From positions 2,633,501 through 2,697,500 of the forward strand of contig CP018227.1 of NCBI GenBank assembly GCA_016865035.1: a DNA stretch of 64,000 nt, read 5' to 3'. Shown in pieces: positions 1-64,000 of this stretch (positions within the stretch are counted from its first letter, which is position 1; every line of letters starts with the position of its first letter). This DNA is from Kordiimonadales bacterium IMCC3096 (GTDB taxonomy: Bacteria > Pseudomonadota > Alphaproteobacteria > Minwuiales > Minwuiaceae). The translations under genes and the position numbers were made by a program. The notes beneath the pieces are model-generated. The model was not told the origin of the DNA. It searched no databases and was given only the letters and a program-made list of their open reading frames with translations.

Positions 1-624
1 ATCGATCAGCGTATCCGCCAGGCTGTCGCGCACCGTGACCGGACGCGACCAGCGTTCACCGCGGGCGAAGGTGAGGCGGCAGGTGGCTGCGAGCAACTGC
101 GCGGAGGCTTCGTCGGCTGCCGTGTTCAGGGCCGCGACGGACAGGGGCTCCCAGAACCGCCGCCACAGCCATGTGTCCCCGGGAATGCAATCGGCGACCG
201 TCGCGTCCGGTCCCGCCAGCAGCAGCCGCAGCCCCGCCAGCCAGTCCCGCAATCGTGCCCCGGGCACGGATCGGGATCGCCGCAGGACCCACCACGGCAC
301 CCGGCCGGCGTTGGGGCGGACTGTCCAGCGCGCGCCGGTCACCGTGTCGATGAAGGGATAGGCTGCGGGTTCGCCGATCGTCACCCGGTCCAGCGCACCA
401 ACCTCCGCCAGATAGTCGAACACAGCCTCGTTGGCGGTCATCATCAGGTGGTTGCCATTGTCGATCACGCGTCCCAGCGCCGGATCGTGGAAGCTGCGGC
501 ATCGCCCGCCTGCGGCAGGTGCAGCCTCCAGCAGCGTGACGCGGCGCCCGCGCGCCGACAGCCGCAGTGCGGCGGCCAGTCCGGCCAGCCCGGCCCCGAC
601 GATGATCGTCTGCGGGCCACTCAT
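1..624 (-). CDS. hpnE: Hydroxysqualene dehydroxylase HpnE, N-terminal part (runs off window)
   Basis: FAD-dependent amine-oxidase-type protein, expected to reduce hydroxysqualene to squalene as the last step of the HpnCDE route to hopanoids. The frame is open from the ATG at 624 to base 1, giving 208 residues; the family is usually a little over 400, so the C-terminal half lies outside. A dinucleotide-binding motif, IIVGAGLAGLAAAL, sits at residues 7-20, followed by an acidic strand end and AGGR, as in flavin amine oxidases. The start codon shares its A with the hpnD stop (TGATG), so the genes are translationally coupled. The assignment rests on the FAD motif plus position directly after hpnC and hpnD. 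Confidence 0.88.
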   Translation of the reverse strand, partial: MSGPQTIIVGAGLAGLAAALRLSARGRRVTLLEAAPAAGGRCRSFHDPALGRVIDNGNHLMMTANEAVFDYLAEVGALDRVTIGEPAAYPFIDTVTGARWTVRPNAGRVPWWVLRRSRSVPGARLRDWLAGLRLLLAGPDATVADCIPGDTWLWRRFWEPLSVAALNTAADEASAQLLAATCRLTFARGERWSRPVTVRDSLADTLID

Positions 625-1472
625 CAGACCGTCAGCGCACGAAGGGCCAGTCCCAGCTTGGCGAGGCGGGAGAGGCGCAGCCGCTTGGTCGGCTCGGCAA
701 AGCCGCGCCGCTTCAGCCTGGCAAGGTGGCTGCGGTAGATCATGTCCATCAGCAGGGCCGGGCGCAGCTTCCGCCGGTCCAGCCGGGCCGACAGCGTGTC
801 GGCGTCCCGGAAGCGGCTCTCCGCCTCCGCCAGCAGTTCCTCACAGACCAGCCGTACCGCCGGATGGGACAGGGTTTCCTGCGGCGTGGTGACGGCGATG
901 CCGTGGTGGGCCAGCCGGTCAGCGGGCAGGTACAGGCGGCCCGCCGCCGCATCCTCCCCGATGTCACGCAGGATGTTGGTCAGTTGCAGCGCATCCCCCA
1001 GCGCCAGCGCATATTGCGTTGCGCGCGGTTCCCCGAAAACCTGGACCGACAGCATGCCGACCGCGCCCGCGACGCGGCGGCAATAGAGGTGCAGTCCGGC
1101 ATGGTCCAGCGGCGGTGCTGCGCCGAAATCCATGTCCACATCCATCAGCATGCCGTCGATCAGGGCGTGGAATTCGGCTTTCGGCAGGTCATAGCCCTCG
1201 ACCGCGGCGGCGAGCGCAACAGCCGTCGGTCGACCCGGGCGCGCGGCGTAGAGCGCCTCGATCTCCTCCGACCAGTCGGACAGTGCCTGGCGCTTCATGC
1301 CTTCCTCACCCGGCTCATCGGCGATGTCGTCGATCTCCCGGCAGAAGGCATAGATCGCGTACATCGCCCGCCGCCCGGCAGGGGGCAGGGCGCGCATGCC
1401 CATGGCGAAGGAGGTGCCGGAGCGGTCCACGACCATGCGAACGTGGCGATCCGCCTCCGCAAGGCTGCTCAT
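624..1472 (-). CDS. hpnD: Presqualene diphosphate synthase HpnD
   Basis: Trans-isoprenyl diphosphate synthase of the squalene/phytoene synthase family, condensing two farnesyl diphosphates to presqualene diphosphate. The first aspartate-rich motif DDIAD is at residues 48-52 and the second (NILRDIGEDAAAGRLYLP) lies in the middle of the protein. I start at 1472 (MSSLAEADRH), giving 282 aa, because its ATG overlaps the hpnC stop as ATGA. An ATG at 1568 would add 32 residues lying entirely over hpnC and unlike the family. It is the middle gene of hpnC-hpnD-hpnE. HpnC and HpnD are paralogues, so order and motif detail decide which is which. Confidence 0.9.
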   Translation of the reverse strand: MSSLAEADRHVRMVVDRSGTSFAMGMRALPPAGRRAMYAIYAFCREIDDIADEPGEEGMKRQALSDWSEEIEALYAARPGRPTAVALAAAVEGYDLPKAEFHALIDGMLMDVDMDFGAAPPLDHAGLHLYCRRVAGAVGMLSVQVFGEPRATQYALALGDALQLTNILRDIGEDAAAGRLYLPADRLAHHGIAVTTPQETLSHPAVRLVCEELLAEAESRFRDADTLSARLDRRKLRPALLMDMIYRSHLARLKRRGFAEPTKRLRLSRLAKLGLALRALTV

Positions 1473-2341
1473 GCGCGGGATCCGAAGGCGCGGGTCAGGG
1501 CGAAGCGCCCGGCAGCCAGAACGGAGACAAGCAGGGCCGACGGTTTCGAAAGCCGGGTGCGCTGGCACAATGGATCGCGGTTCCGCAGCCGCCTTGCCAT
1601 CCGGCGCGCCAGCGCATGAATCACCGCCGCCTCCGCCCCCAGCCGCGCGCTCTTCAGGCTGTGCGGCAGCGGGCGTGATTTCTCCAGCAGGGTGTCACAG
1701 AGGTCGAGGCAACGGTCGAGAACCGCACGCAGGGCAGGTGAACTGCGACCGGCCAGCAGCGATGATTCGTCCGTCCCCGAATCCTGCAGCCAGTCGAGAG
1801 GCAGATAGACCCTGTTCATGCGCTGAAAGTCTTCCTTGCAGTCCTGCAGGTGGTTGATGATCTGCAGGGCATCGCAGAGCGGGTCGGAAAGGGCATGGCC
1901 ACGCCGGTCCTCGCCATGCAGGTCGAGAAGGTAGCGGCCCACGGGGGAGGCAGAGAGTCTGCAGTAGTCGCGCAGTTGTTCGATGTCCCGACAACGGTCC
2001 TGACGGGCATCGCGGCGAAAGGCGGCCAGCAGGTCACGTGCATGGGTGTCGGTGACCCCTGTCGCGAGCAGGCTGCGGCGCAGCCGGTCCGCCACGGCAC
2101 AGGCTGGCAGGTCGCTGCCATTGATCAGGGCGGCCTCCAGCGCGTCGAGCCGCTCAAGCTTCGCAGGGGCTGTCAGATCAGGGGCGTCGGCAATGTCGTC
2201 GGCGGTGCGGGCGAAGGCATAGAACGTCGCGACGTGTGGCCGGAGTCCGCGCGGCAGCAGCACTGATCCAACGGGAAAATTCTCCTCCCGTGCCTGCGCG
2301 GCGGGGTCCACCTGTCGGGACATCTGCAGCTCAGCCGTCAT
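1469..2341 (-). CDS. hpnC: HpnC, hydroxysqualene-forming synthase of the hopanoid pathway
   Basis: Squalene/phytoene synthase family paralogue expected to convert presqualene diphosphate to hydroxysqualene. DDIAD lies in the N-terminal third and LQIINHLQDCKEDF is the second aspartate-rich region. FPVGSVLLPRGLRPHVATFY near the start is typical of HpnC. The start is uncertain: ATGs at 2404, 2374 and 2341 are in frame. I prefer 2341 (MTAELQMSRQ, 290 aa) because a purine-rich stretch precedes it and the extra residues look non-homologous. First gene of the hpnCDE operon, divergent from the dctP transporter gene. Confidence 0.88.
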   Translation of the reverse strand: MTAELQMSRQVDPAAQAREENFPVGSVLLPRGLRPHVATFYAFARTADDIADAPDLTAPAKLERLDALEAALINGSDLPACAVADRLRRSLLATGVTDTHARDLLAAFRRDARQDRCRDIEQLRDYCRLSASPVGRYLLDLHGEDRRGHALSDPLCDALQIINHLQDCKEDFQRMNRVYLPLDWLQDSGTDESSLLAGRSSPALRAVLDRCLDLCDTLLEKSRPLPHSLKSARLGAEAAVIHALARRMARRLRNRDPLCQRTRLSKPSALLVSVLAAGRFALTRAFGSRA

Positions 2342-2467
2342 TTCGGTCCCGTTCCCCCGATCCGTCGCACCCATGTCCGACCTGCAGGGGTGTACAGGAA
2401 GCAAGGGTGATGGAGAAGGGTGCGCATTGGCGGCTGTTCAACTGTTGGCACCGATGGGCGAAGCCGA

Positions 2468-2494
2468 TTGATCACGGCACCCGGCCCCTATAGT
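2468..2494 (+). promoter_or_regulatory. Possible sigma70-type promoter of dctPQM
   Basis: TTGATC and TATAGT separated by 15 bp, about 50 bp before the dctP start. The -10 is good but the spacing is short, so this is only a candidate. It lies in the roughly 200-bp gap between divergent hpnC and dctP. Confidence 0.3.
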
Positions 2495-2542
2495 CTCTGC
2501 GCCAACAAAGACATCAAAGTGTCAAACTCAGGGAGGAAACAC

Positions 2543-3592
2543 ATGTTTCACAAGACGCTGAAAGGCGTGGCGGCGATTGCTGTTGCGCTGGGAATGGCCG
2601 GGGCCGCGCAGGCCGGCAGCCATTCCGACATGGTCGACGGCCCGGCCGTCACCTGGAACCATTCCATCTGGGGCAAGCCCCGGGCATTCACGGCCGGCCT
2701 GGAATACATCGTGGCCGAGCTGGACCGCCGGACCGGTGGCAAGTTCCAGCTGAAGCTGTCCTACGGTGGTCTGTCCAAGCCGCGCGAGAACCTGGATGGC
2801 ATCCAGCTCGGCGCGTTCGAAGGGGCGAACTTCTGCAACTTCTACAGCCCGGACAAGACGCCTTCGTCTATGATCTTCTCCCTGCCGTTCCTGCCCATCG
2901 GTGACTGGAACGTGCGGATCAAGGCATCGGACGCCTTCTACCAGCATCCGCATGTGAAGAAGGAAATGGCCAACTGGAATGCCGTGATCTACATGGCCGG
3001 CATCCTGCCGCAGTATGAATTCCTGGGCCGCGGCAAGCCGCCGAAGTCCCTGGAGGACTGGAACGGCATGCGTGTCCGCGCCGGTGGCGGTGTCGCCCAG
3101 GCAATGGAGAAGCTGGGTGCCACGCTGATGAGCGTGCCGGCGACCGAGGTCTACACGCTGCTGGAACGCGGCACGGTTGATGCGGTGTCTTTCCCCTACA
3201 CCTATGCCCATGCGGCCTACAAGGTGAACGAGGTTGCCGACTGGTTCACGGGCAATTTCCAGCCCGGCACGGCTGACTGCCCGACCGTCTTCAACATCGA
3301 CGCCTGGAACGCCCTGCCGCAGCAGTATCGCGACCTGCTGCTGGAGCTGAAATGGCCGGCCTACGAGAAGATGCGCGAAGCCTATGAGGCGGCTGACAAG
3401 GTGAACATCCCGATGTTCCAGAAGCAGCTGACCGAAATCCGCTTCACCAAGGACGAGCTGGCCACCTTCCGCAAGGAAATCGGTGAGCCCCTGTGGAAGG
3501 AAGCTTTCGTCGATGCCTACGGCGACAAGATTCCGGCGCAGGAACTGCTGGACTTCCTGCTGGCCGAAGCCGAAAAGGCTGCCGGTTCCTGA
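2543..3592 (+). CDS. dctP: TRAP transporter solute-binding protein, DctP family
   Basis: Periplasmic substrate-binding subunit of a tripartite ATP-independent periplasmic transporter, 349 aa. A signal peptide is clear: KTLK, a hydrophobic alanine-rich core, and cleavage after AQA near residue 24. The body shows the DctP-type fold, with KFQLKLSYGG early and VRAGGGVAQAMEKLGA in the middle, where the ligand-contact arginine is expected. The start at 2543 is supported by GGGAGGAAAC just upstream; the frame is open further 5' but that extension would bury the signal peptide. The membrane subunits follow. The ligand is not evident; an organic acid is the usual substrate class. Confidence 0.93.
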   Translation: MFHKTLKGVAAIAVALGMAGAAQAGSHSDMVDGPAVTWNHSIWGKPRAFTAGLEYIVAELDRRTGGKFQLKLSYGGLSKPRENLDGIQLGAFEGANFCNFYSPDKTPSSMIFSLPFLPIGDWNVRIKASDAFYQHPHVKKEMANWNAVIYMAGILPQYEFLGRGKPPKSLEDWNGMRVRAGGGVAQAMEKLGATLMSVPATEVYTLLERGTVDAVSFPYTYAHAAYKVNEVADWFTGNFQPGTADCPTVFNIDAWNALPQQYRDLLLELKWPAYEKMREAYEAADKVNIPMFQKQLTEIRFTKDELATFRKEIGEPLWKEAFVDAYGDKIPAQELLDFLLAEAEKAAGS

Positions 3593-3609
3593 AGGCAGTG
3601 ACATGATTC

Positions 3610-3639
3610 GGGGCGGGCTCCTGGCGGGTCCGCCCCTTT
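3610..3639 (+). terminator. Stem-loop between binding-protein and permease genes
   Basis: GGGGCGG (3610-3616) can pair with CCGCCCC (3630-3636), followed by TTT. It lies 18 bp after the dctP stop and about 60 bp before dctQ, so it probably attenuates transcription or stabilises the dctP mRNA. That would fit the excess of binding protein over permease that such systems need. Confidence 0.55.
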
Positions 3640-3699
3640 CATTTCCTTGAACAATTTCAGAACGATATAGCTGTTTTCGTTTCCCGGGGAGGGGCGAGC

Positions 3700-4332
3700 A
3701 TGGACGCAACGCAGGGCGAGTCCAACATGGGCCAGCTCGATCGTACGCTGGGCCGCGTTGAGACGATCTTCAACCTGGTCGCGGCCTACTCCATTGTCTT
3801 TCTCATGCTGCTTGGCGTTTCGCAGATTTTCCTGCGTACCGTCGGCTACCCCATGTGGGGCTATATCGACTTCGTCGAGCAATCCATCGCGGTCTTCGCC
3901 TTCATGGGTATCGCCTATTGCCAGCGGGCTGGCGGTCATGTGCGCATGGATCTGGCTATTCGTGGTCTCAAGGGACGGTGGCTCTGGCTGGCCGAATCCC
4001 TCGCGATTGTCCTGTCCCTGATCGTTGTCGGTGTGCTGATCGCCTATGGCTATACCCACTTCGAGCGCGCCTTCGAGCAGGGTGACTCCACCATTGATGC
4101 CAATTTCCCGGTCTGGCCGTCGAAGCTGATCGTGCCGGTCGCCTTCAGCCTGCTGTGGCTGCGCCTGCTGCTGCAGCTGATCGGCTACATGCGCCTGTTT
4201 CTCGATCCTTCGAAGACGCCGGTCGGCGTGCCGACGATTCCGACAATCGAGGATGTGGCCCGTCAGGACATCGAGAGCACCGGTGACGAGGACAGGGACA
4301 ACAATGCCGCCAACCGGGGAGCAGGCGCATGA
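3700..4332 (+). CDS. dctQ: TRAP transporter small permease DctQ
   Basis: Small membrane subunit of the TRAP transporter, 210 aa. Four hydrophobic segments are visible, starting with FNLVAAYSIVFLMLLGVSQI and ending with VPVAFSLLWLRLLLQLIGY, the usual DctQ topology. The C-terminal tail, about 45 residues, is polar and acidic and shows no domain. The start at 3700 has GGGGAGGGGCGAGC upstream; an in-frame ATG at 3727 is an alternative. The stop overlaps the dctM start as ATGA, as expected for subunits made in fixed ratio. Confidence 0.92.
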   Translation: MDATQGESNMGQLDRTLGRVETIFNLVAAYSIVFLMLLGVSQIFLRTVGYPMWGYIDFVEQSIAVFAFMGIAYCQRAGGHVRMDLAIRGLKGRWLWLAESLAIVLSLIVVGVLIAYGYTHFERAFEQGDSTIDANFPVWPSKLIVPVAFSLLWLRLLLQLIGYMRLFLDPSKTPVGVPTIPTIEDVARQDIESTGDEDRDNNAANRGAGA

Positions 4333-5696
4333 TCACCGATCCACTGACAATCGGCATCATCGGCATGGTGGCGCTGCTCTGCCTTATCGCGCTTGGTATG
4401 CGCGTCGTCTTCGCCTGCGCCCTGGTCGGCATGGTCGGTATCATCGCGGTGCTCTACGCGAAGCCCAACTTCGATCTTGCCAAGGCCTTCATGGCCGGGG
4501 CCGGGCTTGCCGGGCTCACCCCCCATTCCAAATCGGTCGCCTATACGCTCAGTGTGCTGCCGATGTTCATCCTGATCGGTTATCTGGCGTTTCATGCGGG
4601 CATCACCAAGGCGGTGTTCGAGGCTGCGCGGCGCTGGATCGGCTGGGTGCCGGGCGGACTCGCCGTGGCCAGCGTGTTCGCGACCGCCGGCTTCGCCGCG
4701 GTCTCCGGTGCTTCCACCTCCACGGCGGCGGTCTTCGCCCGGATCGCGATTCCGGAAATGCTGGCGGCGGGGTACGACAGGCGCCTGGCTGCAGGCGTGG
4801 TCGCCGCGGGCGGCACACTGGCATCACTGATTCCGCCGAGTGCGATCCTGGTCATCTACGCCATCATCGTCGAACAATCGGTTGGCGCGCTGTTGCTGGC
4901 CGGTTTCCTGCCCGGACTGTTCTCCGCTGTCGTCTATGCCCTGCTGATCATCTACCGTGCCTGGCGCAATCCGGAACTGGGCCGCCCGATCCGGGGCTAT
5001 ACCTGGAAGCAGCGGTTCGAGAGCGTGCCGGGTACCACGCCGATCCTGCTGGTCATCGCGATCATCATCGGCGGTATCTACCTCGGCCTCGCGACACCGA
5101 CCGAGGCGGGCGCGCTCGGCGCCTTCGTCGTGCTGGTGATGGCAGCTGTCCGGGGCATGAAGTGGCATCAGTTCCAGGACGCGATCCTGGAGACGGCCAA
5201 GCTGACGGTGATGATCTTCTCCATCATCTGGGGCGTGCTGATCTTCGTGCGCTTCCTCGGATTTGCCCGTCTGCCGGAGAATTTCGCCAACTGGATCGTG
5301 ACCCTGCCGCTCGATCCCTGGACCATCATGATCCTGATCCTGCTTGCCTATGCGGTGCTGGGCATGTTCATGGATGCCATCGGGATGCTGCTGCTGACCC
5401 TGCCTGTGGTCTATCCGGCTGTCGTGGCGCTTGGCCCGGGGCTCGGGTTCGATCCGGGCAGCAACGATGTTGCCATCTGGTTCGGGATCATTGTCGTGAA
5501 GATGGTGGAGATATGTCTGGTCACGCCTCCAATCGGTCTGAACTGCTACGTCGTCAACGGCGTCAGACCGGACATACCGCTGTCGGATGTCTTCAGGGGT
5601 ATCGGCCCCTTCTTCATCGCCGACGTGCTGACGGTTGCCGGTCTGGTGGCGTTCCCCGCCATCATCACCTGGCTGCCCAACCAGATGCTCAACTGA
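4329..5696 (+). CDS. dctM: TRAP transporter large permease DctM
   Basis: Large transport subunit, 455 aa, with about a dozen hydrophobic segments filling the protein. SGASTSTAAVFARIAIPEM and LIPPSAILVIYAIIVEQSVG are hallmark DctM stretches, and TPPIGLNCYVVNG near the C terminus is a second conserved site. It belongs to the ion transporter superfamily and uses a sodium gradient together with DctP and DctQ. The length is normal for the family. It starts inside the dctQ stop (ATGA at 4329-4332). Only 25 bp separate it from the next gene, so the RNA methyltransferases may be cotranscribed. Confidence 0.94.
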   Translation: MITDPLTIGIIGMVALLCLIALGMRVVFACALVGMVGIIAVLYAKPNFDLAKAFMAGAGLAGLTPHSKSVAYTLSVLPMFILIGYLAFHAGITKAVFEAARRWIGWVPGGLAVASVFATAGFAAVSGASTSTAAVFARIAIPEMLAAGYDRRLAAGVVAAGGTLASLIPPSAILVIYAIIVEQSVGALLLAGFLPGLFSAVVYALLIIYRAWRNPELGRPIRGYTWKQRFESVPGTTPILLVIAIIIGGIYLGLATPTEAGALGAFVVLVMAAVRGMKWHQFQDAILETAKLTVMIFSIIWGVLIFVRFLGFARLPENFANWIVTLPLDPWTIMILILLAYAVLGMFMDAIGMLLLTLPVVYPAVVALGPGLGFDPGSNDVAIWFGIIVVKMVEICLVTPPIGLNCYVVNGVRPDIPLSDVFRGIGPFFIADVLTVAGLVAFPAIITWLPNQMLN

Positions 5697-5721
5697 TCCT
5701 GCATCCGTCCGGCCCGGCGTC

Positions 5722-6462
5722 ATGAGCGGACGCCGGGCGGACCTGGAACTCGTGGCGCGGGGTCTTGCACAGAGCCGGGGCCGTGCGCGGGCCCTGATCG
5801 AGGCTGGCAAGGTCACGCTGGACGGCCAGACGGTCGGTCGGGTGGCGGAGATCGTGGAGCCTGAACAGGTTCTGGCCCTGTCGGAGCCGGATCATCCCTA
5901 TGTCAGTCGGGGGGCGCTGAAGCTGGTGGCGGCGCTGGACCATTTCCGGATGGATCCGACAGGCTGCAACTGCCTGGACATAGGTGCTTCGACCGGCGGC
6001 TTCACGGATGTCCTGCTGCAACGTGGCGCGCGTCATGTGACTGCCATCGATGTCGGACGGGACCAGTTGCACGAGAGTCTGAGCCAGCGGCCGGATGTTA
6101 CCTCGCTTGAGGGGATGAACGCCCGCGAGCTGACCCTGGATGACCTGCCGCATCAACCGGACCTGATTGTCTGTGACGCCAGCTTCATCAGTCTGACGCT
6201 GGTCCTTGCCCCGGCGCTGGCGCTGGCCGCGCCGGGTGCACGGGTGATCGCGCTGGTGAAGCCGCAGTTCGAGGCCGGGCGTGCAGCCCTGGGCAAGGGC
6301 GGGGTGGTACGTGACGCGAAAGTGCGCGATGAGGTGCGCCAACGCCTGACGGAATGGCTGTCGGAACAGCCGGACTGGCATGTGCTGGGCAGCATCGAAA
6401 GCCCGATCACGGGCCCGAAGGGCAATATCGAATTTCTGCTGGCGGGAGAGCGCGGCACATGA
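5722..6462 (+). CDS. tlyA: TlyA-family rRNA 2'-O-methyltransferase / hemolysin A homologue
   Basis: 246 aa with an N-terminal S4 RNA-binding domain (about residues 1-60) and a C-terminal FtsJ-like Rossmann methyltransferase domain. The SAM-binding loop DIGASTGGFTD and the strand CDASFISL are present, and ALVKPQFE carries the lysine expected of the FtsJ-type catalytic set. The family methylates cytidines of rRNA at the 2'-OH. The start at 5722 gives the canonical short N terminus; an upstream in-frame ATG (5635) lies inside dctM. The stop overlaps the next start (ATGA). Confidence 0.9.
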   Translation: MSGRRADLELVARGLAQSRGRARALIEAGKVTLDGQTVGRVAEIVEPEQVLALSEPDHPYVSRGALKLVAALDHFRMDPTGCNCLDIGASTGGFTDVLLQRGARHVTAIDVGRDQLHESLSQRPDVTSLEGMNARELTLDDLPHQPDLIVCDASFISLTLVLAPALALAAPGARVIALVKPQFEAGRAALGKGGVVRDAKVRDEVRQRLTEWLSEQPDWHVLGSIESPITGPKGNIEFLLAGERGT

Positions 6463-7760
6463 GTGAAGTGAGAATCGAAGGGCTGGGCAGTGCCGGTGAC
6501 GGTATCGCCGCGCTGGACGGCCGGACCGTGCATGTGCCCTTCACCGCGCCGGGCGACGTGGTGGTGATTGAACAGCCGCGTGCGCCGCGCAAGCCGAAGG
6601 GCCGGGGCAAGGGGCGACCGGAAGCCGCTGCCGCGCCACGGCCCCGTGTCGTGAAACAGGTCTCGCCGGGTCCGGACAGGGTGGAACCGGCCTGCCCGCA
6701 TTTCGGGCGCTGCGGGGGCTGTGCCCTGCAACATCTGTCGGCGGATTTCCTGGCGGACTGGAAACGGGACCAGGTCGTCGCCGCGCTGGAGCGGCGCGGG
6801 ATCAGCGATGTGGCGGTTGATGAAACCTTCCTGGGCGGGCCGGGACGCCGCAGGCGCGTGAGCCTGACCTCGCAGGTCGGCGGGCGGAAGTCCGTGGCCA
6901 TCGGGTTTCACGAGCGTGGCAGCAGGAACCTGGTCGACATCGGACCCTGTCCGGTGCTGGAGCCGGCGCTGGAAGCCCTGATCGCGCCGCTGCGGTCCCT
7001 GCTGGCGGCGCATCTGGCGCCACAGGAATCCGCCCGGATCTCCATCAACATGACCGACAGCGGTGCGGACATGCTGCTGGAGGCGGAGATGCGGCAGGGG
7101 GCGGACCTGTTCATGGATCTGGCGGAATTCGCCGAGACCCATGATCTGGCGCGCCTGACGCTGACAGGCAGGAACGGTGAAACGCCGATCGGCGCACGGC
7201 GTCAGCCGGTGCTGGAATGGCCGGGTCTGACTGTCGCGCCGCCGCCGGGGGCCTTCCTGCAGACCGACCGGCTGGTGGAAGCGGAAATGCGCCGCCGCGT
7301 CGGTCTGGCGTCGGCGGGTGCCGGTTCTGTCGCGGACCTGTTCTGCGGTGTCGGCACCCTGACCGCAGGCATACCGACGGGCGCGGAGGTGCTGGCCATC
7401 GACAGTGCGGCCGACGCCGTGCAGGCATTGCGCACCGGGGCGGACAAGGCGCGACGCACCAATATCACCACCAGTGTCCGCAACCTGACACGTGATCCCT
7501 TGAGCGCGGTCGAGATCGCCCCGCTGGATCTGGTGATCCTCGACCCGCCCGCGGCGGGCGCGCGGGCGCAGGTGGAGGTGCTGGCGGGGGCGGGGGCGCA
7601 GGTGCCGCGCATTGCCTACGCGTCCTGCGCGCCGGGAACATTTGCCCGGGACGCCCGCATCCTGATCGATGGCGGCTACCGTCTTGTTTCGCTCACGCCG
7701 TTCGACCAGTTCCACTGGTCCCCCGAAATCGAACTCTTCGGCCTGTTCGAACTGGCGTGA
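6459..7760 (+). CDS. TrmA/RlmD-family class I SAM-dependent RNA 5-methyluridine methyltransferase
   Basis: 433 aa. An N-terminal TRAM-like beta-barrel (residues 1-60) is followed by an Fe-S cysteine cluster with C79, C85 and C88 in CPHFGRCGGC and a fourth cysteine in DIGPCPVLEP. The C-terminal SAM domain has ADLFCGVGTLTAGI, and YASCAPGTF supplies the catalytic cysteine. The family makes m5U in rRNA or tRNA; which uridine cannot be told from sequence, so no symbol is given. A lysine- and arginine-rich insert after the TRAM region (residues 41-52) probably helps RNA binding. It overlaps tlyA by ATGA, so both RNA modification genes form one unit. Confidence 0.88.
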   Translation: MSEVRIEGLGSAGDGIAALDGRTVHVPFTAPGDVVVIEQPRAPRKPKGRGKGRPEAAAAPRPRVVKQVSPGPDRVEPACPHFGRCGGCALQHLSADFLADWKRDQVVAALERRGISDVAVDETFLGGPGRRRRVSLTSQVGGRKSVAIGFHERGSRNLVDIGPCPVLEPALEALIAPLRSLLAAHLAPQESARISINMTDSGADMLLEAEMRQGADLFMDLAEFAETHDLARLTLTGRNGETPIGARRQPVLEWPGLTVAPPPGAFLQTDRLVEAEMRRRVGLASAGAGSVADLFCGVGTLTAGIPTGAEVLAIDSAADAVQALRTGADKARRTNITTSVRNLTRDPLSAVEIAPLDLVILDPPAAGARAQVEVLAGAGAQVPRIAYASCAPGTFARDARILIDGGYRLVSLTPFDQFHWSPEIELFGLFELA

Positions 7761-7769
7761 TGGCCCGAT

Positions 7770-8780
7770 CTATTCGGCCAGGACCTCCAGACAGCCGGAT
7801 GGGGACAGCAGGGCGTCGGCACGGGCCTTGTCGGTTCCCTTCAGGCGGCCGTAGAGGCTGCGCAGGCGACTGAGGCACTTGCCCTGATAGCGGAACGGCG
7901 CCTGTGCGTAGGGCCGGCCAAAGATGGTCATGCGCACTTCCTCCGCGCCGCTCTCCAGCGCCTCCGCATTGGCGGCAAGGAAGGGCAGATAGGCCTGACC
8001 GCAGAGCGCGAGCAGGTCATGCACGGCCTGCGGCAGTTCGGCATCCGACGTGCCCCAGTCCCCTTCCAGTCCAGACAGGTCATCGGTCTGGCGAATCCAG
8101 TGGACCACGGTCGGGGCGCGGCGGCGCATCTCCGTCATCGATGTCGGGTCGTCGGCCAGGGTGCGCAACTGGCCGAACAGGCCGAAGTCGGCGATCGAGG
8201 GCCGGGTGCCGAACAGGTAGTTGCCAAGCCCAACATGGGTTTCCAGCGCATCAACGGTGCGGGCAAATGTTTCCTCGATGACCGGGCGATTTTCCTCCGT
8301 GCAGCCGACGATCGGCATGCGGCTCACCTGGCGCTCGCAGATGTCGCGGGCAAAGGCGCGGCGTTCCTCCAGCGGGGCGGCGGCCGGGACATTGTCGGAA
8401 GCGATCCACCAGGATGCGAAGTCCCGGTCGGCGGCATAGAACCAGCGATAGTGGAACATGGCCTTGGTCAGCCATTCATCGGCCATGTCCTCGATCAGGT
8501 TGGCGAGGAAGCGATGTACCGGATCTTCCGGAAGGATGGAGCGTTCCGTATGGCGCTGCTCCAGCTCATGCGCGATGGGGGTTGAATCCACCCGCCAGGC
8601 CACATCATCGGGAAACTGCACCATGGGGATGACCTGCGGCTTCACATGCGCTGTCTCCGCCCTGCTTTCGATGTTCCGCAGTTCCCAGATGAAGGGCAGA
8701 CGCCGGTAGCGCAGTATCGCGCGCATCTTCATCGAATAGGGTGAGCCAAGCCCGCCCAGCAACCGGATCGGATCAGTCAT
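7770..8780 (-). CDS. Glutathione S-transferase-like protein, long form
   Basis: 336 aa. The N terminus (LLGGLGSPYSMKMRAILRYR) is a thioredoxin-type GST domain with the SPYS active-site region. VIPMVQFPDDVAWRVDSTPI resembles the segment holding the glutathione-binding VP and DST residues. The rest is helical and includes SIADFGLFGQL, a good match to the conserved GST C-terminal N-capping box. It is about 100 residues longer than a classical GST. It converges on the RNA methyltransferase gene (9 bp apart). Substrate unknown. Confidence 0.8.
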   Translation of the reverse strand: MTDPIRLLGGLGSPYSMKMRAILRYRRLPFIWELRNIESRAETAHVKPQVIPMVQFPDDVAWRVDSTPIAHELEQRHTERSILPEDPVHRFLANLIEDMADEWLTKAMFHYRWFYAADRDFASWWIASDNVPAAAPLEERRAFARDICERQVSRMPIVGCTEENRPVIEETFARTVDALETHVGLGNYLFGTRPSIADFGLFGQLRTLADDPTSMTEMRRRAPTVVHWIRQTDDLSGLEGDWGTSDAELPQAVHDLLALCGQAYLPFLAANAEALESGAEEVRMTIFGRPYAQAPFRYQGKCLSRLRSLYGRLKGTDKARADALLSPSGCLEVLAE

Positions 8781-8893
8781 TGTCTGTATCTCCCCAACAG
8801 GAACCGTCGCCTCCCCATGGCGGCAGTTTCACCGGGATCATCCTACACAATGGAGCGGCGTGTCATGGACAAATGGGCGCTCCGGAACCCGTT

Positions 8894-9484
8894 TCAGGGC
8901 TGAAGCGCATCCTCGACCACGCGACACAGCCGTGCCGTCGCGACTTCCGGCGGACCGGAGTTGTCCAGGTGCAGCACGTCATCGCCGCTGACCTTCAGGT
9001 CTCGGGCGCGCTGCAGGCGGGCCCTGATCTCCTCGGCAGTTTCCCGTCCACGGGCGGCAAGACGGCGCGCGAGTTCGGCCTCGGCGACGGTCACGGCAAC
9101 CACGATCACGCGGGCGAACGCGGCACGGATCGCAGGCAGCGCCTGACGGGAACCATTGGCGATGGCCAGCCCGCCGCTGGCCAGATGGTCGGCAACATCA
9201 GCAGGGAGACCGTATTTCAGGCCGTTGGCGTCCCAGGTCACGGAGAAGGCTCCGGCCTGCTGCGCGGCCTCGAAGTCGGCCACGGTCATGCTCGCGTGCG
9301 CCTCGGCATTCGGGTCGGCCTTTCGAGTCACGGTGCGCTGCACGAAGCGGACACGGGCATCGTCGGCGAAGTGGAGCCGGAGTCCGTCGATCAGGGTGTC
9401 CTTGCCCGCGCCACTCGGCCCGACGATGACCAGCAGCGCGCCGCCTGTATCGCCGTCCCTGTCGCCGCCACCCTGTTCAGACAA
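8894..9484 (-). CDS. phnN: Ribose 1,5-bisphosphate phosphokinase PhnN
   Basis: Phosphorylates ribose 1,5-bisphosphate to PRPP, the salvage step at the end of the C-P lyase pathway. The guanylate-kinase-like P-loop GPSGAGKD is at residues 22-29, and RFVQRTVTRK carries the substrate-binding arginines. I propose TTG at 9484 as the start (196 aa, family about 185-200): it has AGGGGGA about six bases upstream and overlaps the phnM stop by 8 bp. An ATG at 9538 would add 18 residues that read through phnM. Last gene of the phnG operon. Confidence 0.9.
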   Translation of the reverse strand: MSEQGGGDRDGDTGGALLVIVGPSGAGKDTLIDGLRLHFADDARVRFVQRTVTRKADPNAEAHASMTVADFEAAQQAGAFSVTWDANGLKYGLPADVADHLASGGLAIANGSRQALPAIRAAFARVIVVAVTVAEAELARRLAARGRETAEEIRARLQRARDLKVSGDDVLHLDNSGPPEVATARLCRVVEDALQP

Positions 9485-10619
9485 CCCGTTCCCCCTGACG
9501 CCAGACCGTGCGCACCACAGGTACGCCATCCTGGACACGGACGCGCGCCAGATCGGCGCGCTTGCCTACCGCGATCACGCCCCGGTCGTCCAGTCCCACC
9601 GAACGTGCGGGCTGGTGTGTCGCCATGCCTACGGCCTGGGGCAGGGAGATGCCGTCTACGGTCTCCGCAAGCTGGAATGTCGCCTGGATCAGGCTGAAGG
9701 GGATGTAGTCCGACGACAGGATGTCGAGCAGTCCCAGTTCCGCGAGGTGCTGCGCCGCGATATTGCCGGAATGGGAACCGCCGCGGACAACGTTGGGTGC
9801 GCCCATCAGGACGGCCATGCCGCGCTCATGGGACGATCTGGCGGCGGCCTCGGTCGTCGGGAATTCGGCGACGCGCACGCCATTGTCCTCCGCCTCGTCG
9901 ACGTGTTCGCGGGTGGCGTCATCATGGCTGGCCAGCACGATGCCACGCTGCCGCGCGATTTCGGCGATGGCGCCGCGATTGTGGTCGGAGTTCTGCCGCG
10001 ACTGGTCCACACGCATGTCGCAGAACGCCGCGAACTCGGCATCGGTCATCTTCAGCTTGCCCTGGTAATAGATCTTGTAGGCATCCAGATTGGCGAACTG
10101 CCGCTGTCCCGGCGCGTGATCCATCAGGGAGGCGAGACGCACCCCCTGCTTGCCGCCCAGCCTTTCGAAGGCGGCCAGGCAATCGGGTGATGAGACCTCG
10201 CACCGCAGATGCAGGAAATGGTCGGCGCGCAGTCGCCCGGTCGCCATGCCGCTCTGTATGGCCTCGGCCAGCACCACCATGTCGTCGGTGACCAGATCAT
10301 GATCTCCGTCCGTATTGCCGACCCGCAGCGCGTCGAAGACCGTGGTGATGGCAGAGCTTGCGATCTGCGCATCATGCGCCTGCACGGCGGCAAAGGGGTT
10401 CCAGCGGACCTTGGGCCGGGGGGCGTAATGACCCTCCAGATGGTCGGTATGCAGTTCCACCAGACCGGGCAGCAGGTAGTCCCCACCCATGTCGTCTCCT
10501 GCAGCTTCCGACGCGCCGCCCACATCGGCAATCAGACCGTCACGCAGCAGCACGGAGCCGGTCACGACCTCGTCCTCCAGCACCAGGCGGGCATTCTTCA
10601 ACAGTGTCTCTTGGCTCAT
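9477..10619 (-). CDS. phnM: Alpha-D-ribose 1-methylphosphonate 5-triphosphate diphosphatase PhnM
   Basis: Amidohydrolase-fold enzyme, 380 aa, removing pyrophosphate from the ribose-phosphonate triphosphate made by PhnGHI(L), which gives the substrate of PhnJ. The metal site begins with LHTDHLEGH near residue 57, and further ligands are likely in SSPD-, DHAPGQR- and SHDDAT-containing strands. IMASHDDAT-like HDD and SSDYIPFSL near the C terminus are PhnM-specific. It starts one base after the DUF1045 stop and overlaps phnN, so the three are tightly coupled. Confidence 0.95.
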   Translation of the reverse strand: MSQETLLKNARLVLEDEVVTGSVLLRDGLIADVGGASEAAGDDMGGDYLLPGLVELHTDHLEGHYAPRPKVRWNPFAAVQAHDAQIASSAITTVFDALRVGNTDGDHDLVTDDMVVLAEAIQSGMATGRLRADHFLHLRCEVSSPDCLAAFERLGGKQGVRLASLMDHAPGQRQFANLDAYKIYYQGKLKMTDAEFAAFCDMRVDQSRQNSDHNRGAIAEIARQRGIVLASHDDATREHVDEAEDNGVRVAEFPTTEAAARSSHERGMAVLMGAPNVVRGGSHSGNIAAQHLAELGLLDILSSDYIPFSLIQATFQLAETVDGISLPQAVGMATHQPARSVGLDDRGVIAVGKRADLARVRVQDGVPVVRTVWRQGERVV

Positions 10620-10620
10620 T

Positions 10621-11328
10621 TCAGGCGGTCATCCGTTCATTCAGCTGCTGCAGCGGGGCATGTTCGTGGACGCGGAACGGCGCACCCGGCTCCGCCTCCC
10701 GCATCAGGGCCAGGCTGCCGAGGGTCATCGGCAGATCGATCACGGGTGCAAACCATTCCTGCAACGCATGCTCCACGGTCGCACGGTCGGAGTCGGGCAC
10801 GGGTCCGGTCAGGGTCATGTGGAAACGGAAGGTATCCAGCACGTGCGGATAGCCCCAGCGATGCAGGTTGCGCAATTGCGCGATGGTCAGGGAACCGGGC
10901 TGGCGGCGGGCCAGTTCAGCTTCGCTCAATGGCGCGCGAAACCGCTCGAATGCCAACACTGCCTTGCAGGCCAGGGCGTCGATCTCCAGCGAGGGCCGGG
11001 CCGGAACCAGGGCGAAGAATCGACCGATGCGGGCGATCTTCATGTGCGGCACGATGAAGGCGGTTTCATCAAGGCAGAAGTCCAGAAAGGCCTGCACCAG
11101 TTCTGATTCGCCGCGGCCCCGCGCCAGCCTGAAAGGTGCCTTCATGGTCGCATGAAAGCCGTATCGCCGGGCGGCTGCGGTGTGGAAGGCGACGTCGGCC
11201 GAACTCAGGTTGCCGACCGCAGGATTGCGACTGACGGTACCGGTGAAGACATCCCGGCCAAGCCACTGGGTCGCGATCCGGCCCATTGGATCCTCCGGCG
11301 GTGGCACGAAGTAGATGGCATGTCGCAT
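10621..11328 (-). CDS. DUF1045 phosphonate-operon protein, 2H-phosphoesterase-like
   Basis: 235 aa member of the family regularly seen in alphaproteobacterial phn operons. Two HxT motifs, HATM at 59-62 and HMTL at 170-173, are spaced as in the 2H phosphoesterase superfamily, whose members open or form cyclic phosphate and 2'-5' linkages. The gene lies between phnL and phnM, 72 bp after phnL and 1 bp before phnM. The ring-opening enzyme PhnP, a metallo-beta-lactamase-fold protein, is missing from this locus. I infer that this protein may hydrolyse 5-phosphoribosyl 1,2-cyclic phosphate instead. The family assignment is firm; the function is inference. Confidence 0.8.
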   Translation of the reverse strand: MRHAIYFVPPPEDPMGRIATQWLGRDVFTGTVSRNPAVGNLSSADVAFHTAAARRYGFHATMKAPFRLARGRGESELVQAFLDFCLDETAFIVPHMKIARIGRFFALVPARPSLEIDALACKAVLAFERFRAPLSEAELARRQPGSLTIAQLRNLHRWGYPHVLDTFRFHMTLTGPVPDSDRATVEHALQEWFAPVIDLPMTLGSLALMREAEPGAPFRVHEHAPLQQLNERMTA

Positions 11329-11400
11329 CGTTGGACCCCTTTCTACGTCAGCCCGATTCGCGCATCGAATACCTGATCGTCATGACAGCTTCGCGACCGG

Positions 11401-12108
11401 TCATGCGGCCACCGCAGCGGTTGCGAACCGGCTGACATCAACGATTCGGTCGGCCACGGCTTCACGGACATCCGCGTCGTGGAAGATACCCAGAAGTGCG
11501 GTCCCGTTCGCCTTCTTCTCCGCGATCATGTCAATCACCACCTGGCGATTGCGGGCGTCGAGCGATGCCGTCGGCTCGTCCAGCAGCAGGACAGGCAGAT
11601 CGGGCAGGAAACCGCGCGCGATGTTCACGCGCTGCTGCTCCCCGCCGGAGAAGGTCGCGGGTGGCAGGGACCAGAGCCGTTCGGGCAGATTGAGGCGCGC
11701 GAACAGTGCCGCCGCGCGCTCCCGCGCCGCCTCGGCGGTGACACCGGCACGCACCAGCGGTTCCGCTGCCACGTCGATGGCCGCAACCCGCGGGATGGCG
11801 CGCAGGAACTGGCTGACATAGCCCAGCGTCTGTCGCCGGACCTGCATCACCAGCCGCGCGTCCGCGCTGGCCATGTCGACCTGGTCACCGGCATGGGTGA
11901 TCAGGATCTGCCCGGCACCGACGCCATAGTTGCCATAGACCATCTTCAGGATCGAACTCTTGCCCGCCCCGGACTGTCCGCCCAGGACAACACATTCGCC
12001 GCCATCGACATGGAAGCTGACCCCGGCAACGACCGGCAGGGTCACGCCATCGCGCAGATGCAGGGTGAAGGACTTGTCGACACCGGTCAGAAGAAGGCGC
12101 TGTGTCAT
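11401..12108 (-). CDS. phnL: PhnL, ABC-type ATPase of the C-P lyase system
   Basis: 235 aa ABC ATPase: Walker A GQSGAGKSS, signature FSGGEQQRVNIARG and Walker B LLLDEPTASLD are intact. PhnL is needed with PhnGHI for attaching phosphonate to C1 of the ATP ribose, displacing adenine. It works on the core complex and is not a transporter ATPase. It has no permease of its own here; the separate phnCDE set supplies transport. It starts 3 bp after phnK. The order phnK-phnL matches known C-P lyase operons. Confidence 0.94.
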   Translation of the reverse strand: MTQRLLLTGVDKSFTLHLRDGVTLPVVAGVSFHVDGGECVVLGGQSGAGKSSILKMVYGNYGVGAGQILITHAGDQVDMASADARLVMQVRRQTLGYVSQFLRAIPRVAAIDVAAEPLVRAGVTAEAARERAAALFARLNLPERLWSLPPATFSGGEQQRVNIARGFLPDLPVLLLDEPTASLDARNRQVVIDMIAEKKANGTALLGIFHDADVREAVADRIVDVSRFATAAVAA

Positions 12109-12111
12109 GGC

Positions 12112-12900
12112 TCAGACCTGCAGGATGGAGGAAACGAGAAGCTGCGTGTAGGGCGCCTGGGGATCGTCCAGCACCCGGTCGGTCAGGCCGGTCTCGATCA
12201 CCTGTCCGTCCTTCATGACCATCATCCGCTGGGACAGCAGCCGCGCCACGGCGAGGTCGTGGGTGACGACGATGGCAGACAGGCCCAGGTCATCGACCAG
12301 ACCCCGCAACAGGTCCAGCAGCCGCGCCTGAACCGAGACATCCAGCCCTCCGGTCGGCTCATCCATGAAGACCAGCCGTGGTCCGGTGACGAGATTGCGT
12401 GCGATCTGCAGCCGCTGCCGCATGCCGCCCGAGAAGGTCCCGGGGCGGTCGTCGATACGGTCATGGCTGATCTCCACCCGTCCCAGCCAGTCGTCGGCGG
12501 TTTCGCGGATGCGGCCATAGTGGCGCTGCCCCACCGCCATCAGCCGCTCCCCCACATTCGCCCCGGCGGAGACGTTCATGCGCAGCCCGTCGGCGGGATT
12601 CTGGTGCACGAAACCCCAGTCGGTGCGCATCAGGAACCGCCGCTCCGCCTCTGACAGGGCATTGAGGTCCTGCAGCCGACCGTCCCGCATGCGGTAGCTG
12701 ATTGTGCCTGCGGTGCAGTGCTGCCGGCCGGAAACGCAGTTCAGCAGGGTGGTCTTGCCGGAACCGGATTCGCCGACGACCGCCAGCACTTCCCCCGGAT
12801 AGAGATCGAAGCTGACATCGCGGCAGCCGATACGGTCACCGTACATGTGTGTCAGGTTGCTGACACGCATCAGCGGCGGATCATTGTCCTGCATGCTCAT
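12112..12900 (-). CDS. phnK: PhnK, ABC-type subunit of the C-P lyase complex
   Basis: 262 aa ABC ATPase with Walker A GESGSGKTT, signature FSGGMRQRLQIARN and Walker B FMDEPTGGLD. In the known enzyme PhnK docks onto PhnJ of the PhnGHIJ core. The N-terminal region GCRDVSFDLYPGEVLAVVGE and the dipeptide-transporter-like signature are typical. I start at 12900 because its ATG overlaps the phnJ stop (ATGA); the longer in-frame start at 12945 falls inside phnJ. Confidence 0.95.
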   Translation of the reverse strand: MSMQDNDPPLMRVSNLTHMYGDRIGCRDVSFDLYPGEVLAVVGESGSGKTTLLNCVSGRQHCTAGTISYRMRDGRLQDLNALSEAERRFLMRTDWGFVHQNPADGLRMNVSAGANVGERLMAVGQRHYGRIRETADDWLGRVEISHDRIDDRPGTFSGGMRQRLQIARNLVTGPRLVFMDEPTGGLDVSVQARLLDLLRGLVDDLGLSAIVVTHDLAVARLLSQRMMVMKDGQVIETGLTDRVLDDPQAPYTQLLVSSILQV

Positions 12901-13781
12901 GCCGCCTGCTCCCCCGCATGGCCCTCTGCCTGACGCCTGTTGCAATGGTCGGTGTCGGAGCAGACGAACATCCGCCCGCCCCGGTCATCGGTGATGACCT
13001 CGTCCAGGAACACGTCTTCAGCGCCACACAGCGCGCAGGGCCGATCGAATGCCTGCACCTCGAACGGGTGATCCTCGAAATCCAGACTGACGACCTCCGT
13101 CCATGGCGGAATGGCATAGATGCGCATCTCCCGCCCTGCCCCGAACAGCTGCAGCGCCGGATTGCGGTGCATCTTCGGATTGTCGAACTTCGGTGTGGGG
13201 GAGGGGTCGGTGACATAGCGCCCCTCCACCTTCACCGGGTAGGCATAGGTGGTGGCGATGTGGCCGTGGCGGGCAATGTCCTCATACAGCTTCACATGCA
13301 TGACGCCGTATTCCTCCAGCGCGTGCATGGTCCGGGTCTCGGTCTCGCGCGGTTCCAGGAACCGGAGCGGCTCCGGAATCGGCACCTGAAACACGAGAAT
13401 CTGCCCTGCGGTCAGCGGTGTCTCCGGGATGCGGTGGCGGGTCTGGATGATGCTGGCCTCTGCCGTGGCCGTGGTGGTCTCGACACCGGTCGTGCGCTCG
13501 AAGAACTTGCGGATCGAAATGGCGTTGGTGGTGTCGTCGGCGCCCTGGTCGATGACCTTCAGCCGGTCGTCGGGTCCGATGATCGCGGCGGTGACCTGCA
13601 CGCCGCCGGTGCCCCAGCCATAGGGCATCGGCATTTCCCGGCTGGCGAAAGGCACCTGGTAGCCCGGCACGGCTATCCCCTTCAGGAGCGCGCGGCGGAT
13701 CATGCGCTTCGTCTGCTCGTCCAGATAGGCGAAATTGTAGGTCGCGATGACCTGTTCGTTTCCGGCGTCGAGGGCACTCAT
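12897..13781 (-). CDS. phnJ: Carbon-phosphorus lyase core subunit PhnJ
   Basis: 294 aa radical-SAM enzyme cleaving the C-P bond of ribose 1-phosphonate 5-phosphate to give alkane and 5-phosphoribosyl 1,2-cyclic phosphate. C249, C252 and C274 match the Fe-S ligands of the E. coli protein (241, 244, 266) and C280 the thiyl-radical cysteine (272), all with a constant offset of 8. G40 matches the glycyl-radical position G32. EPRETETRTMHALEEYGVM and KVIDQGADDTTNA are nearly invariant. The start overlaps the phnI stop (ATGA). All catalytic residues are intact, so the locus should be functional. Confidence 0.97.
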   Translation of the reverse strand: MSALDAGNEQVIATYNFAYLDEQTKRMIRRALLKGIAVPGYQVPFASREMPMPYGWGTGGVQVTAAIIGPDDRLKVIDQGADDTTNAISIRKFFERTTGVETTTATAEASIIQTRHRIPETPLTAGQILVFQVPIPEPLRFLEPRETETRTMHALEEYGVMHVKLYEDIARHGHIATTYAYPVKVEGRYVTDPSPTPKFDNPKMHRNPALQLFGAGREMRIYAIPPWTEVVSLDFEDHPFEVQAFDRPCALCGAEDVFLDEVITDDRGGRMFVCSDTDHCNRRQAEGHAGEQAA

Positions 13782-14875
13782 TCCGCCGCCTCCTGATGTG
13801 TTTCAGTGCGCGCTTCCACCTCTGCCCGCATCCGCCGGACCAGGTTCAGTTCCGACTGGAAATCGACGTAGTGGGGCAGTTTCAGATGCTCCACGAAACC
13901 GGTCGCCTGGACGTTGTCTGAATGGGCGATGACGAACTCCTCGTCCTGCGCCGGGGCGGTCAGATCCTCCCCCAGTTCCGTGGCGCGCAGGGCCCGGTCG
14001 ACCAGGGCCATGGCCATGGACTTGCGCTCCGCCTGACCGAAGACCAGACCATAGCCGCGGGTGAACTGGGGCGGGGCCTTGGCCGAGCCCTGGAACTGGT
14101 TGACCATCTGGCACTCGGTGACCTGGATGCGGCCCAGCGGTGCGGCGAAATCCAGTTCCGGCACCGCGATCTCCAGCTCCACCTCCCCGATGCGGATTTC
14201 TCCGGCGAAGGGGTGGCTGCGGGCATAGCCGCGCTGGGTGGAGTAGCCCATCGACAGCAGGAAGCCCTCGTCGCCGCGCGCCAGCGCCTGCAGCCGGGCG
14301 TCCCGGTCCATCGGATAGCTCATCGGGTTGCGGGCAATGTCGTCGGGCACCGGCTTGTCCGCGGCGTCGGGTGCGGGTTCCAGCAGCCCCTCCTGCCCCA
14401 GGAAGTCGGAGACGCGCATCATCGGGGCACCGTCCGGGTCGCGCACCTCAGGTGTCTCAGGAGCGGCGCCACCCGCCAGCGCCGGGTCGAGCAGGCGGTG
14501 GGTATAGTCGAACGTGGGTCCCAGAAGCTGTCCCCCCGGCAGATCCTTGAAGCAGGCCGAGATGCGCCGTTCCACCTGCATCCGGCCGGTATCCACGGGC
14601 TGGGTATAGCCAAAGCGGGGCAGGGTGGTGCGATAGGCGCGGGCCAGGAAGATCGCCTCGATCAGGTCGCCCCGCGCCTGCTTGATGGCCAGCGCGGCCA
14701 GTTCACGGTCATACAGCGCGCCCTCGCTCATCACCCGGTCCACGGCCAGCGAAAGCTGCTCCATGATCTGGTCCAGACCCAGGTCGGCCACGTCCCGATT
14801 GCCGCGACGGCGGTCGGCCAGCAGCTTGTGGGCATTGTCGATGGCGGTCTCGCCACCCTTCACGGCAACATACAT
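13778..14875 (-). CDS. phnI: C-P lyase core subunit PhnI
   Basis: 365 aa, the expected length. PhnI alone acts as a purine nucleosidase and in the PhnGHI(L) assembly transfers phosphonate to ribose C1. The N terminus MYVAVKGGETAIDNAHKLLA, and the downstream VDRVMSEGALYDRELAALA and ARAYRTTLPRFGYT segments, are characteristic. The C-terminal part carries QVTECQMVNQFQGSAK. It starts 3 bp after phnH and overlaps phnJ by 4 bp, a spacing typical of subunits made together. Confidence 0.95.
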   Translation of the reverse strand: MYVAVKGGETAIDNAHKLLADRRRGNRDVADLGLDQIMEQLSLAVDRVMSEGALYDRELAALAIKQARGDLIEAIFLARAYRTTLPRFGYTQPVDTGRMQVERRISACFKDLPGGQLLGPTFDYTHRLLDPALAGGAAPETPEVRDPDGAPMMRVSDFLGQEGLLEPAPDAADKPVPDDIARNPMSYPMDRDARLQALARGDEGFLLSMGYSTQRGYARSHPFAGEIRIGEVELEIAVPELDFAAPLGRIQVTECQMVNQFQGSAKAPPQFTRGYGLVFGQAERKSMAMALVDRALRATELGEDLTAPAQDEEFVIAHSDNVQATGFVEHLKLPHYVDFQSELNLVRRMRAEVEARTETHQEAAE

Positions 14876-14878
14876 GGC

Positions 14879-15487
14879 TCAGTCCTCTCCCTTCCCGATC
14901 CGCGTCGAGCGCGGCAGGCAGGCGACCGCTTCGGGCCCGGCGAGGATCAGGTCCACGCCGCGGGGGAAGAGGGCGCGATTCCCGCTCCACTGGTCGATGA
15001 AGGCCTCCGGCATGGGGGCGAAGGTGAACCGGCGCAGGTGTTCGATTCCGGGTCCCGTGAGCGACAGTGGCGTGCCCCTGTCGAAGCCGTCCACCGCCAG
15101 TACCAAAGTGGTGGAGCGATCCGGGTAGGCATCCGTGCCCTTGGCAAAGCGATCCAGCGCAGGCATGGAAGACGGGTCGCTGACGAAGGCGAACATGGCC
15201 GCTGCACTGTCTGCCGTGACCGGCGCGCCGGTATGAAACGCCAGCCACTTCACGACCAGCGGATTGCCCGCCAGTTCAGGATCCAGCCATATCGGCGTGT
15301 CGGCATCACAGAGCGTGGTCGCGATGGAGGCCATGGTCCGACGCAGACCTTTCGGCGGCGTCGGGCAATCCGTAATGGCCTGGATCGTCCCGGGTTCCGC
15401 CATGGCCTGCATGATGGCGCGGAAGGCTGACTGGCCGGCAATCACCGGATCGGCGAGGCCGCCCGAGAGGAAATCCGTTTCGGCCAT
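14879..15487 (-). CDS. phnH: C-P lyase core subunit PhnH
   Basis: 202 aa core subunit, a dimeric PLP-transferase-like fold without cofactor that shapes the PhnGHIJ complex. FRAIMQAMAEPGTIQ near residue 22 is the family landmark, and FPRGVDLILAGPEAVACLPR lies at the C terminus. Its start codon shares a base with the phnG stop. No catalytic residue is expected. Confidence 0.94.
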   Translation of the reverse strand: MAETDFLSGGLADPVIAGQSAFRAIMQAMAEPGTIQAITDCPTPPKGLRRTMASIATTLCDADTPIWLDPELAGNPLVVKWLAFHTGAPVTADSAAAMFAFVSDPSSMPALDRFAKGTDAYPDRSTTLVLAVDGFDRGTPLSLTGPGIEHLRRFTFAPMPEAFIDQWSGNRALFPRGVDLILAGPEAVACLPRSTRIGKGED

Positions 15488-15945
15488 CAGTCCTCTCCCC
15501 GCACCAGCGTGAAGAAATCAACCTTCGTTGCAGCGGTCTCCGCCTGCCGCTGCCGGTCCCGCGCGGCAAGTGCTTCGCGCAGCGGCTCCACAAGCCGGCT
15601 GTCGATGGTCGCCGCCATCGCCGCGTCATCGGCCAACGCGTCGATGACGGCGCAGAGTCGGGCTGCCCCCTGGTCACGGCCGAGGCGATAGGCATGACCG
15701 ACCGCGCCGTCCTGCAACCGGACGCTGGCGCGGGTGACGGTCACATCACCGAAGTTGAAGGGGGCACCATCGCCGCTGATCCGGCCGCGCACGGTGGCCA
15801 GTCCGGTCTCCGGTCCGCGCACCATCTCGAAGGCCGGATCGATCCCGAGACCGCCCCAGAGTTCGCGCAACTGCTTGCCCTCCGCACGGGCCAGCACGGC
15901 CATGCGGTCGCGCCTGGGCTGAAGGTCTGGTTCGGTGGTGCTCAC
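15487..15945 (-). CDS. phnG: C-P lyase core subunit PhnG
   Basis: 152 aa from a GTG start at 15945, preceded by GGAGCA seven bases upstream; PhnG proteins are about 150 aa. An in-frame ATG at 16053 would extend the protein through the operator and promoter described below, so it is rejected. Features include RRDRMAVLARAEGKQL near the start and the conserved RGRISGDGAPFNFGDVTVTR in the middle. First gene of the C-P lyase operon; binds PhnI in the core complex. Confidence 0.93.
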   Translation of the reverse strand: MSTTEPDLQPRRDRMAVLARAEGKQLRELWGGLGIDPAFEMVRGPETGLATVRGRISGDGAPFNFGDVTVTRASVRLQDGAVGHAYRLGRDQGAARLCAVIDALADDAAMAATIDSRLVEPLREALAARDRQRQAETAATKVDFFTLVRGED

Positions 15946-15971
15946 GGGTCTGCTCCGATGCCGGTCGTCAT

Positions 15972-15995
15972 AGTTGTCTATTTGTATAGACAACT
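15972..15995. promoter_or_regulatory. PhnF-type operator
   Basis: AGTTGTCTAT and ATAGACAACT form a perfect 10-bp inverted repeat around the 4-bp spacer TTGT. It lies 26 bp before the phnG GTG and downstream of the predicted phnG -10, in roadblock position. It also sits upstream of the phnF promoter. The half-site resembles known GntR/HutC-family operators with a GTCTA core, and the divergent phnF gene encodes such a regulator. Confidence 0.8.
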
Positions 15996-16022
15996 GTTGT
16001 TTCCCTGTCATCCGGTTATAGT
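15994..16022 (+). promoter_or_regulatory. PhoB box and -10 for phnF (plus strand)
   Basis: CTGTTGT-ttcc-CTGTCAT (15994-16011) fits the PhoB consensus of two 7-bp CTGTCAT-like units 11 bp apart at 12 of 14 positions. TATAGT (16017-16022) is a likely -10. The box abuts the PhnF operator, so repressor and activator could compete. Confidence 0.6.
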
Positions 16023-16046
16023 GTCGGCGTGACAGCCATGTGACAG
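16015..16046 (-). promoter_or_regulatory. PhoB box and -10 for phnG operon (minus strand)
   Basis: On the minus strand CTGTCAC-atgg-CTGTCAC (16046-16029) is two identical consensus-like units at 11-bp pitch. TATAAC (16020-16015) follows 8 bp later as -10. Transcription would start near 16008, putting the PhnF operator at about +13 to +36. The -10 overlaps the plus-strand -10 on the same TATA core. Confidence 0.65.
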
Positions 16047-16058
16047 GGACCACGACAG

Positions 16059-16820
16059 GTGACGGAACTGACAGACAAGATGACGGATACGGCTGACGTG
16101 GGCCGCCGCAGCGGTGTGGCGCTCTGGCGCCAGATCGCGGACCGGATTCGCCAGGATCTGGCGCTGTGGTCGGCGGAGCGGGACGGCCGTCTGCCTTCCG
16201 AGGCCGAGCTTGCCACCCGTTTCAGCGTCAACCGCCATACCGTGCGGGCTGCCCTCTCCGCACTCGGTCGCGAAGGGGTGATCCGCAGCGAGCGGGGGCG
16301 CGGAACCTTCGTGGTGCGGCGTCCGCGCATCACCTATCCGATCGGCCGCCGTACGCGATTCTCCACGGCGCTGGAGGCGCAGAACAGTTCGGGCCGGCTG
16401 CTGCTGCTGCGCCACGCGCGGGTCGCGGCCGACGCGGTGGTAGCGGAGGCGCTGCGGCTCGCCGTCGGGGCCGACGTCGTGATGCTGGAGACCCGTGGCA
16501 TGGCGGAGGAGACGCCGATCAGCTTCGCCACACACTGGTTCGATGCCGCCCGCTTCGCAGACCTGCCTGTACATCTGGACCGCACCGGCTCCATAACCCG
16601 GGCCCTCGCGGCCTGCGGCGTTGCCGATTATGTACGCCGCTCCACGGTGCTGGAGGCACGACGCGCCCTGCCGGTGGAGGCGACCGAGCTCGACCTGACG
16701 GATGACGGTCTCGTCATGGTTGCGCGCGCCCTGAATGTGGATCTGCACGGCGCCCCGATCCAGCTTTCGGAAACCCGCTTCGCCGCCGACCGCGTCGAGA
16801 TCGTGATAGATCAGGCCTGA
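16059..16820 (+). CDS. phnF: GntR/HutC-family transcriptional regulator PhnF
   Basis: 253 aa from a GTG start. The winged helix-turn-helix (about residues 20-90) contains LWRQIADRIRQDL, LPSEAELATRFSVNRHTVRA and SERGRGTFVV. The C-terminal two-thirds is a UTRA ligand domain (TRGMAEETPISFATHWFDA; PIQLSETRFAADRVEIVID). PhnF homologues regulate phosphonate genes, and the divergent position next to phnG with a palindrome between them supports that. In-frame ATGs at 16080 and later are alternative starts. The effector is unknown. Confidence 0.9.
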   Translation: MTELTDKMTDTADVGRRSGVALWRQIADRIRQDLALWSAERDGRLPSEAELATRFSVNRHTVRAALSALGREGVIRSERGRGTFVVRRPRITYPIGRRTRFSTALEAQNSSGRLLLLRHARVAADAVVAEALRLAVGADVVMLETRGMAEETPISFATHWFDAARFADLPVHLDRTGSITRALAACGVADYVRRSTVLEARRALPVEATELDLTDDGLVMVARALNVDLHGAPIQLSETRFAADRVEIVIDQA

Positions 16821-16931
16821 GAGAGGCCGGTCTGTCACGAAAGTTTCGCGATGACCTGCAACTGCTGCAGGCCGGAATTGTCCTCCACCAAGCACCCCAT
16901 CGCCGGTGCGGCGATGCAATGGATGAACGCC

Positions 16932-18236
16932 ATGACTGAATCCGCCTCCGTCCGTCTGCCCGCCGGAGCGCCGGCCTGGCCGGATGTCTTCCGCGCGTTC
17001 GGGCGCATCGGTCTGCTTTCGTTCGGGGGACCCGCCGCCCAGATCGCTCTGATGCACCGGGTGCTGGTGGAGGAGAAGCGCTGGCTTTCGGAGCGGCAGT
17101 ATCTCGACGCGCTGAGCTTCTGCATGCTGCTGCCGGGGCCGGAGGCGATGCAGCTTGCGACCTATGCGGGCTGGCGGTTGCGCGGCGTTCCGGGTGGCTT
17201 GCTGGCGGGCATGCTCTTTGTCATTCCCGGTGCCTGCGTGGTCCTTGGCCTGGCCATTCTCTACGCCCATTTCGGCAAGACCCCGCTGCTGGCGACGCTG
17301 TTTCTGGGCATCAAGGCTGCGGTCCTGGTGATCGTCGTGGAAGCACTGCTGAAGGTGGCGCGACGGGCCCTGCATCGTCTGACCGGCTGGATCATCGCCG
17401 GTGCGGCCTTTGGCGGGATATTCCTGTTCGAGTTGCCGTTCCCGCTGATCATCGTCGCCGCGGCGGTCGTCGGGTTCAGCCTGCGGCCCGGTGCGGCGGA
17501 TGCGCGGGAGGCAGGGCGTGCTGCGCCCGCCCCCGTTTCTGTCAGGTCAACGGGACAGACGGTCCTGCTCTGGCTGTTCGTCTGGTGGGCGCCGCTGCTG
17601 CTGCTGGACCTGCTGGCGGCGGCCCCGGTACTCGCCACGATCGGCCATTTCTTCTCCAAGCTGGCGGTCGTGACCTTTGGTGGCGCCTATGCGGTCCTGG
17701 CCTACATGGCGCAGCAGGTCGTCACGGGATTCGGCTGGCTGAGTGCAGGGGAGATGCTGGACGGGCTTGGTCTGGCGGAAACGACGCCGGGGCCGCTGAT
17801 ACTGGTGACGGAGTTCGTCGGCTTTCTCGCCGGGTTCCGGAGCGGCGGGCTCTGGCTCGGGCTCGCCGGAGCCATGGTGACCCTATGGGCGACGTTCGCA
17901 CCATGCTTTCTCTGGATCTTCGCCGGGGCGCCCTACATCGAATGGATCTCCGGCCAGCCGCGCCTCCGGGGGGCGCTGGCCGCGATCACGGCGTCGGTGG
18001 TCGGGGTCATGCTGAACCTGTCGATCTGGTTCGCGCTGCATGTGATGTTCGCCAATGTCACACGGCAGACCGTCGGGCCGCTGACCTTGTGGCAGCCGGA
18101 GCTGGCAAGTATCGACTGGCGTGTCCCGGTGCTGTCGCTGTTGAGTGCTGTGCTGCTGCTGCGGTTGCACTGGGGAATCGGCCGTGTGCTGGCGATCTCT
18201 GCCGCGACCGGATGGGTCCTTGCAGAAATGCAGTGA
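16932..18236 (+). CDS. chrA: Chromate transporter family protein ChrA
   Basis: Membrane protein of the CHR superfamily, 434 aa from the proposed start. It has two homologous halves. Each half begins with the FGRIGLLSFGGPAAQIALMH or KLAVVTFGGAYAVLAYM signature, followed by LPGPEAMQLATYAGW or ETTPGPLILVTEFVGF. This is the long two-domain form that exports chromate in characterised cases. The start is uncertain: ATGs at 16851, 16914, 16923 and 16932 are in frame without a clear ribosome site. It follows phnF by 111 bp on the same strand, inside the phosphonate island. The substrate here is not proven to be chromate. Confidence 0.85.
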   Translation: MTESASVRLPAGAPAWPDVFRAFGRIGLLSFGGPAAQIALMHRVLVEEKRWLSERQYLDALSFCMLLPGPEAMQLATYAGWRLRGVPGGLLAGMLFVIPGACVVLGLAILYAHFGKTPLLATLFLGIKAAVLVIVVEALLKVARRALHRLTGWIIAGAAFGGIFLFELPFPLIIVAAAVVGFSLRPGAADAREAGRAAPAPVSVRSTGQTVLLWLFVWWAPLLLLDLLAAAPVLATIGHFFSKLAVVTFGGAYAVLAYMAQQVVTGFGWLSAGEMLDGLGLAETTPGPLILVTEFVGFLAGFRSGGLWLGLAGAMVTLWATFAPCFLWIFAGAPYIEWISGQPRLRGALAAITASVVGVMLNLSIWFALHVMFANVTRQTVGPLTLWQPELASIDWRVPVLSLLSAVLLLRLHWGIGRVLAISAATGWVLAEMQ

Positions 18237-18251
18237 CCTGCGGGTCGAGGA

Positions 18252-18815
18252 TCACCCGCCCTGATGCGCGGCGGCCAGACCATCGGCCATGTCCCGATAG
18301 TCCTGCAACACAGGCGTCTCCATCCCCGGCACCTTCGCGGCGTCGTCGATGCGGCGCAGCTTGATCGCGGCGCGGTGGCCCGGCTCGGCCTCGAATGCGG
18401 TCCGCTCGGCCTCGTCCATGAGGCCACCCTGCAGTTCCAGGCTGCGCACGGAATCGGCGGACAGCAGATCGAAGTAGTCCGGTTCGACCGTGCAGAGATA
18501 GCGTTTGGCAGCCACATGCAGCCGCACCGGGTCGGCCACCGACGGTCCGAACACGAGATCGAGTGTCCGCGCGCCCGCGACTTCATGCCGGTCATCGATA
18601 CCCCTTTCAGCCAGCGCCTCGTCCGTGTCGGTCACCAGATGCCCGATGTCATGCAGCAGCGCGGCAATCACCAGGGCGTCATCGCCACCCTGCGCCTCCG
18701 CCAGCGTGGCGGACTGAAGCGCATGCTCCAGCTGGGAAACGTCGGAGAGGCCATAGCTGCCGCTGCCACGCTCCGCCAGACGGGTGAAAAGGCGCTCGAC
18801 AGCTTTCGTGGGCAT
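18252..18815 (-). CDS. HD-domain oxygenase of phosphonate operons, PhnZ/TmpB-like
   Basis: 187 aa HD-domain protein of the family found in phosphonate degradation loci. Known members (PhnZ, TmpB) are mixed-valent di-iron oxygenases cleaving C-P bonds of hydroxylated phosphonates. Candidate ligands follow PhnZ spacing: H31, H55, D56, H77, H100 and D157, with K104 for phosphonate binding. Y21 matches the PhnZ gating tyrosine, but the paired Glu position is S24 here. SQLEHALQ and LLHDIGHLV are strongly conserved. GGGAGG lies upstream of the ATG. No hydroxylase partner (PhnY or TmpA) lies in the window. It is divergent from phnC. Confidence 0.82.
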   Translation of the reverse strand: MPTKAVERLFTRLAERGSGSYGLSDVSQLEHALQSATLAEAQGGDDALVIAALLHDIGHLVTDTDEALAERGIDDRHEVAGARTLDLVFGPSVADPVRLHVAAKRYLCTVEPDYFDLLSADSVRSLELQGGLMDEAERTAFEAEPGHRAAIKLRRIDDAAKVPGMETPVLQDYRDMADGLAAAHQGG

Positions 18816-18885
18816 TCCGACCTCCCGGATACAGACAAACGGAACTGATTATCGCATCTGACTGTTGCAGCCCAATGACCATCGA

Positions 18886-18941
18886 CCGTCAAAAAAGCTT
18901 CACAGGACTGTCATCTGCGTTTCATGGCGCACCACTAGACC
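18886..18941 (+). promoter_or_regulatory. Tandem PhoB boxes and -10 for phnCDE
   Basis: Four 7-bp units at exact 11-bp pitch: CCGTCAA (18886), GCTTCAC (18897), CTGTCAT (18908), GTTTCAT (18919). The last pair is the best PhoB box; the upstream pair is weaker. TAGACC at 18936, ten bases after the box, is a weak -10 in the position typical of PhoB-activated promoters that lack a good -35. The phnC start is at 18967. Confidence 0.65.
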
Positions 18942-18966
18942 TGCTCCCGAACTTCAGGAGGGGTTG

Positions 18967-19791
18967 ATGCTGGAAGTCCGAAAGCTGGAGAAGCAGTTCG
19001 GCGGCGGTGTCGTGGCTGTCAAGGATGTCAGTTTCGACGTTGCGCGTCCGCAGATGGTCGGCGTCATCGGTCGCTCGGGCGCAGGCAAGTCCACGCTGCT
19101 CCGCATGATCAATCGCCTGACACCGGCGAGCGCCGGTGCCGTCCTGGTCAACGACGTTGATGTGCTGCAACTGCGGGGGCGGGAGAAGCGGGCCTGGCAG
19201 CGGGACTGCGCCATGATCTTCCAGCAGTTCAATCTGGTGCCGCGCCTGAATGTGGTGACCAACGTGATGCTCGGGCGGCTGAATGGCCATGGCCTGATCG
19301 GCAGCCTGTTCAGCATCTTCAGTGACGAGGACATTGACCGCGCGCTGGCGGCACTCGACCGGCTGGGCATTGCCGACAAGGCGCTGCAGCGGGCCGAGAC
19401 CCTGTCCGGTGGCCAGCAGCAGCGCGTCGCCATCGCCCGCGCCCTGACGCAGAACCCCAAGATGATCCTGGCCGATGAACCCATCGCATCGCTGGACCCG
19501 TTGAGCGCCGAGACGGTGATGAAGTCGCTGCGCCAGATCCATGAACGCGACCAGATGACGGTGCTGTGCAACCTGCACACCCTGGATACCGCCCGTGCCT
19601 ATTGTGACCGGGTGATCGGGATGCGTCAGGGAGAACTGGTCTTCGACGGTCCGTCCAGCGCCCTGAGTGCCGCGACGGTGCGCGAGATCTACGGTGCCGA
19701 TCACGAAATCGATGAATCCATGACGTCTACCGCGCTGGGTCGCGGGGCACGACAGCCGCAGGGACTTGGCCCCGCCGCTGTGCCCGCCTGA
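18967..19791 (+). CDS. phnC: Phosphonate ABC transporter ATPase PhnC
   Basis: 274 aa ATPase of the phosphonate importer. Walker [10 protein letters not shown], signature [15 protein letters not shown] and Walker [12 protein letters not shown] are intact. [19 protein letters not shown] is the PhnC-type Q-loop region. The start has AGGAGGGG six bases upstream; a more distant in-frame ATG (18865) would lie over the PhoB array and is rejected. The C-terminal 30 residues after the fold are polar and variable. First gene of phnCDE1E2. Confidence 0.95.
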
Positions 19792-19846
19792 TCCGACGCA
19801 GCAACTACCACCATCACATCAGTCAATTCTCTGGAGGGACAAGACG

Positions 19847-20755
19847 ATGAAATTCACCCGTATCGCGACACTCGCCGCCGCAGCCACGATGCTGTCCGGC
19901 GTCGCCCTGGCTGACAGCGGCATCAGCGAATTCCGCATCGGCATCCTGGGTGGCGAGAATGCCTCCGACCGCCTGCGCAGCAACGAGTGCCTGGTCGAGA
20001 AGACCGAGGCCCTGCTGGGTGTCGAGACCAAGCTGTTCGCCCCCGCCGACTACAATGGCGTGATCGAGGGGCTGCTGGGCGGCAACCTGGACATGGCCTG
20101 GCTGGGCGCTTCCGGCTATGCCAAGGTCTACCTGACCGACCCGAATGCGGTTGAGCCGGTCCTGACCAAGATCAATGCCGACGGTTCCTTCGGTTATCAC
20201 TCCATCGGCTTTGCCCGTGTCGACAGCGGCATCAAGAACCTGGACGACATGAAGGGCAAGAAGTTCGGCTTCGGTGATCCGAATTCCACCTCCGGCTACC
20301 TGATCCCGTCCATCGAGATCCCCGCTGCCGGCTACACGATGAAGTCCGGTGAGCATTTCGGTGAGGTCGTCTTCACCGGCGGTCATGAGCAGACCATCGT
20401 CGCCGTGCAGAATGGTGATATCGACGGTGGTGTCAGCTGGGCCGATGGCCTGGGCAACTGGGAAGACGGCTACAACAGCGGCGCCTTCCGCAAGGCCGCC
20501 GATGCCGGTCTGGTCGACATGACCCAGCTGGTGGAAATCTGGCGCTCCAAGGTCATCCCGGAAGGCCCCATCGTGCTGCGCAAGGATCTGCCGGCCGATG
20601 TGAAGATCAAGATGGTGGCCATGCTGGCCAGCCTGCCCTCGATGGATCCGGAATGCGCCTACGGCTTCATGGCCGGCAAGATCAAGGCGATCGCTCCGAT
20701 CAGCCATGCCGACTACGAGGTCATCGTGGCCGCGCGCAAGGCGAAGTCCAACTGA
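19847..20755 (+). CDS. phnD: Phosphonate ABC transporter substrate-binding protein PhnD
   Basis: 302 aa periplasmic protein. The signal peptide is MKFTRIATLAAAATMLSGV with cleavage after ALA. FRIGILGGENASDRLRSNEC and DMAWLGASGYAKVYL match the PhnD fold, and FGFGDPNSTSGYLIPS is the phosphonate-binding S-T-S loop. The start at 19847 has GGAGGGAC upstream. A stem-loop follows the gene, so PhnD may be made in excess over the permeases. Confidence 0.95.
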   Translation: MKFTRIATLAAAATMLSGVALADSGISEFRIGILGGENASDRLRSNECLVEKTEALLGVETKLFAPADYNGVIEGLLGGNLDMAWLGASGYAKVYLTDPNAVEPVLTKINADGSFGYHSIGFARVDSGIKNLDDMKGKKFGFGDPNSTSGYLIPSIEIPAAGYTMKSGEHFGEVVFTGGHEQTIVAVQNGDIDGGVSWADGLGNWEDGYNSGAFRKAADAGLVDMTQLVEIWRSKVIPEGPIVLRKDLPADVKIKMVAMLASLPSMDPECAYGFMAGKIKAIAPISHADYEVIVAARKAKSN

Positions 20756-20778
20756 GCCATCACGGTTCGCGACGAGGG

Positions 20779-20808
20779 CGGACGGTCCGGAATGTTCCGG
20801 GCCGTCCG
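20779..20808 (+). terminator. Stem-loop between phnD and phnE1
   Basis: CGGACGGTCCGGA (20779-20791) pairs along its whole length with TCCGGGCCGTCCG (20796-20808), with one G-T pair, around the loop ATGT. No T-run follows, so it is more likely an mRNA stabiliser or attenuator than a full terminator. Confidence 0.55.
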
Positions 20809-20857
20809 TTCGCCGTTGCCATTGCCTGCCATCACCCTTCTTCCAGTCCAGCCGTGA

Positions 20858-21721
20858 GTGCGCCCGTTCATGATCGCATCTGCCCACCTGAGAGACGAAA
20901 TCCTGCAGATGAAGCGCAGGCGCCAACTCTATTCCGCAGCCATCGTGGTGCTGCTGACTGTCGTCATGGTGGGGGGGTACGGACAGGCAAACGAGATGAA
21001 CTCCGGCGGGTTCATCAGTGGTCTGGCCAAGTTCTTCGACTATCCCGGTGAGATCGTCGCGGAAGCCTGGGATGCGGGGGCCGCGTTTCCCGGCCTGCTC
21101 TGGCGCTTCCTGCCCGCGCTGATCGAGACGCTGAACATTGCCGCCGTTGCAACGATCCTGGGCGGTCTCGGGGCCATGGTCTTTGCCTTCCTGGGGGCCA
21201 GCAACCTCAATGTCTGGCCGCCGGTCGTGCCGGTCGCGCGCAGGATCATGGATGTGATGCGCGCCTTCCCGGAACTGATCATCGCGCTCTTCCTGATCTT
21301 CGTGCTGGGTTCCAGTCCGATCCCGGCAATGATCGCCGTGGCGTTCCACACCACAGGGGCGCTGGGCAAGCAGTTCTCCGAAGTGAACGAGAACATCGAT
21401 ACCCGCGCGGTGGAGGGACTGGGGGCCTGTGGCGCAAGCTGGTTCCAGCGGATGCGCTTTGCGGTCCTGCCTCAGGTGCTGCCGAACTACCTGAGCTATT
21501 TCATGATGCGGTTCGAGATCAATGTGCGCGCCTCCGCCATCCTGGGCTTTGTCGGCGCGGGCGGGATCGGTTCCGAACTGCGGCGGACCATCGGCTGGGG
21601 GCAGCGGGCCGGCGATGAGACTGCGGCCCTGTTCGTGCTGCTGATCCTGACCATCTTCCTGATCGACCAGGCGTCGTCATGGATGCGACAGCGCATTGCC
21701 CAGACGGAGGCATTGACATGA
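20858..21721 (+). CDS. phnE: Phosphonate ABC transporter permease PhnE (first copy)
   Basis: 287 aa inner-membrane permease with a binding-protein-dependent transport domain. One hydrophobic segment lies near residues 25-40 and the rest begin with IETLNIAAVATILGGLGAMV. The coupling (EAA) loop NENIDTRAVEGLGACGAS is present. GTG at 20858 is used; ATG at 20870 is an equally possible start. It overlaps the second permease gene by ATGA, implying a heterodimeric channel served by PhnC. Confidence 0.93.
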   Translation: MRPFMIASAHLRDEILQMKRRRQLYSAAIVVLLTVVMVGGYGQANEMNSGGFISGLAKFFDYPGEIVAEAWDAGAAFPGLLWRFLPALIETLNIAAVATILGGLGAMVFAFLGASNLNVWPPVVPVARRIMDVMRAFPELIIALFLIFVLGSSPIPAMIAVAFHTTGALGKQFSEVNENIDTRAVEGLGACGASWFQRMRFAVLPQVLPNYLSYFMMRFEINVRASAILGFVGAGGIGSELRRTIGWGQRAGDETAALFVLLILTIFLIDQASSWMRQRIAQTEALT

Positions 21722-23058
21722 GCGCCACCGGCATGACCCTGGATTCCGGTCTGACCGTGCAGCGCGATACCGTCGCCCGCGCCTTGCGCCGGACCACGCG
21801 GATCGGCTTCGCGATGCTGGCGCTCTTGCTGGTCTATCTGACCTACACCTGGTTCGCCTTCGACGTCCCGGCCCTGATCAAGAGCGCCAAGCCGGAGCAG
21901 GCGGCGCTGCTGGCCACCGACGCTGTGGCTCACAAGGTCCATGTCACCCGCCTGCTGCGACGCGGCACCACGTCCATCGCGATAGAGGGGGAGCGGACGG
22001 CGACCTACGAGACGCCGCCCGACTGGGTGGCCGTCGATGGGGAGAAACTGACCATCGACATGGAGGACGGCTACACGGTCACCATGCGCGCGACCTCCCT
22101 GACCCTTGATGTCCCGGACTATGGCCTGATCAGGGTTTCGGTGCAGGACGGTCGGGTCATCACCGAACTGCCGCCGGGGCGGAAACCCGACTGGCTGCGG
22201 GCCACCAGCGCCAAGTTCGACGCCCGTCCCGATCTGAGCCGCCGGGTTCAGGTCTCCCGCGCCAAGATGGAGGTGCACCGCTACTTCGCGGGCTGGGAGA
22301 ATTTCTTCTTTCCCTTCCGGTCACCGCTGAGCGTCCTCACGGCGGGTGAACTGCTGGACCTGGCCCTGAGCGACGAGGAACTGGAGCCGGGCACCGCCAA
22401 CTGGCTGCTGATCCTCGACACCTTCTGGACCAATCCGGACTGGCAGCACGGCAATGTCTTCGTCGCGCTGCTGGAAACCCTGCTGATGGCGGTGCTGGGC
22501 ACCTTCACGGCGGTCTTCGTGGCCCTGCCGCTGGCATTCCTGGCGGCACGCAATTTCACGCCCTCCGGACCAGTGCGATTCTTCGTGCGCCGGCTGTTCG
22601 ATTTCGTGCGGGGCATCGACATGCTGATCTGGTCGCTGATCTTCATTCGCTCCTTCGGGCTCGGCCCGCTGACGGGCGCGCTGGCCATCGCCTTCACGGA
22701 TACCGGCACGCTGGGCAAGCTGTTCTCCGAGGCGCTGGAAAACATCGACCGGCGTCAGGTGGAGGGGGTGAACGCCACGGGGGCCTCCAAGCTGCAGAGC
22801 TACCGTTTCGGTGTCATCCCGCAGATCCTGCCGATCTTCATCTCGCAGGGGTTCTACTATCTGGAATCCAACACTCGCTCCGCCACCGTCATCGGTGCGC
22901 TGGGGGCAGGGGGCATCGGGCTGATGCTGGTGGAGACGATCAAGACCTCCCGCGACTGGGAGAACACGCTCTACATCATCATCCTGACCGTGCTGATGGT
23001 GATCGTGATGGACGCCCTGTCAACCCGCCTGCGCCGTCGGTTTACCGGCGACCGCTGA
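21718..23058 (+). CDS. phnE: Phosphonate ABC transporter permease PhnE (second copy, long form)
   Basis: 446 aa, well above the roughly 270 aa of a simple PhnE. A first membrane segment (about residues 30-48) is followed by some 195 mostly polar residues, then the normal permease core from VFVALLETLLMAVLGTFTA onward. The coupling loop ENIDRRQVEGVNATGAS is intact. The insert (EGERTATYETPPDW, MEDGYTVTMRATSL) is beta-rich in appearance and should lie in the periplasm. It starts within the phnE1 stop. The last 39 bp overlap the convergent TetR gene. Confidence 0.9.
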   Translation: MSATGMTLDSGLTVQRDTVARALRRTTRIGFAMLALLLVYLTYTWFAFDVPALIKSAKPEQAALLATDAVAHKVHVTRLLRRGTTSIAIEGERTATYETPPDWVAVDGEKLTIDMEDGYTVTMRATSLTLDVPDYGLIRVSVQDGRVITELPPGRKPDWLRATSAKFDARPDLSRRVQVSRAKMEVHRYFAGWENFFFPFRSPLSVLTAGELLDLALSDEELEPGTANWLLILDTFWTNPDWQHGNVFVALLETLLMAVLGTFTAVFVALPLAFLAARNFTPSGPVRFFVRRLFDFVRGIDMLIWSLIFIRSFGLGPLTGALAIAFTDTGTLGKLFSEALENIDRRQVEGVNATGASKLQSYRFGVIPQILPIFISQGFYYLESNTRSATVIGALGAGGIGLMLVETIKTSRDWENTLYIIILTVLMVIVMDALSTRLRRRFTGDR

Positions 23059-23697
23059 CCCGCGTCGGCACCCGAGCATGTCGAGGGCGAGTGCGGCGTA
23101 GCCATCCGCGATCACCTCCGGTGCCTTCGGCCCGTCGCTTCGGTACCAGCTCGCGACGGCGGTGCACATGGTGACGATGGCCAGGACCGCCTCATCCCGG
23201 TTAGCGGTGTGGAAGCACCCGCGCCGCAGACCGTCGTCCACAGCGTCCTTGAACAGGGTGGCGATATGGTCGCGCAGGGCCACGATCTCCTGCCGCTCCT
23301 CCGCCGACAGGCTGCGCAGTTCGGTATTGGCGACGAAGGATTCCGCCTGGCGCTCCGTATGCAGGCGCACATGGTTGCGCACCAGCGCGGCCAGCCGCTC
23401 CACCGGGTCGTCGCCCGCCGCATCCCGCGCGGCCTCCAGCACATGGATCAGGTCCGTTGTCACGCCGATCATCAGCGTGCGCAGGATCTCCACCTTGGAG
23501 GGGAAGTAGTAGTAGGCGTGGGAGATCGCGGTGCCCGCACCGTCGGCGATCTTGCGCATGGAGGTGTCGTGGAACCCGTGCGCGAAGAACGCCTCCAGCG
23601 CCGATTTCAGCACGGCCTCCCGCCCGGACCCTTCGGTACCCGCCGTTGACGCGGAGCCTGCGCGTCGCCCGGTCGTCCGGGCGGTCTGTGCCGTCAT
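23020..23697 (-). CDS. TetR-family transcriptional regulator
   Basis: 225 aa. The helix-turn-helix covers about residues 28-75, with FHDTSMRKIADGAG and ISHAYYYFPSKVEIL as its two parts; the YYYF-K pattern is diagnostic. The C-terminal ligand domain is not assignable. The first 25 residues are Thr/Gly/Ala-rich, so the true start might be later, though no internal ATG fits. It follows the amidohydrolase by 24 bp and probably shares its transcript. A palindrome before the amidohydrolase is a candidate operator. Its 3' end overlaps phnE2. Confidence 0.88.
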   Translation of the reverse strand: MTAQTARTTGRRAGSASTAGTEGSGREAVLKSALEAFFAHGFHDTSMRKIADGAGTAISHAYYYFPSKVEILRTLMIGVTTDLIHVLEAARDAAGDDPVERLAALVRNHVRLHTERQAESFVANTELRSLSAEERQEIVALRDHIATLFKDAVDDGLRRGCFHTANRDEAVLAIVTMCTAVASWYRSDGPKAPEVIADGYAALALDMLGCRRGSAVAGKPTAQAG

Positions 23698-23721
23698 CTG
23701 GTGTGCTCTCCCCTGCGCCGC

Positions 23722-25455
23722 CTACTCGGCGGCCATGGCCCCGTCGGTCTGTGCCATGCCGGTACCGAAGCGCAGCAGCCGACCCGAATGGACGTTGGTC
23801 GGCTGGTCATCGCGGATCGTCACCTCGCCGTTCACCAGGACGTGGCGATAGCCGGAGGCACGCTGCACACGGCGCCATTCACCGGCCGGCAGATCATGCA
23901 CGATCTCCGGCTCCAGGACTTCCAGATTCTCGTAGTCATAGACCAGGATGTCGGCCGGTGCGCCCTTGCGCAGCACACCGCGCCCGACGAAGCCCGCAAG
24001 CTGCGCCGGCAGGGCGGACAGCCGCCAGTGGGCTTCCTCCAGACTGATCATGCCGTGCTCGCGCACGATCTTGACCAGGGTCTCCGTCGGATAGCGCCCG
24101 GCGGTGAGGAACTTGGTGTGCGCACCGCCGTCGGAGACGCCGAACAGCACGTAGGGGTCGTCGACGATCTCCTTCAGATAGTCGATGCGGCCATTGGGCG
24201 GTGCGGCGAAGAACTCGGTCTCCAGATTTTCCTCCACGGCCATGTCGAGCATGACATCCACCGGATGCTTGCCCATCTTCTCCGCCGCGAGGGCCAGCGT
24301 GTGGTCCAGCCATTCCTGGTTGTGATCCAGCTTCGGCCCGACGATGACGATCTGGTCCAGCGGCCCGGTGGCGGTGCGGGGCATGTTCTCCCGCAGCGCC
24401 TTGCGCCGTTCCGGATCGGCCAGCTTCTGCTTGCGCTCCTCGAAGGTGCCGGTCGTCGCCTCGCACCAGGCCTCGATATCGTCGAACAGGTTCCAGTCCT
24501 CGAACGTGAAGGTGAAACCGGCGTCGGTGGTCAGACCCTGGCCGACCACCTGGATGCCGCGTTCGCGACAGCTCTGCAGCCATGCCAGCACGCGGCGATG
24601 GATCTCGGGGCGGTGGTCGAAGGCCTGCACCACATTCATGATCATGGGCCGGCCGGAAATCTCCGCCATCTCCTCGTAGAACTTCTGGTCCTTGTCGTTG
24701 TCACCGGAGACCAGCAGCATCTGCATGAAGCCCTCGTTCCGCTCCCGCAGCACCTTCGCGAGCTCGCGGCAGGTCTCGTCATGCATCACATCCGTCGGCA
24801 TGGGGGTGCCGTCGAAGTCGCGCTGCACCGCCGCCGGACCCGTGGGCAGCATCCGCTGCGCCGACCATCCACAGCCGCCCGCATCCAGCGACTCATGCAG
24901 CAGGCGCCGCAGTTCCGCGTGCTCGGCGTCGGTCGGCATCCGTCCGGCCTTGGCCCCTTCGAAACCCAGCACCCAGATCAGCAGCGGCCCGATGGGCACA
25001 TAGGGCAGGATGTTCACCGACTTCGGCGCCCGGTCGACGCTGTCCAGGAATTCGGGGAACGTCACCCAGTCCCAGGGCAGCCCGGCCTCCATCGACGGCA
25101 GCGGGATCGCCTCCACCCGTGTCATCGACATCATCGCCCGCTCCCGCGCCTCCGGATGCACCGGGGCAAAGCCGAAACCGCAGTTGCCGATGACGACGGA
25201 GGTGATGCCGTGCCAGCCGGAAATGGTGCAATAGGGATCCCAGAAGAGCTGCGCGTCATAATGCGTGTGCAGGTCGATGAAGCCCGGCGCAACGATCAGG
25301 CCCGTCGCGTCGATCACCTCCGCCCCGTCAGCGGCATCGATGTGTCCGATCTCCGCAATGACACCGTCGCGAATGCCGATGTCACCGCGATAGCGCGGCG
25401 CCCGCGTACCATCCACGATCATCCCGTTCTTGATGACCCGATCAAATTTAGCCAT
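23722..25455 (-). CDS. N-acyl-D-amino-acid deacylase-like amidohydrolase
   Basis: 577 aa metal-dependent amidohydrolase. PGFIDLHTHYDAQ carries the HxH metal pair, GNCGFGFAP the family cysteine loop, and VSDGGAHTKF the late aspartate and histidine. DILVYDYENLEVLEPE and a C-terminal beta strand set are typical of D-aminoacylase and dihydropyrimidinase relatives. The family hydrolyses N-acyl-D-amino acids, but many members are uncharacterised, so the substrate is open. The start at 25455 has GGGGAGG upstream. It is followed by its probable TetR regulator. Confidence 0.85.
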   Translation of the reverse strand: MAKFDRVIKNGMIVDGTRAPRYRGDIGIRDGVIAEIGHIDAADGAEVIDATGLIVAPGFIDLHTHYDAQLFWDPYCTISGWHGITSVVIGNCGFGFAPVHPEARERAMMSMTRVEAIPLPSMEAGLPWDWVTFPEFLDSVDRAPKSVNILPYVPIGPLLIWVLGFEGAKAGRMPTDAEHAELRRLLHESLDAGGCGWSAQRMLPTGPAAVQRDFDGTPMPTDVMHDETCRELAKVLRERNEGFMQMLLVSGDNDKDQKFYEEMAEISGRPMIMNVVQAFDHRPEIHRRVLAWLQSCRERGIQVVGQGLTTDAGFTFTFEDWNLFDDIEAWCEATTGTFEERKQKLADPERRKALRENMPRTATGPLDQIVIVGPKLDHNQEWLDHTLALAAEKMGKHPVDVMLDMAVEENLETEFFAAPPNGRIDYLKEIVDDPYVLFGVSDGGAHTKFLTAGRYPTETLVKIVREHGMISLEEAHWRLSALPAQLAGFVGRGVLRKGAPADILVYDYENLEVLEPEIVHDLPAGEWRRVQRASGYRHVLVNGEVTIRDDQPTNVHSGRLLRFGTGMAQTDGAMAAE

Positions 25456-25478
25456 GTGCTTTCCTCCCCGGAACCAAT

Positions 25479-25494
25479 TTGAACGAATGTTCAA
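25479..25494. promoter_or_regulatory. Candidate TetR operator
   Basis: TTGAAC-gaat-GTTCAA is a perfect 6-bp inverted repeat, 23 bp before the amidohydrolase start. Size and symmetry fit TetR operators, and a TetR gene is the next gene of the same unit. Confidence 0.55.
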
Positions 25495-25527
25495 TCAAGG
25501 TGGTTCCGGTGTCAAGCAGTGCGAGCT

Positions 25528-26511
25528 TCAGCCGGTCGCCAGAATGCGTTCGACGACCGACTGGACCTCCAGCGCCTCCGCCACCGTGGCAAGATCATGG
25601 GGTTCGCCCTGCACCATGGCCGCCAGTTTCGTGACCTGGCCCTGCAGGATCATCGGGCGGGCGACTTCGTGGCTGGGGGCTTCGGGGTCTCCGACCCAGT
25701 TACCGTCGGCGGTCAGTCGCTCCGCAAAGGACCAGTCCCGCAGCCGGATCGCGCCATCCGTGCCGGTCAGTGTCCAGAGATTGTGGTCGGCCTGATCGGT
25801 GGTGCCGACACCGCCCTTCAGCCTGACCGGCAGGTCCCCGGCGGTCATGTCTGCGGCAATGGCTGTCTCCGCCATGTCGCCGCCGGGGAATCTCGCGGAT
25901 GCGCTCCCCAGGCGCAGCGGCCCGCAGAGGCGGCGGGTCAGGAACAGGAAGTGGGAGACCACTTCGCGGGTGAAGCCGCCCTCCGCCCGGCGCGAAAGCC
26001 AGCCGTCGGCATCCATCTGCCAGGGGCGGGGCCATTGGGCGAACTCGGTGCTGATCTCCAGCAGTTCAGGCGTGCCGATCACGCCCTCCGCCAGCCATTT
26101 CTTCAGCGAAGCGACGGCGGGGGAGGAGGCGAAGATGAAGTTCACTGCCGCTGCCAGCCCCGACCGGTCCACCATTTCCAGGAATGCCTGGCTTTCCTCC
26201 ATCGAGACAGCCAGCGGTTTCTCCGTGAACACGGCGCGCCCGGCGCCCAGGGCGATGCGCGCATGGCCGAGGTGGGTGGCAGGGGGGGACGCGATGTAGA
26301 TCACGTCCGCCGCTGCCGCGACGTCGGGCGCGTGATCGACGAACGGCAGATCCGGCATTTCGGCGGTCAGCCGCGCCCGCGCCTTCGGGTCCGGGTCCCA
26401 GAGCGCCGAGAGCGTGATCAGGTCCGGGTCCAGTGAAAGGGTGGCGCGGATGATCCGCTCCCCCATTATGCCGCAGCCGATGATGCCGAGCTTTACGCTG
26501 CGTCCTGTCAT
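25528..26511 (-). CDS. Gfo/Idh/MocA-family oxidoreductase
   Basis: 327 aa NAD(P)-dependent oxidoreductase. The Rossmann motif is LGIIGCGIMGERI at residues 8-20. DVIYIASPPATHLGHARIAL is the usual post-Rossmann strand, and FTEKPLAVSMEES holds the EKP motif that positions substrate and nicotinamide. The C-terminal alpha/beta domain is present. The start at 26511 puts the Rossmann fold at the N terminus; a longer frame to 26634 runs over the divergent VOC gene. Substrate probably a sugar or polyol, not determinable. Confidence 0.88.
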   Translation of the reverse strand: MTGRSVKLGIIGCGIMGERIIRATLSLDPDLITLSALWDPDPKARARLTAEMPDLPFVDHAPDVAAAADVIYIASPPATHLGHARIALGAGRAVFTEKPLAVSMEESQAFLEMVDRSGLAAAVNFIFASSPAVASLKKWLAEGVIGTPELLEISTEFAQWPRPWQMDADGWLSRRAEGGFTREVVSHFLFLTRRLCGPLRLGSASARFPGGDMAETAIAADMTAGDLPVRLKGGVGTTDQADHNLWTLTGTDGAIRLRDWSFAERLTADGNWVGDPEAPSHEVARPMILQGQVTKLAAMVQGEPHDLATVAEALEVQSVVERILATG

Positions 26512-26593
26512 GTCGTTGACCCTCCGGTTGTTCCTGATCGGAGCGGGAGCGTAGAGTGTTTGGGCTTCGGATGGCAGAGGGCTGGAGGAACCG

Positions 26594-27163
26594 ATGGCCG
26601 CACCGACCAAGTTCGCGCATGTGGTGTTCAACACCCATCGCTATCAGCAGATGATCGACTGGTACGCCGTGGTGTTCGAGGCGCGGGTGCAGCATCAGGG
26701 CAAGCGGCTGGCATTCCTGACCTACGACGACGAACATCACCGGTTCGCCTTCGCCAATCTGGGTCCGGAGGAACCGGGCGACGCCGAGCAGGGCAAGCGC
26801 GCCGGAGCCGGCCTCAACCATCTGGCCTACACCTGGGCCGGGATCGACGATCTGCTGGACACCTACAGCCGTCTGAAGGCGCAGGGCATCCTGCCGGTCC
26901 GCCCGATCCGGCACGGCTTTACCCTGTCGATGTACTACTGCGACCCCGACGGCAATGGGCTGGAGTTCCAGGTCGACCTCATGACGCCGGAACAGGCCAA
27001 TGACTTCATGCGCACGGAGGCATTCGCCGCCAATCCGGTGGGGGAGGTGTTCGATCCGGATGCGCTGGTGGCGCGGTATCGGTCGGGCGAGGCCGTGGAC
27101 GATCTGATCTTCCGCTCCGACCAGCCGGAACGCCTTGGCGCGCAGTTCAGGCGGGCGGTCTGA
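26594..27163 (+). CDS. VOC-family protein (extradiol dioxygenase-like)
   Basis: 189 aa. FAHVVFNTHRYQQMIDWYAV, the histidine in NHLAYTWAGIDDLLD and YYCDPDGNGLEFQVDL with its glutamate form the metal-binding pattern of vicinal-oxygen-chelate proteins. It resembles the catalytic half of biphenyl-2,3-diol 1,2-dioxygenase-type enzymes. GAGGAACCG lies just upstream of the ATG. The 3' end overlaps the convergent MFS gene by 17 bp. Substrate unknown. Confidence 0.83.
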   Translation: MAAPTKFAHVVFNTHRYQQMIDWYAVVFEARVQHQGKRLAFLTYDDEHHRFAFANLGPEEPGDAEQGKRAGAGLNHLAYTWAGIDDLLDTYSRLKAQGILPVRPIRHGFTLSMYYCDPDGNGLEFQVDLMTPEQANDFMRTEAFAANPVGEVFDPDALVARYRSGEAVDDLIFRSDQPERLGAQFRRAV

Positions 27164-28340
27164 TCCGCAGCAGGGCGATCCCGGTCAGTCCCGAAAGCAC
27201 GGCCATGGTGCTGTAGGCCAGACCATAGTCCGACAGGGTGACCAGCACGCTGAACAGGCTGGGCAGGACCATGACGCCGAAGAACTGGCTGAAGGCACCC
27301 AGCCCCGCCGCCTCGGCCACATTCTCCTGCCCGCCGATGCGGGCGAACTCGGCGAAGGCGAGACCGGTGTAGCCGCTGGCCGTGGCCCCCGCGACGACGG
27401 CGACCAGCAGGATGCCGCCCCAGGGCCAGTCGGCCGAGAACATGCCGGCAAGTGCCCCCATGGCCCCCATCACAAGTCCCATCACGGCCAGCATCCGCGG
27501 CGCGGGTATCCAACGGTCGGCGACCACGCCCCAGATGGGTCGCGTGATGACGCCGGAGATCTGGTAGGCGGCGAGCATCTGGCCCGCACCGACCAGATCG
27601 AACCCGGCACGGCTGGTCAGATGCACGCTCATGAACGACACGAAGCAGAGCTGCATGCCGGCGTAGAAGAAGACAGCCAGGGTCAGGCTGCGGATCTCCG
27701 GCAGGCTGCGCAGCAGGCGCAAGGGGCCGAGCAGCCCGGACGCGGTGATGACATGCGCCGGATTGCGCCCGGTGTCATAGGTGCCGCGCACCACCTGCAG
27801 CAGCACCAGCATGATCAGGGCCGGGATGATCTGCACCCCGATTGCCGTCTGCCAGTCGAAGCCGAGCACCAGCGGCGGCACGATCAGGCCGCCCAGCACG
27901 CCGCCCAGCGGCACGCCGATCTGGCGGATGGAGAAGACCAGATTGCGGATCGACGGCGGTGTCCGCTTCATCAGCAGGTGCGAACTGGTGGGGGCGGTCG
28001 CGCCATAGCCCAGACCCAGCAGCACCGCCGACAGTCCCAGCGCCAGCACTGTCCCGCCCAGTGACGCGGCAGCGATCATGGCAATCCCCGCCAGGATGAT
28101 CACCTGGCTGACCCTGACCGCGCCGTAGCGGTGGATGAAGCTGACCGACAGGATGGCGGAGATCATTCCGACGCCATAGACGATGGAGATGAACACCCCC
28201 ACACGTTCCCCCGCCACGCCCAGGTCAGCGGCGATGGCCGGTGCCGCGGCCGGCACCGAATAGGCCGCCATGGTGACCAGCGTCTGCACGAACAGGCCGA
28301 TCAGCAGCGGGATCAGGGGAAAGGTGGTCAGGGCAGGCAA
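27147..28340 (-). CDS. Major facilitator superfamily transporter
   Basis: About 397 aa with twelve hydrophobic segments. GVFISIVYGVGMISAILSVS and the GLGYGATAPTSSHLL region look like an MFS of the YcaD/CynX-like small-solute class. No ATG fits the expected N terminus; TTG at 28340 (LPALTTFPLIPLLIGL) with GAGAG upstream is my proposal. An ATG at 28469 would add 43 residues that run over the DUF2256 region and lack membrane character. Substrate unknown. Confidence 0.82.
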   Translation of the reverse strand: MPALTTFPLIPLLIGLFVQTLVTMAAYSVPAAAPAIAADLGVAGERVGVFISIVYGVGMISAILSVSFIHRYGAVRVSQVIILAGIAMIAAASLGGTVLALGLSAVLLGLGYGATAPTSSHLLMKRTPPSIRNLVFSIRQIGVPLGGVLGGLIVPPLVLGFDWQTAIGVQIIPALIMLVLLQVVRGTYDTGRNPAHVITASGLLGPLRLLRSLPEIRSLTLAVFFYAGMQLCFVSFMSVHLTSRAGFDLVGAGQMLAAYQISGVITRPIWGVVADRWIPAPRMLAVMGLVMGAMGALAGMFSADWPWGGILLVAVVAGATASGYTGLAFAEFARIGGQENVAEAAGLGAFSQFFGVMVLPSLFSVLVTLSDYGLAYSTMAVLSGLTGIALLRIRPPA

Positions 28341-28471
28341 TGGTCTGCTCTCATGGCATTGATCCTGTCGTTGGGAGCATCTCCCGGAGGGTGAACCAGC
28401 TCCACCGAAGCAATCCTGTTCCGCATTCCGCTCGTATGTCTTGCGCAATCTCCTGCTGGACAGGCGCATTC

Positions 28472-28624
28472 ATGAAGATGCAGCGAAAATCCGATCTGCC
28501 GGTCAAGACCTGCGCCACCTGCCAGCGCCCCTTTGCCTGGCGGCGCAAGTGGGCGCTCAACTGGGCGCAGGTCCGTTACTGCTCCGAACGCTGTCTGCGA
28601 TCCGCGCGTCGGGGCAAGGGCTGA
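28472..28624 (+). CDS. DUF2256 small zinc-ribbon-like protein
   Basis: 50 aa basic protein with CATCQRPFAWRRKWA and VRYCSERCLRS, i.e. CxxC plus CxxxC, typical of DUF2256. The family is widespread in proteobacteria and uncharacterised. The start may be Met at 28472 or two codons later. It converges on the alpha/beta hydrolase (3 bp apart). It is small and easily missed. Confidence 0.8.
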   Translation: MKMQRKSDLPVKTCATCQRPFAWRRKWALNWAQVRYCSERCLRSARRGKG

Positions 28625-28627
28625 GCT

Positions 28628-29515
28628 TCAATCCTGGCCCTTCGTCGGCATCGGCGCGTTCCCTTGCGCGCGCGGATCGCGGGGGCCCCACTTGCCCAGT
28701 TCCACGGCATGAAGGAACCGTTCCACCTGATCGTTGAACGCCGCCGGTTCCTCCAGGTTCATGCCGTGCGCGGTCTTCGGTGCCATCCAGAGGCCGGAGG
28801 CGGGGATGGTGCGCTTCAGGAACAGGCTGGTCTCGATGCAGGGCTCGTCCTCGTCACCCACAGCGATCAGCACCGGCAGGGTCATTGCGGCAAGCTCTGC
28901 CGTGAAGTCCGTCAGGGACGGGCGCTGGCCCTGATAGTTGCGCATGGTGTAGGCGGAACCGAGCGCCGGATGTTCGCCGAGGTTGCGGCGGAATTCCTCG
29001 AACCCGCGCGGGTCCTTGTTCTGCAGGTGAATGCGGGTCGGTCCCTCCGCGACCGCGTCCACCAGACCCTCGGACCCCTTTGCCTCGATCAGGTCGGCCA
29101 GCTTTGCCGTCTGTTCCATGAAGGCGGCGCGCTCGTCCGGCGGGGAGCCGGAACCGACGCCTGCCAGCACCAGACCCAGCACCCGCTCGGGCGCACGCAG
29201 GCCGAACTGCAGCGCGGCATAGGCCCCCATGCTGAGACCGACGACATAGGCCCTGTCGATGCCGAGATGGTCCAGCACCACGCCGATATCGTCGGCGAAA
29301 TGCTCATAGCTGTAGAGGCTCTGGTCGGTCGGCACATCGGAACCGGTATAGCCGCGCGCGCTGTAGGCGATGCAGCGATAGTGACGTCCGAAATGGCGCA
29401 CCTGTGCCTCCCAGCTGCGCCAGTCGGCGGCGAATTCATGCACGAAGATGATCGGCGTGCCGGATCCCGTTTCCTCGAAGTAGAGCTTCACCCCGTCCGA
29501 ACTTGCATATGGCAT
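28628..29515 (-). CDS. Alpha/beta-fold hydrolase
   Basis: 295 aa. The nucleophile elbow is GLSMGA, the oxyanion region IIFVHEFAADWRSWEAQ, and KTAHGMNLEEPAAFN supplies the catalytic His. SARGYTGSDVP is the conserved strand before the elbow. GGGAGGACGGG precedes the ATG at 29515; an upstream in-frame ATG at 29566 is less likely. It resembles 3-oxoadipate enol-lactonase-type esterases, but the substrate is unknown. Confidence 0.87.
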   Translation of the reverse strand: MPYASSDGVKLYFEETGSGTPIIFVHEFAADWRSWEAQVRHFGRHYRCIAYSARGYTGSDVPTDQSLYSYEHFADDIGVVLDHLGIDRAYVVGLSMGAYAALQFGLRAPERVLGLVLAGVGSGSPPDERAAFMEQTAKLADLIEAKGSEGLVDAVAEGPTRIHLQNKDPRGFEEFRRNLGEHPALGSAYTMRNYQGQRPSLTDFTAELAAMTLPVLIAVGDEDEPCIETSLFLKRTIPASGLWMAPKTAHGMNLEEPAAFNDQVERFLHAVELGKWGPRDPRAQGNAPMPTKGQD

Positions 29516-29684
29516 CCCGTCCTCCCCATCGTGTTTCAGTCCCCAGCCTTGACGGAATTGTTGCACAGCCAGATGGCGAAGTCAGACTCCGACATCGATC
29601 CCAGGGCGATGGAGTGGCCGATCTAGCGTACTTTCGTGGGGGCATCTGAGAATGTGCCTGACGGGTCCGCAACGCCCGGCCTGC

Positions 29685-29713
29685 TTGACGCAGGTACGGT
29701 GCAGGCGTACAAG
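29685..29713 (+). promoter_or_regulatory. Likely sigma70 promoter of the ffh operon
   Basis: TTGACG (29685-29690) and TACAAG (29708-29713) with 17-bp spacing, 173 bp before ffh. Transcription would start near 29720. Confidence 0.6.
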
Positions 29714-29885
29714 CCAACCCTTCTACGGTAATGGCAGACACCATCCGTGCAGGTTCCGAGGGGCTCGTCAGGGTTTCGGAGGACAGGTACCCACTGGCCG
29801 ACGAGTTTCGTCCGCCGGTGTGCAACGCATTGCGTGGCGGTCTGTTGCTGACCTTGGTTATTGGCTGAACACGGGAAGGGAACCG
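29714..29885 (+). promoter_or_regulatory. Long, possibly structured leader of ffh
   Basis: About 165 nt of untranslated leader. GGGGCTCGTC (29760-29769) can pair over 10 bp with GACGAGTTTC (29800-29809), three of the pairs being G-U. GGGT and ACCC form an inner helix. A smaller hairpin, ATGG with CCAT, lies near 29730-29745. I see no convincing coding frame here. No SRP RNA tetraloop or asymmetric loop is visible, so it is not the SRP RNA itself. GGGAAGGG before the ATG is the ribosome site. The rest of the 370-bp gap (29516-29684) shows nothing I recognise. Confidence 0.4.
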
Positions 29886-31238
29886 ATGTTCGAATCCTTG
29901 AGCGAACGGCTTGGCGGCGTCTTCGACGCCCTGAAACGCCGCGGATCGCTGACCGAAAGCGACGTGTCGGAGGCGATGCGTGAAGTGCGCGTGGCGCTGC
30001 TGGAAGCTGACGTGGCGCTGCCCGTGGTCAAGGACTTCATTGCCGAGGTGAAGAAGCAGGCGGTGGGCCAGGATGTGCTGCGCTCCGTCACGCCGGGCCA
30101 GATGGTCATCAAGATCGTCTCCGATCATCTGACCGAGGTGCTGGGCAAGGAGTCCGACGGCCTCAGCCTCAACGCCGTGCCGCCGGTACCGATCCTGGTC
30201 GTCGGCCTGCAGGGTTCGGGCAAGACCACCTCCACCGCCAAGATCGCCTATCGCCTGCGCACGCGGGAGAAGAAGAAGGTGATGATGGCGTCGCTGGACG
30301 TCCGTCGCCCCGCCGCGCAGGAACAGTTGCGGGTACTGGGAGAACAGGCGGAGGTCACGACCCTGCCGATCGTCGCCGGACAGCAGCCTGTCGAGATCGC
30401 CAAGCGTGCCATGGCCTCGGCCCGGCTGCAGGGCTATGACGTGGTGCTGCTGGATACCGCCGGTCGCCTGCATGTCGATGAGCAGCTGATGGCAGAGGTC
30501 GCTGCGGTGCGGGACGCCGTGTCGCCGGGCGAGACCCTGCTGGTCGCCGATGCGCTGACCGGTCAGGACGCGGTCAATGTCGCGAAGCAGTTCGACGAGC
30601 GTGTCGGTCTGACGGGCATCATGCTGACCCGTGTCGATGGTGACGGGCGCGGTGGCGCGGCCCTGTCGATGCGTGCGGTCACCGGTCGGCCGATCAAGCT
30701 GCTGGGCGTGGGCGAGAAGCTGGACGCGCTGGAAGCCTTCCACCCCGACCGCATCGCCAACCGCATCCTCGGCATGGGCGATGTCGTCAGCCTGGTGGAA
30801 CGTGCCAGCGAGTCGATGGAGGCCGCCGAGGCCGAGAAGCTCGCGAAGAAGCTGAAGAAGGGCCAGTTCGATCTGGAGGACCTGCGCGGCCAGTTGCAGC
30901 AGATGCAGAAGATGGGCGGTCTGGAAGGGCTGGCCGGCATGCTGCCTGGCGCCAAGCAGATGAAGCAGCAGCTCGCCCAGGCAAACATCGACCCGAAGAT
31001 GCTGAAGCGGCAGGAGGCGATCATTTCCTCCATGACGCCGAAGGAACGCCGTCGCCCCGATGTCATCAACGGGTCGCGCAAGAAGCGCATCGCCGCCGGT
31101 TCGGGCACCACGGTGCCGGAAGTCAACCGCGTCCTGAAACAGTGGAAGCAGATGTCGGTGATGATGAAGAAGGTCAAGAAGATGGGGAAGTCGGGCATGA
31201 TGCGCGCCGGTCTCTCCGGAATCCTGCCCAAGATGTAA
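29886..31238 (+). CDS. ffh: Signal recognition particle protein Ffh
   Basis: 450 aa SRP54 GTPase for cotranslational membrane targeting. The N domain (residues 1-90) is followed by the G domain: G1 GLQGSGKTTS, DVRRPAAQEQL, DTAGRLH and TRVDGDGRGG. The C-terminal M domain is methionine- and lysine-rich and binds SRP RNA and signal peptides. The start at 29886 matches the family N terminus MFESLSERL; the longer open frame upstream reads through the leader. It heads the conserved ffh-rpsP-rimM-trmD-rplS cluster. Confidence 0.97.
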   Translation: MFESLSERLGGVFDALKRRGSLTESDVSEAMREVRVALLEADVALPVVKDFIAEVKKQAVGQDVLRSVTPGQMVIKIVSDHLTEVLGKESDGLSLNAVPPVPILVVGLQGSGKTTSTAKIAYRLRTREKKKVMMASLDVRRPAAQEQLRVLGEQAEVTTLPIVAGQQPVEIAKRAMASARLQGYDVVLLDTAGRLHVDEQLMAEVAAVRDAVSPGETLLVADALTGQDAVNVAKQFDERVGLTGIMLTRVDGDGRGGAALSMRAVTGRPIKLLGVGEKLDALEAFHPDRIANRILGMGDVVSLVERASESMEAAEAEKLAKKLKKGQFDLEDLRGQLQQMQKMGGLEGLAGMLPGAKQMKQQLAQANIDPKMLKRQEAIISSMTPKERRRPDVINGSRKKRIAAGSGTTVPEVNRVLKQWKQMSVMMKKVKKMGKSGMMRAGLSGILPKM

Positions 31239-31288
31239 CACCCTGAAACGCAACGAATACCAGTTCAGAAATACGGAGATCAGAGAAA

Positions 31289-31732
31289 ATGGCAGTCAAG
31301 ATCAGGTTGTCCCGCGGCGGCGCGAAGAAGCGTCCTTTCTATCGCATCGTTGTTGCCGACGTGCGCGCCATGCGTGATGGCAAGTTCATCGAGCGTATCG
31401 GCACCTATGACCCGATGCAGCCGAAGGATTCCGAGGCCCGCGTCAAGGTTGACCTGGAGCGTGCGAAGCACTGGCTGAGCCATGGTGCGTTGCCGACCGA
31501 CCGTGTGGCGAAGTTCCTCAGCGACGCGGGTCTGATGGAAGCCCGTACCCACAACAATCCCCAGAAGGCCAAGCCGAAGGCGAAGGCGCAGGAGCGTCTG
31601 GAGGCCGCGAAGATGAAGGCCGAGGAGGCCGAGCAGGCCAAGGCTGATGCCGCTGCCGCCGCTGCCGAGGCTGCTGCTGCACCGGCCGAGGAAGCCCCTG
31701 CCGAGGAAGCTGCCGCCGAAGCGGAAGCGTAA
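31289..31732 (+). CDS. rpsP: 30S ribosomal protein S16
   Basis: 147 aa. Residues 1-80 ([20 protein letters not shown]) are classic S16. Beyond about residue 88 there is a lysine/alanine then alanine/glutamate tail of some 60 residues, a low-complexity extension common in alphaproteobacterial S16 proteins. The start at 31289 is 50 bp after ffh with GGAGATCAGAG upstream. Confidence 0.97.
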
Positions 31733-31750
31733 GCAGCGGAGTCTGTCGCC

Positions 31751-32347
31751 ATGCCGTCAGCCAGGGTCATCGTTGCCGCGGTCGCGGGCGCTCACGGCGT
31801 CAGCGGCCGCGTGAAACTGAAGACCTTCACGGAGGTGCCGGAGAATGTCGGCACCTTCGGCCCGCTGACCGACGAGAGCGGGGAGCGGCAGTTCGACGTG
31901 CGTGTCACCGGCTCCACCAAGGGGGGCGTGATCGCGGAGCTTTCGGGCATCCGCAACCGCGACCAGGCGGAGGCGCTGAAGGGGACCACCCTGCATGTGG
32001 AACGGGACCGGCTGCCCGCGCTGGATGATACGGAAGACTATTACCAGGCCGATCTGATCGGGCTGGAGGCGGTGCATGTGGATGGCCAGCGGCTGGGCCG
32101 CGTGAAGGCTGTGCACACGCTTGGCGCGGGGGAGGTGCTGGAGATCCAGCCGTCGCTGCGCGCCGGGCGCCGGACCCTGCTGATTCCGTTCACCAGGGCT
32201 GCCGTGCCGGTGGTCGATCTGGCCGGCGGGCAGGTGACCATCGACCCGCCGGAGGAGATCGAGGCCCGGCCCGAGGATGAGGAAGGCGCGTCCTCGGAGG
32301 GGGACGGGGCGCTGGTCGCTGACGGTGACGAGACCGCCCGGGAATGA
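31751..32347 (+). CDS. rimM: 16S rRNA processing protein RimM
   Basis: 198 aa ribosome maturation factor binding S19 during 30S assembly. The N-terminal RimM barrel ([20 protein letters not shown]) and the PRC-barrel domain ([20 protein letters not shown]) are both clear. The last 35 residues are acidic and variable. It is followed by trmD with a 4-bp ATGA overlap. Order and spacing fit the standard operon. Confidence 0.94.
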
Positions 32348-33051
32348 CCGAAGCAGCCTTCCGCGCAACGGTGCTGACGATCTATCCGGATATCTTTCCC
32401 GGACCGCTGGGGACGGCCCTGTCGGGGAAGGGTCTGGAGAAGCGGCTCTGGTCACTGAAAGTGGTGGACATCCGCGACTTCGCGCGCGATAAGCACCGCG
32501 CTGTCGATGATGCCCCTTTCGGCGGCGGTGCGGGCATGGTGATGCGGCCTGATCTGCTTGCGCAGGCGATTGATGCGAACCATGTGGCGCCGGCTCCCCT
32601 GATCTACTTCAGCCCGCGCGGACGTCCTCTGGACCAGGCGCTGGTGGAGCAGGTGCGGGATGCCGGTGAGGTGACCCTGATCTGCGGTCGCTTCGAAGGG
32701 GTGGACGAACGGGTTCTGCAGGCCCGTCCCGTGATGGAAGTCAGCCTCGGCGACTTCGTGCTGTCAGGGGGTGAGTTTGCGGCACTGGCGATGCTCGATG
32801 CCATTGTCCGGCTGGTGCCGGGGGTAACGGGCAACAGCGCCAGTCTGGCGGAAGAGAGCTTTGCGGACGGGCTTCTCGAATATCCGCACTACACGCGTCC
32901 GCGTGAATGGGAGGGGCTGACCCCTCCTGACATATTGTTGAGCGGCGATCACGCCCGCATCCATGCCTGGCGGCAGGACCAGTCGAAGGCCCTGACGCAG
33001 GAACGGAGACCGGACCTATGGCGACGCTACAAGGAAAAAGAAAACAGGTGA
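32344..33051 (+). CDS. trmD: tRNA (guanine-37-N1)-methyltransferase TrmD
   Basis: 235 aa SPOUT methyltransferase making m1G37, which prevents frameshifting. [17 protein letters not shown] at the N terminus, [16 protein letters not shown], the trefoil-knot strand [13 protein letters not shown] and [14 protein letters not shown] are all intact. It overlaps rimM (ATGA) and is followed after 4 bp by rplS. Essential in most bacteria. Confidence 0.97.
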
Positions 33052-33055
33052 CCAG

Positions 33056-33436
33056 ATGAACCTGATCGAAGAGATCGAGCGCGAGGAGATCGCGCGTGTG
33101 ACCGAAGGCAAGGAGATCCCGTCCTTTCAGGCCGGTGATACCGTCCGCGTCAACGTGAAGGTGACGGAAGGCAGCCGTGAGCGCGTCCAGGCGTTCGAGG
33201 GCGTCTGCATCGCGCGCCGCAACCGGGGCCTCAATTCCTCCTTCACCATCCGGAAGATTTCCTACAATGAAGGCGTGGAGCGTGTGTTCCCGCTCTACTC
33301 GCCGATCATTGATTCCATCGTCGTCGTGCGCCGCGGTGTCGTGCGCCGGGCGAAGCTCTATTACCTGCGCGGCCGTCGCGGCAAGTCCGCCCGTATCGCC
33401 GAGCGCCGGACGGAGCGGGCCAAAAAGACCGCCTGA
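33056..33436 (+). CDS. rplS: 50S ribosomal protein L19
   Basis: 126 aa. [18 protein letters not shown]-like [30 protein letters not shown] and [16 protein letters not shown] are invariant L19 segments. It lies at the 30S-50S interface. AGGTGACCAG precedes the ATG. Last gene of the cluster; a strong terminator follows 23 bp after the stop. Confidence 0.97.
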
Positions 33437-33459
33437 TCCTGCATCGCAGACCGAAACGG

Positions 33460-33494
33460 AAAGGCCCGGAGCACAGCGTGCTCCGGGCCTTTTT
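33460..33494 (+). terminator. Rho-independent terminator of the ffh-rplS operon
   Basis: AAAGGCCCGGAGCAC and GTGCTCCGGGCCTTT form a perfect 15-bp stem around loop AGC (33475-33477), ending in TTTTT. The A-run and T-run on the two sides would let it work in both directions. Confidence 0.95.
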
Positions 33495-33537
33495 CGTTGC
33501 GGGAGGTGCGCTGGTTGTCCGGTATTGCCCCGTTCGG

Positions 33538-33712
33538 CGTGGGAGACTGGGCTCGCGGATCAAGTCCGCGAGCGGCGTGGTGAGGGGCGAGCGGTCTCAC
33601 TGAAATCTCCCACCCCACCGACGCCGTACCCGGGCTTGACCCGGGTACCCAGCCGTGCCGCACAGGCGTGGGATGCCGGGCCCGCGGATCAGGTCCGCGC
33701 GCAGCGTGGCGC
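33538..33712. repeat. Palindromic intergenic repeat cluster, copy 1
   Basis: Three units. Unit A (33538-33580) contains CTCGCGGA-tcaag-TCCGCGAG, an 8-bp palindrome with a 5-bp centre. Unit B (33608-33652) contains TACCCGGG-cttga-CCCGGGTA. Unit C (33667-33710) is a diverged copy of A. The 45 bp of unit B recur without a mismatch at 35530-35574. It lies between convergent rplS and ettA, the usual place for REP-like elements. Confidence 0.8.
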
Positions 33713-33735
33713 GTGTGGCCCGTGCATCCGAATGG

Positions 33736-35415
<1,680 letters not shown>

Positions 35416-35529
35416 CTCTGGATCCTCTCGGCTCAGGTCATCGGTTCGGGGAATGCCGCTGGCGCGGGTTGTAGCGAATGTGGCGGCGGCGGGCAATCTA
35501 TGTGGCGGATCGATGCGCTGACCATTCCA

Positions 35530-35634
35530 TCCCACCCCACCGACGCCGTACCCGGGCTTGACCCGGGTACCCAGTGTGCCGCTCGGGCGTGGGAGACTGG
35601 GCTCGCGGATCAGGTCCGCGAGCGACGTGGAGGG
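35530..35634. repeat. Palindromic intergenic repeat cluster, copy 2
   Basis: Unit B (35530-35574) is identical over 45 bp to 33608-33652. Unit A (35587-35630) differs from the first copy by a few bases and has CTCGCGGA-tcagg-TCCGCGAG. It lies between ettA and dinB. Confidence 0.8.
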
Positions 35635-35673
35635 AAGGGAGAGTGGTGGAACGGTCCACGAACGGGCGCGCCT

Positions 35674-36942
35674 TCATTTCTCCTTCCGGCCGCGTCCCTC
35701 ACCGATGCTGGCCTTGCCGAAGCGGGCGCGGACCTGGTCCAGGGCGCTTTCGATCTTCTTGCGGCGCTGGCGGTCGGTGTCCAGCAGGTCGGGCGCGTCG
35801 GCGGTCGCACCCTGTACCAGTCCGGCGGCGCCTATGCCGATCAGGCGAAAGGCGGTCCGGCCATCCGCCTCGATCCGCATCAGTGGCTCGGCAGCGTCAT
35901 AGAGCACACCGGCAAGCTGGGTCGGATTGTCCAGGGTCCGGCTGCGGGTGCGGATGGAGAAGTCGGCTGCACGGAGCTTCAGGGTAACCGTGCGTCCGGC
36001 CAGATCCTTGCGTTTCAGATCGGCGGAAACCCGCTCCGACAGACGCCAAAGATGCCGTGCCAGTTCGTCCGCATCACGCAGGTCGCTGTTGAAGGTGGTT
36101 TCCGATGAAACACTCTTTGCCTGGTTGTCGGGACTGACGTCGCGGGCGTCGCGGCCATGGGCGAAGGCATGCAGCCGCTTGCCGATGGCGCCATAGCGGC
36201 GCATCAGGTCAGCCTCCGTAAACTTGCGGAAATCGCCGATCAGACGGATGCCGTCGGCATTCAGCTTCCGGTGAAACGCCTTGCCGACACCATAGATGTC
36301 GGAGACCGGGCGCTTTGCCAGGAAGTCCACCGCTTCGGCCTCTCCGATCGCCGCGAAACCGCGCGGCTTGTCGAGGTCGGAGGCCAGCTTGGCCAGGAAC
36401 TTGTTGTAGGACAGGCCGACGGAGATGCTGACCCCGACTTCCTGCTCCACCCGCGCGGCGAGGCGGGCGAGCATGACCGCCGGCGGGGCGTGATGGACGC
36501 GCGCGGTGCCCGACAGGTCCAGGAAGGCCTCGTCGATCGACAGCGGTTCCACCATGGGCGTCAGGTCCTGCATCAGGGCGCGGATCTCGCGGCTGACGGC
36601 GACGTATTTCTGCATGTCCGGCTTGATGACGACCGCGTCGGGGCAGGCCTTCAGCGCCTTGAACATGGGCATGGCGGACCGCACGCCGTAGATGCGGGCG
36701 ACGTAGCAGGCGGTGGAAACCACGCCACGGGTGCCGCCGCCGACGATCAGCGGCTTGTCGGCCAGGTCGGGGTTGTCGCGCTTCTCGACAGCCGCATAGA
36801 AGGCGTCGCAGTCCACATGGGCCAGGCTGAGGCGGTCCAGTTCGTCGTGGGCAATGCCGCGCGGTGATCCGCAGGTGCGGCAGATGCCGGACGCCGGTGC
36901 CCTGTCGGCCATCGCGAAACAATCCCGGCAGAGCCAGCTCAT
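35674..36942 (-). CDS. dinB: DNA polymerase IV (Y-family, DinB) with N-terminal zinc knuckle
   Basis: 422 aa translesion polymerase. [13 protein letters not shown] holds the first catalytic aspartate, and [12 protein letters not shown] the second acidic pair. KPLIVGGG, the fingers-region arginine stretch and a helix-hairpin-helix region ([18 protein letters not shown]) follow. The N-terminal 40 residues carry C5, C8, C21 and C24 (CxxC-x12-CxxC), a putative zinc site that E. coli Pol IV lacks. No clear beta-clamp motif is visible at the C terminus. The start overlaps the ROK kinase stop (ATGA). Confidence 0.92.
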
Positions 36943-37826
36943 GATCGCGGATCACTGTCCGGCGGCCAGAGCCAGGCCGCACCGCGCACTCCGGAAGAAT
37001 CGCCGTGCCTTGCCCGGACCAGCCGTGTCGCGACGTGATCGGAGAAGACCCAGTCGGGAAGCCGTTCAGGCACATCGCGATAGAGCCGGTCGATGTTCGA
37101 CAGCCCGCCACCCAGCACGATGACCTCCGGATCCAGCACGTTGATCACGCTGGCCAGCGCCCGGGCCAGCCGGTCGGCATAGGTCCGCCAGAACAGGTCG
37201 TCGGTGATCTCGCCCGCCTGACGCTGTTGCCCGTGGGAGGCGGCATAGCTGGCGCTTACGGCCGGGCCGGACAGGAAAGCCTCGATGCAGCCATGCTTGC
37301 CGCAGTAGCACGGTGGGCCGGGGCGTTCGCTGTCGCGCGGCCACGGCAGGGGATTGTGCCCCCATTCCCCGGCGATGGCGTTGGGTCCGTGGATCAGGTG
37401 CTGGCGCCAGACCAGACCACCGCCGACACCGGTCCCCAGGATGACACCGAACACCGACAAGGCCCCGGCGGCGGCGCCGTCCACGGCCTCCGACAGGGCA
37501 AAGCAGTCGGCGTCGTTGGCGAGGCGCACGGGCCGGTCCAGCGCGGCGGCAAGGTCGCGGTCCAGCGTCTGTCCAATCAGACAGGTCGAATTGGCATTCT
37601 TGATCAGGCCGGTGGCGGGGGAGATGGCGCCCGGTGTGCCGACACCGACGGTGCAGGTCTCACCCACCGTCGCCTCGATCCCGAGAGCAAGATCACGGAC
37701 GGCCCGCACGGTCGCGGCATAGTCGGTCTGTGGCGTTGCCACGCGGCGGCGCAGGCGGATCGTGCCTTGGGCGTCCATCGCCACGGCCTCGATCTTCGTA
37801 CCGCCCAGATCAACGCCGATGCGCAT
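36939..37826 (-). CDS. ROK-family sugar kinase
   Basis: 295 aa. GVDLGGTK at the N terminus is the phosphate loop, [12 protein letters not shown] holds the catalytic aspartate and [10 protein letters not shown] the second ATP loop. [15 protein letters not shown] is the ROK zinc-binding signature. This matches bacterial fructokinase or N-acetylglucosamine kinase-like enzymes, without deciding between them. It overlaps dinB by 4 bp and precedes it in transcription. Confidence 0.88.
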
Positions 37827-37840
37827 CCTGTCTGCTCCGG

Positions 37841-38500
37841 TCAGTCGCCGAACAGGCGGGCTTCGATGAAGGGGGTGGCCTCCGGCCAGGTATCGGCACG
37901 GTGGTGCGCATCTTCCGCCATCGGCAGCATCGGTGCCAGCCTGGGGTCGGCGACAAAGTGCAGCCGATGCACATCCACTGCCGACCTGGCCACGGAGGTA
38001 TGGTTGTGCGGAATGTCGTCGATGAAGATCGCCTCCGCGCCCGCGCGCTGCTGCAGCAGGCGCACCGCCGGCCCCTTCAGACCTTCGTTGGCGACCAGCG
38101 GAAAGTCCATGCCGTGGCGGCGCAGTGCCTGCCGCCGCCCCTCCGCCCCGTTGGCCGGAATGTTGCTCAGGACCACGATCTGCGCCCGCTCCGACAGGTG
38201 CGCCAGCGCTTCAGCGGCACCGGGCACGGGGGTCAGCTCGGCGGTATGGTTGGCGAAGAAGGTGCCGAGGTGGGTACGGACCTCCTTGCCCTCCAGCGCA
38301 CGCCCGTCCGCGTCACGGACGTTGCCGGTAATGCCGAACGATGACCAGTCGAAAGTCAGGTCGACGCTGTTCAGGTACCGCTCCAGCCCTTCCATGAACG
38401 CGAACAGTACCTCGTCCGCGTCGCTGATCACCAGCGGGCGACCGGGAATGATGTCGATGGCGTCGATCTGCGCCCGGATCGCCGGGTCAAGCTCGGTCAT
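37841..38500 (-). CDS. HAD-superfamily hydrolase
   Basis: 219 aa. LVISDADEVLFAF carries the motif I DxD, IVVLSNIPANG the motif II serine and IFIDDIPHNHTS the motif IV aspartates. A lysine in EGLKGPAVRL supplies motif III. The core is therefore complete, and phosphatase activity is likely on an unknown small substrate. It lies 14 bp upstream of the ROK gene on the same strand, suggesting a joint sugar-phosphate role. Confidence 0.82.
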   Translation of the reverse strand: MTELDPAIRAQIDAIDIIPGRPLVISDADEVLFAFMEGLERYLNSVDLTFDWSSFGITGNVRDADGRALEGKEVRTHLGTFFANHTAELTPVPGAAEALAHLSERAQIVVLSNIPANGAEGRRQALRRHGMDFPLVANEGLKGPAVRLLQQRAGAEAIFIDDIPHNHTSVARSAVDVHRLHFVADPRLAPMLPMAEDAHHRADTWPEATPFIEARLFGD

Positions 38501-38522
38501 GGGAAGTCCTGTCTCGTGCTGT

Positions 38523-39692
38523 TCAGTTCAGGCAGTCATATACCGCTTTCTCGAAGGCAAGAAAGTGCGGCAGGGCCTGGTCGTCCGCGAAGGGCAGGAT
38601 CTGGGTGGCATAGACGCCGCCGATACCGTTCTTCGGGTCGATCCAGTAGTAGGTATTGGCCAGACCCGCCCAGGCAAGTGAGCCAGCGGCGCGCCCGGTC
38701 GGGGCATCCTGCTCGTTGATCATGAACGACAGGCCCCAGGTCTTCTCGATACCGGGAAAGAATTCGGCGTCATTGGAGACGCCGCCTGCCGACTTCAGTT
38801 TCGTGACCCGGCTGGCCCCCATCTGGTTGACCGACATCTGCGCAACGGTCTCGGGCTTCAGGATCTGCCGGCCACCGGCCTGACCCCGGTTCAGGATCAT
38901 GCGGATGAAGCAGCCATAGTCTTCCACCGTGCCCACCAGGCCGCCGCCGCCCATCTCGAACTCGGCCGTGTCGGATGGGGGAGAATCCGGCTGCACCTGC
39001 AGCGAACCATCGGGGCCGCGCACATGCATCCTGGCCTTGCGGCTGTGCATCTCGTCGGTGCTTGCGAAGGCGGTGCTGGTCATGCCCATGGGGGCGAACA
39101 GGTGCTCGGCCATGTAGGCGCCAAGGGTCTGACCGCTGACCGCCTCCAGCATCAGGCCCGCCCAGTCGATGCCGGTGCCGTACTCCCATCGGGTCCCGGG
39201 ATCGAACAGCAGGGGCATCATCAGGGACGCCCGCTTGCGGCTGCTGATCGGCGGAATGCCAAGAGCCTCGACACACCGCGCGATGTCGTCGGACCACATG
39301 TCATAGACGCAGCCTGCCGTGTGGGTCAGCAGGTGCCGCAGGGTGATGTCCTGTTGCGGCGGGCGCAGTTTCGGCTGCCCGCCCGCGTCGAAGCCCTCCA
39401 GGACCTGCAGTTCCCCGATTTCCGGCAGGACCGTGCGGGCAGGGGCGTCGAGGTCGAGACGGCCCTGCTCGACAAGCTGCATCACCGCCGCCCCGGTGAT
39501 GGCCTTGGTCATGGAGGCGATCCAGAACACGGTATCCGTGGTCATCGGTGTGCCGGAACCCAGCGCACGCTCCCCGAACGCGTTCTGATAGGTTGTGCCG
39601 TTGGTATCCGTCACCAGCGCGACAACACCGGGCACGGTCCCGGCATCGGTTGCCGCGCCCAGAAGGGCATCGAGTATCTGCTGAACGTCCAA
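38523..39692 (-). CDS. Serine hydrolase of the class C beta-lactamase/esterase family
   Basis: 389 aa without a signal peptide. WIASMTKAITG contains the SxxK nucleophile, RWEYGTGIDWAG the Tyr of the YxN-like motif and SLAWAGLANTYYWID the third-motif region. The absence of an export signal and of a classical KTG box point to a cytoplasmic esterase (EstB-like) and not an antibiotic-resistance enzyme. Its start is 94 bp from the DUF3572 stop, and the two read in the same direction. Confidence 0.85.
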   Translation of the reverse strand: MDVQQILDALLGAATDAGTVPGVVALVTDTNGTTYQNAFGERALGSGTPMTTDTVFWIASMTKAITGAAVMQLVEQGRLDLDAPARTVLPEIGELQVLEGFDAGGQPKLRPPQQDITLRHLLTHTAGCVYDMWSDDIARCVEALGIPPISSRKRASLMMPLLFDPGTRWEYGTGIDWAGLMLEAVSGQTLGAYMAEHLFAPMGMTSTAFASTDEMHSRKARMHVRGPDGSLQVQPDSPPSDTAEFEMGGGGLVGTVEDYGCFIRMILNRGQAGGRQILKPETVAQMSVNQMGASRVTKLKSAGGVSNDAEFFPGIEKTWGLSFMINEQDAPTGRAAGSLAWAGLANTYYWIDPKNGIGGVYATQILPFADDQALPHFLAFEKAVYDCLN

Positions 39693-39786
39693 GTCACTTC
39701 TCCCCGATGATCATGCCGCCAGTACCGGTCCTGGCCAAACGGATCATAGCCAACAGGCCGAGGCATGTGGTAGGGTTCGCGCGAGA

Positions 39787-40059
39787 TCAGTAATCGAAGC
39801 TGGCACCCGGCAATTGCCTGCGCGCACGGGCCGGTTCGGCGGGATCGATCCCCTGATCGGCGCAGAAATCCAGCAGCAAGCCTTCGTTCTGCAACAGGTG
39901 ATCCATGACACCCGCAAGGAATTCCGGCGATCCGGCGCTACGCCGTAACTCCGACGGGGAGACCCCGGCGAGTGCCAGAAATGCCTCGATCCGGTCCGCG
40001 TCGGCGGCAAGGAAACCAAGAGCGTTGATGGCGAGCACTTCCGCAGCGTCACGATCCAT
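39787..40059 (-). CDS. DUF3572 family protein
   Basis: 90 aa small protein of an alphaproteobacterial family. AAEVLAINALGFLAADADRI, the FLAGVMDHLLQNEGLLLDF segment and PARARRQLPG match the family pattern. All helix, no cysteine cluster. It is divergent from divK, a common arrangement in this group. Function unknown. I start at 40059; the frame is open to 40113. Confidence 0.82.
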   Translation of the reverse strand: MDRDAAEVLAINALGFLAADADRIEAFLALAGVSPSELRRSAGSPEFLAGVMDHLLQNEGLLLDFCADQGIDPAEPARARRQLPGASFDY

Positions 40060-40137
40060 GATTGATTGCTGTTCCCGTAAATGCAGAAATGTGTGATTGG
40101 ATCCCGACACCAAGGTTACCCCGTTGGGTCCGGAACG

Positions 40138-40152
40138 TTAACTCTTGCTTTA
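40138..40152 (+). promoter_or_regulatory. CtrA-like binding site upstream of divK
   Basis: TTAA-N7-TTTA matches the CtrA full-site TTAA-N7-TTAA at 7 of 8 positions. It lies in the divergent DUF3572/divK region, 146 bp before divK. CtrA controls cell-cycle genes in relatives. Confidence 0.45.
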
Positions 40153-40297
40153 CACGCCACTGCGATGATCCGTCCTGCGGGGCAAAAAGCGCAGTTGTTC
40201 CGAAGTGTTGGCACTGGGCCCAAGCCGTTCATCGGGGATCGTTCGGATCCGGTGGACAGGATGAACATGACGCGGCAGAAGGCCGTTTGAGGATAGC

Positions 40298-40663
40298 ATG
40301 TCGAAAACCGTTCTTATCGTCGAAGACAACGAGCTGAACATGAAGCTGTTTCATGATCTGCTTGATGCCCATGGATATGCCACCGTGCAGACCAAGGATG
40401 GGATGGAGGCGCTGAAGCTGGCACGTGAGCACCGTCCTGACCTGATCCTGATGGACATCCAGTTGCCGGAGGTTTCGGGGCTGGAGGTTACCAAGTGGAT
40501 CAAGGAAGACGATGACCTGCGATCCATACCCGTTATCGCCGTCACGGCTTTCGCCATGAAGGGCGATGAGGAGAAGATTCGCGACGGTGGCTGCGAGGCC
40601 TATATCTCGAAGCCGATCTCTGTCGGGACCTTCATTGATACGGTCAAGCAGTTCCTGGGTTAA
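40298..40663 (+). CDS. divK: Single-domain response regulator DivK
   Basis: 121 aa receiver domain only. The acid pocket is VEDN (residues 8-11), the phosphoacceptor D53 in MDIQLP, the threonine in [11 protein letters not shown] and K105 in SKPISV. Near-identical to DivK of other alphaproteobacteria, which controls the CckA-CtrA phosphorelay through DivL. It is followed 6 bp later by pleD, the classical partner gene. Confidence 0.95.
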
Positions 40664-40669
40664 TCGCAG

Positions 40670-42028
40670 ATGTCTGCCCGCGTACTCGTGGTCGATGACG
40701 TTCTGCCGAACGTGCGTATTCTGGAGGCGAAGCTCTCCAGCGAGTATTATCAGGTGTTCACCGCCAGCAACGGCCCGGAGGCGCTGGAAGTCGTTGAACG
40801 CGACAATCCGGATATCGTGCTGCTGGATGTGATGATGCCCGGCATGGATGGCTTCGAGGTCTGCCGCCGGATGAAGGCCAACCCCGCTGTTTCCCACATT
40901 CCTGTCGTCATGGTGACGGCCCTGTCCGACGCATCCGACCGGGTGCAGGGGCTTGAGGCCGGCGCCGACGACTTCCTGACCAAGCCAGTCAATGACATGG
41001 CCCTGTTCTCCCGCGTGCGTTCGCTGGTCCGGCTCAAGATGACGATGGACGAGCTGAAGCTGCGCCGCCAGACCGGTGAGCGGCTGGGCATGTATTCCAC
41101 CGAGAGCGAGATGACGGTGGAGGGCGCGCCGGTTCTGGTGATTGACGACAATGCGTCCGACAATCGGCACGTCAAGCGCCACATGGGCGACAAGTTCAGC
41201 CTGACCCTCGAGGCCGAGCCGGAAGCCGCGATCACACGGGCGCGTGAAGGCAATCCCGACCTGATCATCCTGTCACTCGACCACCGCGGCACCGACCCGC
41301 TGCGGCTGACGTCGCGCATTCGCAATGATGCCGTGACCCGCCAGGTGCCCATCCTGATGATCGGGGAGGAAAGCGACAACGAGCGGATTGCCAAGGGGCT
41401 GGAGCTTGGTGTCACGGACTATCTGCTGCGTCCGATCGACGGCAACGAACTGACCGCCCGCGCCAAGACGCAGGTGCGCCGGAAGCGGTTCCAGGACCAG
41501 CTCCGCGAAAGCGTCGAGGCCTCCATCACCATGGCGATGACGGACCCGCTGACGGGTCTCTACAACCGCCGCTATCTGGACCAGCATCTCGAGATGGCGA
41601 TGCAGCGCAACCGCTCGGCAGGCAAGCCGCTGTCATTCCTGCTGCTCGACATCGATCATTTCAAGGCGGTCAACGACACCTATGGCCATGCCGTCGGCGA
41701 CAAGATCCTGAAGCAGTTCGCGGAGCGGATCGAGCGCAGCGTGCGCGGCTTCGACCTCTGCGCCCGCTTCGGTGGCGAGGAATTCGTGGTCATGATGCCG
41801 GAAGCTGACAGGGTACTGGCCGAAAAGGTCGGCGAGCGCCTGCGCTGGGCCATGGAGGTCGAGCCCTTCGGGACCGGCGAGGACGTCGGTTCGATCGACG
41901 TCACCTGCTCGGTCGGCGGGGCCACGCTGCGGGATGGGGAAGACCCACCATCCCTGATGAAGCGCGCCGACATGGCCCTCTACAAGGCAAAGAATGCGGG
42001 CCGCAACAAGATGGTGATGGCCGAATAG
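40670..42028 (+). CDS. pleD: Response-regulator diguanylate cyclase PleD
   Basis: 452 aa with REC-REC-GGEEF architecture. D53 of the first receiver is the phosphoacceptor (LLDVMMPGMDG). The second receiver has lost it (LIILSLDHRG) and serves as a dimer adaptor. The cyclase domain has an intact RFGGEEFVV active site, and RGFD, five residues earlier, is the c-di-GMP inhibitory I-site. In the model system, PleD and DivK act in polar development. Cotranscribed with divK. Confidence 0.96.
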   Translation: MSARVLVVDDVLPNVRILEAKLSSEYYQVFTASNGPEALEVVERDNPDIVLLDVMMPGMDGFEVCRRMKANPAVSHIPVVMVTALSDASDRVQGLEAGADDFLTKPVNDMALFSRVRSLVRLKMTMDELKLRRQTGERLGMYSTESEMTVEGAPVLVIDDNASDNRHVKRHMGDKFSLTLEAEPEAAITRAREGNPDLIILSLDHRGTDPLRLTSRIRNDAVTRQVPILMIGEESDNERIAKGLELGVTDYLLRPIDGNELTARAKTQVRRKRFQDQLRESVEASITMAMTDPLTGLYNRRYLDQHLEMAMQRNRSAGKPLSFLLLDIDHFKAVNDTYGHAVGDKILKQFAERIERSVRGFDLCARFGGEEFVVMMPEADRVLAEKVGERLRWAMEVEPFGTGEDVGSIDVTCSVGGATLRDGEDPPSLMKRADMALYKAKNAGRNKMVMAE

Positions 42029-42056
42029 GTCCAGCCACCCTCCGAAGAGGACCGGT

Positions 42057-42086
42057 CACCGTCCCCTGCCGATACAGGGAACGGTG
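42057..42086 (+). terminator. Stem-loop after pleD
   Basis: CACCGTCCCCTG (42057-42068) pairs with CAGGGAACGGTG (42075-42086) with one mismatch. No T-run follows, so termination is only possible. It lies between convergent pleD and the thiolase gene. Confidence 0.4.
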
Positions 42087-42156
42087 AACTCTCGGGACCG
42101 TTACGCGAACCCGCGCCTTGTTGTCCGGGCCGTGTTTCCGGCAGGACTGCCCGCGA

Positions 42157-43359
42157 TCAGGCGCCCTCCAGCCCCACGATGGCGATGGACGAGACATTGT
42201 GGTGCGGGAAGCCGCCCAGATTGTGCGTCAGGCCGATCTTCGGGTCCGCCAGCTGGCGCTTGTCGGCCCGTCCCAGCAACTGCTGGTACATCTCGTAGAG
42301 CATGCGGAGGCCGGATGCGCCGATGGGGTGGCCAAAGCATTTCAGGCCGCCGTCGATCTGCGCCGGTACGCCGCCATCCGCATCGAAGAAACCGTCCAGG
42401 AAATCCTTCCAGGCCGTGCCTTCCTTGGAGATGTAGAGGTCTTCGGCCGTCACCAGTTCGGTGATCGAGAAGCAGTCATGGCATTCGAACATGGACACCT
42501 GTTCGCGGGGATTGGTGATCCCGGCTTCGGCGTAGGCCCGCTCGGCGGCCTTCCGGGTCGTCATGAAATAGGAACCGTCCCAGCCTTCGCCGCTGGATTC
42601 GATGCCGTTGGAGACGGCGAGCTGAAGTGCCTTCACGGTCACCAGATCCTTCTTGCCGAGCTTCCGCGCGATCTCCGGCGTGGTGACGATGGCAGCGGCC
42701 GAACCGTCGGACACACCACAGCAGTCGAACAGGCCCAGCGGCTCCGCGATCATCGGTGCGTTCAGCACGGCGTCCGTGTCGATTTCCTTCTGCAGGTGTG
42801 CCTTCGGGTTCTTGGCCCCGTTGGCGTGGCTCTTCACGGAGACCTGCGCCATGGCGCGCTTCAGGTCTTCCGGCTTCACGCCATGCTTCTTCTGGTAGGC
42901 GGTGGCGAGCTGGGCGAACGATCCGGGCGCGGAGGCGTTGGCCCAGGTCATGTTGGAGACGGCGCCGGCCATGTTCTGCGGCAGGCCGCCATAGCCCGTG
43001 TCCTTCAGCTTCTCGACGCCGACCGCCAGGGCGATGTCAGCGGCACCGGAGGCCACGGCATAGACCGCGCCACGGAAGGCTTCGGTGCCGGAGGCGCAAT
43101 AGTTCTCGACACGGGTCACCGGGATGTAGGGCAGGCGCAGCGCGACGGACAGCGGCACGGCGGACTTGCCGACATGGATTTCCTCGATTGCGGTGGAGAA
43201 CCACGCGGCTTCGATCTGACTGGTCTCGATGCCCGCATCCTTCAGGCATTCCTCATAGGCCTCGATGATCAGATCGTCGGCGTCGCAGTCCCAGCGCTCG
43301 CCGAATTTCGAACAGCCCATGCCCAGAATGGCGACACGATCCCTGATTCCTGCTGGCAT
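42157..43359 (-). CDS. SCP2-type thiolase / acetyl-CoA acetyltransferase family protein
   Basis: 400 aa. The nucleophile is in VENYCASGTEAF, the HxxxG-type histidine in GHPIGASG and a second histidine in THNLGG replaces the terminal Cys-Gly pair of degradative thiolases, typical of SCP2/nonspecific-lipid-transfer thiolases. GGGGAG precedes the ATG at 43359. It lies directly downstream of the HMG-CoA-synthase-like/DUF35 gene on the same strand with 182 bp between, including a terminator. The pair is likely one complex. Confidence 0.87.
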   Translation of the reverse strand: MPAGIRDRVAILGMGCSKFGERWDCDADDLIIEAYEECLKDAGIETSQIEAAWFSTAIEEIHVGKSAVPLSVALRLPYIPVTRVENYCASGTEAFRGAVYAVASGAADIALAVGVEKLKDTGYGGLPQNMAGAVSNMTWANASAPGSFAQLATAYQKKHGVKPEDLKRAMAQVSVKSHANGAKNPKAHLQKEIDTDAVLNAPMIAEPLGLFDCCGVSDGSAAAIVTTPEIARKLGKKDLVTVKALQLAVSNGIESSGEGWDGSYFMTTRKAAERAYAEAGITNPREQVSMFECHDCFSITELVTAEDLYISKEGTAWKDFLDGFFDADGGVPAQIDGGLKCFGHPIGASGLRMLYEMYQQLLGRADKRQLADPKIGLTHNLGGFPHHNVSSIAIVGLEGA

Positions 43360-43481
43360 GATCAGACACTCCCCGGATGTTTGCGTGAACACGTAGTGGA
43401 AAAGTACGCTTGCGAACGATTTAGTCAAACAGCTTCGTCGGCATGGCCGATCTGCGATACCCCGTTGTCACGGATGTCCCA

Positions 43482-43514
43482 AAAGAAAAGCGGCCCCGAA
43501 TGATCGGAGCCGCT
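43482..43514 (-). terminator. Rho-independent terminator after the HMG-CoA-synthase-like gene
   Basis: On the minus strand AGCGGCTCCGA and TCGGGGCCGCT form an 11-bp stem with a four-base loop followed by TTTCTTTT. It separates this gene from the downstream thiolase. Confidence 0.85.
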
Positions 43515-43541
43515 TGTCGTCTCGATACAGTCCCGGAAAGG

Positions 43542-45002
43542 TCAGGCCGTCTTGCGATGGTCCGGTGCTGCCTTCCAGAAGTACTTCTTGAAGCCGCGGC
43601 GCTCGTCCTCGACCTTGATGCGGAAGACCATGCGCAGGGGCATGCCGACCTCGACACCGCCCTTGTCCACGTCGGTCAGGTCGGCCATCAGCCGTCCGCC
43701 ACCCTCGAACGTCACCATGCCGAAATGGGTGGGCGGGTCCGGGGAGTAGGTCAGGCCATCCGCAGTCCAGCTCTGCACGGTGCAGGGCACGTCGGAGAAG
43801 CGGTAGTCTTCCTGGCTGTGCCAGGCACCGCAGTTCGGGTTCACGCAGATATGCGCCTTCGGGTACTGCACGGTGCCGCACTTGGTGCACTTGCCGCCCT
43901 TGAAGCCCAGAACCATCTCCCGCTTCCGGTAGAGCGTCGACAGTGCCGTCTGCGCGTCCGTCTCCGCCCGAATGCCCTTGTCGCGGTCGATCAGGTCGTT
44001 GAAGGCGAGATAGCGGTTGTAGTTGGTTTCCGCCTTGCCGCGGGCCAGAGACGATTCGACACCGCCCAGTGCGGGCTTGAAGCTGGTGACGGCATCCGTG
44101 GTCCGGAACAGCATCAGGTCACAGCCCTGACCCCAGCCGATGACCAGGATGACCTGGCCCGGCTTGGCGTTCTGCAGTGCCTTCGACAGCATGATCAGCG
44201 CGTGGGCCGTACCGGCCTCACCCATCACCGCATGCAGGTTGTCCTGCACGGCGGTGTCGGGAATGCCGGCGCCCTTGGCGATCTTCTGCGGCACGCCGCG
44301 GATCAGCGCGGGCATGATCATCACGTCAACGTCGGACGGGGCGACGTCGACCTTGGCGAACAGGGCATCGATGCCGCGCGGCACGATCTTGAAATAGCCC
44401 TCGTCGCGGATCCAGCGCTCTTCCCAGTTGTAGTCGAAGTCGCGGTTCTGGCCGCGATAATGGTCAACGAAGTCCACGGAGACCTGATGGCTGCCGAGAT
44501 ACTCCGCGATCACGTTGTTCTGGCCGAGCAGCATGGCGGCGGCGCCGTCACCCATCTGCAGTTCCTGCGCGCCGGAGGCCGCGGTCTGGCGGTGGTCGGC
44601 GGCGAGAAAGAGAACCTGCCCGTCGCGCTCGCCCATCCCCTCCAGCACATCGATCAGGCCGGAGGTGCCGGCCCGCTGTGACGAGGTCAGGTCAACGGTC
44701 TTCAGGTCCTCGCCCAGATCCAGCGCCGTTGCGGCCACTGTGGCGTTCTGGCGGTCGGCAAAGGGCAGGGTGGTGGAGGCGAGATAGATCGCCCGCAGGT
44801 CCGCCGGACCCTTCTCGCCGATGCAGTCGCGCCCGGCCTCGACGGCCATGGTCAGACTGTCCTCGTCCCAGTTGCACATGGACCGTTCGCCCTTGGCGAG
44901 ACCGGCCAGTCCGGGATTGAACCAACCATTGGCCTCGACCACAGACTTGCGCTGCAGCCGCAGCCGCGGCACGTAGCCACCAAAACCGGTAATTCCTGCC
45001 AT
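43542..45002 (-). CDS. HMG-CoA-synthase-like protein fused to a DUF35 zinc-ribbon/OB domain
   Basis: 486 aa. Residues 1-350 have the thiolase-like HMG-CoA synthase fold (ITGFGGYVPRLRL; KTVDLTSSQRAGTSG). The position of the archaeal nucleophile Cys (DLEFACKAGT) is Gln109. Residues 380-486 are a DUF35 domain with a zinc ribbon CTKCGTVQYPKAHICVNPNC and an OB-like tail. Archaeal thiolase, HMG-CoA synthase and DUF35 form one complex from separate genes; here DUF35 is fused. Real mevalonate synthesis is unlikely given the missing Cys. The start at 45002 gives MAGITGFGG. Confidence 0.85.
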   Translation of the reverse strand: MAGITGFGGYVPRLRLQRKSVVEANGWFNPGLAGLAKGERSMCNWDEDSLTMAVEAGRDCIGEKGPADLRAIYLASTTLPFADRQNATVAATALDLGEDLKTVDLTSSQRAGTSGLIDVLEGMGERDGQVLFLAADHRQTAASGAQELQMGDGAAAMLLGQNNVIAEYLGSHQVSVDFVDHYRGQNRDFDYNWEERWIRDEGYFKIVPRGIDALFAKVDVAPSDVDVMIMPALIRGVPQKIAKGAGIPDTAVQDNLHAVMGEAGTAHALIMLSKALQNAKPGQVILVIGWGQGCDLMLFRTTDAVTSFKPALGGVESSLARGKAETNYNRYLAFNDLIDRDKGIRAETDAQTALSTLYRKREMVLGFKGGKCTKCGTVQYPKAHICVNPNCGAWHSQEDYRFSDVPCTVQSWTADGLTYSPDPPTHFGMVTFEGGGRLMADLTDVDKGGVEVGMPLRMVFRIKVEDERRGFKKYFWKAAPDHRKTA

Positions 45003-45285
45003 TCGCCTCTTCCCTCGCCCTATTGTTGCCCTGACCCTGTACTGCATGCGGAAACGCACCGCGCATCAGGATCACAAACAGAAGATTCGACGGAAGGATT
45101 CGGGACTGCCGCGCCGGGACCAGTGGTCCGTGGCAGCGTTCAGGCGACCCTCCCCGTCGCTCGCCGTTGAGTTAACCCGACCTGACAGGACACTGCAAGA
45201 CCGGCAGTGCCCGTCTGGCGACAGGGCAGGGATGCATCATCGACGGGGATTGGCGGAGACCGCGACCACGAAAAGGGGCTGCCGG

Positions 45286-46332
45286 TCAGCAGGGTTCGAT
45301 CCAGCGCCCGTGATAGTCGCACAGTGCCAGCACCTGCCGCTCCGGATCAGGCCAGAGGGTGTAGTAGAGCGCGGCGCATTTCGGATCGTCCTCGAACGGT
45401 TCCATGCGGACCCAGGCCAGAGGCGATTCCTCCGTGGCCATCGCGCCCGCGACCTCGATCGTGGAACGCAGGGAGCGCTGGATTTCCGCAGGCATGTATT
45501 GCCAGAAGATCGAGTGATAGATCACGGTTGTCCTGCCCATTGATGGCATGGCCAGGCAGGCCTCCGCCCAGTCCGCCGCATTGGCGCGGGCGAGCCGGGT
45601 TTCCTGCTGCAGTGCGATCCCGATGGCCGCGTCCAGTCGTTCCAGACGCTCCAGCTGGTCAGGCCAGACATAGCTGCGCAGGCGAAGCCGTTGTGCAGGA
45701 TCGTCGAGCTGCAACGGATTGAGGTCGCAGCCGCGTCTCTCGGCAACCTCGATCGGATCCAGCGGTTCCGGTGCGCGTCCACGCCATTCGGGGGCCAGGC
45801 GGACGCCGGAATCCATGTCGCCCCAAAGGGTACCGCCGAGGTCATAGGCGAAGCGGTCCCAGTTCTGGTTCAGTCCGGCACTGGCGCCGAGCTCCAGCAT
45901 CGACAGCGGGTATCCCGTGTCCCGGGCGGCACGCTGGAACCCGAGCAGCAGCACGGCGGCCCGGCCGGTCTCGTTGGTCTGCGGCGGATGATCCAGAAAG
46001 GCGCTCAGGAACTCGTCATCCGCCACCATCGTCTGGCGAATGATGTCCCAGAAGGCATCATCGTCGACCGGTGCGGCATTGGGCGGATAACAGCCTGCCA
46101 GCGCCTCGGACCGCCCGGCAAGCACGCAGGCGTGCAGCGCACCTGCGAACCGCAGCGAAAGGGCGTCATCGCGCATCCTGTCGTCCGGCCAGTCGAGAAC
46201 CCGTGTCGTGAATGTCGTTTCCGGCTTCATACGCGCACCGGCAAGGTGCAGCAGCCGCGCCGTGAAGGGTGAGTTCATGCCCCCGCACACCTCTGCCTGC
46301 CGCTCGAAATGGCGGCGGGTCAGACTTCCCAT
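45286..46332 (-). CDS. DUF2332 family protein
   Basis: 348 aa. HFERQAEVCGGMNSPFTARL at the N terminus, LLGFQRAARDTGYPLSMLEL and ELGASAGLNQNWDRFAYDLG fit the DUF2332 family. A Rossmann-like ELGASAGL loop suggests a methyltransferase-like fold, but that is inference. I start at ATG 46332, which has AGGAG nine bases upstream; ATG 46338 sits too close to that site. Isolated, with no partner gene. Confidence 0.8.
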   Translation of the reverse strand: MGSLTRRHFERQAEVCGGMNSPFTARLLHLAGARMKPETTFTTRVLDWPDDRMRDDALSLRFAGALHACVLAGRSEALAGCYPPNAAPVDDDAFWDIIRQTMVADDEFLSAFLDHPPQTNETGRAAVLLLGFQRAARDTGYPLSMLELGASAGLNQNWDRFAYDLGGTLWGDMDSGVRLAPEWRGRAPEPLDPIEVAERRGCDLNPLQLDDPAQRLRLRSYVWPDQLERLERLDAAIGIALQQETRLARANAADWAEACLAMPSMGRTTVIYHSIFWQYMPAEIQRSLRSTIEVAGAMATEESPLAWVRMEPFEDDPKCAALYYTLWPDPERQVLALCDYHGRWIEPC

Positions 46333-46433
46333 ATCCATCAACTCCTGTCCGGTTCGCGGCGATCATAGCGAGCGGGACCGGCACGGCCACCCTGTGCACG
46401 ACAGGGCAGTTCGCATTCGCGAAAGAATGGCCA

Positions 46434-46779
46434 TTGACAGGGGGCTTCAGAGACGCTAGATGCCCCCTCGAACGCAATCGCACGGACATTGGACGGACCG
46501 CTGTTCGACCCGTCGGCAGTCCCCCGGTTCCCGTCACGGCGTGAGCGTCTCTGAGAGCTTAGTTTGTCTTATCTGGCCATTGTGGCTGGGGCTATTGGAG
46601 AAGTGCCGTGCCGTTCTGCAGACAGACCTGACATCGTGATCGATGCGTGACGCCGCAGCGCCCGTTTCCCGGGATGCGCCGCCACACCCAATTTTCCATA
46701 TCTGGAATACCGCACCCGTCGCCCGCCGAACCCCTCGGGCGTATGGGCAGTACTCATCTGCGTTCATGGGGATGAAACA
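46434..46779 (+). promoter_or_regulatory. Promoter and possible structured leader of speD
   Basis: TTGACA (46434) and TAGATG (46457) with 17-bp spacing are a good promoter candidate. The same segment can fold: GGGGGC (46440-46445) pairs with GCCCCC (46462-46467), and the loop TCAGAGACGCT (46447-46457) is fully complementary to AGCGTCTCTGA (46544-46554). A hairpin GGACcGCTG / CGGCaGTCC (about 46495-46521) lies between them. The promoter and the fold exclude each other, since the stem overlaps the promoter. The rest to speD contains TTCCA-tatc-TGGAA and CGCCCG/CGGGCG hairpins but no gene. Basis is pattern only. Confidence 0.4.
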
Positions 46780-47229
46780 ATGGACTTCACCAACACCACC
46801 TTCCCTCCGGCCGAGATCACCGACGTCGACACCCTGGCCGATGAGGGCCGGAAGGATTTCTTCATCAGCAAGGACGGCGAGAACTTCGCTGGCACCCATC
46901 TGCTGATCGACGTCAAGGATGCGTCCCGGCTGGACGACATCGACCACATCGAGAAGACCCTGCGCGAGTGTGTCACCGCTGCCGGTGCCTCCCTGCTGTC
47001 GATCGACCTGCATCACTTCACGCCCAATGGCGGCGTGTCCGGTGTCGCGATCCTGGCCGAGTCCCACATCTCGATCCATTCCTGGCCGGAGTACGGCTAT
47101 GCGGCGCTGGACGTCTTCATGTGCGGTGACGCACAGCCGCAGAACGCCGTGCCGGTCCTGCGTCGCGCCTTCCGGGCCGGCGAAGTGCTGGTGGACGAAG
47201 TCCGTCGTGGCAAGGGCCTGGTGGGATGA
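46780..47229 (+). CDS. speD: S-adenosylmethionine decarboxylase proenzyme
   Basis: 149 aa class 1B SAM decarboxylase. Self-cleavage between E94 and S95 in LAESHISIHSWPE would give the pyruvoyl group on S95. H100 and C115 match the other catalytic residues of the short bacterial enzyme. The first 30 residues form an extension before GTHLLIDV, the usual N terminus. It provides the aminopropyl donor for SpeE, whose gene overlaps it by ATGA. Confidence 0.95.
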   Translation: MDFTNTTFPPAEITDVDTLADEGRKDFFISKDGENFAGTHLLIDVKDASRLDDIDHIEKTLRECVTAAGASLLSIDLHHFTPNGGVSGVAILAESHISIHSWPEYGYAALDVFMCGDAQPQNAVPVLRRAFRAGEVLVDEVRRGKGLVG

Positions 47230-48095
47230 CACTCCGCGACTGGGACAACTGGATCACCGAGCAGCTGCACGGAGCCTTCCGTTCCAGCTACCGGGCGGAC
47301 CGTGTCCTGTTCGATACCGAGACCGGGCAGCAGCGGCTGGTGCTGGTCGACAATCCGATCTTCGGGCGGATGCTGTCCCTGGACGGCGTCACCCAGGTGA
47401 CGGAGCGCGACGAGTTCGTCTACCACGAGATGCTGACCCATGTGCCGATGCTGGCGCATGGCAACGCCCGCCGCGTGCTGATCATCGGTGGTGGTGACGG
47501 TGGCATCTTGCGGGAGGTGCTGCGGCACCCGACCGTGGAACAGGCCACGATGGTGGAGATCGACGCCGGAGTGGTGTCGTTCTCGCGGGAGTGGCTGCCC
47601 AGCGTCTCCAACGGTGCCTTCGATGACCCGCGCCTGAACCTGGTGATCGCCGACGGTGCCGCCTTCGTGCGGGACACGCAGGACCGCTTCGATGTGGTCA
47701 TCGTCGATTCGACCGACCCCATCGGACCGGGCGAGGTGCTGTTCACCGACAGCTTCTATGGCCATGTGCAGCGCCTGCTGAACCCGGGCGGTGTCGTCGT
47801 GACGCAGAACGGGGTGCCGTTCCTGCAACCGGACGAACTGCGTGGCACCATGCGGGCGTTCCGGTCGCTGTTCCAGGTGGCCACCTGCTATCTCGTCACG
47901 GTTCCGACCTATACCGGCGGACCGATGGCACTCGGATTCGGGACGGATGATGCAGCCCTGCTGCATGTCAGTGAACCGACGCTGGCCGAACGACTGGCGG
48001 AACTGGACTTCGCGCCGGGCTATTACACGCCGGCAGTCCATCGGGGCGCGTTCGCGTTACCGGGATATGTCGAAAAGCTCGTCGAACCTGACTGA
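47226..48095 (+). CDS. speE: Spermidine synthase
   Basis: 289 aa aminopropyltransferase. GGGDGGILREVLRHP is the decarboxylated-SAM loop, DSTDPIGPGEVLF the catalytic aspartate region and VVTQNGVPF a further core strand. The short N-terminal beta domain WDNWITEQLHGAF is typical. It transfers aminopropyl to putrescine. It overlaps speD and is followed after 82 bp by the decarboxylase gene that makes putrescine. Confidence 0.95.
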   Translation: MTLRDWDNWITEQLHGAFRSSYRADRVLFDTETGQQRLVLVDNPIFGRMLSLDGVTQVTERDEFVYHEMLTHVPMLAHGNARRVLIIGGGDGGILREVLRHPTVEQATMVEIDAGVVSFSREWLPSVSNGAFDDPRLNLVIADGAAFVRDTQDRFDVVIVDSTDPIGPGEVLFTDSFYGHVQRLLNPGGVVVTQNGVPFLQPDELRGTMRAFRSLFQVATCYLVTVPTYTGGPMALGFGTDDAALLHVSEPTLAERLAELDFAPGYYTPAVHRGAFALPGYVEKLVEPD

Positions 48096-48177
48096 GACCC
48101 GGTCGCCAGACCGACCATTGCCGACACTGTTTCCCTTGTTTTCCCGACCCTGCTTTTTTCGAAAAGGCCGTCGTCCC

Positions 48178-49308
48178 ATGACCGACCGCATTCGCCAGTA
48201 CCTGTCCGCGACCCCCCATGACCGTGCCACCCTGGTGGTGGATCTGGACCGGGTGCGGGAGAATTACGCGGGCTTTGCCCGTGCCTTCCCGGACACGACG
48301 ATCTACTACGCCATCAAGGCCAATCCGGCGCCGGAGGTCCTGTCCCTGCTGGCGGACCTGGGCAGCAGCTTCGATGCGGCCTCGGTGCCGGAGATCGAGA
48401 TGGCGCTGGCTGCGGGCGCGACCGCCGACCGCATCGCCTTTTCCAACACCATCAAACGGGAGCGTGACATCGGCCGCGCCTGGCAGCTGGGTGTGCGCCA
48501 GTATGCCTTCGACAGCGAGGCGGAGCTGGAGAAGCTGGCGCGGGTCGCGCCGGGCAGCCGTGTGGTCTGCCGCCTGCTGTGCGATGGCGAAGGCGCCGAA
48601 TGGCCGCTGTCGCGCAAGTTCGGCTGTGTGCCGGAGATGGCGGAGCGCCTGCTGGCCCGTGCGCCGGGTCTGGGACTGGTGCCGTTCGGCCTGCAGTTCC
48701 ATGTCGGATCTCAGCAGACGAATTCGGAGATGTGGGACCGCGCGCTGGCCACCTGCGCGACGCTGTTCCGCAACCTGGCGGATCAGGGCATCTATCTGCG
48801 CATGGTCAACATGGGCGGCGGTTTCCCGACGCGCTATCTGCGCGACGTGCCGGAGGTCGGGCGCTACGGCCAGTCGATCCACAACGCACTGCGCCGCCAC
48901 TTCGGCAATCGCCTGCCGCAGACGGTGATCGAGCCGGGGCGGGGCATGGTCGGCGATGCCGGTATCATCCGCTCCGAGATCGTCCTGATCTCGCGCAAGT
49001 CCGACGATGATCCGATGCGCTGGGTCTATCTCGACATCGGCAAGTTCGGCGGACTGGCGGAGACGATGGACGAGGCCATTCGCTATCCCATCCGCACCGA
49101 TCATGACGATGATGCCTTCGAGCCGATGATCCTGGCCGGCCCGACCTGCGATTCGGTCGACGTGATGTACGAGAAGACGCCGATCATGCTGCCGGTGTCG
49201 CTGCAGATCGGCGAGACCCTGCTGATCGAATCCACAGGTGCCTATACGACGACCTACGCCGCCAACGGCTTCAACGGCTTCCCGCCGCTGGCCTGCATCT
49301 GCATCTGA
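48178..49308 (+). CDS. Fold-III ornithine (or ornithine/lysine) decarboxylase
   Basis: 376 aa PLP enzyme of the eukaryotic/alphaproteobacterial ODC fold. K47 in YAIKANP is the PLP lysine, HVGSQ and NMGGGFP bind phosphate, EPGRGMVGDAG is the glycine loop and GPTCDSVD holds the catalytic cysteine at the dimer interface. Family members may accept lysine too. Located after speE, it should give putrescine for spermidine. The frame is open far upstream, but 48178 is the only ATG matching the family N terminus. Confidence 0.93.
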   Translation: MTDRIRQYLSATPHDRATLVVDLDRVRENYAGFARAFPDTTIYYAIKANPAPEVLSLLADLGSSFDAASVPEIEMALAAGATADRIAFSNTIKRERDIGRAWQLGVRQYAFDSEAELEKLARVAPGSRVVCRLLCDGEGAEWPLSRKFGCVPEMAERLLARAPGLGLVPFGLQFHVGSQQTNSEMWDRALATCATLFRNLADQGIYLRMVNMGGGFPTRYLRDVPEVGRYGQSIHNALRRHFGNRLPQTVIEPGRGMVGDAGIIRSEIVLISRKSDDDPMRWVYLDIGKFGGLAETMDEAIRYPIRTDHDDDAFEPMILAGPTCDSVDVMYEKTPIMLPVSLQIGETLLIESTGAYTTTYAANGFNGFPPLACICI

Positions 49309-49334
49309 TCAGGCGGCGCCCCGTCTGAAACCTG

Positions 49335-50534
49335 TCACCGCGCAGCCAGGGCGGCCGGAAGCCCTTCTTCCGGCCGCCTGAGCGGCTCCGGTTCTCCCAT
49401 TGCCTGGTCGATCTCGGCGTGGAAGTCCTGCAGCGCAGGCTCGTTGCGGCCGAACGTGACGGTGGACTCCGGGCCCTCACTGTCCAGATTTGCCTGGATC
49501 TGCGCCATCATGACCAGGTCTTCGCGCTCCACCACACCCGCGGCGAGATCGAGGATCCTGTCCCAGTCGATGTCGAGCGACTGCCCCAGGGGAGAGGCCG
49601 CGACGGTCAGATCCCACGTCATGCGGTTCGGCTGTCCCTGAACCGGATTGAAGCGGTGGATCTCCGCGTGGGTTTCCATCGAGACGATGACGGTGTTCGG
49701 GAAGATCCGGTAGACGATGATGGCATGGCGGTGCAGGGGATCGGAGGTGATCTGCTCTTCCGTCAGATCAAGGATCGGGCGGCGCGGCGCGACGAGACGC
49801 GCGTGGGGCTGCAACGGTTCGTAGAGCGCAAAGCCACCCACCAGTGTCCTGCCGATCGTCCGGGCGTGCAGGACGGGGACGTGATAGGCCTCCAGAAACG
49901 TATCGACGCCGAGTTTCCAGTTCGTCGGCTTTCCGGTGCTGAACGTGCGGCGTGACCTGTAGGCATGGAAGTCGAACCCCTCCAGTTCGCTGACGATGGG
50001 GTGCAGCCTCGCGCGTGCCGTGGCCTCGTCCGTGCCTGGCGGCAGGAAGAACAGCATTCCGGCCCACTCCAGAATGGGGACCGGACAAAGGCCATCGACG
50101 CCGGGTTCGACCGTATCGAAGTGGCAGGCTTCCGGAACACTGGCGAGAATGCCGTCAAGTCCATAGGTCCACGCGTGGTAGGGGCAGGTGAACCTGCGGG
50201 CCTTGCCTTCCCCCTCCGCAACGCGGGTGCCCCGGTGGCGGCAGCGGTTGCGAAAGGCGCGTATCTGCTGGTCCTTCCCGCGAACGGCAAGCAGGGAGAC
50301 GCCGGGCAGTTCGCGGGTCATGTAGTCGCCGGCGTCCGGAATTTCGCCTGCAAGACCAAGGTACTGGGGCTCGTTGCGGAAGATCGTGCCGGTTTCCCGC
50401 GACAGCCAGTCGGTATCGCTGTAGCGGCGGGCCGACGCCTCCACCGATCCGGCTGCGAGTGGCGGATCCTGGGCTTTCAGGCGGTCAATGGATTCGCGGA
50501 TCAGTCTTGTCTGCAAGGCGCGTGGATGTCTCAT
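49335..50534 (-). CDS. Rieske aromatic-ring-hydroxylating dioxygenase alpha subunit-like
   Basis: 399 aa. The Rieske [2Fe-2S] pairs are CRHRG and CPYHAW (CxH-x-CxxH). NWKLGVDTFLEAYHVPVLHA contains the bridging Asp and the mononuclear iron histidines. The protein resembles single-component terminal oxygenases related to the carnitine or choline oxygenase group. No ferredoxin or reductase gene is adjacent. An ATG at 50570 would add 12 residues. Substrate unknown. Confidence 0.86.
   Translation of the reverse strand: MRHPRALQTRLIRESIDRLKAQDPPLAAGSVEASARRYSDTDWLSRETGTIFRNEPQYLGLAGEIPDAGDYMTRELPGVSLLAVRGKDQQIRAFRNRCRHRGTRVAEGEGKARRFTCPYHAWTYGLDGILASVPEACHFDTVEPGVDGLCPVPILEWAGMLFFLPPGTDEATARARLHPIVSELEGFDFHAYRSRRTFSTGKPTNWKLGVDTFLEAYHVPVLHARTIGRTLVGGFALYEPLQPHARLVAPRRPILDLTEEQITSDPLHRHAIIVYRIFPNTVIVSMETHAEIHRFNPVQGQPNRMTWDLTVAASPLGQSLDIDWDRILDLAAGVVEREDLVMMAQIQANLDSEGPESTVTFGRNEPALQDFHAEIDQAMGEPEPLRRPEEGLPAALAAR
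49351..49377 (+). terminator. Perfect stem-loop in the ODC/Rieske convergent junction
   Basis: GCGGCCGGAA (49351-49360) and TTCCGGCCGC (49368-49377) form a 10-bp stem with a 7-base loop. It lies in the last codons of the Rieske gene, 43 bp after the decarboxylase stop. It may slow or stop readthrough from the ODC side; there is no T-run. Confidence 0.35.
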
Positions 50535-50660
50535 GGCGCCCAATCTGGCGCGAACAGGGCAACGAGACAATACGCATGCGTATTATTTGTCCCTTGCGAC
50601 TCGCCACGACCTACCCGGGCGGGCGGACAACGGTCGCCGGATGGCAGCCGACTGCCCGTG

Positions 50661-52382
50661 TCAGGCGGCCTTGGCGCGGCGCTTCTCTTCCTCTTCGTAG
50701 AGTTCCTTCTTGGACAGCTTGCCCACAAGGGTCTTGGGTAGCTCGGCGCGGATATCCATCTCGGAGATCATCTCGTGCTTGCCGATCTTGTCCTTCAGGA
50801 AGGCCTTCAGTTCGTCGAAGGTGAAGCTGTCAGCCCCTGCCTTCAGCTTGATGAAGGCCTTCGGCGCCTGGCCGCGATAATCGTCGTGGATGCCGATGAC
50901 GGAGACCTCCTCGACGGACGGATGCAGGTAGATCGCTTCCTCGATATTGCGCGGATAGACGTTGAAGCCGCCACACAGGATCATGTCCTTGGTGCGGTCC
51001 ACGATGTACATGTAGCCGTCATCGTCCATGTAGCCGACGTCACCGGTGCGGAAGTACCCGTCCTCGGTGAAGCTCTCCGCCGTCGCCTCGGGCTTGTTCC
51101 AGTAACCCTTCATGACATTCGCGCCACGGATGCAGATCTCGCCACGCTCTCCCATCGGCATGGTCTTCGACGGATCATCGACGTCGATGAACTTGATCTC
51201 GATGCCCGGCATCGGGATGCCGCAGGACCCGGGCTTCGCGACCCCGTGCACCGGCGTGGAGACCCCGGCGGGGCTGGTTTCCGTCATGCCCCAGCCTTCG
51301 GCCAGCTTGCAGCCGGTCAGCTTCTCGAACTTCTCCGCCACCTCGACCGGCAGCGGTGCGCCGCCCGAAGCACAGAATTTCAGCGACGACAGATCCATGT
51401 CCTGAATGCCGGGATAGTTGATGATGGCCGTGAACATGGTCGGCACGCCGGGGAACATGGTCGGCTTCTTCGATCCCAGGTCCTTGATCACTGCCTCCAG
51501 CTCGAAGCGCGGATGCAGCACGATCTCCGCCCCGAACCGCATCGCCAGCAGCATGTTGATCTGCAGCGCATAGATGTGGAACAGCGGCAGGACGGCCAGG
51601 ATCTTCTCCTTGCCCTCTACCAGGGTCGGCTCGTCACCGGTGTTGGAGACGACATACATGCTGGTCGCGGCGGTCAGGTTGCCATGGGTCAGCATCGCGC
51701 CCTTCGGCAGGCCGGTGGTGCCGCCGGTGTACTGCAGCACGGCCAGGGTCTCCGCCGGATCGCCGATCGCGACCGGATTGTACTTGCCGTCATTGGCGAT
51801 CAGCTTCTTGAACCGGACATGGTGCATGTCGTTCGGGACCTTCGCGATCTCCTTCGACTTCACCAGCGGGAACAGCAGGTTCTTCGGGAACGGCAGCACG
51901 TCGGGCAGGCCGCCGACGACGATCTTCTTCAGCCGGGTCTTGCCCAGCATCTCCGCCATCTGCGGATACAGCGCGGTCAGGTCCAGCGTGACCATGATGT
52001 CGGTCTGGCTGTCCTCGATCTTGTGTTCCAGCACCTTGGCGGCATCCAGCGGCGAATAGTTCACCACTGTCCCGCCGGCCTTCAGGATGGCGTAGAAGCA
52101 GATGACGTAGTGGGGGGTGTTCGGCAGGAACAGGCCGACATGGACGCCGGGTCCGACGCCCAGTGCCTGAAAGCCCTTCGCGGCGCGGGAGACCAGGTCG
52201 CTGAGTTCGCGGTAGGTCAGCACCTTGCCCATGAAGTCCGTGGCGGGCTGGTCGGGCCAGCGCGAGACCGCATCATCGAGGATCTGGTAGACGGGAAAGG
52301 TGTCGATCGGGGCATGCCAGTCCACGCCAGCGGAATAGGATTTCAGCCACGGATGTTCACCCACACGAATTCTCCCTGTCAT
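50661..52382 (-). CDS. fadD: Long-chain-fatty-acid--CoA ligase
   Basis: 573 aa AMP-forming acyl-CoA synthetase. YTGGTTGLPKGAML is the AMP/P-loop motif, EGWGMTETSPAG the adenine motif, GYFRTGDVGYMDDDGYMYI and KTLVGKLSKKEL (C-terminal catalytic lysine) the others. The start at 52382 gives MTGRIRVGEHPWLKSY; the frame is open 150 bp further upstream without homology. It is a FadD-like enzyme for beta-oxidation or lipid activation. Its C-terminal motif and length are normal. Confidence 0.92.
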   Translation of the reverse strand: MTGRIRVGEHPWLKSYSAGVDWHAPIDTFPVYQILDDAVSRWPDQPATDFMGKVLTYRELSDLVSRAAKGFQALGVGPGVHVGLFLPNTPHYVICFYAILKAGGTVVNYSPLDAAKVLEHKIEDSQTDIMVTLDLTALYPQMAEMLGKTRLKKIVVGGLPDVLPFPKNLLFPLVKSKEIAKVPNDMHHVRFKKLIANDGKYNPVAIGDPAETLAVLQYTGGTTGLPKGAMLTHGNLTAATSMYVVSNTGDEPTLVEGKEKILAVLPLFHIYALQINMLLAMRFGAEIVLHPRFELEAVIKDLGSKKPTMFPGVPTMFTAIINYPGIQDMDLSSLKFCASGGAPLPVEVAEKFEKLTGCKLAEGWGMTETSPAGVSTPVHGVAKPGSCGIPMPGIEIKFIDVDDPSKTMPMGERGEICIRGANVMKGYWNKPEATAESFTEDGYFRTGDVGYMDDDGYMYIVDRTKDMILCGGFNVYPRNIEEAIYLHPSVEEVSVIGIHDDYRGQAPKAFIKLKAGADSFTFDELKAFLKDKIGKHEMISEMDIRAELPKTLVGKLSKKELYEEEEKRRAKAA

Positions 52383-52492
52383 CTGGCGCCGGATCGTCCG
52401 GCCCTCGCAGCAATTTCGCCGTCCGTATTCTCCACCGAGACATACCCCGCGTGCCAAATTGCCGCAATACGCAATAGGCCGGAATTGAAACG

Positions 52493-52525
52493 AAAAAGGC
52501 CGCCGGACAGTGCTGCCCGGCGGCC
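52493..52525 (-). terminator. Rho-independent terminator of sodB
   Basis: On the minus strand GGCCGCCGG-g-CAG and CTG-t-CCGGCGGCC pair around two bases and run into TTTTTC. It lies 25 bp after the sodB stop. Confidence 0.92.
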
Positions 52526-52550
52526 CCTTCAACAGAACTGAAGCTGAACG

Positions 52551-53144
52551 TCAGCCCTTCAGGTTCGCGTTCGCGAAGTCCCAGTTCACCAGGTTGTCCC
52601 AGAACGCCTGCACGAAGTCGGGGCGGCGGTTCTGGTAATCCAGGTAGTAGGCATGCTCCCAGACGTCGACGGTCAGGATCGGCTTCTGCCCGTCGGTCAG
52701 CGGGGTGCCGGCATTGGAGGTATTGACGACCTTCAGCTTGCCGCCGTCCTGCACCAGCCAGGTCCAGCCGGAACCGAAGTTGCCGACTGCGGATGCCTTG
52801 AAGGCCGCGACCAGTTCCTCGGTGGAGCCGAAGTCGGCCTTGATGGCATCGGCGATGTCACCGGTTGCCGCGCCGCCGCCGTTCGGGGCCATGGAATTCC
52901 AGAAGAAGGTGTGGTTCCAGATCTGGGCGACCTGGTTGAACAGACCCTGGTTGCCCGCCTTGTGGGCCTCCGCGATCGCTTCCTCGACGCTGGCCTTGTC
53001 CAGATCGGTGCCGGCCACCAGCTCGTTTGCCTTCGTCACATAGGCATTGTGATGCTTCTTGTGGTGAAAGCTGAAGGTGTTGGCGGAGTAGTGCGGCTCC
53101 AGCGCGTTGTCGGCGTAGGGCAGGGGGGGAAGTTCGAATGCCAT
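52551..53144 (-). CDS. sodB: Superoxide dismutase, Fe type
   Basis: 197 aa. FHHKKHHNAYV, NHTFFWN and DVWEHAYY supply the three His and one Asp metal ligands. FGSGWTWLV and APNGGGAATGDI are more like Fe than Mn enzymes; this is judged by eye. The start at 53144 (MAFELPPLPY) is the family N terminus and follows GGAGAAAACC. A separate transcription unit with its own terminator. Confidence 0.95.
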   Translation of the reverse strand: MAFELPPLPYADNALEPHYSANTFSFHHKKHHNAYVTKANELVAGTDLDKASVEEAIAEAHKAGNQGLFNQVAQIWNHTFFWNSMAPNGGGAATGDIADAIKADFGSTEELVAAFKASAVGNFGSGWTWLVQDGGKLKVVNTSNAGTPLTDGQKPILTVDVWEHAYYLDYQNRRPDFVQAFWDNLVNWDFANANLKG

Positions 53145-53356
53145 GTCGGTTTTCTCCGTCTGTTGGTTGCTTCTGGCCACGCCGCCGTGCTGGCGTGATG
53201 GCCGGTGAATTCCGTTCTGTGCCCTGCCGCTGTCGGTCCCCGGGTGGGCACTCTGGTCCGTTACAGTACGATCTGGTGCGTTTCGCGCGTGAATAAAGGC
53301 GTCAGACCGTCTCAGGTCAAGCCCGCGACGGTCGTGAAGCCCGTGTTGCGCAGCAT

Positions 53357-53572
53357 TCAGGCAATGATGTCGGGCATCAGCATGCCTTCGAGCCGCAGGA
53401 TCTCGTCCTTCACCTTCAGTTTCTGTCGTTTCAGGCGCTGCATCTGCAGATCATCGAAGGCGCCCTTTTCCACCAGGGCCGCGATTGCCGCGTCGAGATC
53501 CTGGTGCGCAATCCGCTGTTCCGCCAGGCGCTTCTCGATGTAGGTCCGTGTCTCGCCCTCCGCTACAGTCAT
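53357..53572 (-). CDS. DUF465/YdcH-family small protein
   Basis: 71 aa. EKRLAEQRIAHQDLDAAIAA and LQMQRLKRQKLKVKDEI match the short coiled-coil YdcH proteins; the last ten residues have LEGMLMPDI, the usual end. AGGAG precedes the ATG at 53572 by nine bases. The frame is open 175 codons further upstream but without homology. Function unknown. Divergent from the TIGR02444 gene. Confidence 0.82.
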   Translation of the reverse strand: MTVAEGETRTYIEKRLAEQRIAHQDLDAAIAALVEKGAFDDLQMQRLKRQKLKVKDEILRLEGMLMPDIIA

Positions 53573-53725
53573 GTCACCGGTCTCTCCTTTGCCGTGCCCG
53601 TCAGCCATGCCATAGTCGCGCCGCGCGCATGCAGCTGATCCCCCAAGAGTAACATGACCGCGCATCGGGATCACGGTCGGCGGCATCGCCGGACCACGAT
53701 TGAACGCTGAACACTGGATCGTTTC

Positions 53726-54325
53726 ATGGCGGTATTCTCGTCCGGAGTCTTCCCCCCCAATGACCTGTGGGACTACGCCACGCGTGTCTATGCGCGCGGC
53801 GCTGCGAAGCAGGCCTGTCTGGCCCTGCAGGACCGGCACGGGCTGGACGTCAATGTCATGCTGTTCTGCTGCTGGGTCGCCTCCAGCGGGCGCGGCACCT
53901 TCCGTGACGGCGAACTGGATCAGGCGTTGCGGGCCGTGGCGGACTGGCGCGGCAATGCCATCAATGCGCTGCACGGTCTGAAACTCTATCTGAAGGGCGA
54001 TACCGCCCCGGCACCGCGGCCGCTGTCCGACGATCTGCGGCGGGTGATCGTGGAGAGTGAACTGCATGCGGAGCATGTCGAGGTGCTGATGCTGCATGCC
54101 TCCATGACCCGGGCCGGCACCGGTACCTTCGACCGCCTGCGGCAGATCGAGGATTCACTGTCCAACCTCTTCGCCTATCTGGCGCGGGTCGGTATCCAGG
54201 CCGACGACAGCGACCTGGCCGCCCTGATCGAGATCCTGATCGCGGCCTTCCCCGACGAACTGCCGGGGCGCATCGAGAGCCTGGCCGCGGGGGCAGCCTT
54301 CAGGTTGCGCGCCGGTCGTCGCTGA
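53726..54325 (+). CDS. TIGR02444/DUF2390 family protein
   Basis: 199 aa. LWDYATRVYARGAAKQACLA and LQDRHGLDVNVMLFCCWVAS are the defining segments of the family, which is all helical and of unknown function. It converges on sufA (12 bp apart). The C-terminal 70 residues are more variable. Confidence 0.83.
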   Translation: MAVFSSGVFPPNDLWDYATRVYARGAAKQACLALQDRHGLDVNVMLFCCWVASSGRGTFRDGELDQALRAVADWRGNAINALHGLKLYLKGDTAPAPRPLSDDLRRVIVESELHAEHVEVLMLHASMTRAGTGTFDRLRQIEDSLSNLFAYLARVGIQADDSDLAALIEILIAAFPDELPGRIESLAAGAAFRLRAGRR

Positions 54326-54337
54326 CGCAGAGACCCG

Positions 54338-54736
54338 TCAGGACGTCCGCTTCGCCGCCTCACCCACAGCCGGCTGGACGGAGAAGCTCTCGCCGCAACC
54401 GCAGCGTTCCGCCTCGTTCGGGTTGGAGAAGGTGAAGCCGGAGCGGAACTGGGTTTCCTCGTAGTCCATCTCCGCGCCCAGCAGGAACATGGTGGCCATC
54501 GGGTCGACGAAGACGCGCGCGCCCTCGGCCTCCACCACTTCCTCGAACTTCTTCTGCTCGGTGGCATACTCGACATTGTAGGTCATGCCGGAACAGCCGC
54601 CGGTCTTGACGCCGACGCGCACGCCGAGCGCCGTGTCGCCCTTGGCCTCCGCCCGCTGCATCAGCCGCTGCACCTGCTCGGCGGCGCGCGGCGTGACGGT
54701 AAGGATCGGTTTGCCACCCTCGGTCTGGAACATCAT
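54338..54736 (-). CDS. sufA: A-type Fe-S carrier protein SufA
   Basis: 132 aa. The three cluster-binding cysteines are in KTGGCSGMTY and RCGCGESF, the A-type carrier pattern. The N terminus is a beta strand after FQTEGGKPIL. Two start ATGs stand side by side at 54736 and 54733; AGGAG is better spaced for the second. Last gene of the suf operon, delivering clusters to target proteins. Confidence 0.93.
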   Translation of the reverse strand: MMFQTEGGKPILTVTPRAAEQVQRLMQRAEAKGDTALGVRVGVKTGGCSGMTYNVEYATEQKKFEEVVEAEGARVFVDPMATMFLLGAEMDYEETQFRSGFTFSNPNEAERCGCGESFSVQPAVGEAAKRTS

Positions 54737-54773
54737 TTCACTCCTGAACAGGTTGGTCTGAATTCCGCGTCAC

Positions 54774-55172
54774 TCAAAACATGTCGAGGGCGAGACGGGC
54801 CTCGTCCGACATGCGCTCCGGCGTCCACGGCGGCTCGAACACCAACTGCACGGTGACGAGGCCGGTGCCTTCGACAGTGGCCACCGCGTCCGCCACCCAT
54901 TGCGGCAGTTCACCCGCCACGGGGCAGGCCGGGGCGGTCAATGTCATGTCGACCTCGACATCGCCGTCCGGTTTCGCTTCCAGCCTGTAGATAAGGCCGA
55001 GTTCGTAGATGTCCACCGGGATCTCCGGGTCATAGACGGTTTTCATCGCCGCGATCAGCGGTTCGGAGCCGAGTTCGCTCAGGCCCTCCCGCTTCTCGCC
55101 CGCATAGGCGACGACGTCCGGGACTTCCATGAAGTCCAGCAAGCCGGGACTGTGGTCAGGTGTCATGGTCAT
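54774..55172 (-). CDS. DUF59/MIP18-family Fe-S assembly protein SufT-like
   Basis: 132 aa. VYDPEIPVDIYELGLIYRLE, MTLTAPACPVAGELP with the conserved cysteine and LVFEPPWTPERMSDEARLAL are diagnostic of the domain. Homologues beside suf genes assist cluster maturation or delivery. It lies between sufE and sufA with 36-37 bp on each side. Confidence 0.9.
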   Translation of the reverse strand: MTMTPDHSPGLLDFMEVPDVVAYAGEKREGLSELGSEPLIAAMKTVYDPEIPVDIYELGLIYRLEAKPDGDVEVDMTLTAPACPVAGELPQWVADAVATVEGTGLVTVQLVFEPPWTPERMSDEARLALDMF

Positions 55173-55208
55173 TTCAATTCCCCTGTGTGGAGAGCAGGTT
55201 TGTGCGCA

Positions 55209-55637
55209 TCAGGCACCGGCGCTTTCGCGGGCCACCGGCTGGCCGGCCAGTTTCTGGATCTGTTTCAGCATTGCCATCATGCCGACCTGGCGCTGGAAGG
55301 TGAGGGCGCCCAGGTTCAGCCGCCGCACGTCATCCAGGCTGATTTCCCGAACCTCCTCCGACGTCAGGCCGCTGAAGGACCGCACCATCATGTGCACCAG
55401 CCCCTTCACGATTGCCGCCTCGGAGGCGCCCTTGAACCAGTGCAGGCCGTCCTTTTCCTCGTGCACCAGCCACACCTTCGACATGCAGCCGTGCATCAGG
55501 TTCGCGTCGGTCTTCCATTCCTCCGGGAAGTCTGTCGCATCCTGTTTCTTCGCCAGATCGAGCAGGAACTCGAAGCGCATGTCGTCGTCCAGCGCCTCCA
55601 GGGTCTCCGCGAAATCCTCATATTCCTCTCGTGCCAT
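55209..55637 (-). CDS. sufE: Sulfur-transfer protein SufE
   Basis: 142 aa. HGCMSKVWL contains the persulfide-accepting cysteine. Accepts sulfur from SufS and passes it to SufBCD. The start at 55637 (MAREEYEDFAETLEAL) avoids a longer frame through sufS. 10 bp separate it from the sufS stop. It is SufE-type and not SufU-type, since no zinc-ligand cluster is present. Confidence 0.93.
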   Translation of the reverse strand: MAREEYEDFAETLEALDDDMRFEFLLDLAKKQDATDFPEEWKTDANLMHGCMSKVWLVHEEKDGLHWFKGASEAAIVKGLVHMMVRSFSGLTSEEVREISLDDVRRLNLGALTFQRQVGMMAMLKQIQKLAGQPVARESAGA

Positions 55638-55647
55638 GGTGCCCCCT

Positions 55648-56893
<1,246 letters not shown>

Positions 56894-56901
<8 letters not shown>

Positions 56902-58123
56902 GGGCCGCACCCTCCAGCTGCAGGGCGCCGTGCACCCGGTCCTTCAGGCGCTCGCGCAGTCCTTCGTCGGCGATACCGTCGAAGGCCTCGTCCAGGAAGG
57001 CCTGCACCAGCAGGCTCTTCGCGGCCTGCGCGTCGATGCCGCGGGCGCGCAGATAGAACAGCGCGTCCTCGTCGATCTCGCCTGCGGTCGCGCCGTGGCT
57101 GCAGACCACATCGTCGGCATAGATCTCCAGCGCCGGCTTGGAATCGATCTCCGCCTGGCGCGACAGCAGCAGGGCCTTGTTCAACTGATGCCCTGCAGTC
57201 TTCTGCGCGTCCTTCATCACCCGGATGCCGCCCTGAAAGACGCCACGGGACCGGTCATCCAGCACGCCCTTGTAGACTTCGTGGCTGCTGGTGTTGGGCA
57301 CCGCGTGGTCGATGTGGGTGGTGTGGTCCAGGTGCTGCTGCCCACGGCCTGCATAGGCCCCGAGCAGGCGCACGGAACTGCCCTGACCGTTCAGCGCGAC
57401 ATGCACCTCATCCCGTGCCAGCCTGGAGCCGACGGACAGCACGAAACGTTCATGGCTCGCGTCGCGCCCGATCTCCACCGCGCAGTCCGACAGGTGAAAG
57501 GCCTCGGTGCTTTCGTCCTGCAGCTTCACGTGACGCAGGCGCGCGCCGTCCGCCAGCCGTACATCGGTGGCCAGGGTCGCGGCATAGGCGTTGCTGCCCA
57601 GATGATGTTCCACCACGGTCAGCGCGCTGTTGCTGCCGAGCGCGATCTCCAGCGTGAAATGATGACCGCCCGAACGGCTGCCGGTGCCGATGAAGACAAG
57701 CTCCAGCGCCCGGGGCGGCGTCGCGTTGGCATCCAGCGTGATGCGCAGCCCGTCGTCCGCCATCGCAATGCTGAGGTCGCGCAGGGCACGACCGCTGTCC
57801 GTGTCGGCCTGCAGACCGCTGCCCTGCGCGAGGCTCAGGCCGTCGATCCCGGCATCCGAAAGGTCACCGTCGATACGACCGTCAATGATGAGCACCCGGT
57901 AGGCCCCATCCACAAGCGTGTCCGGAATGGCGGGACGGCTGTCGTTCGCAGGCTCCGTCCGCGCATCCAGGAACTGGGCCAGCGGGCGCAGGTTGGTGAA
58001 CTTCCAGGCTTCCTGCTTCGGCGTCGGAAGGCCCGCGTCCCGGAACCGGTCGCGCGCTGCGGTCCGGTCGGTATCGGCATCGCCGCTGAAGCGTTCCAGA
58101 AGGATTTCGGCTGTGCTGTCCAT
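56894..58123 (-). CDS. sufD: Fe-S assembly scaffold subunit SufD
   Basis: 409 aa. PTPKQEAWKFTNLRPLAQFL near the N terminus and the beta-helix core (HVKLQDESTEAFHLSD) are typical; FYLRARGIDAQAAKSLLVQA ends the protein. It is a catalytically minor partner to SufB in the SufBC2D scaffold. The start at 58123 lies 7 bp after the sufC stop. Confidence 0.95.
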
Positions 58124-58130
58124 GACTGCC

Positions 58131-58883
<753 letters not shown>

Positions 58884-58941
58884 GTTGTCGCCTTCGGCTT
58901 GTCTGTCTGTTGCGTTGCGCGGTTCGGTGTCGGCCGTTGCC

Positions 58942-60411
<1,470 letters not shown>

Positions 60412-60414
60412 GCG

Positions 60415-60906
60415 TCAGGCCCCCCTTGAGGTGCTGGTTGAGTGCCCGTAGGCCGGACGGGGCGCGTCAGGTACGGGAAATTCCATGGGTGTCAGGGCCA
60501 TGTCGGCCAGGGTCACGCGACCCAGCGCGGAACGGATCGCCTCGTTGACCCGGTTCCAGTTGCCGCGCATGCCGCACAGGCTCTCCACATTGCAGCTGTC
60601 GTCTGCCCCGTCGACACAGGCGGTCAGCGCGATGGGACCGTCCAGCGCCTGAACGATCTCGGCGATGGAAATCTGCTCCGGCGTCCGCTCGACCACGTAG
60701 CCGCCCTGCGCCCCGCGAACGGAACGCAGCAGGCCGGCGCGGGCCAGGGACTTCAGGACCTTGGCCACGGTCGGCTGCGGCACGCCGGTCTCATCGGACA
60801 GCCGGGTGGCGGTGAACAGCACATCTGCCGTCGCGGCTTCGCTGACCTGGCCCATGTGGACCATCATCACCACCGCGTAGTCCGTCAGTTTGCTCAATCG
60901 CATCAT
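60415..60906 (-). CDS. Rrf2-family SUF operon regulator (IscR-like)
   Basis: 163 aa. The winged helix MRLSKLTDYAVVMMVHMGQ and VPQPTVAKVLKSLARAGLLR with the wing GAQGGYVV is Rrf2. Three cysteines, in CVDGADDSCNVESLCGMRG, are spaced like the [2Fe-2S] ligands of IscR. The gene heads the suf operon, so feedback control by cluster status is likely. Two ATGs (60906 and 60903) could start it. Confidence 0.92.
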   Translation of the reverse strand: MMRLSKLTDYAVVMMVHMGQVSEAATADVLFTATRLSDETGVPQPTVAKVLKSLARAGLLRSVRGAQGGYVVERTPEQISIAEIVQALDGPIALTACVDGADDSCNVESLCGMRGNWNRVNEAIRSALGRVTLADMALTPMEFPVPDAPRPAYGHSTSTSRGA

Positions 60907-60934
60907 CAGCCGGTCTGCCCCCGCGCCATGAAAC

Positions 60935-60980
60935 AGGACTTCATTGGTCCTCTATCTACCGGAAGCCGGTGATAAATCAA
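60935..60980 (-). promoter_or_regulatory. suf promoter with candidate operator
   Basis: On the minus strand TTGATT (60980-60975) and TAGATA (60958-60953) with 16-bp spacing. An inverted repeat AGGAC-caatgaa-GTCCT (60951-60935) lies around the start site, where a repressor would act. An IscR-like Rrf2 regulator is encoded next. Confidence 0.5.
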
Positions 60981-61007
60981 GACCGGAACAGTACGGATTG
61001 ATCCGTT

Positions 61008-61463
61008 TCAGGCTGCGGCGCGGGCCTGCTGCTTCGCCAGCCCGCGACGGAAGTCGTCCAGGGTGATGATGCGGTCGATGTTGCCGTCGGCGTCCAGGAT
61101 CTCGTAGACGACGCCGTCCACAGCGGTCATCTGCAGCAGGATCGTGGCACCGTTCTCGCCGCCGCCCTCGATATGCGTCTCATCGCCATTGTTGGTTCCG
61201 AAACCGGCTGAGACGCGGGCGGTATGCGGGGCGCCATGGTCGAGCACCGGTTCGAACAGCCGGTGCTCCCCCTCGATCACCAGTGTCTTTGTCGGTCCGA
61301 CATGCCGGTGCGGCACACATTCCGCGTGCGGATCGAACTTCATCAGCATGTCCACGACCTGCGTGCGGTCATCCACCGACAGCAGGTGATAATACAGTCC
61401 CTCGAAGCCCGCGAACGGCCGCCACGGGATGTTCCCGTTTCCGAATTCGGTTGTCATGGTCAT
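61008..61463 (-). CDS. Cupin-like protein (ChrR-type cupin)
   Basis: 151 aa. PHRHVGPTKTLVIEGEHRLF has the first cupin motif (HxH...E), and a later glycine-rich strand gives the second. The ribosome site GGGGGAGGA precedes an ATG at 61463. No gene partner indicates its role; it may bind a metal and a small ligand. Confidence 0.75.
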   Translation of the reverse strand: MTMTTEFGNGNIPWRPFAGFEGLYYHLLSVDDRTQVVDMLMKFDPHAECVPHRHVGPTKTLVIEGEHRLFEPVLDHGAPHTARVSAGFGTNNGDETHIEGGGENGATILLQMTAVDGVVYEILDADGNIDRIITLDDFRRGLAKQQARAAA

Positions 61464-61609
61464 CAGATGGGTCCTCCCCCGCTTGTGGTCATGCACCACG
61501 TGCATTCTGGCGCAGCACATGATCCGGAAGCAATGCCGCAGGGATCCGCGCGGGGTCCGGGATCGTCGCCTCGCCAGTGCTTGCGGTCGCGAGAGAGGTC
61601 CGCAGCAAT

Positions 61610-62566
61610 TCAGCCGAGGGCCGATTTCCGCAGGACGGTGTGTGCGCCCTTGTGCTGGTTCACGAGCTGGGTGATGTGCATGTCCGCGGCGATCGAGCAG
61701 AGCGTGTAGGCATCCTCGCGTGACAGGCCGGCGCGCGTTGAGATCAGCCGGATCATGGCCCGGAGCGCCTGTTTCGCCGCGTTCTCCAGATCGGGATCAA
61801 AACCGAAAGTGATGAACGAGTCCTCGGTTTCCGCCCACGGCATCCATGGTCCCGGCATGTTCTCGGCCGCGCCCTTCTCCACCTGAAACGAGAACACACC
61901 ACTCATGCATGTCTCGATGGCGGTCAGGCAGACCTCGCCGTCGCCCTGGTTCGCGTGACCGTCGCCACAGGAGAACAGCGCGCCGTCCTGAAAGACAGGC
62001 AGATGCAGGGTGGCCCCGGCGCCAAGCAGTTTGCAGTCGATGTTTCCGCCGAAGGCGCGCGGTACGATCGATGACTGGATGCCCCAGTGATCGGGCGGCG
62101 CAACGCCCATGACACCGAAGAACGGAGACAGGGGCAGCGTCGTGCCCCAGGGCAGGCTTGCGGTCCTTGCCGCCTGATCGATCGGGATGTGCAGCAGACG
62201 CGATTCATCGAAGTCTTCCGGCAGGGTGCCAGACAGGGGCCTGATCGCGTTCCAGCCCCAGTCGCAGATAAGCTCGACGCTCTCGATCTTCACCGACAGC
62301 GCATCGCCGCATTCGGCATCCCTGATGCCGACCGGACCTGTCAGCGTGTGGCCGGGCGTCATCCTGTGCTTGACCTCGTCCAGGATGCGCCGGTGGTCAT
62401 CGCGTACCGTCATCGGGGGAGGTGGCAGCACGCTCTCGCCGCCGGAGACGGTCTCGACAAGAACCTGTTCCCCGGCCTGAACCCAGGCAACCGCAGGGAG
62501 TTTCGGGTCGAAATAGCCCCAATGAACAGTGTCCGGCGTTGCCGGAACATGCAGCGAATGGGCCAT
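61610..62566 (-). CDS. Acetamidase/formamidase family protein
   Basis: 318 aa. VHWGYFDPKLPAVAWV at the N terminus, GPVGIRDAECGDALSVKI and CGDGHANQGDGEVC are characteristic of the FmdA/AmdA family, which releases ammonia from formamide or acetamide. Substrate not fixed by the sequence. Monocistronic; glnD follows 116 bp downstream on the same strand. Confidence 0.87.
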   Translation of the reverse strand: MAHSLHVPATPDTVHWGYFDPKLPAVAWVQAGEQVLVETVSGGESVLPPPPMTVRDDHRRILDEVKHRMTPGHTLTGPVGIRDAECGDALSVKIESVELICDWGWNAIRPLSGTLPEDFDESRLLHIPIDQAARTASLPWGTTLPLSPFFGVMGVAPPDHWGIQSSIVPRAFGGNIDCKLLGAGATLHLPVFQDGALFSCGDGHANQGDGEVCLTAIETCMSGVFSFQVEKGAAENMPGPWMPWAETEDSFITFGFDPDLENAAKQALRAMIRLISTRAGLSREDAYTLCSIAADMHITQLVNQHKGAHTVLRKSALG

Positions 62567-62655
62567 GGTCGCCTTCTCCTGGTCTGTGGACCGCGTTGCG
62601 CGACGCGGGGTCTGCGCGTGCCCGGGGTCCTGAACATTGCCGAACTGATGCTGGC

Positions 62656-62679
62656 GGTTCCGTGCCCGCCAACGGAACC
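62656..62679 (-). terminator. Stem-loop after glnD
   Basis: GGTTCCGT and ACGGAACC pair over 8 bp with an 8-base loop, 3 bp after the glnD stop. No T-run, so termination is possible but not certain. Confidence 0.4.
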
Positions 62680-62682
62680 TGC

Positions 62683-64000
62683 CTAGCGCTTTGTCGCCTT
62701 CTGCGCCTTTGGTGTCTGCTTGGTTGCTGCCGGCTTCGCGGCCGCCGATTTCGCAGGCGTAGCCGCAGCCGGTGCCGCTGTCGTCTGCTGGATCGCCTCG
62801 ATCAGGCGCTGGCGGATGCGTTCGTGGCGGTTGGGGTCGTCGATCTTCAGGCCGAACATGTCGCGGACATAGAAAACGTCCACGGCGCGCTCGCCGTAGG
62901 TGGCGATGCGGGCGCGACCGACGTTCAGGGACAGATTGAACAGCGCCCAGGCAACATCGTGGATGAAGCCGGGGCGGTCGCGGCCATTGACCTCGATCAC
63001 CGTCCAGGTGTTGGAGATATTGTTGTCGATCAGGACGACCGGCTCGACCTTGAAGACCCGGGTGCGTTCCGCATAGCCCGGCTTGCGTTCGGCTATGACG
63101 CCGCGCGGCCTGACCTCGCCCGCCAGCGTCCGGGCAACGGCTTCGCGCAGCTTGTCCAGCCGCTGCGGGTCGGACAGGGCGTTCTCGTCCATGTCCTGCA
63201 CGATGAAGGTATCCACCGCCATGCCGTCATGGGTGGTGGAGATGCGGGCATCGACGATGTTGACCCGCGCCACGGCCATGGCGCCGGCAATGCGACTGAA
63301 CAGGCCCGGATGGTCGGCCGCATAGACCAGTATCTCCGTCATGGCCTTGAACTGGTCGGAGCGGGTGGCGATGGCCAGTTGTTCCTGGTTCTGGTCCGCC
63401 TTGCGCATGACCCCGGCGTGCCAGGCCTGGGTATCGGTATCGATGCCGAGCCAGTAGCCATCGTAGAAACGCTCCGTATGCGCCTCCAGATCTTCCGCCG
63501 ACCAGGTGTTGAGGACTTCGGCCAGGGCTTCTTTCGCCGCCGCGACCCGCTGCTTCGGACCCCTGGCGCGCATGTCGCCTGACAGGGCCTCCTCCGCCCG
63601 GTAGTAGAGATCGCGCAGCAGCTGGCCCTTCCAGCCGTTCCAGACTCCGGGACCGACGGCACGAATGTCGGCTACGGTCAGGATCAGCAGCAGGCGCAGC
63701 CGTTCCGGGCTCTGCACCAGGGCCACGAAGTCCTGGATGGTCTTGGCGTCGGACAGGTCACGCTTGAAGGCGGTTGCCGACATCAGCAGATGCGCGCGCA
63801 CCAGCCAGGCCACCATCTCCGTCTCGCCCGCACTGAAGCCGAGGCGCTTGCACAGCTTCAGCGCCACCTTCTCCCCCAGAACCGAATGGTCACCGCCACG
63901 GCCCTTGGCAATGTCGTGCAGGAAGACCGCCATGTAGAGCACTTCGCGCGACAGCACCTGGTGCACGATCTCGTGGCTCAGCGGATGCTCCTCCGCCAGC
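62683..64000 (-). CDS. glnD: PII uridylyltransferase GlnD, C-terminal part (runs off window)
   Basis: 439 residues visible, open to base 64000. The N-terminal nucleotidyltransferase domain lies outside. The HD domain has LHDIAKGRGGDHS, and two ACT domains (ILVYAADHPGLFSRIAGAMA and VIEVNGRDRPGFIHDVAWAL) bind glutamine. The lysine/alanine-rich tail AAKPAATKQTPKAQK is low complexity. It modifies and demodifies PII according to nitrogen status. Confidence 0.96.
   Translation of the reverse strand, partial: LAEEHPLSHEIVHQVLSREVLYMAVFLHDIAKGRGGDHSVLGEKVALKLCKRLGFSAGETEMVAWLVRAHLLMSATAFKRDLSDAKTIQDFVALVQSPERLRLLLILTVADIRAVGPGVWNGWKGQLLRDLYYRAEEALSGDMRARGPKQRVAAAKEALAEVLNTWSAEDLEAHTERFYDGYWLGIDTDTQAWHAGVMRKADQNQEQLAIATRSDQFKAMTEILVYAADHPGLFSRIAGAMAVARVNIVDARISTTHDGMAVDTFIVQDMDENALSDPQRLDKLREAVARTLAGEVRPRGVIAERKPGYAERTRVFKVEPVVLIDNNISNTWTVIEVNGRDRPGFIHDVAWALFNLSLNVGRARIATYGERAVDVFYVRDMFGLKIDDPNRHERIRQRLIEAIQQTTAAPAAATPAKSAAAKPAATKQTPKAQKATKR

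Follow-up and report, generated by a model that had tools for sequence, protein, structure and literature searches.

The C-P lyase PhnJ of Escherichia coli releases 5-phosphoribosyl 1,2-cyclic phosphate, and PhnP, a protein of the metallo-beta-lactamase (MBL) fold, acts on this compound before the kinase PhnN takes over. Which protein, then, takes this step in a phn operon that includes phnJ and phnN and lacks phnP? Here, we address this question for an operon found in the window, i.e., the whole 64,000-nucleotide stretch of DNA analysed (G000:C1:2633501-2697500), which lies within a one-contig genome of 4.29 Mb.

The phn operon and the slot of the DUF1045 gene

The minus strand of the window carries phnGHIJKL, followed by a gene for a DUF1045 protein, phnM and phnN, with phnF divergent on the plus strand (Table 1). 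PhnN, PhnM, PhnL, PhnK, PhnH, PhnG and PhnF all score above their own NCBIfam cut-offs, and PhnJ and PhnI are assigned by Pfam, so that these profile scores bear out the preliminary description of the locus as a phn operon with PhnGHIJKL, PhnM and PhnN and without PhnP. The true start of phnK probably lies further in than the listed ORF start. At the junction, the sequence reads with one base between the DUF1045 stop codon and the ATG of phnM, and phnM and phnN overlap. In the PhnJ tree, the window PhnJ clusters with rows from Roseibium, Microvirga and Pseudolabrys, and on this basis we assign the source genome to the class Alphaproteobacteria. A search of the whole 4.29-Mb genome with the PhnP profile TIGR03307, which the preliminary description had called for, yielded 4 matches and none above the cut-off, the best scoring 61.3 bits against 272.

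Table 1. Genes and motifs of the phn locus (positions in the window)
Feature	Position	Strand	Profile match
phnN, ribose 1,5-bisphosphokinase, step after PhnP	8894..9538	-	TIGR02322, 198.3 bits (cut-off 156)
phnM	9477..10619	-	TIGR02318, 483.8 bits (cut-off 390.55)
DUF1045 (TIGR03223) 2H-type protein, 235 aa, ATG start; proposed 5-phosphoribosyl 1,2-cyclic phosphate phosphodiesterase	10621..11328	-	
Second HxT motif, H170-M171-T172	10813..10821	-	
First HxT motif, H59-A60-T61	11146..11154	-	
phnL	11401..12108	-	TIGR02324, 325.9 bits
phnK	12112..12945	-	TIGR02323, 399.3 bits (match begins at residue 24)
phnJ, C-P lyase, which releases the cyclic phosphate	12897..13781	-	PF06007, 486.1 bits
phnI	13778..14875	-	PF05861, 538.3 bits
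phnH	14879..15487	-	TIGR03292, 186 bits
phnG	15487..16053	-	TIGR03293, 156.3 bits
phnF, divergent GntR-type regulator	16059..16820	+	TIGR02325, 250.9 bits

Two further genes lie beyond phnF. A chromate efflux transporter gene (16851-18236, plus strand; TIGR00937, 220.8 bits) separates phnF from the phosphonate transport genes, and a gene for a Phn-HD HD-domain oxygenase of phosphonate degradation (18252-18815, minus strand; TIGR03276, 212.9 bits, slightly below the cut-off of 214.6) has the C-P lyase operon on one side and phnC/phnD on the other. A similar Phn-HD gene (190.4 bits) adjoins a TIGR03364 oxidoreductase gene in a Rhodocyclaceae MAG (L212).

Family, motifs and predicted fold of the DUF1045 protein

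The window protein belongs to DUF1045 by both family models, TIGR03223 (Phn_opern_protn; 252.6 bits, cut-off 248.95) and PF06299 (189.5 bits, cut-off 24.3), and its gene, between phnL and phnM, is linked to C-P lyase. TIGR03223 is the only NCBIfam model matched at E ≤ 0.001, and PhnP (TIGR03307) is not among the matches; the protein may work like PhnP, but it is no member of the PhnP family. The only Pfam match besides PF06299 is to PF13563 (2_5_RNA_ligase2), at an E value of 0.0037 and below the cut-off. Likeness to named 2H families is nevertheless apparent from its relatives, 46 of 52 of which match PF13563 (best E value 2.3e-10) and 34 of 52 PF02834 (best 1.1e-7), both at E ≤ 1.

The two HxT motifs pointed out in the preliminary description (H59/T61 and H170/T172) are present, and it is their conservation, rather than their occurrence, that carries weight: as many as 2350 of 10000 shuffles of the window protein contain at least two H-x-[TS] motifs, so that a double motif was rejected as evidence by itself. 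In a set of 106 DUF1045 proteins with a length of 195 aa or more (the truncated L187 and five L096 fragments were left out), H59 is conserved in 104, T61 in 100, H170 in 104, and threonine or serine at position 172 in 100; both motifs, which are a mark of 2H phosphoesterases, are intact in 100 of the 106.

A search of PDB sequences with the window protein alone returned a single weak match, to HPPK (E value 0.74), and a search with the DUF1045 profile returned two 2H proteins (0.2 and 1.2) together with an unrelated protein (0.54), matches that are too weak to be used alone. An AlphaFold2 model built from a 14-row alignment (pLDDT 93.4, pTM 0.89) points to a 2H fold, as far as a predicted rather than a solved structure can tell. 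Its top Foldseek matches are the Arabidopsis Appr>p cyclic phosphodiesterase (CPDase; E value 2.3e-6) and YjcG (2.4e-6), followed by E. coli LigT and others; the VIA Z values are 15.9 for YjcG, 15.3 for the CPDase and 13.8 for LigT, and further Foldseek/VIA matches include Usb1 and AKAP18. In IMG/VR viral contigs, 7 pattern matches to DUF1045 were found and 0 were confirmed.

The plant enzyme, Appr>p CPDase, has two HxT/S motifs and acts on a substrate with a ribose 1,2-cyclic phosphate: from ADP-ribose 1'',2''-cyclic phosphate, it forms the 1''-phosphate. If the PhnJ product were opened in this way, the result would be ribose 1,5-bisphosphate, which PhnN needs. The Arabidopsis protein (PDB 1fsi, 1jh6, 1jh7) and the DUF1045 model are alike in fold (rmsd 2.8 over 168 residues), whereas sequence identity is 13% and DUF1045 is about 54 residues longer. 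Unlike the CPDase, DUF1045 has conserved R131, R142, G159, Y160 and P161 between both motifs; R142 and Y160 fall in a segment that is absent or shortened in the shorter 2H enzymes.

Distribution of DUF1045, PhnP and PhnN

The preliminary description had proposed comparing phnP and DUF1045 across alphaproteobacterial phn loci, and the two proved to be mutually exclusive with the exception of a single genome. Our first sample comprised 397 Pseudomonadota, drawn evenly, of which 103 encode PhnJ above the cut-off and 90 DUF1045 above the Pfam cut-off, 76 of the latter together with PhnJ; PhnP was searched in the 103 PhnJ genomes and in the 14 that are DUF1045-positive and PhnJ-negative. The 103 phnJ genomes divide into 76 with DUF1045 only, 25 with PhnP only, none with both and 2 with neither (G040, with a sub-cut-off PhnJ match containing stops, was left out, and the DUF1045 of G317, below the cut-off, was not counted). 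In the window's class, all 71 phnJ genomes encode DUF1045 and none has PhnP above the cut-off, whereas the 32 phnJ genomes of other classes include 25 with PhnP, 5 with DUF1045, 0 with both and 2 with neither. The PhnP scores are separated by a gap, with above-cut-off matches at 296 bits or more and the others at E ≤ 1e-10 reaching at most 85.9 bits. One family, f47, is mixed, with DUF1045 in G204 and G394 and PhnP in G312.

The genomic context, examined in 140 DNA stretches, ties DUF1045 to phnM and phnN: the gene lies within 500 bp of one of these in 66 of 73 genomes, and within 12 kb of phnJ in 58 of 73 and farther away in 15 (G387, G389 and G395, with the locus absent or incomplete in the set, are omitted from these counts). 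The two genomes with neither enzyme, G320 and G323, encode phnJ and phnN, with a phn operon that ends at phnN; DUF1045 has no match there at E ≤ 0.001 and PhnP none at E ≤ 1e-10, and no third phosphodiesterase stood out among the ORFs after phnN, read by eye. These genomes argue against a strict need for either enzyme.

Five genomes encode, besides an ordinary PhnJ, a divergent extra PhnJ of 379-397 bits (G071 C1:6008866, G170 C103:107767, G285 C3:46025, G067 C1:303959 and G409 C24:37708); the other above-cut-off PhnJ proteins of the first sample score 451-505 bits.

From 587 confirmed loci, ranked against a divergent PhnJ, we took the best 80 as a second, non-random sample; these named phnJ loci come from several phyla and represent 78 genomes (L153 and L190 were left out). 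PhnP is found in 25 of these (24 above the cut-off), DUF1045 in 18, both in 1 and neither in 36. PhnN is above the cut-off in 41 genomes and split over two frames in one more (G447, counted as present), and these 42 genomes are exactly the set with PhnP or DUF1045. Thus, PhnN is above the cut-off in 17 of 17 genomes with DUF1045 only and in 0 of 36 with neither enzyme, so that DUF1045 behaves as the needed partner of PhnN where PhnP is lacking; exceptions are the first-sample genomes G320 and G323, which encode phnN in the absence of both enzymes. In those 36 genomes, which include Bacillota, Cyanobacteriota and Thermodesulfobacteriota, PhnN-profile matches score at most 70.8 bits against a cut-off of 156 and are probably guanylate kinases. 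The PhnP of G409, at 265.3 bits slightly below the cut-off, was counted as PhnP, and Kuenenia (G415) and a Limnohabitans MAG (G431, with phnJ on a 4.3-kb contig) were counted as having neither. The Kuenenia MAG carries an operon-linked PhnP-like gene (147 bits, below the cut-off) and has no PhnN above the cut-off.

The single genome with both enzymes is the MAG of Rhodobacteraceae UBA6796 (L158, G409), in which one contig bears PhnJ, PhnN and PhnP and another PhnJ, PhnN and DUF1045, and which also encodes a third PhnJ, the divergent one. Hence, leaving aside clusters with neither, PhnP and DUF1045 are mutually exclusive per phn cluster in both samples. Together with an alphaproteobacterial Hyphomicrobium sp. 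MAG (L157) that has PhnP and no DUF1045, UBA6796 cuts across taxonomy, so that the pattern is not one of taxonomy only, although both are MAGs for which mis-binning is possible.

How many independent events underlie this pattern is a different matter. In a PhnJ tree of 104 rows, the DUF1045 label needs 2 changes, and in one of 184 rows, the minimum number of DUF1045/PhnP changes is 3, of which well-supported branches force 2, with patchy support overall (the second PhnJ tree excludes row L096_4199, and the first PhnJ of L158 was given no state). The exclusion is therefore strong in counts but can be explained by few switches. Fisher tests on these counts ignore relatedness and were set aside as evidence.

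Fusions and the two-cluster genome are kinds of evidence separate from the distribution counts. In the Rhodocyclaceae MAG L212, a single 431-aa ORF encodes DUF1045, both motifs included, in its first part and PhnN in its second. Searching 399 genomes of the same order, with up to 4 candidates scored in each, we found full-length fusions in 3 among the matches listed, L212 included, the other two being 52% and 46% identical to the L212 fusion, a divergence that argues against an assembly error. The three score 232-238 bits for TIGR03223, below the cut-off of 249, and 187-195 bits for PhnN, above the cut-off; the fusion gene in L227 comes after a GntR-regulator-like ORF (read by eye). In titles and the opening lines of abstracts, nothing on a DUF1045-PhnN fusion was found.

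DUF1045 also occurs outside the C-P lyase operon. Six of the 106 aligned proteins lack intact motifs, four having lost both threonines and kept the histidines, and two having lost all four residues. These six (L016, L030-L034) and the motif-bearing L035 and L036 have a common neighbourhood: a DAO-type oxidoreductase gene lies upstream in 8 of 8 loci, and genes for a polysaccharide-deacetylase-family protein, OHCU decarboxylase and ureidoglycolate lyase are present in 7 of 8 (by family search on L033 and BLAST clusters for the rest), L016 being without these purine-catabolism neighbours because its contig ends early. Compared with the other 98 proteins, these second copies are changed at Y160 (8/8 versus 0/98), R142 (8/8 versus 2/98) and Y6 (6/8 versus 1/98). 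Given this concentration of changes, Y160 and R142 make good candidate residues for a link with the phn reaction; R131, unchanged in 8 of 8, was dropped as a specificity marker. In each of the six genomes, the degenerate copy is accompanied by an intact-motif copy next to phnM-phnN.

Of the 14 first-sample genomes with DUF1045 and without PhnJ, 11 have full-length and 3 weak partial matches. Three PhnJ-negative genomes (L013, G355; L015, G393; L017, G268) encode DUF1045, PhnM and PhnN above family cut-offs, and a fourth (L008, G095) DUF1045 and PhnM; such modules may be remnants or may be used without C-P lyase. In seven loci of one family, by inference Rhizobiaceae, DUF1045-PhnM-PhnN is unlinked from phnGHIJKL. 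We also looked for wider neighbours common to the orphan module of L015 and other modules, which have essentially nothing beyond the three genes in common.

Proposed role and its alternatives

Taken together, these data make it very probable that the window DUF1045 protein serves as phosphoribosyl cyclic phosphodiesterase in this C-P lyase pathway. PhnJ would release 5-phosphoribosyl 1,2-cyclic phosphate; DUF1045, with its predicted 2H fold and two HxT motifs, would open the ring at the 2-oxygen, like the plant 2H enzyme, to yield ribose 1,5-bisphosphate; and PhnN would phosphorylate the latter to PRPP. The substrate, the bond opened, the catalytic role of the histidines and the independence from metal are features that we infer, and R142 and Y160 would help to hold the substrate. 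PhnP and DUF1045 would thus share a reaction and the slot before PhnN, with unrelated sequences. The non-orthologous replacement of PhnP suggested in the preliminary description is accordingly supported by mutual exclusion, the tie to PhnN, the PhnN fusion and the predicted fold, with hydrolysis of the cyclic phosphate being putative. PhnPP belongs to a family different from that of DUF1045; like DUF1045, as proposed here, it acts on the PhnJ product, but its own product differs, because PhnPP leads to ribofuranose 5-phosphate (PMC8774927, excerpt) and so would not need PhnN.

Replacement of PhnP by DUF1045 is well supported and has already been proposed, so that the novelty here is in the added evidence. 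As far as excerpts of the articles go, a 2H protein in place of PhnP was proposed in print by 2013 (PMC3840354), again in PMC5649143, and, citing Hove-Jensen 2014, in PMC8235418, and a 2023 review that repeats the proposal and cites Podzelinska 2009 lists 54 operons, with PhnP in 27 and rcsF in 16 without PhnP (PMC10574752). We take this 'rcsF' 2H gene of phn operons to be DUF1045: the family and the place by phnM are the same, and the window protein is one more member. The closest functional datum comes from a Rhodobacteraceae fosmid with the 2H gene 'rcsF' and without phnP, with which E. coli delta-phnHIJKLMNOP grew on methylphosphonate (PMC3840354, excerpt), an effect at the level of the fosmid rather than of a single gene. 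According to the portion seen of PMC3463581, PhnN acts on ribose 1,5-bisphosphate, and an E. coli phnP strain draws no phosphorus from 2-aminoethylphosphonate; a table on the P-stress response lists a Phaeobacter DUF1045 protein alongside PhnI, PhnJ, PhnL and PhnM (PMC10132767, excerpt). In the partial texts on DUF1045/rcsF 2H proteins and phosphonates, we found no enzymology of DUF1045, and, in the same prior work, we saw no mention of the coupling to PhnN, of the genome with two phn clusters, of the fusions to PhnN or of the degenerate second copy.

Several observations sit uneasily with the proposed phosphodiesterase role, namely, DUF1045 in phnJ-less genomes, the copy by purine-catabolism genes and the 15 of 73 loci away from phnJ, and other explanations have to be weighed. 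It is improbable that a distant MBL-fold relative of PhnP takes the PhnP step while DUF1045 has another role in the pathway. The best PhnP-profile match in the source genome, L001, is full-length, and the phnP genes reported in all seven genomes of Marivita, a roseobacter genus (PMC8774927, excerpt), could be such relatives; because none of the phnJ genomes of the window's class in the first sample has PhnP above the cut-off, 'phnP' calls in such genomes could go back to a distant MBL relative. However, L001 scores higher for other MBL-fold models (251 and 193 bits, below their own cut-offs) and sits away from phn, after MetG- and TatD-like ORFs (read by eye), unlike the above-cut-off PhnP of the first sample, which belongs to the phn cluster in all 25 genomes that have it. 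Moreover, among the 71 genomes of the window's class that encode phnJ, 38 lack any PhnP match at E ≤ 1e-10, yet such a match occurs in 6 of the 11 phnJ-less genomes in which DUF1045 is full-length.

Because 2H enzymes are often broad, DUF1045 might instead be a clean-up enzyme, opening the ring the other way to form ribose 2,5-bisphosphate or using shunt products, e.g., dephosphorylated ribosyl 1,2-cyclic phosphate, which E. coli phnP strains excrete (PMC3463581, excerpt). Ribose 2,5-bisphosphate as the product would leave PhnN without a substrate, whereas DUF1045 is fused to PhnN and accompanies it in every PhnP-less DUF1045 genome of the second sample, and we consider a clean-up role very unlikely. 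A non-catalytic or regulatory part in the phn system, for instance as a cyclic-nucleotide binder, is brought to mind by the six second copies, all of which lack both motif threonines and two of which lack the histidines as well, given that the fold can persist; but both motifs are kept in the remaining 100 of 106 aligned copies, the six genomes retain an intact copy by phnM-phnN, and the phyletic pattern of DUF1045 is PhnP-like, so that such a role for the window protein would be most surprising.

With the phosphodiesterase role as the preferred reading, the fusions, modules and second copies can be read jointly, although the chances of this wider reading being right are about even: the DUF1045-PhnN fusions would be single-chain enzymes leading from the C-P lyase product to PRPP, DUF1045-PhnM-PhnN would be a portable downstream module, kept in some phnJ-less genomes for salvage of ribosyl-phosphonate or cyclic phosphate without C-P lyase, and a DUF1045 pseudoenzyme would have moved to purine catabolism.

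Many of the bacteria that use phosphonates in the sea and in soils belong to the window's class. In the literature, as far as partial texts go, we found no proven enzyme for the step after C-P cleavage in this class; the role of DUF1045, if settled, would fill this gap. The fusions would then offer a natural enzyme for the path from 5-phosphoribosyl 1,2-cyclic phosphate to PRPP that can be studied; they make the old proposal directly testable.
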